From: Bacteroidales bacterium | GTDB lineage: Bacteria > Bacteroidota > Bacteroidia > Bacteroidales > UBA932 | Assembly (NCBI GenBank): GCA_017482565.1 | Contig: JAFUMO010000044.1 | Location: 1-36,162, forward strand | Direction of reading: 5' to 3' | Length of the DNA stretch: 36,162 nt | Position numbers and translations under genes: made by a program | The notes under the pieces: model-generated | The model's database searches: none | Told to the model about the DNA's origin: nothing | Seen by the model: the letters and a program-made list of their open reading frames with translations, nothing else | In this document: piece by piece, positions 1 through 36,162 of the stretch | How positions within the stretch are numbered: the stretch's first letter is position 1 | Layout: every line of letters starts with the position of its first letter

Positions 1-193
1 AACCGGCAGACTTTCCCGTATTTTTCCGATCAAACTCATAACTTTTTATATCATCGGCTCTGGTTTCGGGGCCGATTTTCTCGTTTTCAGTCATGTCGGG
101 AGCCACCACTCCTTTAAAGTCGCGTTCCACGCGTGGAACATCAGGCTGCAAGAGCGAGTTGGACTGATTCTCGTCTTGCGAGGTGGACCACAT
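1..193 (-). other. Open frame at left edge overlapping the transposase end
   Basis: On the minus strand a frame shifted by one from the transposase stays open from an ATG at 193 (or a later ATG at 94) to the window edge, at least 64 codons. It overlaps the last 53 bases of the transposase gene and continues past its stop. The peptide is hydrophilic and charged (it includes VERDFKGVVAPDMTENEKIG), with no hydrophobic stretch and no family I recognise. It may be the start of a second gene in the insertion element, a host gene joined at the element's end, or a chance open frame. A hairpin with a following T run at 53-79 lies inside it, which argues weakly against coding. Confidence 0.22.
124..139. 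repeat. 16-bp perfect palindrome after transposase
   Basis: GTTCCACGCGTGGAAC is perfectly self-complementary and starts one base past the transposase stop codon. It has no T run on either side, so it is a poor intrinsic terminator. It could be a protein-binding site or part of the element's end. Confidence 0.5.
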
Positions 194-1529
194 TTGCTGT
201 GTGGATGCCGAAGAAGATCAGCATGATCTCTGTCGACTTTATCCTCGCTGCCACCTTTCGCAGTCCGTAATGCTCCTTCTGAGTACCGAACGAGCCCTCC
301 ATCGCTGTTGCTCTCACTCTGGCAAGTTCCCTTTTGGTAGCATTCTTTATCTCATTCTTGCCGGTTCTGCCTTTCTGCGTGAACGAAGTCTCTATTTTGT
401 TATCACGGCAGAACGTTCTGTTATCGTTTCCGGAGTAACCCTGGTCGCCACCTATCTTCTTCACCGGCACTCCTGTAAGTTTCTCTGACAATGACACGCA
501 ATGCTTCAGTCTTGTACCTTCATTGAACGCATTGAATGACAATTTCTCTATGAATGAGATTCCGTCAATCAGTATGTTGTTACACTTCGCTCCAAACTCT
601 ACTGTCTTGGCCTCCTTACCTCTGACTATCGGCCTGATGTGAGGCTTGATGAGACTTACGATGCGGTTCGGGATGCTTTCACGTGAGTCCCCACTCTTGA
701 AGTGGTTCTTCTGCTGACGATATACCCTTGTAATAGTCTCAAGCATATCCAACTGCTTGTCATTCAATAGTTCTTCATCGGGATGGACGCGCATCTGTCT
801 GCGGATCTCACCGAGCATCTTCCCCTGCAATGCAAGCAGTCTCATTATCATCTTCCTGGTCTGTTTGTGAGTATGCTTGCGCTGCTTCCTATAAGCCAGG
901 TTCGCTTTCTCTATATCGTTGTACTTCGTCCTCAATCTATGTTCGCCTAACTGAGAACTGATACCGCACATCATCTTGTACGCTCTCTCAACACATTCCC
1001 ATAGCAACTTCACGTCGGTAGGGAAACGCATCAGACTTTCATAGCAACTTGCATCAGTATAAACTGTATCAAGCTTCTTCATGTATGGCTTCCAGGCATC
1101 TGCAAGCAGCTTCTGCTGCTCCTGAATCTTCAACTTCTTGGACAGCTCAAGCAGGATACTGTCAATCAGCTTGTAGTTTGTCAACTGGTTCTCAGGACTG
1201 ATCCTGATTCCGCAGAAGATCTGATAATGGATGTTTCCATTCAGAGCCTCCATCAGTTTCGGAGCCGATAAGCCTGTATACATCTTCAAGAACGCCAATG
1301 CCACCTTGCCCTCAGGAGTGAAGAAGGACTTTCTTCCTCGCTTAACCCTTATGCTCTTGGGCTTCTCCTCAATCAACCCGAACGATATCGCCATCTCTCG
1401 AAGAGGAAGGAGTGGCTTGATCCGTCCAAGTTCCGATGTCTTGAAGGTCTCTACATATCGCTGATAAAAATCAAACTCTGTAAATGCAATCTGTTGCTGT
1501 GTGTCAGATAAATTTCGTACTTTTGCCAT
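141..1529 (-). CDS. DDE transposase (IS5/IS1182-like)
   Basis: A 462-residue transposase that would cut and rejoin the ends of its own insertion element. The DDE catalytic triad is recognisable: D159 in TDASCYES, D362 in the GGDQGYSG motif, and E411 in MEGSFGTQKEHYGLRKV, the last being the usual C-terminal motif of the IS4/IS5 superfamily. The N-terminal 130 residues carry the DNA-binding region (REMAISFGL and a basic RVKRGRKSFF stretch). A long basic helical insert between D159 and D362 (about residues 185-300) gives it IS1182-like length rather than the roughly 300 residues of small IS5 enzymes. The frame is intact from ATG to TGA, so the enzyme may be active. The exact IS group cannot be fixed without a database comparison. 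Confidence 0.88.
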   Translation of the reverse strand: MAKVRNLSDTQQQIAFTEFDFYQRYVETFKTSELGRIKPLLPLREMAISFGLIEEKPKSIRVKRGRKSFFTPEGKVALAFLKMYTGLSAPKLMEALNGNIHYQIFCGIRISPENQLTNYKLIDSILLELSKKLKIQEQQKLLADAWKPYMKKLDTVYTDASCYESLMRFPTDVKLLWECVERAYKMMCGISSQLGEHRLRTKYNDIEKANLAYRKQRKHTHKQTRKMIMRLLALQGKMLGEIRRQMRVHPDEELLNDKQLDMLETITRVYRQQKNHFKSGDSRESIPNRIVSLIKPHIRPIVRGKEAKTVEFGAKCNNILIDGISFIEKLSFNAFNEGTRLKHCVSLSEKLTGVPVKKIGGDQGYSGNDNRTFCRDNKIETSFTQKGRTGKNEIKNATKRELARVRATAMEGSFGTQKEHYGLRKVAARIKSTEIMLIFFGIHTANVVHLARRESVQLALAA

Positions 1530-1639
1530 GAGTTATTTTTGCTCATTTCCTCCGAATTTCACTTTTCCAGGGTGTTCGGAGGAATTCTTATTTCCTCTTG
1601 CTAAGATACTGAATATTTATCACATTGACAATCAATTTG

Positions 1640-2023
1640 TTATATTTTTAAGCATATTTCACGACTGTCCCTATTTACAATAAATACTATGCTATAATAT
1701 CCAGGGATGCTAGGAATAGGAATAAATATTGAACCATAAGCAGTCCCTAATATTTCTGAAATAGAATCTCCTGTTTCCTCATTTGTGATTTGAATCTTCA
1801 GATTGTCTATTGTTGTAAGACAGTTTATCAAGATTGAATTAGTTGTACCATAATACCAACATTCCAGTGGAATTGTAATCGGAGCCCTGAAGATATGAGT
1901 ATTTTCCTTATCTCCAGGCTGAATAGGAATGGGATGATTTTCTTTCTCATCTTTTGTAGAAGATGCAAAAACAGAAGACAATGCCATAAAAATAATGGCA
2001 ATAAGTGTAAATAATTTTTTCAT
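1640..2023 (-). CDS. Small secreted protein, DUF3244-like
   Basis: A 127-residue protein with a clear signal peptide (MKKLFTLIAIIFMALSSVFA, cleavage near residue 20) and a short beta-rich mature part. The mature region (RAPITIPLECWYYGTTNSI, then TIDNLKIQITNEETGDSI and a final strand-rich tail) resembles the small DUF3244 proteins common in Bacteroidota, which are predicted to be Ig-like and are often encoded next to membrane-bound TPR regulators. That is the arrangement here: such a regulator gene lies upstream on the same strand. The function is unknown. The C-terminus ends close to the insertion sequence, so a few residues could have been altered by the insertion, although the length looks normal. 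Confidence 0.65.
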   Translation of the reverse strand: MKKLFTLIAIIFMALSSVFASSTKDEKENHPIPIQPGDKENTHIFRAPITIPLECWYYGTTNSILINCLTTIDNLKIQITNEETGDSISEILGTAYGSIFIPIPSIPGYYSIVFIVNRDSREICLKI

Positions 2024-2150
2024 AAGCGTTATTTTAGTATAATGCGGTTATAGAACACACCTCTAAAAAGTAGAGTCATTAAACATAAAATAACTTACAG
2101 AGCATCCATGTATTTAGAAGATAAAATACACGCAATCAAAGATTTAAAAG

Positions 2151-2158
2151 CAAAAATA
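2151..2158 (-). promoter_or_regulatory. Candidate -7 box for the DUF3244-like gene
   Basis: The minus strand reads TATTTTTG, matching the Bacteroidota TAnnTTTG -7 consensus. No good TTTG -33 partner sits at 19-21 bp. If used, it gives a leader of about 120 bases containing a small CTCTA/TAGAG hairpin. Confidence 0.35.
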
Positions 2159-2165
2159 TTAATAT

Positions 2166-2304
2166 GTAAGAATCAAATCTTACAACCAAGCACAGGATGC
2201 TCATAGGAATAAACCACAACACATTAATACTCAAGCAATTACCCCCCCCATTTAAAATCACAGGCATATTATGGCACGTAAGAAAAAAATACATTGAATC
2301 TTAC
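2166..2304. promoter_or_regulatory. Repeated GTAAGA/TCTTAC half-sites
   Basis: The hexamer pair GTAAGA...TCTTAC occurs twice, at 2166-2183 (6-base spacer) and at 2278-2304 (15-base spacer), with AATCTTAC shared by both right halves. These sit directly upstream of the candidate -7 box at 2151 and downstream of the regulator gene, where a binding site of that regulator would be expected. A run of eight C lies between them at 2242-2249. The interpretation as an operator is inference. Confidence 0.35.
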
Positions 2305-2317
2305 ATTATGATATTTG

Positions 2318-3970
2318 TCAAATATATCGCATATACAGGTCCTTGTGAGAAGATGTAAGATTAACAATTTTAGCTCTAATCCTAGATTTCTTAGTATATA
2401 CGTTTGACGTTGACAAATTAAGTATTGTGGAGATTAATACAGCATCAAAACCAATAATACAATAGCATATAAAACGAATGTCATCTTGTGATAATGAAGG
2501 AATATCCTCTCTAAGATGCTTAATGATATTGTTAAGTTCTTTGTTAATCTGAACTTCCAATTCAGAATGTAGGTTATCGTATATACTTAAATTATCAATC
2601 ATACTTTCAACTTTTCTAAAAATAACATCCTTTATATCTTTTCGATTTATCTTAGTAAGATATGTTAAACACAATTCTCCAATTACTTTAAATTGTTTTT
2701 TATATGTCTGTGCATATAATTTCTGTAAATTTTCTATTTTGGCGTCTTGCGAAGTGAGCTCAGTTTCATATCTGTCTAATTGCTTGCTAGCAATCTCTGA
2801 GTACTTTAAATACCGTTGTACAACTTTCTTTTGTTTATTATTATGTCTGACAAGGATAAGGACAATTAATGATGATATGGCAATTAACCCAAATAGCAAA
2901 ATAATTAAAGCGTATATCTTGGTTTTGGATTTTATTTGACTCAAGTATTCTTGTTCTTTATAAAATTCCTTCAACGACTTATCAACCGTATTTATAAGAC
3001 TTGATTCTATTTCTTTATCCAATTGAATATACGAGTTATTAAGATAATCAATAGCTTCTTTATACTTACTATTATTATAGGAGATTAAAAATAACCAGAA
3101 ATCCAATTCTACTGTTTGTTTTCCTTTAATACTATTGATAATGGCATCACTCTCATCTCTCCTACCTTGCAGACTTAAGGCATATGCGTAAACTCCATAA
3201 TCTTTAATTGATAATGGCTCTTTATATTCATATAACTTTCTTTTCAGTAAGGATATTGCACTTGCAGGGTCTTTTATGGGCTGTAGGACTTTTGACCTTG
3301 CATAATTTGAAAGGAATAGCAACATGGCAATAGTATCTTCTTTGCAATACCTTAGCCCCTCTTTATATAAAGAATCAGCCAATTCCCATTCTTTTCTATT
3401 ACTATACGCAATTGCCAATGTCCCTAACGATAAATTAATGTCTTTCTGACTTTTTGCTAACTTATAATGTTCATATCCTTTTTGAGCGTATTCTATTTCC
3501 TTTTTAGAATTTCTTGTACTATTGTAGATATCAGAAAAGGCCATAAATAAGCGTCCTAAAGCCTTATGGTCAGATATATATTGAATTATATCCTCTGCTT
3601 TAGAAAACTCTATTGCCGCATTATTCAGATCATTTGCATTCTGAAATATCCGTCCCATGTAATAATACGTTAGGAATTTTTCATTATTTGATCCTTTTCT
3701 AGAGTAATATTCTACAGCTGGTGCTATTATTGAATCATTGGTCAAATCAATGTAATTTTTATCCAATGCCATAGAGTGCAATAAAGCATGTTTTGCCCTA
3801 ATCTCTTTAGAATTTCCCAAATTATCTTTTATCTCCCTTAATTGACTTAACGCCCTTTCGGGTTCCTCCTCTATGTAAAATGCAACTTCATTTAGAGTGG
3901 TTATGACATTTTTATTCCCACTACAAGCAAAAAATAATAACGACGAAATAATTAAAAACAGTAATCTCAT
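2318..3970 (-). CDS. Membrane-spanning TPR regulator with C-terminal HTH
   Basis: A 550-residue protein of a type seen in Bacteroidota: an outward TPR sensor, one membrane helix and an inward DNA-binding domain. The start MRLLFLIISSLLFFAC is a lipoprotein-like signal with a possible lipidated C16. Residues about 25-340 are helical repeats with TPR-like spacing (the motif YYYMGRIFQNANDLNNAA is typical). A hydrophobic helix spans about 347-378, followed by a coiled coil to about 430. The end (about 490-545, DDIRFICYCIIGFDAVLISTILNLSTS then a basic helix) looks like a LuxR-type helix-turn-helix. The gene is visibly AT-richer than the genes right of 6 kb, which suggests transfer. Its likely target is the adjacent DUF3244-like gene. 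The signal it senses is unknown. Confidence 0.75.
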   Translation of the reverse strand: MRLLFLIISSLLFFACSGNKNVITTLNEVAFYIEEEPERALSQLREIKDNLGNSKEIRAKHALLHSMALDKNYIDLTNDSIIAPAVEYYSRKGSNNEKFLTYYYMGRIFQNANDLNNAAIEFSKAEDIIQYISDHKALGRLFMAFSDIYNSTRNSKKEIEYAQKGYEHYKLAKSQKDINLSLGTLAIAYSNRKEWELADSLYKEGLRYCKEDTIAMLLFLSNYARSKVLQPIKDPASAISLLKRKLYEYKEPLSIKDYGVYAYALSLQGRRDESDAIINSIKGKQTVELDFWLFLISYNNSKYKEAIDYLNNSYIQLDKEIESSLINTVDKSLKEFYKEQEYLSQIKSKTKIYALIILLFGLIAISSLIVLILVRHNNKQKKVVQRYLKYSEIASKQLDRYETELTSQDAKIENLQKLYAQTYKKQFKVIGELCLTYLTKINRKDIKDVIFRKVESMIDNLSIYDNLHSELEVQINKELNNIIKHLREDIPSLSQDDIRFICYCIIGFDAVLISTILNLSTSNVYTKKSRIRAKIVNLTSSHKDLYMRYI

Positions 3971-4042
3971 TTTCGTAATAACATATGTACATATCTCAAT
4001 ATTTGCGAATATACATATTTATTATTTATGGTATAACTGGAA

Positions 4043-4588
4043 TCACCCTTTCTCATACTTCCCGCGCTGTACATTAACCAGCATTCCTTTTACACAAAAT
4101 GATTTGATCTGTTTGTCTGCAGTTCTCTCCGGAATGTTCAACTCTCTTGCTTTAGGCAGATAAGCTGCCCGATTGAAACTTATAGGAAGTGATTCAAAAA
4201 ATTTTTCTTTTAGGAGATACTGATATATGGTTTTCTTTTTCTCTTTGGGAGCTTCTACCGTTTCATCTTGTAAGAGATCATTTCACAATGCAAATGCCAC
4301 ATCAAGTTCTTCTCTGAGTTCTTTTAATGTTGGGCGGGTCCTTTACTGCAGCTCGTATTCATTGAAATGCAATTTTATCTTGCTTATCCTATCATTGATG
4401 ATACGAGCAGGAACTCCTTTTGAATTTATATACCTCTTCTTTGCCTGTGCTCCTTCCAGCCAGGCCTCTGGTTTTATGCTATAACCTATTGTTGTAATTA
4501 GGCGGGCACCCTTGATGTTTATTGAGACTCTAACAGCATTTTCATTCTGCTTATTGGGTACTGGATACAAGTAAAATTGCAACGACAT
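4043..4588 (-). pseudogene. Integrase start fused to DUF3987-like tail, with stops
   Basis: Reading one minus-strand frame from the ATG at 4588, the first part is the N-terminal arm and SAM-like region of a Bacteroidota tyrosine integrase (MSLQFYLYPVPNKQNENAVR, then GYSIKPEAWLEG). The frame meets a TAA after NEYELQ and a TGA after LDVAFAL, yet integrase-like sequence continues to KEKKKTIYQYL. It then switches to a tail (FFESLPISFNRAAYLPKARE, then LNIPERTADKQI and VQRGKYEKG) resembling the C-terminal winged-helix end of DUF3987 primase/helicase proteins of mobile elements. The catalytic domain of the integrase is absent. The simplest reading is an integrative element whose interior was deleted, joining two of its genes in frame, followed by point decay. 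Confidence 0.7.
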
Positions 4589-4591
4589 AAC

Positions 4592-4634
4592 AAAGTGTGT
4601 ATTAAATTTTCATACATGAATTTATACACACTTT
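4592..4634. repeat. Inverted repeat upstream of integrase remnant
   Basis: AAAGTGTGTA (4592-4601) and its complement TACACACTTT (4625-4634) are perfect. The pairing continues inward (ATTAAATT with AATTTA) after one bulged base. It begins four bases upstream of the integrase start codon, so it could be the integrase operator/promoter or an accessory recombination site. Confidence 0.5.
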
Positions 4635-4727
4635 TTGTCATTGCCAAACTAATTTTAATAAACTTGAATTTAGTTTAATTATTGGTTTTCAATGGATTAT
4701 ATTACTAATCTTTACATTGTCAAACCG

Positions 4728-4828
4728 CTAGGATAGTCCGCCCATCTCCACTGATATACTGGTAATTATCTGATAGTTACAAAATCTACGCTCAAATTTA
4801 CGCTCAGATGAGAGTATATTTGGGCGTA
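4728..4828. other. Possible attachment region (tRNA/tmRNA-like end and arm repeats)
   Basis: Within the 375-base gap between the integrase and ATPase remnants, 4728-4750 ends in GTCCGCCCATCTCCA, resembling the acceptor/T-arm 3' end of a tRNA or tmRNA, common targets of integrative elements. Close by are two direct repeats TACGCTCA (4787-4794 and 4799-4806) and an inverted near-copy TGGGCGTA (4821-4828), spaced like arm-type recombinase sites. No complete RNA gene is present. Apart from these repeats I see nothing else in 4640-4960. Confidence 0.25.
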
Positions 4829-4963
4829 ATTTTTTTTTAGTAAATTCCATTATATTGATTTACCACAAATCACCCTACTTTTTCTGTGCAATTGGCCTTT
4901 TGCAAGGTCATTTAGAATAAATCCCCAGCCTTTCCCAATATATGCGCAGACATATTTTAGGGG

Positions 4964-5366
4964 TTACATCAGAAACTCCACCAATTCGCTTGGTGTGATG
5001 CACTCGAATCCTGCATCCGGATATGTTGCTTTGAACTGCGTCGGTGCACCAACGCGCTTGCCATCCTTCCTCTTTACTTCATAACCGGTCATTACTCCGT
5101 CCTCAATCTCAATCAGATCCACTTCTTTCTTCTGCTGGGTTCTCCAGAAGTAATGCTGTACGAATCTTCATTTTGGCTTCATCGACATTCTCGAACATAG
5201 TCTGCACGTCTGTGTTGTCACCGTTGATTTCAAGGACTTTTACATCTTTAGGAATTATGGCATCAGCAAGAGTTGATTTTCCTACCTGACGTGGGCCCAT
5301 TATGGTTACTGCTTTTTTCTTTGCGAGGGCATTGTTTATCCTATCCTCTATGGCTCTTGTAATCAT
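4964..5366 (-). pseudogene. DUF4143-type ATPase with internal deletion
   Basis: The first 67 or so codons from 5366 are a normal AAA ATPase start with a Walker A motif (MGPRQVGKSTLADAI) and the following strand (VKVLEINGDNTDVQTMFEN). Around 5163-5168 the sequence jumps, in another frame, to the end of the same family: FVQHYFWRTQQKKEVDLIEI, then GYEVKRKDGKRVGAPTQF and PSELVEFLM with a TAA at 4964-4966. Full-length members are about 380 residues, so some 250 internal codons, including Walker B and the middle region, are gone and the two ends are out of frame. A translated product would be an 85-residue fragment. The family's function (often discussed as toxin-antitoxin-like or defence-linked ATPases) is not established. 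Confidence 0.8.
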
Positions 5367-5410
5367 AGCATCATTATTATCTATCCAGTGCAGATATACA
5401 CAAATTCCTT

Positions 5411-5465
5411 AAATCTTAAAAGATTTGCGGAGTACACTCCTAAAAAATTATAAGATTCACGGAGT
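5411..5465. promoter_or_regulatory. Repeats upstream of the ATPase remnant
   Basis: An inverted repeat AAATCTT-AA-AAGATTT (5411-5426) is followed by two near-identical direct repeats AGATTTGCGGAGT (5421-5433) and AGATTCACGGAGT (5453-5465). They lie 45-100 bases upstream of the ATPase start on its strand, a position suited to autoregulation. They have survived although the gene has not. Confidence 0.45.
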
Positions 5466-5469
5466 TTGA

Positions 5470-5765
5470 CTATTTCTTCAGCCTCATCTCAGAGATGTTC
5501 AGAGAATTATACAAACGGAGGAGTTCCTCTTTATGCAAGAAACTCACCCCAAGCTGGTGCGAAAGTTCGTGCGCATAGCAGAAGGGCAGCTGCTCGGGCA
5601 GAAGCTCACCGTTCAGCTGTATCTCATTGAAAAACGGCCACATAAACCCCAGCACTCCCACGGCCGAGTATAAATCATTCAATAGTTCATCCCCCACCCC
5701 ACATAAAACCACACAACAATCAATGCGGCCAGCAGGAAAAGGATTATGAATCTGAGGGGTTTCAT
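5470..5765 (-). pseudogene. DUF3810 metallopeptidase-like gene, internally deleted
   Basis: From the ATG at 5765 the sequence encodes a membrane anchor (MKPLRFIILFLLAALIVVWF, then YVGWGMNY) and stops at TGA. In the next frame it resumes with NDLYSAVGVLGFMWPFFNEI and QLNGELLPEQLPFCYAHELS, then HQLGVS, which is the core of the DUF3810 family with a zinc-binding HELSH (HExxH) motif. It then jumps to a short tail ending at 5470. The family is usually about 350 residues, so most of it is missing in at least two deletions plus a frameshift. The start follows the acetyltransferase stop by two bases, so the two genes were once an operon. Confidence 0.72.
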
Positions 5766-5767
5766 TG

Positions 5768-6328
5768 TTACAGTCCAATTCCCTTAATTACCTTACAAGG
5801 ATTACCTGCTGCAATCACATTGGAGGGGATATCTTTCACAACAACTGAGCCGGCTCCTATTGTTACATTGTCTCCTATTGTAACTCCCGGGAGGATGGTA
5901 ACACTCCCGCCAATCCAAACATTGTTGCCAATGGTAACGGGTTCTGCCCATTCATCTCTTGTATTCCTTTCAGTTGGGTCTGTGCTGTGGCAAGCAGTGT
6001 AGATGCTTACATTCGGCCCAATGAAGCAATCGTCCCCTATTGTAACTTTTGCCTCATCCAAAACGGTAAAATGGAAATTTGCAAAGAAACGTCGGCCTAT
6101 GCTTATCTGTTTGCCGTAATCGCAGTAGAATGGCTGGTTTATGATTATCTCATCATCTTCTATATGGCCGAGCAGCCCTTTAAGTATCTCCAGACGGGAG
6201 GGATAATCTGATGGAGACAATGCATTGTATTTATGAATCACCCCTTTTACAGCATCAAGCTCAGCTAAAAGTTCTTTATCAATTGCAGAATATACCATTC
6301 CGGCAAGCATCTTTTCTTTCTCAGTCAT
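5768..6328 (-). CDS. Sugar O-acetyltransferase (maltose/galactoside type)
   Basis: A 186-residue cytoplasmic enzyme expected to transfer acetyl from acetyl-CoA to a sugar hydroxyl. The N-terminal maltose-acetyltransferase cap (MTEKEKMLAGMVYSAIDKEL to about residue 55) is followed by a left-handed beta-helix of hexapeptide repeats (IGDDCFIGPNVSIY, then VTIGNNVWIGGSVTILPGV). The catalytic histidine is H114 in TACHSTDP, and the terminal GNPCKVIK motif is typical of the Maa/LacA/NodL group. Length is normal and the frame intact. It lies 26 bases after the TauE/SafE gene and two bases before the dead DUF3810 gene. The physiological acceptor cannot be deduced; detoxification of non-metabolised sugars is the usual suggestion for the family. 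Confidence 0.88.
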   Translation of the reverse strand: MTEKEKMLAGMVYSAIDKELLAELDAVKGVIHKYNALSPSDYPSRLEILKGLLGHIEDDEIIINQPFYCDYGKQISIGRRFFANFHFTVLDEAKVTIGDDCFIGPNVSIYTACHSTDPTERNTRDEWAEPVTIGNNVWIGGSVTILPGVTIGDNVTIGAGSVVVKDIPSNVIAAGNPCKVIKGIGL

Positions 6329-6354
6329 AGAAACAATTGTTAAATAAAAGGTAA

Positions 6355-7104
6355 TTAGGAAACCTGAAGCGCACTGCAGAGAATAATCACTCCGCTCACA
6401 CCAATATAGCCGTAGACCACATAAGGGAACTTGTTGCCCGGGATGCGGTTAAAGGCCCAGCCGCCTATGGTGGCTCCAATTGCTACGGCTCCAAGGCAGA
6501 ACAGGTAGCATTTCCCCACCGCAGGGGTCACAAATCCGTTATAGGCCCTTGCAATTGTCATCATTGCATTTGTAATTACAAAGTAGGTCTGTATCATCCC
6601 CATGTAGTGTTCCTTGTCTTTCTCGGCAGTAATGAAGTAGAGTACCGCCGGCGGGCCGTGCATCCCAAAGAATCCGCCCATCAGACCACTAAGAGAACCT
6701 GCTCCAAGCTGATATGGCAAGGTTGTACCGAACTTTATCCTGTTCTTGAGGAAGGCAAACCAGATGCTCACAAAGATTAGTATGAATCCCAGGATAAACC
6801 TTATGGAGGAGTCCTGCATCCCCTTCAGGAGGGAAATTGCAGCTGTGGAGGTAATGAGGAATACGGCAAGTATCGCTCCCTGCCTCCCCCAGGTTACGCA
6901 GCTGCGGTATTTCCATGCAGCAATGAGGGATGTTGTAAATGCCAATAATCCCGACAGTGCAGTAGCTTCCCCATAGCTCGGCATCAGGAATGGCAGGAGC
7001 GTCATTATGAAGATCCCGAACCCGAATCCTGTGGTTCTCTGCACAAAGCTTGCCCCCACGGCAAGGAGGAAAATCTGAAGTATGTTATCGGGAAGGAATG
7101 TCAT
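6355..7104 (-). CDS. TauE/SafE family membrane exporter
   Basis: A polytopic inner-membrane protein with seven to eight hydrophobic segments and two halves each beginning with a family signature: VGASFVQRTTGFGFGIFIM near the N-terminus and GSLSGLMGGFFGMHGPP in the second half. Members export sulfite, sulfoacetate or other organosulfur anions; the substrate here is not evident. An ATG at 7164 would add 20 residues, but a TATTTTTG -7 box lies within that extension (7125-7132). The first membrane segment fits a start at 7104 (MTFLPDNILQIF), giving 249 residues. It probably leads the acetyltransferase/DUF3810 transcript. Confidence 0.85.
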   Translation of the reverse strand: MTFLPDNILQIFLLAVGASFVQRTTGFGFGIFIMTLLPFLMPSYGEATALSGLLAFTTSLIAAWKYRSCVTWGRQGAILAVFLITSTAAISLLKGMQDSSIRFILGFILIFVSIWFAFLKNRIKFGTTLPYQLGAGSLSGLMGGFFGMHGPPAVLYFITAEKDKEHYMGMIQTYFVITNAMMTIARAYNGFVTPAVGKCYLFCLGAVAIGATIGGWAFNRIPGNKFPYVVYGYIGVSGVIILCSALQVS

Positions 7105-7124
7105 TGCCAAAGTTTTTCCGGCTG

Positions 7125-7158
7125 CAAAAATACTCAATTTCCGCAGATACTCCACAAA
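7125..7158 (-). promoter_or_regulatory. Promoter of the TauE/SafE gene
   Basis: The minus strand has TTTG at 7158-7155 and TATTTTTG at 7132-7125, separated by 22 bases, close to the Bacteroidota TTTG-N19-21-TAnnTTTG pattern. It lies about 20 bases upstream of the preferred ATG at 7104 and inside the longer alternative frame, which is why the shorter start was chosen. Confidence 0.45.
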
Positions 7159-7240
7159 ATACATTCCTCAGAGATGTGCCCCCCAAAGGAAATCGTCCCG
7201 AGCCCCGGAAGAACTTTTAGTGTAAATGATGGTTCTTTGT

Positions 7241-7248
7241 TAAATTTG
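7241..7248 (+). promoter_or_regulatory. -7 box of the serine ammonia-lyase gene
   Basis: TAAATTTG fits the TAnnTTTG consensus exactly and ends 31 bases before the ATG. The expected -33 TTTG is only approximated (TTTT near 7215). Confidence 0.45.
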
Positions 7249-7279
7249 CCGGCAATTGCAAAAAGCATAGAAACAGAAG

Positions 7280-8479
7280 ATGGAAAGCATAAAGGAGATA
7301 TTCAAGATAGGAAAAGGGCCTTCCAGCAGCCACACAATGGGGCCAAGAAAGGCAGCGATGATGTTCAAACAGAGGAATCCGCAGGCAGCCAGATGGGAGG
7401 TTACCCTGTACGGCAGCCTTGCCTCAACGGGGAAAGGACACCTTACGGATGTGGCAATTGAGGAGGTCTTCGGGAAGGAGAACCTTAAGATTTTCTGGAG
7501 GGGCAGCATATTCCTTCCCCAGCACCCCAACGGAATTTTATTTGAAGCCTTTTCTCCCGACGGGTCAGTGCTGGACCACTGGACCACATTCAGCATAGGT
7601 GGAGGGGACATCAGCGATACCGGCGTCCGCCCTAAGAAGGAGAGCATATATACCCACAGCAAGATGGCAGATATCCTGGAATGGTGCAAGGAGCACGGCA
7701 CCACATTCTGGGAGTATGTGCAGATGCACGAGGAGAGTGACATTTATGATTACCTGGCAGAGGTATGGAAGGTGATGCAGGAAGCTGTAGAGCGGGGCCT
7801 TGATGAGGAGGGTGTGCTCCCCGGAGGGCTCAACCTGGCCCGCAAGGCATCTTCCTTCTATATAAAGGCACAGGGGCATCAGGGCTCTATGCAGCGCCGT
7901 GCAATGACATTTGCATTCGCTCTGGCCGTAGCGGAGGAGAATGCCGCCGGAGGTACAATTGTAACCGCCCCAACCTGCGGCTCCTGCGGAGTGGTGCCAG
8001 CTGTATTCTATCTAAACAGGCAGTTCTACGGATTCTCCGAGAAAAAGATCCTGAGGGCACTTGCCACAGCAGGGCTCATAGGAACAATTATAAAGACAAA
8101 TGCCTCCATTTCAGGTGCTGAGGTGGGCTGCCAGGGGGAGATTGGTTCTGCATGCTGTATGGCTGCGGGGGCCTCAACACAGTTGTTCGGAGGTACCCCA
8201 ATGCAGATTGAGTATGCTGCTGCCATGGGTATGGAGCACTTCCTGGGGCTCACTTGTGACCCTGTATGCGGCCTGGTACAGATTCCGTGCATTGAGAGGA
8301 ATGCCTTTGCAGCCACCAGGGCCGTGGACGCCAATGTATATGCACTTATGACAGACGGCAACCACCGCGTCTGCTTCGACAACGTGATTGAGGTAATGAA
8401 ACGCACCGGCAAGGACCTCCCAAGCCTCTACAAGGAGACTGCTGAGGGTGGCCTGGCATACCAGATGATGAAAGGGTAA
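7280..8479 (+). CDS. sdaA: L-serine ammonia-lyase, iron-sulfur dependent
   Basis: A 399-residue single-chain enzyme converting L-serine to pyruvate and ammonia in the cytoplasm. The beta-domain start KGPSSSHTMGP (residues 12-22) and the alpha-domain motif TAPTCGSCGVVPAV (around 229-242) are diagnostic. C284, C326 and C337 (in EVGCQGE, TCDPVCG and IPCIER) have the spacing of the three cluster-ligating cysteines described for the Legionella enzyme (42 and 11 residues apart). The C-terminus QMMKG has no terminal cysteine, so the autoinhibitory tail ligand of that enzyme is absent, as in shorter homologs. The gene is monocistronic and diverges from the TauE/SafE gene. Ammonia from serine and from nitrite (next module) would meet in nitrogen assimilation, but no regulatory link is seen. 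Confidence 0.93.
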   Translation: MESIKEIFKIGKGPSSSHTMGPRKAAMMFKQRNPQAARWEVTLYGSLASTGKGHLTDVAIEEVFGKENLKIFWRGSIFLPQHPNGILFEAFSPDGSVLDHWTTFSIGGGDISDTGVRPKKESIYTHSKMADILEWCKEHGTTFWEYVQMHEESDIYDYLAEVWKVMQEAVERGLDEEGVLPGGLNLARKASSFYIKAQGHQGSMQRRAMTFAFALAVAEENAAGGTIVTAPTCGSCGVVPAVFYLNRQFYGFSEKKILRALATAGLIGTIIKTNASISGAEVGCQGEIGSACCMAAGASTQLFGGTPMQIEYAAAMGMEHFLGLTCDPVCGLVQIPCIERNAFAATRAVDANVYALMTDGNHRVCFDNVIEVMKRTGKDLPSLYKETAEGGLAYQMMKG

Positions 8480-8561
8480 AAACGTTGCTCTGCACACTCC
8501 GGCAATGGGAAATCATCCGTACGGGAAATATATTGGAGAGTACGGCCGTAACATTTGTGAA

Positions 8562-8599
8562 TCAATATTTTGATATTGAATACTAATTCGTTATATTTG
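8562..8599 (+). promoter_or_regulatory. nrf promoter with palindrome on the -33 box
   Basis: TTTG (8569-8572) and TATATTTG (8592-8599) are separated by exactly 19 bases, a near-perfect Bacteroidota promoter; transcription should begin near 8605. The -33 TTTG is the centre of an inverted repeat with 7-base arms, TCAATAT-TTTG-ATATTGA (8562-8579). A regulator bound there would cover the -33 element. An upstream CCGTAC/GTACGG repeat lies at 8517-8545. Confidence 0.65.
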
Positions 8600-8623
8600 T
8601 CTGACTCTTCATGGAATATTGTT

Positions 8624-9214
8624 ATGAAACCCGTAAAGGCCTTTATTGAGAAATTGACCCGCACACAAAAGGTTGTACTTTTAGTTATGGCCGGAGTTTT
8701 TGTGGGGAGCGGTTTCCTTTTCCTTTATATGCTCCGTGCAACAACATATCTGGGAGATGATTCTGCGGCATGCATAAACTGCCATATAATGTCTCCATAT
8801 TATGCTACCTGGAGCCATTCGTCACATTCCCGTAATGCCACCTGCAATGATTGTCATGTCCCTCACGAAAACTTTGTACGCAAATACGCATTCAAGGGGT
8901 TTGACGGGATCAAGCATGTAGGGGCATTCCTTACAGAGAGCGAGAGAAATGCGCCTGAGGCTGCAAGAATGAGTGCCCAGGTGATTATGGAAAACTGTAT
9001 CCGTTGCCATACGGAACTCAATACAGAACTTGTAAAGACAGGAAAGATAGACTTCATGAGGGCTGAGGCAGGCGAGGGAAAGGCTTGCTGGGACTGCCAC
9101 AGGGAGATTCCGCACGGTGGAAAGAACAGCCTCTCATCAACTCCTGGGGCAATTGTCCCTTATCCCGAATCTCCTGTCCCTGAATGGCTTCAGAAAATAA
9201 TCAATAATGACTGA
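8624..9214 (+). CDS. nrfH: NrfH, tetraheme quinol dehydrogenase of nitrite reductase
   Basis: A 196-residue membrane-anchored c-type cytochrome that passes electrons from menaquinol to NrfA in the periplasm. One N-terminal helix (about 17-37) anchors it. Four heme motifs follow: CINCH (50-54), CNDCH (74-78), CIRCH (125-129) and CWDCH (155-159), the set expected for the NapC/NirT-type NrfH. A start at 8570 is possible but falls on the promoter's -33 box, so ATG 8624 (MKPVKAFIEK) is preferred; it leaves a leader of about 20 bases. The end overlaps the NrfA frame by eight bases, indicating coupled translation. Confidence 0.95.
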   Translation: MKPVKAFIEKLTRTQKVVLLVMAGVFVGSGFLFLYMLRATTYLGDDSAACINCHIMSPYYATWSHSSHSRNATCNDCHVPHENFVRKYAFKGFDGIKHVGAFLTESERNAPEAARMSAQVIMENCIRCHTELNTELVKTGKIDFMRAEAGEGKACWDCHREIPHGGKNSLSSTPGAIVPYPESPVPEWLQKIINND

Positions 9215-10724
9215 CAATATGAGCGAGAAAAAATTGAAATCATGGCAGAGTTGGCTGCTGTTCGGCGGATCCATGGCAGCTGTATTCGTTTTGGGCCTTA
9301 TGGTATCCTCTCTGATGGAACGCAGGGCTGAGGTGGCCAGCATATTCAATAACCGCAAGAATCCTATGGAAGGGATTGAATCCAGGAATCCTCTCTACAA
9401 GAGTGATTTTCCGCGTGAATACCAGACCTGGAAAGCCACAGAAGAGACAGGATTCCGTTCAAAATATATGTCCAGCAACAATGATGATGTTCTGGAAGAG
9501 CGCCCCAATATGGTAATCCTGTGGGCCGGATATGCCTTCTCGTGGGACTACAACGCACCCCGCGGACATATGCACGCCATTGAGGACATGAGGGAGATTC
9601 TCCGCACAGGCGCCCCTGCAGAACTGGAATCAGGCTCAAACCAGCCGGGAACCTGCTGGACCTGCAAGAGTCCTGATGTACCACGCCTGATGGATTCCCT
9701 TGGAGTTGCGGAATTCTACAAGGCCAACTGGGCAAAATGGGGTTCTGAGGTGATGAATCCTATCGGCTGTGCAGATTGCCATGACAGCAAGACAATGGAC
9801 CTTGCCATCAGCCGTCCCGCACTTGTTGAAGCATATGAGAGAAGGGGACTGGACATTAAGGATGCCACACAGAACGAGCTGCGTTCATTGGTATGCGCAC
9901 AATGCCATGTGGAGTACTATTTCCAGGATTTCCCAAATACACCGGAAAAGGACCAGTATCTCACATTCCCTCATGATTACGGATACACCCTTGAGGATGC
10001 GGAGCGCTACTTTGATGAAAGGAACTACTACGATTATATCCACGCACTCAGCCGTACCCCTATCCTTAAGGCTCAGCATCCCGGTTATGAGATTGCAATG
10101 CAGGGTATCCACGGACAGCGCGGTGTATCCTGTGCAGACTGCCACATGCCTTATACAGCTGACGGAGGCGTGAAGTTCAGCGACCACCAGATACAGAGCC
10201 CTCTTGCAAAGATGGACCGCACCTGCCTTGTATGCCACAGGGAGAGCGAAGAGGTTCTGAGACAAAATGTATACGAGAGACAGGACAAATGCAACGAAGT
10301 GCGCAACCGTCTGGAGGCTGAACTTGCAAAAGCACACATAGAGGCCAAATTTGCATGGGACAATGGTGCTACAGAGGCTGAAATGAAGGATGTGCTGCAG
10401 TTCATACGCAAAGGACAATGGAGATGGGACTATGCAGTTGCCTCACACGGTGCATCATTCCACGCTCCACAGGAGGTTGTACGCATAATGTCAAGCGGCC
10501 TGGACTACACAATGCAGGCGCGTCTTGAAATTGCAAAGATACTTGCCAGACATGGCTATACCGGGGATATCCCTATGCCTGACATATCTACCAGGGACAA
10601 GGCTGCCGCATACTGTGGCATAGACATGAAGAAACGCCATGAAGACAAGGAAAAGTTCATGAATGAGATAGTTCCCCAGTGGATATCACAGGCAATGGAA
10701 ACAGGCAAACTTCTTGAGGACTGA
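9207..10724 (+). CDS. nrfA: Ammonia-forming cytochrome c nitrite reductase
   Basis: A 505-residue pentaheme enzyme reducing nitrite to ammonium with six electrons in the periplasm. The active-site heme uses the special CWTCK motif (150-154), followed by four CxxCH motifs: CADCH (188-192), CAQCH (230-234), CADCH (309-313) and CLVCH (340-344). A hydrophobic N-terminal segment (about 15-35) serves as signal or anchor. HVEYYF after the third heme and the histidines of GIHGQRGVSCADCHMPY fit the catalytic and ligand positions of the family. ATG 9207 overlaps nrfH; ATG 9219 (MSEKKLK), four bases after the nrfH stop, is an equally good start. Located second in the nrfHA-resB-ccsA operon. Confidence 0.96.
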   Translation: MTDNMSEKKLKSWQSWLLFGGSMAAVFVLGLMVSSLMERRAEVASIFNNRKNPMEGIESRNPLYKSDFPREYQTWKATEETGFRSKYMSSNNDDVLEERPNMVILWAGYAFSWDYNAPRGHMHAIEDMREILRTGAPAELESGSNQPGTCWTCKSPDVPRLMDSLGVAEFYKANWAKWGSEVMNPIGCADCHDSKTMDLAISRPALVEAYERRGLDIKDATQNELRSLVCAQCHVEYYFQDFPNTPEKDQYLTFPHDYGYTLEDAERYFDERNYYDYIHALSRTPILKAQHPGYEIAMQGIHGQRGVSCADCHMPYTADGGVKFSDHQIQSPLAKMDRTCLVCHRESEEVLRQNVYERQDKCNEVRNRLEAELAKAHIEAKFAWDNGATEAEMKDVLQFIRKGQWRWDYAVASHGASFHAPQEVVRIMSSGLDYTMQARLEIAKILARHGYTGDIPMPDISTRDKAAAYCGIDMKKRHEDKEKFMNEIVPQWISQAMETGKLLED

Positions 10725-10726
10725 TT

Positions 10727-11902
10727 ATGTGGAAAAAACCATGGAGATATAGGGAAGGCTTCCTCATTGGAGGAGGCCTTCTTGCAATAGGGACAATATT
10801 GCAGTGTACTACAGGCGCTGTAGAATGGGAGCTGTTTGCATGGCCGGTAAACCTCATTGTATTGTTATTGTTCATGCTTGCAATTGCCATAATATACGCC
10901 ATGCACAAAAAGGTATATGCTTTAGGGTGGATGATGCAGTACCATGCGGCAATCCCCGCCCTAATTTATGCGATGGCCCTTACAATTGTGATGGGACTTA
11001 CAGTACAGACATCAGATGGTGGAATCCCGTGGCTGTCACAGATGCTCTCTTTCTGGCCGTTCGTACTCATATATACATGGATGACCCTGATTGCAGGACT
11101 TGTAACCATCAGGCGGGCTGCAAACTTTAAAATGAAGGAGATTCCTTTTCTGCTGAACCATCTTGGAGTATTCATGGCAATAACGTTTGCCACATTGGGC
11201 TATGCAGATATGCATAAGCTGAAGATGACGGTAAAGACCGGGACTCCTGAATGGCGTGCCACTGATGACAATAATGCAATCCACGAACCCGGGCTTGCCA
11301 TTGAACTGCACAAGTTCATTCTGGAAGAGTACCCCCCAAAAGTTGTACTGGTAGATAATGAAACCGGAAAAGTTGTCCACAGCAAGGACAATGAAGGATG
11401 GGATATAGAGATTCTCAGTGAACTCCACGATGCTGCCCCTGTGAATTCAGAAGACGGACAGAGATATGAGCACTGGCACTCCCCCGGTTCCACCTGTGCA
11501 ATGGAGATCAGGGCCAGAAGGGGAAATATTGAGAAGAAAGGCTGGATTTCGTCGGGAAGCTTTGTATTCCCACATACTCCTATGAACCTGGATGAAAGAT
11601 ACTCACTGGCCATGCCTGAGAGGGAGCCCAAGAGGTACGCTTCAGAAATAACAGTATATACACAGAAAGGTGAGACAATAAAGGGTACAGTTGAGGTAAA
11701 CAAGCCCCTTAAAGTGGATGGATGGAAAATATACCAATACAGCTATGACAGCCGGCTTGGGAAATGGAGCACCACCAGCATATTTGAACTTGTAAAGGAC
11801 CCTTGGCTTCCATTTGTATATGCAGGCATATATATGATGCTTGCCGGGGCTCTGTGCCTGTTGTTTGTAATGGCCCCAAAACCTATAAAGACAGAAAATT
11901 GA
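10727..11902 (+). CDS. resB: ResB-like cytochrome c synthesis protein
   Basis: A 391-residue inner-membrane protein of System II cytochrome c maturation, thought to present apocytochromes and, with CcsA, move and attach heme. Hydrophobic segments lie at about 11-28, 41-59, 71-90, 108-127 and 143-160, then a large periplasmic part (about 165-360), with a last helix near 365-385. The LLNHLGVFMA segment carries a conserved-type histidine (H145). The late motif YTQKGETIKGTVEVNKPLKV then WKIYQYSYD is characteristic of ResB. It begins two bases after nrfA and ends one base before ccsA, so it almost certainly serves the Nrf hemes, including the unusual CxxCK site. Confidence 0.88.
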   Translation: MWKKPWRYREGFLIGGGLLAIGTILQCTTGAVEWELFAWPVNLIVLLLFMLAIAIIYAMHKKVYALGWMMQYHAAIPALIYAMALTIVMGLTVQTSDGGIPWLSQMLSFWPFVLIYTWMTLIAGLVTIRRAANFKMKEIPFLLNHLGVFMAITFATLGYADMHKLKMTVKTGTPEWRATDDNNAIHEPGLAIELHKFILEEYPPKVVLVDNETGKVVHSKDNEGWDIEILSELHDAAPVNSEDGQRYEHWHSPGSTCAMEIRARRGNIEKKGWISSGSFVFPHTPMNLDERYSLAMPEREPKRYASEITVYTQKGETIKGTVEVNKPLKVDGWKIYQYSYDSRLGKWSTTSIFELVKDPWLPFVYAGIYMMLAGALCLLFVMAPKPIKTEN

Positions 11903-11903
11903 G

Positions 11904-12689
11904 ATGAACTGGACCCATTTTATATATTTTGCCCTGCCGGCCTGCCTGTGCTGGGCAGCAGGAGCCTATTACGCCTGGAAAGGGAAGAGAATACATGCAT
12001 TTGCACTAACCGCATCAGGCCTGGCAATCTTTTTCTCCTATATAGCAGGAATGTGGATATCACTGGAGCGTCCACCTCTGAGGACAATGGGTGAAACAAG
12101 GCTGTGGTACTCATTCTTCCTCCCTGTAGCCGGAATAATTGTATACTGGAGATGGCGCTACAAATGGATACTCTCCTTCAGCACGCTCATGGCATTTGTA
12201 TTCACATGCGTAAACCTTTTCAAGCCGGAGATCCACTCCAAGTCTCTTATGCCTGCCCTCCAGAGCCCCTGGTTCGCCCCTCATGTGATAGTATATATGT
12301 TCTCATATGCACTCCTTGGAGCGGCAACCGTAATGGCACTATATATTCTGCTGAAAAAAGGGACAGCAACAGAGAAGGAGACCAATCTCACCGACAATCT
12401 TGTGTATACAGGCACAGCATTCCTCACTTTTGGAATGCTTTTTGGGGCATTATGGGCAAAAGAGGCATGGGGACACTACTGGGCCTGGGACCCTAAAGAG
12501 ACCTGGGCGGCAATAACCTGGCTGTGCTACATCATATACCTCCATTACAGGAAAGCCAGCCCACATGGGATACGGACTTCATGTATCCTCCTTATCTGGG
12601 CATTCATATGCCTGCAGATATGCTGGTGGGGAATCAATTACCTCCCTTCAGCCAAAGGGAACAGCATCCATACCTACAATGTGAAATAG
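11904..12689 (+). CDS. ccsA: CcsA-type cytochrome c heme lyase subunit
   Basis: A 261-residue polytopic membrane protein, the heme-handling half of System II. The WWD signature WGHYWAWDPKETW (189-201), which holds heme at the outer face, is intact, and histidines in APHVIVY (H127) and near the C-terminal helices are available as axial ligands. About eight transmembrane segments are seen. It starts one base after the resB stop and ends five bases before a convergent gene, leaving almost no room for a separate terminator. In some Bacteroidota ResB and CcsA are fused; here they are separate. Confidence 0.9.
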   Translation: MNWTHFIYFALPACLCWAAGAYYAWKGKRIHAFALTASGLAIFFSYIAGMWISLERPPLRTMGETRLWYSFFLPVAGIIVYWRWRYKWILSFSTLMAFVFTCVNLFKPEIHSKSLMPALQSPWFAPHVIVYMFSYALLGAATVMALYILLKKGTATEKETNLTDNLVYTGTAFLTFGMLFGALWAKEAWGHYWAWDPKETWAAITWLCYIIYLHYRKASPHGIRTSCILLIWAFICLQICWWGINYLPSAKGNSIHTYNVK

Positions 12690-12694
12690 GAACA

Positions 12695-13405
12695 TTACTG
12701 CTCCTCCAGCCTCACATATCTGCGGATGAACTTTATTGCAGCATAAGCCATTGGAGTTCCAAATACCGCCTCAATGAGGAGCTTGCTGAAATACTGGAAG
12801 GCCAGCATCAGAAGCAGCTCCTTGGTTGTTATGGTTCCAAGGAAAGCAATGAGTACGAACGGGAGGCTGTCAAAGACATATCCTACTGCAGAACTTCCTA
12901 TTGTACGTACCCACAGGTGCTTCCCTTTTGTCTTTTCCCTTATCTTCACCATCAGCCAGGCATTTGAAAGCTCTCCCAGGAGAAATCCCACAAGAGAGGC
13001 AACAACAATGCGTGGCACATAGCTGAAAATATGGTTATAGGCTGCAGCTGTATCTCCAAGATGTTCCGGAGAAGGGAGCCACACTCCTATTTGTGTACAT
13101 GCCACCATCATGAGATTGCAGAAGAATGTAGTCCAGATTACCCTTTTGGCAATCCGGAAGCCCCACAGTTCCGTGAGGACATCCCCAAGCATGTATGCAA
13201 ACGGGAAGGTGATTGTACCGGCATCAAAATAAAAGAGATTGAATATCCCTATTACCTTTACCGCCATAGTGTTTGAAATGAGATAGAGGCTCACAAAGAG
13301 CGCTGTAATGACCATCAGGGCAGACTGGTTGCTCACAGACTTGCCACCGGCACGCAAGTGTGCCTTGATCCGGTTTTTGAAAGGGTTTTCCGATACCTTG
13401 TGCAT
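12695..13405 (-). CDS. Queuosine precursor transporter (YhhQ/VUT family)
   Basis: A 236-residue inner-membrane protein of the DUF165/YhhQ family, implicated in uptake of queuosine precursors (preQ0, preQ1 or queuine). Family features are seen in order: LYLISNTMAVKVIGIFNLFY near residue 41, DAGTITFPFAYMLGDVLTEL with the conserved acidic GDVLTE, the WTTFF segment, and PRIVVASLVGFLLGELSNAW. Six hydrophobic segments are present. It converges with ccsA. Its leader (13406-13470) contains a hairpin that might be regulatory. Confidence 0.88.
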   Translation of the reverse strand: MHKVSENPFKNRIKAHLRAGGKSVSNQSALMVITALFVSLYLISNTMAVKVIGIFNLFYFDAGTITFPFAYMLGDVLTELWGFRIAKRVIWTTFFCNLMMVACTQIGVWLPSPEHLGDTAAAYNHIFSYVPRIVVASLVGFLLGELSNAWLMVKIREKTKGKHLWVRTIGSSAVGYVFDSLPFVLIAFLGTITTKELLLMLAFQYFSKLLIEAVFGTPMAYAAIKFIRRYVRLEEQ

Positions 13406-13424
13406 AATATAATGTTAAATTGGA

Positions 13425-13465
13425 CAGATCTCCTGCCGGGAATTTATCCCCCAAAGCGGAATCTG
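13425..13465 (-). promoter_or_regulatory. Structured leader of the queuosine transporter
   Basis: On the minus strand the transcript segment pairs CAGATTCC with GGAGATCTG (one bulge) around an inner GGGA/TCCC hairpin. It lies 20-60 bases upstream of the ATG. It does not match a preQ1 class that I can recall with certainty; the idea of a ligand-responsive leader is inference from the neighbouring gene. Confidence 0.22.
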
Positions 13466-13470
13466 CGGTG

Positions 13471-13503
13471 CAAAAATACAACAACTGTTAAAATTTTATC
13501 AAA
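13471..13503 (-). promoter_or_regulatory. Promoter of the queuosine transporter
   Basis: Minus-strand TTTG (13503-13500), 21 bases, then TATTTTTG (13478-13471). The predicted leader is about 60 bases. Confidence 0.5.
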
Positions 13504-13519
13504 AAAATGCAGTAATCCG

Positions 13520-13527
13520 TATCTTTG
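13520..13527 (+). promoter_or_regulatory. -7 box of the lipoprotein gene
   Basis: TATCTTTG matches TAnnTTTG and lies about 60 bases before the ATG at 13585; the leader is very A/T-rich. No clear -33 TTTG at the usual spacing. Confidence 0.4.
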
Positions 13528-13584
13528 GACGTTTAAACGAAAAGAATATTTTAAAAAATTTCATAAAAACTCATAACTATAATC

Positions 13585-14073
13585 ATGAAACATTTCTTAA
13601 CAACATTTGTTTTGGCAGTTGCATTGGTTGCAACAGCATCGTGTGCAAAAGATGACGAACCGGGAAGCACAAATCCCGACAAAACCGTTCAGTTCACAAT
13701 ATCCTCAACCGACGGCACAAGCGTTAACTTCAGTACAAAAGAGTCTTTTACCAGCGGCACATCCACTTATTTCAGCGCATATACAAGCTCCGCAACTGCT
13801 TCAAGCTTTGTAGCCCTTGACATCAAGACCAACAGCTGCCTGGACATCAAGGCCGGAAAGGAACTTGAAATCAAGTCATTTGCCTTGTGCAAACCACTCT
13901 CAAGCAATTCAAATGACTATAGTACCAAATTTACAGGAAAGATATATCTTATAAACTATCCGGGTTCAGCAGGACAAATTGCAACAATACGTTTCAACAA
14001 TGTAAAATGCAGTTTGGGTGAAGCCACCTATACATTGAATGGGGACATGCAGTTCAATATAATTGAAAACTGA
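13585..14073 (+). CDS. Small lipoprotein of unknown function
   Basis: A 162-residue protein with a lipoprotein signal (MKHFLTTFVLAVALVATASC, lipidated C20) followed by an acidic linker (AKDDEPGSTNPDKTVQ). The rest is rich in serine, threonine and alternating hydrophobics, consistent with an all-beta fold. I do not recognise a domain. It stands alone between a divergent transporter gene and a strong terminator, so it is probably transcribed by itself. Envelope location is well supported by the lipobox; a role is not. Confidence 0.75.
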   Translation: MKHFLTTFVLAVALVATASCAKDDEPGSTNPDKTVQFTISSTDGTSVNFSTKESFTSGTSTYFSAYTSSATASSFVALDIKTNSCLDIKAGKELEIKSFALCKPLSSNSNDYSTKFTGKIYLINYPGSAGQIATIRFNNVKCSLGEATYTLNGDMQFNIIEN

Positions 14074-14098
14074 GAATACTGCAGACATTCAATTATAG

Positions 14099-14140
14099 AA
14101 AAAGGGTGTATCCTCAACGTGAGAATACACCCTTTAAATT
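14099..14140. terminator. Bidirectional terminator
   Basis: AAAGGGTGTAT (14101-14111) pairs perfectly with ATACACCCTTT; the inner CTC/GAG extends the stem, with A-rich and T-rich flanks on the two sides. It separates the lipoprotein gene from the convergent thioesterase gene. Confidence 0.85.
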
Positions 14141-14153
14141 TGCCCACAAAAGG

Positions 14154-14633
14154 CTACTCCTCCACCTCATAAGGCAGGAAGTGGAAATCCTTCTCTGCCT
14201 TTTCCCTTGGGAAACAATAATATGTTGCCTCAGCTGATGAACAGAGGACACCGTTGGCTGTAAGTGTGATATCCATAATCACAAAATTCCTCTTCTGCTC
14301 CTTCATTCTGGCCCTTATTTCAATGGTACCCTCAATTGGGGCAGGTGCCTTGTACTTGATATTCAGGTTGGTTGTCATTGCAGAGGTCTGGAACTTGCGG
14401 GAAATGAGCCAGCCACCGGTCTCATCCAGCAATGTTGCCTGGATACCACCGTGCAGGGTATTGAGCCACCCCTGGAAATTGCCGTTGGGTTTCCAGAATG
14501 AAACCACCTCATCGCCATCCTCATAAAACTCCATCTTCAGCCCGCAGGGATTCTCAGGGGCACATGCAAAACAATTATACCCCAAACCTTCAGAAGTGCC
14601 TGCATACGGATTTATTATCTTTTTCATTGCCAT
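14154..14633 (-). CDS. Hotdog-fold thioesterase (PaaI-like)
   Basis: A 159-residue cytoplasmic protein of the hotdog family, which hydrolyses acyl-CoA or acyl-ACP thioesters. The core signature NTLHGGIQATLLDETGGWL (helix with catalytic acidic residue) and the strand MTTNLNIKYKAPAPIEGTI are typical. The N-terminal CFACAPENPCGLKM (two or three cysteines before GL) is the CxxCGxxNPxGL-like motif of many members. A longer frame to 14714 exists, but the -7 box TATTTTTG at 14660-14667 lies inside it and ATG 14633 (MAMKKI) fits the family start. The substrate is unknown. Confidence 0.85.
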   Translation of the reverse strand: MAMKKIINPYAGTSEGLGYNCFACAPENPCGLKMEFYEDGDEVVSFWKPNGNFQGWLNTLHGGIQATLLDETGGWLISRKFQTSAMTTNLNIKYKAPAPIEGTIEIRARMKEQKRNFVIMDITLTANGVLCSSAEATYYCFPREKAEKDFHFLPYEVEE

Positions 14634-14659
14634 AATTACTCCACTATTTGATTTTTGTG

Positions 14660-14667
14660 CAAAAATA
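14660..14667 (-). promoter_or_regulatory. -7 box of the thioesterase gene
   Basis: TATTTTTG on the minus strand, 27 bases upstream of the ATG at 14633. It argues against the longer upstream start. No well-spaced -33 TTTG was found. Confidence 0.45.
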
Positions 14668-14763
14668 TAATAATTTCTCACTAATACATAGGTTATTACA
14701 AAAACTACCCACAATAAAGTGTAAAATTATTACCATATTTGCAGCAAAATTAAGTAAATAAAC

Positions 14764-15222
14764 ATGAAAAGATTAGTTCTTACACTCATTTCTGCCATCT
14801 TAATGGCAATCCCAGCCTTAGCGCAGGACATCAATTCCAATCCCGACAGCATTATAGGCGAGTACCTCACAGACCGCGGAGGGAGCAAAAGCAAGGTAAG
14901 GGTAACCCGCAACCAGAACGGTACCTACACCGCACAGGTATTCTGGGTAGAGAAACCCTACGACTCTGAGGGAAACAAGCGCAAGGATGTGAAGAATCCC
15001 GACAAATCACTCCGCAATGTGGATATAGACCAGGTAATCCTTGTGAACGGCCTCAAATATGACGCAGGGAAGAAAACCTGGGGCGGCACCAAAATCTATG
15101 ACCCTTCAAAAGGCATAAAAGTTAATGTAACCGCAGAATTTGAAACTCCCGACAAGCTGAAGCTCAGGGGTACCATCCTGGGAGTTGGGGTAACCCTCTA
15201 CTGGAACAGAATACAACAATAA
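14764..15222 (+). CDS. Secreted DUF2147 protein
   Basis: A 152-residue periplasmic protein with a signal peptide cleaved after MKRLVLTLISAILMAIPALA. The mature part has the DUF2147 features: an opening IIGEYLTDRGGSKSKVRVTR strand pair, KNPDKSLRNVDIDQVILVNG in the middle, WGGTKIYDPSKG, and a closing LKLRGTILGVGVTLYWNR beta pair. The family is a small lipocalin-like barrel of unknown function, widespread in proteobacteria and Bacteroidota. It diverges from the thioesterase gene and ends within a palindromic intergenic region. The frame is intact. Confidence 0.87.
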   Translation: MKRLVLTLISAILMAIPALAQDINSNPDSIIGEYLTDRGGSKSKVRVTRNQNGTYTAQVFWVEKPYDSEGNKRKDVKNPDKSLRNVDIDQVILVNGLKYDAGKKTWGGTKIYDPSKGIKVNVTAEFETPDKLKLRGTILGVGVTLYWNRIQQ

Positions 15223-15224
15223 TT

Positions 15225-15355
15225 TTTTTACGTCGTCCTTTTTTACAATTAATTGTAACACAATAATATACAAAAAGAGGTACTGGAAAACTCCCAGCAC
15301 CTCTTTTTGTATATACCTGTAAAACAGGGAATTGTAAAAAAGGACAACGTAAAAA
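15225..15355. repeat. Nested palindrome filling an intergenic region
   Basis: Outer arms 15225-15250 and 15330-15355 are 26 bases with a single mismatch, which becomes a G-U pair in the minus-strand RNA. Inside lies a second, perfect 16-bp inverted repeat (15266-15281 with 15299-15314), extended by CTGG/CCAG in its loop, and a 16-base palindrome TTACAATTAATTGTAA at 15243-15258. The structure begins two bases after the DUF2147 stop and ends at the base before the serine hydrolase stop codon. The inner stem with A- and T-runs should act as a bidirectional terminator; the outer arms are not needed for that. Confidence 0.85.
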
Positions 15356-16897
15356 TCAAATGCGCTTGAACTCCCCTACCGGATCAACTATGTCAAATGT
15401 GAGTGACTGGGCACGGTTGCCTTTCACAGTGAAAGTAAGGTCAAATGTACCTGAGCCCGGCTGGTAGAACTTGAATACATTGCCGTTCTTGTGGGTAAGC
15501 TCTGCATCAACTTTCTTGAGGCTGAAGTAAAGCTTGCCATCCTTCTCATATACTTTTGCGGTACCAAAAGGCTCAAGCTTGTAGCTTCCTGTATATACCT
15601 TGTTTGGCATGGCGGCAACTGGGGTCTCCTCCTCCTTTGCCTCCTCTTCATCTTCGCTGAACAGACCTTCCAGGTAATCTGCAAGGTACTCGTCAAAGTG
15701 GCCGGCATTTGCGTTTCCTTTATAAAGTTCAATGAGATCACGGCCAAGGGCAGACTGAGGGTCAGATGAACTGCCGTTGTTTGTAAGGAATACAAAACCG
15801 AGGTTGAGCTCAGGATGCAGCCCTACAAGTGCTGTATAGCCGTATGCCAGACCGGTATGCCTTATGTAGCGGCCCTGAAGGCCATACTCAACTGTCCAGC
15901 CCTGTGCATAGTTTGTGAGGCGGGTTGAATCACTGCCTGTAATGGTCTGTGGATAGAAGAGCATATCATGGTTCTTGCGTGAAATAACCTGCTTGCCCTC
16001 AAATGTACCATGATTCAGGTGCATCTTCACCCAATTTGCCATATCCTCAACTGTAGAGATTACAAAACCTGCAGGGGCAATGGCAGAGAGCCATGCAAAG
16101 GCATTCTCCTTATCTGTACGCGGTACAACCTCAATCTCATTCTTGCCCTCAGCTTTCCTCATCCTGTATCCCTGTGCAAGGTCTGCTGTATAGAATGCAA
16201 GGTTTCCGGTAGTACTGTTCTTCATTCCAAGAGGGGTGAAGATACGCTCAACAAGTGCATCATCCCAGCTCTTGCCGGTATATTTCTCAATAATCTTGGC
16301 AGAGATGGTGTACATGCTGTTGTTATATGCATATTTTGTACGGAAGCTGTAAGTAGGCTGGAGTACAGAATATATGCGGTAGAGATCATCACGGTTGTAT
16401 CCCCATGTAGGAAGATCATCAAGGGCATATGAGTTGAAACCGCTGTGGTGAGACATGATGTCCCTTACCTGAAAGTTCTGCGTAACCCAAGGGTCATAAA
16501 GCTTGAAATCCGGAAGGTAGTCTACAACCGGTGCGTCCCATTTTATCTCGGGATGCTCGTCCATCACATTTGCAAGGAGACCTGAGGTGAACGCCTTAGA
16601 TGTGGATGCAATTACAAACTGTGTCTGAGGGGTTACTGGGACCGGTGCGGTAACTGAATCACCAAGATGTGCGTGGCCGTATCCCTTCATGAACACCACT
16701 TCACCGTCCTTTACCACTGCAACTGCCATTCCAGGCACTTTCCATTCGTCAATTGCACGCTGGCACATAGCATCAAAACCGTTGGGAATAGATTTGTAAT
16801 ACTTGTCAGCAGTAGTGCCGTTGCAGGCAGCCAGGAGCGCCAATAATGCCATGCAGCCAATCAGGCGCACAGCAGTTGATTTGAAATAGTTCTTCAT
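15356..16897 (-). CDS. Serine hydrolase lipoprotein, class C beta-lactamase fold
   Basis: A 513-residue penicillin-binding-protein-like hydrolase anchored as a lipoprotein (signal ending LLALLAAC, lipidated C25). The catalytic SxxK is S98-T-S-K101 in VIASTSKAFTSG, the second motif is Y191-N-N193 in KYAYNNSMY, and the third is HTG in RHTGLAYGYTALVG. A C-terminal DUF3471-type beta domain (about 425-513) follows an acidic linker (LFSEDEEEAKEEE). Such proteins act as D-amino-acid or ester hydrolases in the envelope and are rarely true antibiotic resistance enzymes. It starts 12 bases after the PgpH-like gene, so they form an operon that may combine a cyclic-dinucleotide enzyme with an envelope hydrolase. 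Confidence 0.9.
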   Translation of the reverse strand: MKNYFKSTAVRLIGCMALLALLAACNGTTADKYYKSIPNGFDAMCQRAIDEWKVPGMAVAVVKDGEVVFMKGYGHAHLGDSVTAPVPVTPQTQFVIASTSKAFTSGLLANVMDEHPEIKWDAPVVDYLPDFKLYDPWVTQNFQVRDIMSHHSGFNSYALDDLPTWGYNRDDLYRIYSVLQPTYSFRTKYAYNNSMYTISAKIIEKYTGKSWDDALVERIFTPLGMKNSTTGNLAFYTADLAQGYRMRKAEGKNEIEVVPRTDKENAFAWLSAIAPAGFVISTVEDMANWVKMHLNHGTFEGKQVISRKNHDMLFYPQTITGSDSTRLTNYAQGWTVEYGLQGRYIRHTGLAYGYTALVGLHPELNLGFVFLTNNGSSSDPQSALGRDLIELYKGNANAGHFDEYLADYLEGLFSEDEEEAKEEETPVAAMPNKVYTGSYKLEPFGTAKVYEKDGKLYFSLKKVDAELTHKNGNVFKFYQPGSGTFDLTFTVKGNRAQSLTFDIVDPVGEFKRI

Positions 16898-16909
16898 ATA
16901 GTTGTGTTT

Positions 16910-18997
16910 TTATTCAGTTTCTTCCGTAACAATCACGTCCCTCTTGCTGTCCTTCTTCTTTGCAGGGTAGGCAATCCGGGCATGGTAAATCTCCTGCAGA
17001 TGCTTCTTGAACACCGCCTTTACTACATTTATCTCCTTTATTGAGATATCCGCCATTGCCAGCTGGGAATCTGAAATCCTCTGGCTGGTAATGCTGTCGA
17101 CCAGTTTGGATATGCTCTCTGCAGAATAATCCTTCAACGTACGGGAAGCAGCCTCAACCGCATCTGCCATCATCACAACCACCTGCTCCTTTGAGGTTGG
17201 GAGGGTTCCCTGGTAAGTGAAGTCATCTATATCTGCAGGGTCACCGCCGTTGTTGCAATATTGGGTATAGAAATATCCTGTCTGCGACCTGCCGTGGTGT
17301 GAAGTTATGTAATCAACAACTATCTGCGGAAGGTTATGCTTGCGGGCCAGCTCAACACCGGCAGCAACGTGCCTTATGATCTCCTGTGCGCTCTCCTTTG
17401 GAGAAAGCCCCTTGTGGTAATCCACCCCCGGTGCCTGATTCTCAATGAAACACTGCGGATTGCTTATCTTCCCTATATCATGGTACATCGCACCAACCTT
17501 CACAAGGCGTGAATTGCCCCTTATGGCCAGAACTGCCCTCTCGGCAAGGTTTGCCACCTGCAGCGAGTGCTGGAAAGTGCCCGGTGCCTTGCGTGCCAGC
17601 TCCTGCAGCAGCCTGTTGTTGGTATCCGAAAGGTCCTTGAGGGTAGCTACAGATACAAGCGAGAATATCTTCTCCAGCAGGAATACCAGCGGATATGCCG
17701 CCACAACCAGGAATGCATTGAAGAAGATGTACATGATTATTGTATAGTTCACACTGCCGAACGAGCCGCTTTCGAGGAGCCTGAAGGCTATATAGATGAG
17801 GAACATCCCAACAAAGATGAGCAGCGAATTGAGGAACTGCAGCCATCCCTTGTAGAGGAATGAGAAAGATACAAGGGCCACACCCCCGGCAATCACATTC
17901 ATCAGATAAAGTTCAACACCATACTCTGAAATTATCAGCAGCGGAAGGAGAATCACCATATATAGAGGGAACACCAGCCTGTTCCTGAAGAATGCCATCA
18001 TATAGAGGGCAAACACCGCATAAGGGACCATGAACATGAATCTTGCCCCAAAACGGTTTGAAACCATAGTGGCAACAAAGGCCATCAGCATTACAACAAG
18101 GATGAAATTGAACTGGTTACCCTCCCTGAGGATATCAAACCTCACAAAATAGATTGCGGCATATACAAGCAGAAGTATTGCAAGGCAGAAGATTGCATGG
18201 GATACATAAACCTGCCATAAATTTCCTGTATAGCCATAACTCATCTCGTATTCCGCCTTATAGGAATCCAACAGCTGCTCAATCTCAGCCGTAATGGTCT
18301 CACCCTCAGTAACAATCAGCTGACCGGCATACACCATTCCCTTTGTTGGTGATATGTAGTCCATCGCATCCTTATGAAGGAGTTCGGTATTCTGCTGGCT
18401 GTATATAAGGTTGGGCTGCACCAGGCTGGAGATGCCGTAAAGGGCAATAAGGGAATCTGCATTGTACTGCGGAAGGTTTATTCTCATGTCCGAGGCAACA
18501 TACTGGAGGCCCTGTGAAACCGTGAACAGCTCCTGCCTGAGCTCCTCATTTGCCCTCCTCTCCCTCTGCACAATTACATAATCGGTACGGGAGTAGGACT
18601 CTGAGTTGTCGGGAATAATGCCCACTGAATAAATGTGCTCCAGAGACTCCATCAGCTCCTTCTCCACCTCAGCAGGGATTGAATGCCTTATCTGCAGGCT
18701 GGCAAGAGCCGGAAGGTTCTCCTCCCAGACTGAAGCATCATAGATATAATAAGGGATTACCTTTGCTGCGGCCTCGTCCCTCTCTGCAAAAAGCTCCGCA
18801 TCGCTCTTGAGGATAGGGAAGTCCATAGGGGCAATAAGGGTCTCGTAAATCCACGGACGCCCCTTGTGGTATTCATATTTGAATTTTCCCTCATTGGGGA
18901 AAGAAACCATCATTATGATGAAGGCCAGCGCAAGACTCACATAAACGGACCTCTTCTTGAGGATAGCCTTGGTTTTATTGACATTTATAATCTCCAT
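16910..18997 (-). CDS. pgpH: 7TM-HD phosphodiesterase (PgpH family)
   Basis: A 695-residue membrane enzyme whose family hydrolyses cyclic di-AMP. Order of parts: a first membrane helix (about 17-34), an extracytoplasmic 7TMR-HDED sensor domain (to about 255), a block of seven membrane helices (about 260-455), then a cytoplasmic HD domain with VGAMYHDIGKISNPQCF near residue 500, ITSHHGRSQTGYFY and a late MMADAVEAASRTL motif supplying metal ligands. The C-terminal tail is basic (PAKKKDSKRD). It is the first gene of a two-gene operon with the serine hydrolase. Its -7 box lies so close to the ATG that the message may be leaderless. Confidence 0.9.
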   Translation of the reverse strand: MEIINVNKTKAILKKRSVYVSLALAFIIMMVSFPNEGKFKYEYHKGRPWIYETLIAPMDFPILKSDAELFAERDEAAAKVIPYYIYDASVWEENLPALASLQIRHSIPAEVEKELMESLEHIYSVGIIPDNSESYSRTDYVIVQRERRANEELRQELFTVSQGLQYVASDMRINLPQYNADSLIALYGISSLVQPNLIYSQQNTELLHKDAMDYISPTKGMVYAGQLIVTEGETITAEIEQLLDSYKAEYEMSYGYTGNLWQVYVSHAIFCLAILLLVYAAIYFVRFDILREGNQFNFILVVMLMAFVATMVSNRFGARFMFMVPYAVFALYMMAFFRNRLVFPLYMVILLPLLIISEYGVELYLMNVIAGGVALVSFSFLYKGWLQFLNSLLIFVGMFLIYIAFRLLESGSFGSVNYTIIMYIFFNAFLVVAAYPLVFLLEKIFSLVSVATLKDLSDTNNRLLQELARKAPGTFQHSLQVANLAERAVLAIRGNSRLVKVGAMYHDIGKISNPQCFIENQAPGVDYHKGLSPKESAQEIIRHVAAGVELARKHNLPQIVVDYITSHHGRSQTGYFYTQYCNNGGDPADIDDFTYQGTLPTSKEQVVVMMADAVEAASRTLKDYSAESISKLVDSITSQRISDSQLAMADISIKEINVVKAVFKKHLQEIYHARIAYPAKKKDSKRDVIVTEETE

Positions 18998-19000
18998 ATT

Positions 19001-19021
19001 GCAAAATTAAGTTAATTTTGC
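19001..19021. promoter_or_regulatory. Back-to-back -7 boxes in a 21-base palindrome
   Basis: GCAAAATTAA-G-TTAATTTTGC is symmetrical around one base. Each arm contains TAATTTTG, a TAnnTTTG box: 19013-19020 on the plus strand for the esterase and 19009-19002 on the minus strand for the PgpH gene. For the minus direction a -33 TTTG sits at 19034-19031 (21-base spacing). The minus start codon is only four bases beyond its box. Confidence 0.55.
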
Positions 19022-19048
19022 ACTCCAAACCAAAATAACTTGAATATT

Positions 19049-19849
19049 ATGATCCGTTTTGCAATCACATTATTTGTTTGCGTTGCAGCATTCTGCAATG
19101 CGTACGCACAGGAGCTGGTTGTGATAGAGAGCAAGAACCTCAAATGCAATGATTCAGTGCTTGTTTTCACACCTGAAAATGTAAATGAGAACACACCTAC
19201 CCTTTTTCTCCTCCACGGCTGGAGTGGCTGCTACAGGGACTGGAGCAAAAAGCACAACATACAGGAGATCAGCAACAGGACAAATTTCAGGATCATTTGT
19301 CCCGACGGATTCTACAACGGCTGGTATCTTAACAACACAGACCCTGATAAAATGCAGTGGAGGGCCTTCTTCTGGAGCGAGCTCTTCCCTATGATGGAGC
19401 AGAAGTTCAGCCTCACCCCGGAGAAGACCTTCATCACCGGGCTCAGCATGGGAGGCCACGGGGCAATGAATCTCTTTTTGGATAATCCCGACAAATTCAA
19501 GTCTGCAGGAAGCATGAGCGGCGTGTTGGACCTCCAGCTCACCCCACTTGCCGAGAAGGAGATCTCAAAAGTGATTGGCGACCAGAAGAACAGGCTCCAT
19601 GAAGAGAGCGCAATCAACAGGGTTCAGGTACTTGCAGGAAAGAACAAGCCAATAATTGTAAGCTGCGGCTATGATGACTTCTATGTAAGATGTACAGACC
19701 TCTTCACCCAGAAATGCCGCTATCTTGGAATCCCCCACGTTGCACTCCTCACCCCAGGCAAACACTCATGGCAGTACTGGGGATTCGCCCTTGAAGAGCA
19801 CATCGCCTTCTTCCAGAAACTTCTGAGAGGTGACAATTTGGGGTATTAA
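19049..19849 (+). CDS. Secreted alpha/beta-hydrolase esterase
   Basis: A 266-residue secreted protein of the esterase D/feruloyl-esterase-like group. After a signal peptide (MIRFAITLFVCVAAFCNAYA) the fold shows the oxyanion loop TLFLLHGWSGCYRDW, a strand-helix ICPDGFYNGWY, and the nucleophile elbow GLSMGGHGAM (Ser in GxSxG). The acid is likely in CGYDDFYV and the base histidine in TPGKHSWQYW, so the triad is complete. A TTG at 19040 would add three residues; ATG 19049 is preferred as it puts the basic residue just before the hydrophobic core. Substrates could be acetylated sugars or other esters. Transcribed alone, divergent from the PgpH gene. Confidence 0.87.
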   Translation: MIRFAITLFVCVAAFCNAYAQELVVIESKNLKCNDSVLVFTPENVNENTPTLFLLHGWSGCYRDWSKKHNIQEISNRTNFRIICPDGFYNGWYLNNTDPDKMQWRAFFWSELFPMMEQKFSLTPEKTFITGLSMGGHGAMNLFLDNPDKFKSAGSMSGVLDLQLTPLAEKEISKVIGDQKNRLHEESAINRVQVLAGKNKPIIVSCGYDDFYVRCTDLFTQKCRYLGIPHVALLTPGKHSWQYWGFALEEHIAFFQKLLRGDNLGY

Positions 19850-19858
19850 TTTTTCTTG

Positions 19859-19892
19859 TGTCAAAAGTTGACAAAACACCGGGGTACTTTTG
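19859..19892 (+). promoter_or_regulatory. Promoter and operator-like repeat before the small-peptide/MFS operon
   Basis: TACTTTTG (19885-19892) is a TAnnTTTG box. Just upstream is a perfect inverted repeat TGTCAA-AAG-TTGACA (19859-19873), positioned across the -33 area. The leader to the first ATG (19934) is about 35 bases. Confidence 0.5.
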
Positions 19893-19933
19893 TATCGTAA
19901 AACAAAAACGGTACAAACTTAAAAACTGGTGTC

Positions 19934-20053
19934 ATGAGAGAATTTCTACTAAACGCAATGGGTTACGCAACAATTGTTGCAATGATAGTTTCAATAATTT
20001 ATACCTGGGTAAAGATTGATGCCGAGGTAAAGAAGATGGAGAAAGCAGGATAA
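19934..20053 (+). CDS. 39-residue single-pass membrane peptide
   Basis: A short gene encoding MREFLLNAMGYATIVAMIVS, then IIYTWVKIDAEVKKMEKAG. It has a start-proximal hydrophobic helix (about residues 8-26, ending in a tryptophan) and a charged helical tail. It is preceded by its own promoter and its TAA overlaps the ATG of the MFS gene (TAATG), a hallmark of translational coupling. Gene position and composition fit a small membrane subunit or stabiliser of the transporter, as known for AcrZ, KdpF or CydX with their partners; that role is inference. It could alternatively be only a leader peptide controlling the MFS gene. Confidence 0.72.
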   Translation: MREFLLNAMGYATIVAMIVSIIYTWVKIDAEVKKMEKAG

Positions 20054-21216
20054 TGCTCTGGAGCAGGAACTTCATATTGGTAAATTTGGGCAACTTCTTG
20101 ATGTATAATGCATTCTACATGTTGTTGCCCATCTTGCCGCTATATCTGGCAAACGAGCTGGGGGCCAGTGAATCAATGATAGGGACAATATTGTCACTGT
20201 ACACCATAGCAGCGCTCGTCACAAGGCCCATAGCCGGCTTCTGGCTTGACAAGGCTGCAAGGAAGCCACTGATGATGTGCTTCTACATCTTCTACATCTC
20301 AATGTGCCTGAGCTACACACTGGCCGCCACATTGGGATTGTTCTTTATAATAAGGTTCATACACGGCATAGCATTTGGAAGTTCCACAGTGGGTATAAAC
20401 ACAATGGCCGTAGACATCATCCCTGAAGAGAGGCGCGGGGAAGGATTGGGCATCTACACCTCATCCACAAGCCTTGCAATGGCCACAGGCCCGGTAATAT
20501 CCCTCTTCATGCATGAGAACAGCATCCCTTTTGACACTATATTCATAACTGTATTCTGCGTGGGTCTCACAGGATTCCTCTGCACAGCCAACATCAGGCT
20601 CAACAAGGCGGTGGAACGCTCCACAAAGAAATTCTCAATAAGCAACCTCCTCCTGAAGGCAGGGCTCCCGGAAGCGGCAGTGATGGTGCTCCTCACATTC
20701 GGCTATGGAATCATAACAGTATACCTCTCAATATATGCAAGGGAAGAGGTGGGTATAACCCAGGGGGTAGGATACTACTTTACAATATTCTCCGCCGGAC
20801 TGGTAGCCGCAAGGCTCTCCTCATCCATGATTCTCAGGCACGGCAGATTCATACTTGTATTTGCATTGGGAATAATATCACTCATGATAGGATTCTTCAT
20901 AGTGGCATTCGTGCACAACCCTGTGGCATTCTTCTCATCGGCAATATGCATGGGCATAGGCTACGGACTCATCTCCCCTACCGCCCAGACAATGATAATC
21001 AACCTGGGCCGGGATACGGAGAGGGGTGCGGCCAATGCCACATACCTCACATTCTTTGATCTTGGAGTTGGTGCCGGAGTGTTCTGCGGAGGAATCATAG
21101 CACAATACTCCAGCTACTCAACGGCATACGCTGTAGGATTTGCATTCACAATAATAGGGCTTATATACCTCCTCACATCCATAAAGAAACATTTCTACGC
21201 CAACAGGCTCAGATAA
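20053..21216 (+). CDS. MFS transporter
   Basis: A 387-residue twelve-helix transporter of the major facilitator superfamily. The start SRNFILVNLGNFLMYNAFYM, the loop 2-3 signature TRPIAGFWLDKAARKPLM (the G-x-x-x-D-R/K-type motif A) and the symmetric second half beginning FSISNLLLKAGLPEAAVMVL are seen, with a matching GLVAARLSSSMILRHGRF loop. The sequence resembles drug/metabolite exporters (YfcJ/YwoG-like) more than sugar importers, but the substrate cannot be assigned. The ATG overlaps the preceding peptide's stop by one base. The MBL hydrolase gene follows after 43 bases. Confidence 0.9.
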   Translation: MLWSRNFILVNLGNFLMYNAFYMLLPILPLYLANELGASESMIGTILSLYTIAALVTRPIAGFWLDKAARKPLMMCFYIFYISMCLSYTLAATLGLFFIIRFIHGIAFGSSTVGINTMAVDIIPEERRGEGLGIYTSSTSLAMATGPVISLFMHENSIPFDTIFITVFCVGLTGFLCTANIRLNKAVERSTKKFSISNLLLKAGLPEAAVMVLLTFGYGIITVYLSIYAREEVGITQGVGYYFTIFSAGLVAARLSSSMILRHGRFILVFALGIISLMIGFFIVAFVHNPVAFFSSAICMGIGYGLISPTAQTMIINLGRDTERGAANATYLTFFDLGVGAGVFCGGIIAQYSSYSTAYAVGFAFTIIGLIYLLTSIKKHFYANRLR

Positions 21217-21259
21217 AGCCATTGGCTTACACCCGGCCGGGACAACGCAATAGACTCAC

Positions 21260-22237
21260 ATGGAACTGCATATACTCATAGACAACCTGCCGGCAGAAAA
21301 CTGCCCGGAACTGCACAACGAGCACGGCCTTTCTGTATATTTCACTTTGGCCGGAAAGCACTGGCTTGCAGATACCGGAGCAAGCGGAAAGTTTATGCAC
21401 AATATGGAGCAGCTCCGTATCTGCACCCCACAGATATGCCCCGTTGAAGAGATTGATGGGGTATTCATCTCCCACGGCCACAACGACCACACCGGTGGTC
21501 TCCGCACCTTCATTGAGAGCAACTGCCGGGCACCAATCTGGCTCCACAGCTCAATAAGGGGAAACTTCTTCTTCTCCTGCAGGCCCCGTCCTGCAAAACC
21601 CTCTGCTGCCACAGATTCAGCTGAAGGAGGCCTCCAGGCAACAATAAGTGAATACCGCAGCATCGGGATGGAGCAGGCCCTCTTTGCAGAATACGGAGAC
21701 CGCTTCCGTGAAATTGACAGCCCCACAAAAATATCAGAAAGGATCACCCTCATCCCCATAACCGGGGAAAGGCCCTATCCAACCCCAATGGGAAATGAAT
21801 TCCTCTACAAGAATGATCTTCCCGACAACTTCACCCATGAAACTGTCATCCTCATAGAGCACTCTGAGGGAAAATTTGCAATAATCTCCCCCTGCACCCA
21901 CAACGGCATCCTGAATGTACTGGAGTGCTGCAGCAGATATATGGAAGAGAATAGCAGCAGGAAATTGTCGGGAAAAGGAGAAATCACCCACTTCATTGGG
22001 GGGCTCCACTATGTGGACTACCTTGCCACTGGGGAAGGGGAAAAAGAATCCGCCTCCATTAAGGAGACGGCCACCAGACTCAAGGAGTTATATCCCGAGC
22101 TCAAACTCTGCTCCGGGCACTGCACCTGCAGCGCAGCAGAAGAAATCCTGAAAAACATCCTGGGGGAGAATTACAGCACTTTCCGGACAGGAACTCAAAT
22201 CACTATCTCATCCAGCCCAAGTTTAGGGACAAAATGA
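21260..22237 (+). CDS. MBL-fold metallohydrolase (COG1237 type)
   Basis: A 325-residue cytoplasmic metallo-beta-lactamase-fold protein. The HxHxDH metal motif is H72-G-H-N-D76-H77 in FISHGHNDHTGGL, a further ligand histidine is in SPCTHNGILNVLE, and another in GGLHYVDYL or CSGHCTC near the end. The layout matches the group annotated as 7,8-dihydropterin-6-methyl-aminobenzene-phosphate synthase-like, named from an archaeal pterin enzyme; bacterial members have uncertain substrates. A spacer rich in proline and alanine (about 112-128) is an insertion. The last 43 bases overlap the convergent nitroreductase gene, both frames being used in opposite directions. Confidence 0.85.
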   Translation: MELHILIDNLPAENCPELHNEHGLSVYFTLAGKHWLADTGASGKFMHNMEQLRICTPQICPVEEIDGVFISHGHNDHTGGLRTFIESNCRAPIWLHSSIRGNFFFSCRPRPAKPSAATDSAEGGLQATISEYRSIGMEQALFAEYGDRFREIDSPTKISERITLIPITGERPYPTPMGNEFLYKNDLPDNFTHETVILIEHSEGKFAIISPCTHNGILNVLECCSRYMEENSSRKLSGKGEITHFIGGLHYVDYLATGEGEKESASIKETATRLKELYPELKLCSGHCTCSAAEEILKNILGENYSTFRTGTQITISSSPSLGTK

Positions 22238-22839
22238 ACCCCATCCTTGCGGTAGTAGTTACGGGAATCAGCATCTGAAATGCGGGTAAGCTGGATATGT
22301 TCTGCCCCTTTGCCAATGGCCAGGAGGAGGATCGGCTCAAGCTCAAGATTGAACTCGCGCATGATTTCCGCCTTGTTGAAGGCCCCTATACAGATTCCGT
22401 TCAGCCCCATCTCAACTGCCTTCAGGAGGATGCTCTGGGATGCTATGCCAAGATCTATATCCACCCATTTGTTTTCAGGTACGGTTGAACAGATGATGAT
22501 GAAGGCACTTGGTTCAGTTCCGGGGAAAGGGAGGTTCAGTTCAGGGAGTGCACCCGCCCATTTGGTATATTTCTGCACCCTTGGGGTATCTTCCCCATAT
22601 ACGGGCTTGTATCTGAGCACCTGACCGTTCTTTGCACTTGGAACTTTAGTACAAACTTCAACCATCTTCAACAGCTCTTCCCTGCTTACAACGTATGAAG
22701 GGTCATATCCCCTGAAACTCCTGTTCCTGAGCAGGAGTGAATCCAGGCCCGGCTTTGCGGCCGCAGCCTTATGTTTTGGAGCAGCCCCCTTTCCGGAGCG
22801 GTATTCCTCAAATTTCTTTTCAAGATAATTGTCTGCCAT
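22195..22839 (-). CDS. Nitroreductase-family flavoprotein
   Basis: A 214-residue enzyme of the FMN-dependent nitroreductase family. After a basic, alanine-rich N-terminal extension (to about 32) it shows RNRSFRGYDPSYVVSREELL, the FMN-binding RSxRxY-type start, then PSAKNGQVLRYKPV and the glycine-rich EMGLNGICIGAFNKAEI segment that lines the flavin. Such proteins reduce quinones, nitro compounds or flavins with NAD(P)H. Length is typical of the short subgroup. It is divergent from the purine permease and converges with, and overlaps, the MBL hydrolase gene by 43 bases. A TATATTTG box upstream on its strand is the likely promoter. Confidence 0.88.
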   Translation of the reverse strand: MADNYLEKKFEEYRSGKGAAPKHKAAAAKPGLDSLLLRNRSFRGYDPSYVVSREELLKMVEVCTKVPSAKNGQVLRYKPVYGEDTPRVQKYTKWAGALPELNLPFPGTEPSAFIIICSTVPENKWVDIDLGIASQSILLKAVEMGLNGICIGAFNKAEIMREFNLELEPILLLAIGKGAEHIQLTRISDADSRNYYRKDGVHFVPKLGLDEIVI

Positions 22840-22884
22840 AGCTTCAAATGTAAAGTATAAAAACCAAATATAGTCAAAAAAACA

Positions 22885-22892
22885 CTACATTT
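22885..22892 (+). promoter_or_regulatory. -7 box of the purine permease gene
   Basis: TACATTTG matches TAnnTTTG and lies 30 bases upstream of the ATG at 22923. No purine-riboswitch-like structure is visible in the short leader. Confidence 0.45.
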
Positions 22893-22922
22893 GTACATAA
22901 ACAAAAACGATACATTAACCTT

Positions 22923-24203
22923 ATGTTAGAAAAACTGTTCGGTTTCAACAAACAGGAAACCACCGTACGCACAGAAATCTTTGCAGGAATCACAACATTC
23001 CTTACAATGGCATACATCCTTGCCGTCAACCCAAATATCCTTGGTGAAACAGGAATGGACAAGGGTGCATTGTTCACCACAACCGTTATAATGGCAGCAT
23101 TTGCCACCGGCCTCATGGCCATCTATGCAAAGCTCCCCTTCGCCCTCGCACCGGGTATGGGACTAAACGCATTCTTTGCATATACAATCTGCCTTACACT
23201 AGGTTTTTCATGGCAGTTTGCACTTACAGCAGTATTGCTTGAGGGTATAATCTTCATTATCCTCACAGCAACAAACCTTAGGGAGAAGATTGTGAAAGTG
23301 CTTCCGGAATCGCTCAAGACATCCATAAGTGTAGGTATAGGACTATACATTGCGTTCATAGGCTTGAAGAATGCAGGTGTGATTGTAGGCAACAGTGCCA
23401 CACTGGTAGGATTGGGTGACCTTACCCAAGGTTCGGGACTCCTCACTGTAATAGGCCTTGTAATTACATCTGCACTGCTTGTAAAGGATGTGAAGGGTGC
23501 CCTTTTCATAGGTATCATTGCAACAGCGCTCATAGGTATCCCAATGGGTGAGACCAAGCTCAACGGTGTATTCAGTACCCCTCCAAGCATTGAGCCAATC
23601 TTCTGGAAGTTCGATTGGAACGGAATCTTCACAAAAGATATGTTCTATGTCATATTTACACTGCTTTTTGTAGACCTGTTCGGATGTATAGGTACCATAA
23701 TAGGTGTGGCAAACCAGATGGAGACAAAGGACGGCAAATACCCCCCTCTCAAGAAAGCATTCATGGTGGATGCCATAGCCACCACAACCGGCGCAATGAT
23801 GGGTACCAGCGCCGTTACAACCTATGTTGAGAGCGCATCGGGTGTAAAGGCAGGCGGCAAGAGCGGACTCACCGCATTCTCTACAGCTGTATGCTTCCTT
23901 GTATCACTTTTCCTTGCCCCTGTTTTCCTTGCAATACCAAGTGCAGCCGTGGCACCTGTACTTGTACTTGTAGGACTCATGATGATGAGTTCAATAAAGA
24001 AGATAGAGTTTTTTGACTACTCCGAATCTATCCCCGCATTCATCTGTATTGTTATGATGCCCCTTACATACAGCATTGCTGAAGGAATAGTACTGGGCCA
24101 CCTGAGCTATGTATTCGTGAACTCACTTGGAGGAAACATCAAGAAACTGTCTGCCGGAATGTTCATCCTGGCAGCCTTCTTCATCCTCAAGTTCCTCATG
24201 TAA
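22923..24203 (+). CDS. NCS2-family adenine/guanine/hypoxanthine permease (AzgA type)
   Basis: A 426-residue inner-membrane proton symporter for purine bases. The N-terminus TVRTEIFAGITTFLTMAYIL, the APGMGLNAFFAYTICLTLG helix and the signature MMGTSAVTTYVESASGVKAG followed by GKSGLTA are those of the AzgA/PbuG subfamily. About twelve to fourteen hydrophobic segments are present and length is normal. It is monocistronic, with a -7 box 30 bases upstream and a strong hairpin terminator 18 bases downstream. Which base is preferred is not determinable. Confidence 0.93.
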   Translation: MLEKLFGFNKQETTVRTEIFAGITTFLTMAYILAVNPNILGETGMDKGALFTTTVIMAAFATGLMAIYAKLPFALAPGMGLNAFFAYTICLTLGFSWQFALTAVLLEGIIFIILTATNLREKIVKVLPESLKTSISVGIGLYIAFIGLKNAGVIVGNSATLVGLGDLTQGSGLLTVIGLVITSALLVKDVKGALFIGIIATALIGIPMGETKLNGVFSTPPSIEPIFWKFDWNGIFTKDMFYVIFTLLFVDLFGCIGTIIGVANQMETKDGKYPPLKKAFMVDAIATTTGAMMGTSAVTTYVESASGVKAGGKSGLTAFSTAVCFLVSLFLAPVFLAIPSAAVAPVLVLVGLMMMSSIKKIEFFDYSESIPAFICIVMMPLTYSIAEGIVLGHLSYVFVNSLGGNIKKLSAGMFILAAFFILKFLM

Positions 24204-24220
24204 ACTTCTTCCCGAGAGAT

Positions 24221-24266
24221 AAATGAAAAAGAGACTGGCAACATAAAGCCAGTCTCTTTTTCATTT
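24221..24266 (+). terminator. Strong intrinsic terminator after the permease
   Basis: A perfect 19-bp stem (24221-24239 with 24248-24266) with an 8-base loop, built around GAGACTGGC/GCCAGTCTC with A/T-rich bases at the foot, giving a T run on the plus strand. Confidence 0.93.
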
Positions 24267-24429
24267 GCAGGAGAAAATGTACCTGCGGAGGACTCCGGTC
24301 GCTTTGCTTCCTCCGGCCCCTCCCATTGTCATCTGCGTCATCGCACAGCGATAACTTACTGCCAACGGGCCCCTCCCCCTACCCGTGTCCGGGGGTGGAC
24401 ACGCCTCCGCAAATACATTTTCTCCTGCA
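24266..24429. repeat. 164-bp element with 26-bp inverted ends
   Basis: Ends 24266-24291 and 24404-24429 are inverted copies with two mismatches. The interior is markedly GC-rich compared with its flanks and contains further hairpins: ATCGC-ACA-GCGAT (24340-24352) and GTGTCC-6-GGACAC (24385-24402), and a direct repeat GGCCCCTCCC (24315-24324 and 24368-24377). No convincing reading frame fits. It could be a structured RNA, a non-autonomous mobile element or a dispersed intergenic repeat. Confidence 0.75.
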
Positions 24430-24440
24430 ATCAAACAAAA

Positions 24441-24465
24441 GAAGGTGACCTTCAGGGCCACCTTC
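24441..24465 (-). terminator. Terminator of the five-gene protease/TonB operon
   Basis: On the minus strand GAAGGTGGCC pairs with GGTCACCTTC (one G-U pair) around a short loop and is followed by TTTTGTTTGA. It lies 21 bases past the last gene's stop. Confidence 0.8.
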
Positions 24466-24485
24466 ATAATAATAGAATACTGTAT

Positions 24486-26039
24486 TTAGAATGTAATTCC
24501 CACCGAGAAATCTGTGTACATCCTCTTGCTGAAATCATCCCCTTTTGGAGAATAGTACTGGCACCTGGCCTGCACGAACATTGAGGTCTTAGGCCCCACA
24601 AGGGTTGACCAGCATAGCTCTGCTCCCAGCTTCATATAATCTGAAGACATGTACCTTATGTCGTTCACGTACATTTTTGCAACTGTATCGGAAGTCCCAT
24701 AAGAACCTGAATAGCTGTACTCTCCCTCAAGGTTGGCATTATAGCCCACATTAACCCCTGCCAGCAGGGAACTCTTGCTTCCAACAGTAAAGTTCTTCTT
24801 GCCATAAACGTTAAGAAGGAGGTTCTCAGCCTTCAGGGTAGAAACAGGGAGGAGATACTCATCAAATTTGTCTGAATACTCAATATCCAGGCCTGCCCTC
24901 CAGCTGTAGGCATCACCCTCTTTTGCAAAAACTTCATAGTTTAGGGCCGCACTCTTCAATGAATACTTGCTTCTCACATATTTTGCAAGGGTAATCCACT
25001 CAGAAACATCAAATGATGTATCCAGCTCCTGTATATACTCAATGCCGTCTGTTGCCTTATCTGTATATGAAACTGTTGCCTTATGCATATACTCCTGGCC
25101 ATCCTTAACAAGCTGAAGCGATCCTTTCCAGAAATTCTGCACTGTAGAACCCATGGCCTGTTTCTTGGTAGGGGTCTGGAACGCATCCTCAACTTTATAT
25201 GAATAAGCCACGTCTGCAAGGGCAGAGAACTCGCCTCCACCGTTATAGCCGTACTGGAGCCCGGCTCCAAGCCTGTGCCCCTTATAGAAGAAAATGCCTA
25301 TACCTGAAGTTCCAGACACCACGCCTGCAGAATAGTTGCCCAAGCCCTTCATTATATAAACAGGATAGTTCACCTCTGTATCGCTCCTGTTATTGGTTGC
25401 CCTCTCAAAGAGGTACTCATAATTGAGGCTCAAGCCAAGGCTGCTGCCCTCAGAGAGTTCAAACACAAATGAAGGGGAAGCGGAAATTGTAAGGTAATAG
25501 GTAACCGAACGCGGGTCATTCTGCTTTGCACCTGTTCTGGTGGTATAGCGGAGGTCTCCTCCAGCTGTCACAAAATCCCACAGCTGCGGGAAGGCAACCT
25601 TTACCCCAAGATCATACTCCTGCTTCCTCCATTTGCTTGGAGTTGCATCAGCAACATAATAAGGCATATCCCTGAAAGGATCATAAATGTTTGTAAGGAA
25701 GCTGCTTTTCTTTTCAGTTATATTCCCGTAATTGAAAGTACCCCATAGATAGGTATCCCCCACCCTTGTTGTACCCTCTGTGCCAAATTTTATCACGCTC
25801 TTATCCTTACCCTCCTGTGTCATCTTGAAATCACCTCCGGTGTTGCTGTAACCAAGCCCCACAATACTATAGTTGCTTAACGGTGTAACTGCCATACCGG
25901 CACTGTTTGAAGAGTTGAACCAGAGTGCCTTTGACCGGGTAAGCTCAATCTGGGCCTGACGTACTGCCTCATCCTGTGCAAAAAGGGATGATGAAGCAAA
26001 CAGGCCAACCAATGCAAGAATTGAATATTTTATTTTCAT
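24486..26039 (-). CDS. DUF6850 outer-membrane beta-barrel protein
   Basis: A 517-residue protein with a signal peptide (MKIKYSILALVGLFASSSLF, AQ cleavage) and a mature part of alternating-hydrophobic strands ending in a C-terminal aromatic strand (FSKRMYTDFSVGITF), typical of an outer-membrane barrel. The DNA start is set by a Shine-Dalgarno-like GGAGGA at 26047-26052 seven bases before ATG 26039; an upstream ATG at 26054 would overlap that site. I assign DUF6850, a family seen next to TonB receptors and DUF4876 proteins. It is the last gene of the operon, 18 bases after DUF4876. Its job may be as a barrel partner of the receptor or as a separate pore; neither is shown. Confidence 0.75.
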   Translation of the reverse strand: MKIKYSILALVGLFASSSLFAQDEAVRQAQIELTRSKALWFNSSNSAGMAVTPLSNYSIVGLGYSNTGGDFKMTQEGKDKSVIKFGTEGTTRVGDTYLWGTFNYGNITEKKSSFLTNIYDPFRDMPYYVADATPSKWRKQEYDLGVKVAFPQLWDFVTAGGDLRYTTRTGAKQNDPRSVTYYLTISASPSFVFELSEGSSLGLSLNYEYLFERATNNRSDTEVNYPVYIMKGLGNYSAGVVSGTSGIGIFFYKGHRLGAGLQYGYNGGGEFSALADVAYSYKVEDAFQTPTKKQAMGSTVQNFWKGSLQLVKDGQEYMHKATVSYTDKATDGIEYIQELDTSFDVSEWITLAKYVRSKYSLKSAALNYEVFAKEGDAYSWRAGLDIEYSDKFDEYLLPVSTLKAENLLLNVYGKKNFTVGSKSSLLAGVNVGYNANLEGEYSYSGSYGTSDTVAKMYVNDIRYMSSDYMKLGAELCWSTLVGPKTSMFVQARCQYYSPKGDDFSKRMYTDFSVGITF

Positions 26040-26057
26040 CTCAAAATCCTCCATAAT

Positions 26058-27275
26058 TTAGTTAGCCCAAGTGTTCCATGCAGGGACTCCGGCACCATTC
26101 CTCCTCACCTCTGCCTTGTCATTCACCTGGAAATCCTCAGAACTGTTGTTAGTATCCATATAAACTATCCTGCCGTTGGGAAGAGTCTCCTTTATCTTCC
26201 TGCTCACACTCTTGCCTACATAGGTTTCACCCACAAAAGTTGCACCCGCATCCAAAGTTGCAGGAACCCTCTTGAGATTCATCTTCTCTGCATTGTTGAT
26301 GAGCTCAACAGCATCCAGTATCCATGCCATAGGGATATCCTTGGCCTTTGTAGACTGTCCTACAGGGGTAACAAACGTATTTGGATTAATCTCATCCTCA
26401 GGGAAGAACATCGCATATGCCCCACCAAACACGGTAACCAGCCACTGCTGCAATGAAGCGGACTTGCTTGGATATGCTGCAAGTGTCATATTGATTGCAG
26501 GGTTGTCCTTTATAATTGAAGTGGTCTTGAGATAGGTCTCAAATTCTGCTCCCGACAAATCAACAGGCGATAAAGGGTTCAGGGCCTCCCTCTGGTGGTT
26601 GTCACCCATCTGCGCTATGATGATGGACTCACCCGGCTGCAAGGGATAATCTGTACCGCTTCCAGGAACCTGCCATATTGCCTGGAAATAAACATAATCC
26701 TCCTGGTTTTCCCTGTCCCATGTAGGGATGTTTGCAGTGGCGGTAAGAGGATACATGTTTCCCATACAGAGGCCGTCGAGGTAAATCAGTTTGTTTGAGT
26801 TGTTGTAGATTTCATAAAACTGGTCCCTGAAATAGGAAGCATTCTTTGGGGTACGGCTTCCGCAATAGTATATCTCCTTGAACAGAAGGTTGCCGGATCT
26901 GGCAGGAGTCATGCTCAGGGTGTGGTTCTCATTCCCCTCATAAAGGTTCACATTCACCAGGTTGCCATTGAAGTTATATGTAAACATATCATCTGATGAC
27001 TCACCCTGTACGGTAACTGTATACACTCCAGGAATGATATCACCCACAGTAATTGCTGCTCCTGCATCAACCTCCTTTACAATCTCAATGTTCTCCGCAT
27101 AGTTGTTGAACTTTACGGTATATTTGTCGGGAGAAGGAACATCATCCCCCATATCAAGGTTAATCTTTATCCCTACGGAAATAGGCTTGATTGCCTCCAC
27201 ATCAGCAACCTCCCTGAACTGCTCGCAGGAGATGATGCCAAAGGCAACCGCCATTATAACAAATATCTTTTTCAT
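26058..27275 (-). CDS. DUF4876 surface lipoprotein
   Basis: A 405-residue lipoprotein (MKKIFVIMAVAFGIISC, lipidated C17). The first 120 residues look like a beta-sandwich (YTVKFNNYAENIEIVKEVDA, then ITVGDIIPGVYTVTVQG). The rest matches DUF4876: ARSGNLLFKEIYYCGSRTPK, DQFYEIYNNSNKLIYLDGL and YPLQPGESIIIAQMGDNHQ, which recall lamin-tail/LTD-like modules. A GGAGGA (27282-27288) lies well placed for the ATG. It sits 14 bases after the TonB-receptor gene, in the position where a SusD-like or other surface ligand-binding lipoprotein is found in nutrient systems, so a ligand-capturing role is a fair guess. Confidence 0.82.
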   Translation of the reverse strand: MKKIFVIMAVAFGIISCEQFREVADVEAIKPISVGIKINLDMGDDVPSPDKYTVKFNNYAENIEIVKEVDAGAAITVGDIIPGVYTVTVQGESSDDMFTYNFNGNLVNVNLYEGNENHTLSMTPARSGNLLFKEIYYCGSRTPKNASYFRDQFYEIYNNSNKLIYLDGLCMGNMYPLTATANIPTWDRENQEDYVYFQAIWQVPGSGTDYPLQPGESIIIAQMGDNHQREALNPLSPVDLSGAEFETYLKTTSIIKDNPAINMTLAAYPSKSASLQQWLVTVFGGAYAMFFPEDEINPNTFVTPVGQSTKAKDIPMAWILDAVELINNAEKMNLKRVPATLDAGATFVGETYVGKSVSRKIKETLPNGRIVYMDTNNSSEDFQVNDKAEVRRNGAGVPAWNTWAN

Positions 27276-27289
27276 AAATGGTCCTCCTG

Positions 27290-30160
27290 TTATCTGATGT
27301 TAATTTTAAGGTCAAATCCAAAGAATGTAGGCATTCCCAGCTCTGTAAATGAACCCGGGTACATCTTGCTCTCATACAGCGGCCTGCTGTTGAAGATGTT
27401 GTTGGCAAAGAACGAAGCGGTAAGGAAATCACCCAGCTCCTTGGATACGTTTATGTTGAAGATTACATACGGATTATAGGTCTCCGCCATGAACCTTCTC
27501 TCATTAGGAACATTAAACAGGTATGCAAACTCTGGATCATCTTTCTTTGAAGGGTCAAAATCATAAACAAGACCATCTATGTAAGAGATATATTTCTCAA
27601 ACATGGTATCATTGCCATACTCTGTCCACCTCTTTGTCTTCCAGTTTGCCTGTGCGGTAAGTGTAACAACAAAACCTATCTTAGGGATATTGTGTGTAAG
27701 ACGGAATGTGGTGTTGAACATCTCATGGAACGAACGCTCCACCCCTTTCTCATACACACCAATATGTCTCTCCAGCTTGTTTCCGTTGGAATTTGTGCTG
27801 TAAGAATAATTGTTGTTCACCTTCTTGTCCTGCATCCAGGCACCATTGATGTTTATCTGTGTGCGGATAGCCTCAATCCTGCCCAGATTCAGCTCATACT
27901 CTATACCTTTGCCGGTAGTCTGGAGGGTATTGAGCGGCTTTGACCAGGATGCCCATACATTGTGCTCCTCAGCAAGTTCCAGAAGAGGAATCTGTCCTGC
28001 CCTCTCCTCATAAATCTTGTATACCTTGTAAGGTACCAGATTGAAGCAGCTGAGATCCCTGCCCATTGTATACCCGTTCTTGAGCCTTTCATGGTAAGCG
28101 GTAACCGAAGCGTTCATCTTTCCTGAATTGAACTTGAAGTCAAAGCCAATCTCTGTCTTGGTGTTCTTTGCAATCTTCAAATCTGGATTCTTTGTATTGA
28201 ATACCCTTGTAGTACCCACAAACAGCTGCTCATTCTCAGGAACCTTCTCATCTCCAAGATTATTGAAGTTCACATACTCAAAATAAGCCTCCTGCGGATA
28301 GAGGTACAAAGAGGTAGGGGCCTTTGCCAGGATACCCCATCCACCCCTGAGGAAGAAGCGGCCCGGAACCACCTCAAATGAACCGTTGAAACGCGGTGTA
28401 AGTGCATTCTTGCCGTTGATATGGTCATAACGGAGACCACCGGTAAGCTTAAGTTCATGCTCCCCGAAGTTCTTTGAGAATACATCCTCAACATAGAAGC
28501 TCAGCTGGTTGATGAAAGGGATGTCCTTGAAGGCCCTCGGACGCCAGCCGGCATCACCGGATGAACTCATAGGCGGGAAGGCCAGATCATAAACCGTACC
28601 CTTGCCCACATTACCGTCGGTCTTGAAATCCACACCAAGGAGGATATTATTGTAGCCCGTCTCCCATCTCTTGCTGAAATTTGCCTTCAGGGAAGCCTGG
28701 AAGTTGATCTCATCACCATAGATGTCATACCTTGAGAAGTAGCTGTACGGAAGATATGTACCATAGTACCCCTTCTCAGCGGCAGATACATTTGTAATCT
28801 CATTGCCATCCTTGTCAAATACCTGCTGCCCAGGCCTGTTGGAAATGACAGTGCCGTCAATTGTAGACATAAGATAAGGTGCAAAGGCATTTGAGAGCTG
28901 GCTCTGGCGGTATGAGTGCTTGTCGTCGTATGAGAAGGAAACAGTATAGTTTATCCTTTTCAGCCAGCCGGCATCAGGTGTCATGAGGGTACCGTTGCTG
29001 TTGAATCTCAGGCCAACCTCCTTGGCACCGAGGGCAAGTTTGGAACGCTCATCATCTGGATTTTGCTCACGGGTATCCTTCCTGAACTTGAGGTCGAGGG
29101 AGGTGTTTGTAGTGAGGTTCTCTCCAAAGGTTTTGGTCCAGAGTCCCCTGAGGGTAAACCTCTGGTAATACTGATGGGCCATCTCCTGCTGGCGGGCATC
29201 ATAGGCATAATCGCCGCTGATTGAGAGGGCTCCGCCCTTCTTGCCAAGCTGCAGGCCGCGTGAAACTGCAGCCGAATATGTATAAGGATTGATATGCAGC
29301 TTCACACGCAAAGGCTCTTTACCGGCCTTTGTCTTTATGATTACCGCACCTGAAGTCATATCACCATACTGTGCAGACGGGATACCACGGATAACCTCCA
29401 CTGACTCAATATTATCTGTAGATACTCCCCTCAAGTCATAACCACCCGCAGGGCTTGAGCCCACACCTACATTATCATTAGCACCGGAAACGGTTGCAGA
29501 CAAAAGCTGCATGTTGGCATTGTTGGAAAGTGCGGCACCGTCCATGATGATTGCCGTACCCAAACTGTTCATGTTGGCATGAGCATCAGTGGATGCAGTA
29601 TTGCTGCTCCTTGAATTGCTTGTAGGGGCAATTGTCCTTATATAGATATTGTTGGAAACAGCCATGTTTGAATTTAGGATACTGGCTCCCGGGAGGAGCT
29701 GCATCACATCCTTCACAGTATTTGCCTGAAGGTGGTCCATAGCCTGCCTTGAAATGTTTGAGGCAGTTGCATCGCCCGCCTTGCTCTGCTCTGCAAGAAC
29801 AGTCACCTCATCCAGACGGAAGTTGGTCTCCTTCATCACAAAATTGAACACATACTCCTTGCCGGCCGAAAGGTTAACAAGTGTATCTATTGTTTCCATA
29901 CCTACAAACTGGATGGAAATGCCGGTCTTTCCCGGCTCAACATTCCTGAACTGCCAGGTACCGTCAAGTTCTGTTGTGGAATAGACATTCTGGGGCAAAA
30001 GGTGTACCGTAGCAAATCCTACAGGTTCCGCTGCCTCCCCCTCCATTGTTACAGTTCCCCTGATCTGTGCATACCTGCCGGCATCCTTGCCCTGTTGGGC
30101 AAATAGACCTGAAGGCAGCAGAATCAAAAGAGCTGCAAAAATTGAAAAAATTCTACGCAT
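27290..30160 (-). CDS. TonB-dependent outer-membrane receptor
   Basis: A 956-residue receptor importing a ligand across the outer membrane using TonB energy. After the signal peptide (MRRIFSIFAALLILLPSGLF, AQ) there is a carboxypeptidase-regulatory-like domain (about 30-113, RGTVTMEGEAAEPVGFATVH), a plug (about 115-280, with ASNISRQAMDHLQANTVKDV and IESVEVIRGIPSAQYGDMTS) and a 22-stranded-size barrel ending FGFDLKINIR. It lacks the longer SusC length and no SusD gene is adjacent, so it is closer to siderophore/peptide-type receptors. Its position between two proteases and a surface lipoprotein points to peptides, or a cofactor released from protein, as ligand; that is inference. Confidence 0.93.
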   Translation of the reverse strand: MRRIFSIFAALLILLPSGLFAQQGKDAGRYAQIRGTVTMEGEAAEPVGFATVHLLPQNVYSTTELDGTWQFRNVEPGKTGISIQFVGMETIDTLVNLSAGKEYVFNFVMKETNFRLDEVTVLAEQSKAGDATASNISRQAMDHLQANTVKDVMQLLPGASILNSNMAVSNNIYIRTIAPTSNSRSSNTASTDAHANMNSLGTAIIMDGAALSNNANMQLLSATVSGANDNVGVGSSPAGGYDLRGVSTDNIESVEVIRGIPSAQYGDMTSGAVIIKTKAGKEPLRVKLHINPYTYSAAVSRGLQLGKKGGALSISGDYAYDARQQEMAHQYYQRFTLRGLWTKTFGENLTTNTSLDLKFRKDTREQNPDDERSKLALGAKEVGLRFNSNGTLMTPDAGWLKRINYTVSFSYDDKHSYRQSQLSNAFAPYLMSTIDGTVISNRPGQQVFDKDGNEITNVSAAEKGYYGTYLPYSYFSRYDIYGDEINFQASLKANFSKRWETGYNNILLGVDFKTDGNVGKGTVYDLAFPPMSSSGDAGWRPRAFKDIPFINQLSFYVEDVFSKNFGEHELKLTGGLRYDHINGKNALTPRFNGSFEVVPGRFFLRGGWGILAKAPTSLYLYPQEAYFEYVNFNNLGDEKVPENEQLFVGTTRVFNTKNPDLKIAKNTKTEIGFDFKFNSGKMNASVTAYHERLKNGYTMGRDLSCFNLVPYKVYKIYEERAGQIPLLELAEEHNVWASWSKPLNTLQTTGKGIEYELNLGRIEAIRTQININGAWMQDKKVNNNYSYSTNSNGNKLERHIGVYEKGVERSFHEMFNTTFRLTHNIPKIGFVVTLTAQANWKTKRWTEYGNDTMFEKYISYIDGLVYDFDPSKKDDPEFAYLFNVPNERRFMAETYNPYVIFNINVSKELGDFLTASFFANNIFNSRPLYESKMYPGSFTELGMPTFFGFDLKINIR

Positions 30161-30181
30161 CTTCTCTAATATTAAATCAGT

Positions 30182-32383
30182 TTATTTAAGTCTGTTGATG
30201 GTCTTAAGGAGCTCAGCCTTTGCCGCCTCATCCTTCTCAACCTTATATAGTTCTTCGCATTGTGCAATCACATCACCCTTGACGCTTGAGAACTCATACC
30301 AGCCCAATGCCTCAATTGCTATGAGCCTGAGCTCCTGGTTATCAGATGTCTTTATCATGTGTACGATTGGTGCCACTGCAGCAGGCTCGCATTTGTTGCG
30401 TCTTCCACGTGCAAAGCTCCTCTGCTCCTTGAGTGACATTGTCCCGTCCATAATTGATGCAATATCCTTCTGGAATGAATTGCCGGAGTTTCTGATATAT
30501 CCAAGGTTCCTTTCAAAAATTTCTTTGCCTTCCCAGTAAGGCCTGGCCTGGTTCTGTCTGTTGAACTCTGCCATAAGGGCAGACATGTCATAGCCGCCCA
30601 AATTGCCTTTAACCTGGAAAAGCACCCTGGCGGAGGTCATTGGATCCATGTATGCTGCAACAACAGCAGGAAGAAGCTCAGCCGAGAAGTTCTTGCCTGC
30701 ATACATTGCTGCAAGACGCTGGGTAAGCTCATAATCATCTCCGAGCCCCATGATAATGGCTTTAGGGAAATTGGCATCCGCAATCTTCCTGTTTGTATTG
30801 AAAGACTCCAGCCTGAGCACCTTGCTGCTGCTGTTCTTCTGAATATCCAGAAGCTCAGCTGAAGAGATGGCATTATTGTTATGCAGCATCTTTATTGCCA
30901 GAGCTTTATAGTCACATGCAAGTTCATCTTCCACAGGTGAATAGAGTACCTCCCTCCAGAACTTCACATCATTCTTTCTGGAAGCAATGATTTCATCTAT
31001 ATTGAAACCTTTCTTCCCAGCGAATTCCTGCGGGATGTTCTGGGCCACAAACCCGAACGTAGGGTCACCGAACAGGTGAGACTCCAAGGTCATCTGCCCC
31101 TTGGCCCAGTTGCCGGCACATATACCCCAGTTGAAGAGGCCAATAAGCTCCGTTGTCCAGGTATCCTGAAGGGTATTTACAGTATTTCCCTTTACAACAA
31201 TTGTATTTCCGGGGTTAAAGATATAATGAGCCGCAATGTAATCATCATTATTGAATGCACCATTGTAGCAGGCATCCAGGATAACCACCTTTGCACCGGA
31301 CTCATACCCGGCAAGGTCTGATATCACAATATCCATTGAAGCAGCATGCAGGCTGTCCTCATAAACTCTCTTTGGATCATTATAATCCTCAAGCCACGAA
31401 GCAGGGACATCATAATTCTTCATGAAGCGCTCCCTTGCGGCCTCCTTGTCCTTTGCAGAATCCATCTTTGAACGGAAATAGTTCCTTGCAAGGTCAATCC
31501 AGCCCTTGGGATCCGAAACAATAGGGGCACCGTTAAGATACTGGGTATCCTCCGCGCCATGATGATGGAGCATTGCAAGATCCAGCTCCTTGTCTGCCAC
31601 CGCAGCCATGAGGCGGGTCTTCACGTATCTGTCGAAGGTAAAATCAATATACTCCAGGTGGGCATCATTGCCGTTGAGGAACTGGAAATGCTCTGCAAAT
31701 GCAACCGCCTCATCCACACGGGCATTCATACTCTCAGAGTTGTATCCGTGCCCTGCAAAATGGAGCAGCTTCCCCATTGACTTCTGCTCCTGCTTTGCAG
31801 CAGCCGCCTTCTTCAGGAAATCTGCAACAAGCCTGTACTTGTCTTCACCTTCAGGTGCCTTTATCCTTGAAGAATAGATATCACAGCCTATCTCCTGTGC
31901 GCCATCTGCAAGAAGGGAATAATAGAAGTAAAGCTTCCTGTCCTCATCCTGCTTGATGAACTTGAACTTAAGGTCAAAATCATCATAAAAGCGGTCTGAA
32001 GGGACAGAAGAATCCTTCATATCCTGCTTCTGGTTCATCTTGAAGGCAGTGGTAAAATGCTGTGCATCCCTCACCATTGGAACAGGAATATCCCCAATGA
32101 ACACAGCACCCTCAAGGTTATTGTTCTTGTACATGTTGTAAAGGCATGCCCTGATTGAATCCGGGTTGAACCACTTGTCAACCACAAGGACACCCTTCCT
32201 GAAGCTGTTCCCGACAGATTCAACGTAAGAATCCACCTCCTGAGGAATCTTGGCATAAGTCTTTTCATCCACCACAACGGCAACTGTAGTGCCGGCAAAC
32301 TTGGCAGACTTTGCAGAAACGCTTCCGGCAGCAAGCACTGTAAAAGCCAGCGCCGCCAAAACTGTTCTAAACTGTAATCTCAT
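30182..32383 (-). CDS. C25/gingipain-like cysteine peptidase
   Basis: A 733-residue secreted protein of clan CD, the caspase/gingipain fold. Signal peptide MRLQFRTVLAALAFTVLAAG, cleaved after SVSA. The catalytic dyad is visible: H275-G in AMLHHHGAEDTQYLNG and C372 in VVILDACYNGAFNNDDYIAA. SVPSDRFYDDFD and CDIYSSRI match the landmarks that precede the active site in C25 peptidases, and IVVKGNTVNTLQDTW follows. The C-terminal third (about 460-733) is helical and HEAT-repeat-like (SSAELLDIQKNSSS, AIEALGWYEFSS). No propeptide or type IX sorting domain is obvious, so it may stay in the periplasm or on the surface by other means. It follows the S9 gene by 18 bases and precedes the receptor gene by 21. 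Confidence 0.82.
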   Translation of the reverse strand: MRLQFRTVLAALAFTVLAAGSVSAKSAKFAGTTVAVVVDEKTYAKIPQEVDSYVESVGNSFRKGVLVVDKWFNPDSIRACLYNMYKNNNLEGAVFIGDIPVPMVRDAQHFTTAFKMNQKQDMKDSSVPSDRFYDDFDLKFKFIKQDEDRKLYFYYSLLADGAQEIGCDIYSSRIKAPEGEDKYRLVADFLKKAAAAKQEQKSMGKLLHFAGHGYNSESMNARVDEAVAFAEHFQFLNGNDAHLEYIDFTFDRYVKTRLMAAVADKELDLAMLHHHGAEDTQYLNGAPIVSDPKGWIDLARNYFRSKMDSAKDKEAARERFMKNYDVPASWLEDYNDPKRVYEDSLHAASMDIVISDLAGYESGAKVVILDACYNGAFNNDDYIAAHYIFNPGNTIVVKGNTVNTLQDTWTTELIGLFNWGICAGNWAKGQMTLESHLFGDPTFGFVAQNIPQEFAGKKGFNIDEIIASRKNDVKFWREVLYSPVEDELACDYKALAIKMLHNNNAISSAELLDIQKNSSSKVLRLESFNTNRKIADANFPKAIIMGLGDDYELTQRLAAMYAGKNFSAELLPAVVAAYMDPMTSARVLFQVKGNLGGYDMSALMAEFNRQNQARPYWEGKEIFERNLGYIRNSGNSFQKDIASIMDGTMSLKEQRSFARGRRNKCEPAAVAPIVHMIKTSDNQELRLIAIEALGWYEFSSVKGDVIAQCEELYKVEKDEAAKAELLKTINRLK

Positions 32384-32401
32384 ATCTGTAACATTAAATA
32401 A

Positions 32402-35356
32402 TTATTCTTCAACAAGTTCCAGACCCATATCAACCCCCTTGTGAGTAGCCGGAAGGCCGTATTTCATCCACACAGGCATAGGGGCACCCTTAAGGAAATG
32501 GTCCATGAACTGGGAGAGCCTGATGGTGTAGTCAAGGGCATTCACCCTCTTGCTTATATTATGGCTCTCATCATTATACTGCAGCATCCACACCTGCTTG
32601 CCCAACCTCCTCAAGGCAGTAAAATACTCAATGCCCTGGTACCAAGGAACCGCCTCATCGGCATCATTGTGCATGATAAGCAGAGGAGTGTTCACCTTGT
32701 GGGCGAAGAAAAGTGGTGAATTCTCCAGATAAAGCTCAAGGCCCCCCTCATCCCATAAAGTCTTGCCTATACGGCTCTGGGTATGCTCATACTGGAAATG
32801 CCTTACCACACCGCTTCCCCAGCGGATACCGCCGTAGGCACTGGTCATATTGGCAACAGGGGCGCCGGAACCGGCACACTTGAACATATCTGTCTGGGTA
32901 ACCAGGTAAGCCACCTGATAGCCGCCCCAGCTCTGTCCCTGGATTGCAACATTATCCTTATCAACCCATGGATTCCTGCAAAGCTCCTCCACACCTGAAA
33001 CTATGCAGTTGTATGCGCTCTTGCCCGGATGTCCCACAGTATAGTGGATATCAGGCATGAATACAAGGTAACCGTTGCTCACAAAATAGGTGATGTTAAT
33101 TGTGGAGCGGCTCACTGCAGGCTTCCTGTAAGAATGCTTGTACTGGCTTGAGGTCTCATAGAAATAAACCACCATAGGATACTTCCTTGAGGGGTCAAAA
33201 TCCTCAGGCTTGTAGAGCAGGCCCTCAAGTTCGCGGCCGTCATGCGCCTTCCAATAAACAGATTCGCAAGTACCCCAATTATAATCCGCCTGCTGCGGGT
33301 TGGAATTGGTAAGCTTGCGCGAAGTCTTGAACAGGTTATTTGTAACCCAAAGGTTTGTGCTCTCCACAAAATTCCCCTTGGTATAGGTTATCACATTTGC
33401 ATCCTTGGCCTTATTCAGATAACCGAGGGTAAAATCAGGCTCCATGACAAGTTCCCTCATGGGCATCAGCCTGCCCCTGCGGTTCTCCCTCATATAATAG
33501 CCTGTACCCTTGCTCTTGTTGTCAAAGGCTGTAAAATAGACATTGTCCCTCTTCCCTATAGGTTCCTTCTTTATGCCCGGAGTACCGTCGGGAAGCTGGA
33601 GGGCATCCCACCTCATCATCTTGAAGGTATAGCCCTTCTCCCTGCCAAGCCCCTGGGTAAGCATCACAGGGGCACGCTGTGCAAGAGGATCCACCTCCCA
33701 CACATCATACTTGTCATACACATAGAAAGTTGCCTCATCTGCACTCCAGCCCCCATTGCCATAGGCAGGAGCCATCTGCGGCTTGTCGTGAGATTCCTTC
33801 CACAAAGGGAAATGGATGCCGCTGGTGATGCACACAGGCTCACCGGCAGTATGGATCCCTTCTTCCATTGCCCTGTTTACACCGCGCAGGTCCAAAGAAT
33901 AGAACTGCTTGTGCCCGGGATTGTACCATACAAGGAAATTGCCCTCCGGAGAAGCAGAGATGTTTGAAGCATAAATCTCCCGGGCAACCATCCTTGAAGA
34001 GCCGTCCTTGAGGGAAATCAGGTAAAGGTCACAAACCGGATTTGCATCCCACTGGCTTCGCTTGTTATAGCGCTCACTGCTGAAAGAATAGGCATACTCA
34101 GCTCCCCACTCTGCCGGAATGGTAATGTTGGGATACTCAGGCTGTGCCAGACGCACCAGCTCCTGTGAGGCAGCCTTGCGGGTATTTGTATCCAGCGCAA
34201 CCCAGCTCAGATAGCTCCTCTTCAAGTGCATATTCTTCAGGTTCAGCTGATGCGTAGAAATGAAATCATCATTATAGTGCCACACATCTACCTTGGCCTG
34301 CTCCTGTTTACTTGTAGTATCCTTCTTTGGCTGAACCTTGGTAATGCCAAAGAAAAGCCTGTCACCTGCCTTATTGAAATTAAGGGCACGGTTGCGGGTA
34401 AGCACCATACCCTCAGGGATTCCCTTTAAGCTATTGTCTGCCACCCTATGAGCCTGTGCCCCCTGCCCATACAGGTCAAAAGTATATATCTCCACATTCT
34501 CATCCAGCGTTAGGGTAGTGTCAGTATTGGCATAAAAGGCAATGAACTTCTCATTAGCTGAAAGATAAGGCTTCATGATATCCCCCTTCTTGCCTGTCCT
34601 TAGGATAGAATCCCTGCCTCCCGTTGCAGGGTTGTAGGAATAGAGCTCCTTATATTCCTTTCCCGATGAATCCTCCCCTTTTGCAATGCAAAGGAGACGG
34701 TCCCCATTCTTGGTAAAGGAAATTACATCTACCCCCTTAAGGGTATCACAAACTGCATTCCTCTCCAAATCATACACCAAAGTGATTACCTCAGTCTTGG
34801 GCTTATTTTTTGATTTTGATGATTTGTCGGGAACAGTATCATTATTGGAAGGAAGAGGCTGCTTGTGCTCCACCTTGAATGCAATGAAACTTCCCCCCTC
34901 GCGCGGCACCTCCACACTCTTGAGGGCAGGGAATTTTGAAATCCTGCCGGTAGCCAGCTCCAGAATTCCCAGGGTATCCTTAGGAAGCTTGTCCCCTTTC
35001 AGCTTCTTCTGCTTGGCCTCCTTCTGCTGTGCATGTGCAGGCCTGATAGTAAGCACCAGATGTTTCCCCTGCGGAGAGAACTTGGTTCGAGCCCCCCTTG
35101 GAACAGTGACAGTTGCATTGGTTTTCAGGTTCATGACTGTAACCTTGCCATCATTCTCCTCCTTATTGGAATAAAAGGAGATCCACCTGCCGTCATCCGT
35201 AATTGCATACCCTCCAAGAGTCTCCCACTTATCATAAACTGAGTGATCCAATGCCGGTTTTGAAGAAGGTGCGGCAACAACCTTATCCTGTGAAAAAGCC
35301 ATTGTACTGCAAAACATTGCGGCCACAGAAAAGACAAAATAAACTAATCTTATCAT
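32402..35356 (-). CDS. S9-family prolyl-oligopeptidase-like protease
   Basis: A 984-residue secreted protease, first gene of the operon. Signal peptide MIRLVYFVFSVAAMFCSTMA. Residues to about 690 form a large beta-propeller-like region (WKESHDKPQMAPAYGNGGWS and similar blades); the C-terminal 250 residues are the alpha/beta hydrolase with nucleophile elbow GQSWGGYQVAYLV (Ser near 809), acid in MHNDADEAVPWYQG and base in NDESHNISKR. Such enzymes cut short peptides, often after proline or as dipeptidyl peptidases. An in-frame TTG at 35395 would add 13 residues, but the TATTTTTG -7 box (35365-35372) lies between it and ATG 35356, so the ATG is the start. Confidence 0.92.
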   Translation of the reverse strand: MIRLVYFVFSVAAMFCSTMAFSQDKVVAAPSSKPALDHSVYDKWETLGGYAITDDGRWISFYSNKEENDGKVTVMNLKTNATVTVPRGARTKFSPQGKHLVLTIRPAHAQQKEAKQKKLKGDKLPKDTLGILELATGRISKFPALKSVEVPREGGSFIAFKVEHKQPLPSNNDTVPDKSSKSKNKPKTEVITLVYDLERNAVCDTLKGVDVISFTKNGDRLLCIAKGEDSSGKEYKELYSYNPATGGRDSILRTGKKGDIMKPYLSANEKFIAFYANTDTTLTLDENVEIYTFDLYGQGAQAHRVADNSLKGIPEGMVLTRNRALNFNKAGDRLFFGITKVQPKKDTTSKQEQAKVDVWHYNDDFISTHQLNLKNMHLKRSYLSWVALDTNTRKAASQELVRLAQPEYPNITIPAEWGAEYAYSFSSERYNKRSQWDANPVCDLYLISLKDGSSRMVAREIYASNISASPEGNFLVWYNPGHKQFYSLDLRGVNRAMEEGIHTAGEPVCITSGIHFPLWKESHDKPQMAPAYGNGGWSADEATFYVYDKYDVWEVDPLAQRAPVMLTQGLGREKGYTFKMMRWDALQLPDGTPGIKKEPIGKRDNVYFTAFDNKSKGTGYYMRENRRGRLMPMRELVMEPDFTLGYLNKAKDANVITYTKGNFVESTNLWVTNNLFKTSRKLTNSNPQQADYNWGTCESVYWKAHDGRELEGLLYKPEDFDPSRKYPMVVYFYETSSQYKHSYRKPAVSRSTINITYFVSNGYLVFMPDIHYTVGHPGKSAYNCIVSGVEELCRNPWVDKDNVAIQGQSWGGYQVAYLVTQTDMFKCAGSGAPVANMTSAYGGIRWGSGVVRHFQYEHTQSRIGKTLWDEGGLELYLENSPLFFAHKVNTPLLIMHNDADEAVPWYQGIEYFTALRRLGKQVWMLQYNDESHNISKRVNALDYTIRLSQFMDHFLKGAPMPVWMKYGLPATHKGVDMGLELVEE

Positions 35357-35364
35357 AACGGCGG

Positions 35365-35396
35365 CAAAAATACCTAAACTTTCACATCCCCGCAAG
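35365..35396 (-). promoter_or_regulatory. Promoter of the protease/TonB operon
   Basis: Minus strand: CTTG (35396-35393), 20 bases, TATTTTTG (35372-35365). The ATG follows eight bases after the box, so the leader is at most a few bases. Confidence 0.5.
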
Positions 35397-35414
35397 CAGA
35401 TACAATAGCTAATT

Positions 35415-35586
35415 ATGGTTAAAATCCACTATCAGAAGTATCTTATTGAGGTACAGAACAGGCCTATGAGGAATATGCTTGAAAGAATCATCTACTACAC
35501 ATGCATGATGGTATAAAAACGATGGATGAACTCAAGAATGTACTGGCTTTACAGCAGCTGAAATTGAAAAAATCCAAGACAAATAG
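35415..35586 (+). pseudogene. Rpn/PD-(D/E)XK nuclease-transposase remnant
   Basis: From ATG 35415 a 33-residue frame reads KYLIEVQNRPMRNMLERIIYY, then TCMMV and a stop. This matches the IExQ...R..YY core of the Rpn/PD-(D/E)XK nuclease-transposase family common in Bacteroidota. After a frame change and deletion, ECTGFTAAEIEKIQDK with a TAG at 35584-35586 looks like the family's C-terminus. The N-terminal part and most of the second half (about 200 residues in total) are missing. A hairpin terminator follows at once. The remnant occupies the gap between the protease operon promoter and the FISUMP gene. Confidence 0.55.
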
Positions 35587-35590
35587 AACA

Positions 35591-35631
35591 AGCTCCATAA
35601 CTTTTTCCGGCAGTTATGGGGCTTATCTTTT
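35591..35631 (+). terminator. Terminator after the nuclease remnant
   Basis: AGCTCCATAACT (35591-35602) pairs fully with AGTTATGGGGCT (35612-35623), counting one U-G pair, and is followed by TATCTTTT. Confidence 0.75.
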
Positions 35632-35682
35632 GGGGAAAACTCTACAATCCAAGATTTAACCACAAAAATCAAGGATGACACC

Positions 35683-36162
35683 CTAAATTTTCTTCACGCA
35701 ACGGACAGAGAAGGCACTGTTAAATCCATAATCGTATCCTTTTCTATTTATATACAAAGAAGTACCAGATGAAACCCAATCAGCGCTCACGCCCCTTCCG
35801 ATGTACAAGTAAGAAGCAGAAGCAGCATTATTAATATCAGCAGCCCAGACATCTCCCACACCCTGCATATCCTTTCTGCCTGTGGATGCATAGTAACCAG
35901 AGCACGGATAGTACGTGTATTCATTATCCAATGCGTCAGGAGCATTATTTAGTGTTCCAAAATAATGTAAGCTTACTGTATTATCAGTTCCTCCTGCTGC
36001 ATCAATTCTCCATGCTCCATTGTTTACTTGATACTGAATGTTTTTTTGGCCATTATATACTTCCGATGAGGAAGTTTCAACTTCGTAAAATCTGTAAACA
36101 AATTCTCTGTTCAAATTATTATTTCCTGAGGACCCAATACTATGTACAAATCCAGAGTATGC
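35683..36162 (-). CDS. FISUMP/fimbrillin-type surface protein, C-terminal part
   Basis: The frame is open from the right edge of the window to a TAG-type stop at 35683, at least 159 codons; the gene's start is outside. The end is characteristic of Bacteroidota surface proteins with a FISUMP (Fibrobacter major paralogous) or related fimbrillin-like domain: YYPCSGYYASTGRKDMQGVG, DVWAADINNAASASYLYIG and the terminal SAFSVRCVKK, in which a cysteine near the end pairs with one in the PCSGY motif. It is rich in N, S, Y and G. Function is likely in adhesion or surface structure, not proven. A TTG at 36114 is not a credible start since the frame continues upstream. Confidence 0.75.
   Translation of the reverse strand, partial: AYSGFVHSIGSSGNNNLNREFVYRFYEVETSSSEVYNGQKNIQYQVNNGAWRIDAAGGTDNTVSLHYFGTLNNAPDALDNEYTYYPCSGYYASTGRKDMQGVGDVWAADINNAASASYLYIGRGVSADWVSSGTSLYINRKGYDYGFNSAFSVRCVKKI

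Follow-up and report, generated by a model that had tools for sequence, protein, structure and literature searches.

A protease and TonB receptor operon of a Bacteroidales bacterium as a possible iron-linked system for protein import and digestion

What substrate could tie two exported peptidases to a TonB-dependent receptor in a single operon? The question is raised by five minus-strand ORFs running from position 35395 to 24486 of the window analysed here, a stretch of 36,162 nucleotides that is contig C33 of a gut Bacteroidales genome of 2.1 Mb in 70 contigs. They encode, in order, an S9 peptidase, a 733-residue protease, a TonB receptor, a DUF4876 lipoprotein and a DUF6850 barrel (Table 1). 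A sequence-only reading had taken them for a co-directional five-gene unit that scavenges proteins or peptides, each product bearing a signal peptide; all five ORFs are indeed present on the minus strand, and N-terminal signal peptides were recognized by eye in all five proteins. A viral_contigs scan found no relative.

Table 1. Features of the operon in the window (positions are those of the window)
Feature	Position	Strand	Basis or remark
S9 (prolyl oligopeptidase family) serine peptidase with signal peptide	32402-35356	-	Pfam, PDB, triad
C25-HEAT protease, 733 aa	30182-32383	-	Modelled gingipain-fold domain (about 29-462) and HEAT solenoid (about 463-733)
TonB-dependent receptor	27290-30160	-	Pfam CarbopepD_reg_2 and Plug
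DUF4876 lipoprotein, lipobox IISC (by eye)	26058-27275	-	Pfam 2.2e-43
DUF6850 outer-membrane beta-barrel (predicted)	24486-26039	-	ORF opens at 26054; Met 26039 likelier
Promoter TTG-N20-TATTTTTG	35365-35395	-	Own sequence and shared boxes; Bacteroidota -7 consensus
Intrinsic terminator	24441-24465	-	Terminator search of the region

The gaps given earlier for the five genes (18, 21, 14 and 18 bases) stand for the first three; the last is 3 bases with a DUF6850 start at ATG 26054 and 18 bases with the in-frame Met 26039, which had evidently been taken as the start. For the S9 gene, ATG 35356 is the likelier start over TTG 35395, because the latter falls within the promoter. This promoter, already proposed from the sequence, has boxes and spacing in common with four of the eight relatives compared (L060, L061, L062 and L065). 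TAnnTTTG, the Bacteroidota -7 box, occurs in 47 of 76 upstream regions (12.9 in mononucleotide shuffles), and the pair TTTG-N17-23-TAnnTTTG in 10 of 76 (0.6 in such shuffles). The promoter alignment comprises five of the 76 upstream regions, chosen by eye out of nine inspected. The terminator was recovered as well. Single sigma-70-like or terminator-like matches mean little, because their counts in the region (24 against 21.0 and 14 against 12.2, respectively) do not rise above the level of shuffled sequences. A search of the upstream regions turned up no dyad and no Fur-like box in common.

The 733-residue protein, which we call C25-HEAT, is the most distinctive member. In its structure model a domain with the gingipain catalytic fold (peptidase family C25, clan CD) is followed by a HEAT solenoid; the earlier call of a C25-like cysteine protease thus agrees with the predicted fold, the solenoid having been missed. 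The proposed His275/Cys372 dyad is conserved: H275 and G276 are found in 58 of 58 aligned sequences and C372 in 57 of 58, and the dyad is invariant both in a 90-row alignment (A2, the window protein and 89 of 125 homologs listed) and in a comparison of seven sequences (7 of 7). Profile methods largely pass the family by. No Pfam family exceeds its cut-off in the window protein, which PF01364 leaves unmatched at E ≤ 1; PF01364 matches 3 of 31 members of the C25-HEAT alignment (best 7.4e-07) and 0 of 10 homologs at E ≤ 0.1, some of the ten being also among the 31. A single-sequence PDB search gave nothing useful, and a profile search with alignment A1 brought up proteins of the HEAT type and designed repeats, with no gingipain among them. 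Judged by the model, this is a family of gingipain-fold proteases with a HEAT solenoid that is mostly missed by the Pfam C25 model. It shares the modelled fold with the gingipains RgpB and Kgp at an identity of 13-14%, whereas the C-terminal HEAT solenoid, the lack of a detected T9SS domain and the encoding in an operon with a receptor set it apart from them. Since C25-HEAT has a signal peptide and neither a lipobox nor a T9SS C-terminal domain was detected in it, a surface location, one of the two places ('surface or periplasmic') envisaged for the proteases, is unlikely for this enzyme; it would rather be periplasmic.

The other four proteins are more readily assigned. The S9 protein matches the Pfam S9 family (6.1e-25) and the S9 family peptidase 8wt1 in the PDB (2.8e-24), and the Ser, Asp, His triad pointed out in the sequence-only reading is kept in 19 of 19 sequences. 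A profile of the receptor (A4) retrieves nine PDB chains at E ≤ 1e-5, which are colicin I and siderophore receptors. The DUF4876 protein has a solved homolog, 4q1z (E 2.6e-88), named a putative lipoprotein, and no HmuY match in Pfam. The DUF6850 protein, described earlier as a barrel, models as an outer-membrane barrel (pLDDT 92.0) whose strands, long and meandering, extend from residue 62 as far as the C-terminal Phe. Its structural neighbours are porin and transporter barrels, from which we read no function because many unrelated barrels lie close together in that list; a single-sequence PDB search with it gave nothing useful.

A TonB receptor gene adjoined by a lipoprotein gene is also the arrangement of SusCD and RagAB. 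In contrast to these, none of the five window proteins has a SusD or RagB match in Pfam, and the receptor scores 61.9 bits with the SusC/RagA model, under the cut-off of 368.25; we put a SusCD reading low.

Do these genes belong together in other genomes? Within a sample of 395 genomes of the phylum, a view not selected by C25-HEAT, DUF4876 is present in 37 and DUF6850 exceeds its cut-off in 37, with 35 genomes shared (own genome included; hypergeometric 3e-45, which overstates independence as the genomes are related). One of 14 control genomes matches, the same one for both families. In ten more genomes the DUF6850 matches stay under the cut-off and DUF4876 is absent; two of the 37 above it (G224 and G341) have weak matches only and no DUF4876; G157 and G183 have DUF4876 and no Pfam match to DUF6850. 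Full-length C25-HEAT occurs in seven of the 395 genomes (own included), all with both DUFs, a count that may be low because scoring was confined to the top two candidates of each genome; partial matches in 31 other genomes (in the HEAT region, with one short match elsewhere in G212) were not counted.

The gene order is kept along with the genes. Receptor, DUF4876 and DUF6850, which in the window lie side by side on the same strand, stand in a row in 17 of 20 fetched stretches from the family, where C25-HEAT directly precedes the receptor in 16 and can be repeated, with up to five copies in one array; C25-HEAT itself was matched in 43 of the 149 genomes of the family sample (own included). Among 79 named loci, chosen by C25-HEAT alignment from the best 80 of 475 relatives and often lying on contigs that end early, the three genes are contiguous in 58, with median gaps of 7 to 27 bases. 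These loci include members from Proteiniphilum, Sunxiuqinia and Segatella maculosa, the last with the order receptor-DUF4876-DUF6850-C25-HEAT. In 39 of the 40 stretches drawn from the phylum sample, DUF4876 comes directly after the receptor on the same strand, and in 34 of the 40 DUF6850 does so after DUF4876. The module recurs beyond chance and its genes belong together. The sequence-only reading had named families lying mostly apart, and catalytic residues that vary among homologs, as outcomes that would count against it; neither is seen, and its unit of receptor, lipoprotein and proteases is recurrent.

The S9 gene is not a constant member of the operon but an accessory of some lineages. 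It adjoins the module in 14 of the 79 named loci, co-directional in eight (two of which are probably one) and divergent in six, many contigs being short and 50 of the 79 loci having at least 4 kb upstream. It comes first in the operon in the window and in eight named loci; in some of the twenty fetched stretches it lies downstream of the module or directly before the receptor. There is none in the 22-kb locus of L060, which holds the closest C25-HEAT relative found (74-76% identical), and S9 as a fixed operon member was rejected on these two counts. In the S9 tree two lineages adjoin the module, which argues for a functional tie and not for chance; the second S9 of the window genome (contig C14) groups with the divergent set.

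The neighbours of the core across the phylum were surveyed in 40 stretches around DUF4876/DUF6850 from 32 of 36 genomes (G170, G428, G486 and G532 were left out); they were clustered, Pfam was applied to a single protein of each cluster, and cytochrome c peroxidase was identified in all eight places by family search. Ycf48-like propellers are found in 17 of the 40 stretches, FecR in 9, ECF sigma factors in 8, an ABC ATPase in 9, an unnamed lipoprotein in 8, DUF4857 in 7, and PepSY_TM and M28 in 3 each. M16 peptidases occur in 9 (seven of the nine genes co-directional with the core) and cytochrome c peroxidase (CCP_MauG) in 8. With 233 domain-level M16 matches in the 32 genomes, at most 1.36 would be expected in the stretches, and of the 49 peroxidase genes of the 36 genomes (G428 left out of the core coordinates) eight lie within 5 kb of the core where 0.17 would be expected; these Poisson and hypergeometric figures overstate independence, because the neighbours come from related genomes. 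Two of the nine M16 proteins were compared with the PDB, the best match being the M16 peptidase 9ldy, followed by PqqL and by chains 6b03 and 6brs, which we take to be FusC; five of the nine look by eye like another M16 type. In one locus (L176) the order receptor-DUF4876-DUF6850-propeller-C25-HEAT-M16 places C25-HEAT and M16 in one array. It should be noted that M16 and the peroxidase adjoin the core in other lineages, and not in the window operon.

The sequence-only reading could not name a coupled two-protease TonB locus of this kind. What appears to be this locus has been published as iron-regulated: in the accessible part of one report, low iron raises PG1019-22 of P. gingivalis (DUF4876, TonB receptor and hypothetical proteins) 20.8- to 214.5-fold, BT1933-39 of B. 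thetaiotaomicron (HEAT repeat protein, DUF4876 and TonB receptor) 3.5- to 7.4-fold and BT3625-33, a locus that has DUF4876 twice, about 37- to 128-fold, and a figure legend names PIN17_RS07775-90 of P. intermedia as the counterpart locus (PMC10434189). The change for BT1933-39 is modest. The openly available portions of two further papers list a P. gingivalis DUF4876 gene beside hmuY as one of those that respond strongly to hemin (PMC10470040), and PG_1019 and PG_1020 with hmuY among the changed genes of a PG_0686 mutant (PMC10101095). The window shares the TonB receptor and DUF4876 with PG1019-22 and BT1933-39, a kinship read from annotation, and the HEAT protein of BT1933-39 is, by annotation only, a putative counterpart of C25-HEAT. 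The window operon differs from the iron-stimulon loci in its leading S9 gene; neither an S9 partner nor a C25 protease is described for them in the accessible text (PMC10434189). Iron regulation proves neither an iron cargo nor a protein cargo.

Protease-associated import systems have also been described, for Proteobacteria. In what is accessible of that study, Fus clusters combine a FusA-type receptor with the M16 protease FusC or with other proteases, those without FusC contain a cytochrome c peroxidase in multiple cases, and expression of PqqL and FusC depends on iron (PMC6793856). According to the same text, PqqL and YddB of E. coli fail to support growth in LB when iron is limiting, so the Fus analogy is not fully proven (PMC6793856). 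Like FusA-FusC and YddB-PqqL, the window operon has co-directional protease genes (C25-HEAT and S9) beside that of a TonB receptor, and the Bacteroidota core adjoins the same kinds of partner: M16, other proteases and cytochrome c peroxidase. On the other hand, the window uses C25-HEAT and S9 in place of M16 and adds the DUF4876 lipoprotein and the DUF6850 barrel. No FusC-type M16 was found by Pfam among the five window genes, whereas some other receptor-DUF4876-DUF6850 loci have one. We did not file the operon as Fus, because it has no M16 and its receptor is at most a candidate for the FusA type; the best reading by analogy is that it would work like Fus, built from other families. A literature search, mostly without subscription journals and partly in incomplete texts, found no proposal of this kind for the function of these loci.

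The induction of apparent relatives of the operon by iron starvation suggests an iron-linked system that imports and digests proteins (or large peptides), a reading that we hold tentatively, at somewhat less than an even chance. We infer expression in this bacterium, the cargo, the places and the sequence of events as follows. Iron starvation would induce the operon, as has been published for loci annotated with these genes. At the cell surface the DUF4876 lipoprotein, probably a lid of the receptor, would capture a protein or peptide that carries iron or haem, and the receptor would draw this cargo into the periplasm with TonB energy. There, C25-HEAT and S9 may cut it, freeing metal or haem together with peptides, the HEAT solenoid perhaps holding the substrate. 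DUF6850, the constant partner of receptor and lipoprotein, could provide a second channel or an exit route. Across the phylum this core stands next to differing processing enzymes, be they M16, M28, C25-HEAT, S9 or cytochrome c peroxidase, much as has been reported for the Fus clusters of Proteobacteria.

It is conceivable, if doubtful, that the receptor imports a small haem or siderophore which the proteases free from carrier or host proteins, as gingipains and HmuY do. The listing of genes of the same annotation with hmuY among iron- or hemin-responsive genes, in the texts as far as accessible, is consistent with this, as are the receptor's nearest solved relatives by profile (colicin I and siderophore receptors), the modelled gingipain fold of C25-HEAT and the PepSY_TM neighbours in 3 of 40 stretches. 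However, C25-HEAT, with its signal peptide and no detected T9SS domain or lipobox, should meet its substrate only after import, and DUF4876 has no HmuY match in Pfam. General scavenging of proteins or peptides for carbon and nitrogen, as the sequence-only reading had it, would fit operons with two or more proteases and tandem C25-HEAT copies. We consider it unlikely, and less probable than an uptake linked to iron, because iron starvation is reported to induce loci annotated with these genes (PMC10434189) and because FecR/ECF, PepSY_TM, cytochrome c peroxidase and M16 are found among the neighbours of the core. That the core has haem and redox enzymes for alternative partners, and that SusD and RagB matches are wanting, argues in the same direction.

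Two more specialized roles are far less probable. If the system took up and cleaved a ribosomal or non-ribosomal peptide (a metallophore or a lasso-like peptide), S9 would be its peptidase. The Atxe2 lasso isopeptidase family adjoins TonB receptors, S9 matches the Atxe2 model weakly, and FecR/ECF neighbours occur in other loci; yet the match of 79.3 bits is far under the cut-off (400) and no better than that to the DPP5 model (78.2 bits), and only 14 of the 79 named loci, 50 of which have at least 4 kb upstream, have S9 next to the module. This leaves the role very unlikely. Least credible of all is a maturation or surface-assembly locus in which the C25 enzyme processes exported proteins. C25-type processing of this sort is known from PorU, or from Rgp on fimbriae, and the modelled C25 fold is shared, but the constant partner here is an import receptor and Pfam identified neither a pilin nor a T9SS gene in the five-gene operon. 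The iron induction reported for loci annotated with these genes also speaks against it (PMC10434189).

If the operon is an iron-linked import-and-digest system, then the Bacteroidota may have assembled, independently, their own counterpart of Fus, in which a fixed core imports whole iron or haem proteins and swappable enzymes extract the iron; this broader view is less likely than not, and we advance it with more reserve. It would give a concrete hypothesis for Bacteroidota iron-stimulon loci whose function is open in the accessible text (PMC10434189), and it predicts that gut Bacteroidota obtain iron from intact proteins. Because the core is constant while its enzymes alternate, the hypothesis is testable in laboratory B. 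thetaiotaomicron. The swappable unit of such a counterpart would be tandem C25-HEAT, S9, M16 (the FusC/PqqL type among them), M28 or a di-haem peroxidase.

The receptor–DUF4876–DUF6850 core is adjoined by genes for an ABC ATPase, a permease, DUF4857 and/or PepSY_TM in eight of the relative loci (L156, L157, L158, L177, L181, L185, L186 and L188) and, as judged by eye, likewise in L121. In this respect these loci resemble BT3625-33 of Bacteroides thetaiotaomicron, for which induction by iron starvation has been published (PMC10434189). An unnamed lipoprotein of about 285 residues follows or flanks the core in 8/40 stretches fetched around DUF4876 or DUF6850 genes (L164–L167, L174 and L192–L194). 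Lipoproteins resembling it by eye were seen in two further loci (see the table). A Pfam scan of three proteins from this whole set gave no family.

In 12 of the 79 named loci (drawn from the best 80 of 475 C25-HEAT relatives), the first C25-HEAT gene is preceded, 80–142 bases upstream, by a gene encoding a small Cys/His-rich protein (L070, L076, L080, L082, L084, L086, L087, L091, L102, L106, L107 and L110). Its motifs are, in order, GRYSC or GKYSC, CDH and, further on, a CC pair. No Pfam or NCBIfam family scored above cut-off for the three proteins scanned, and a role in metal handling would be a guess. The total of 79 counts L061 and L064 as two; these derive from a single 91,946-base contig, in opposite orientation, and have an identical gene row, probably an assembly duplicate.

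L067, which lies on one contig with L033, carries an S9 gene followed by five tandem C25-HEAT genes, and the receptor core was not found within this stretch. The same genome has, at the separate locus L050, the core followed by four C25-HEAT genes.

The genome of the window (G000) encodes a second long S9 peptidase, 45% identical to that of the operon, followed by a further S9 frame interrupted by an internal TAG. Downstream of the operon, a 39 nt inverted repeat, present as a single copy genome-wide, is situated between the terminator and a perfect hairpin. The nitrite reductase and cytochrome c assembly cluster, which is haem-demanding, lies about 12 kb from the operon.

Coordinates of the features discussed, in the window and in related loci
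Location	Feature	Remark
L070:9444-9887	Small Cys/His-rich protein	Example locus
L067:2368-16863	S9 and C25-HEAT array	
L121:12094-12960	Similar lipoprotein	After C25-HEAT
L126:12273-13148	Similar lipoprotein	After C25-HEAT
G000:C14:2078-7185	Second long S9	
Window 24253-24442	Inverted repeat, 39 nt	Arms 82% complementary, 112 bases apart
Window 24221-24266	Hairpin, 19 nt	Perfect
Window 9207-12686	Genes for cytochrome c552 nitrite reductase, for ResB and for the assembly of cytochrome c	
Window 141-1529	Transposase (DDE_Tnp_1_2, DUF772)	Close to contig end
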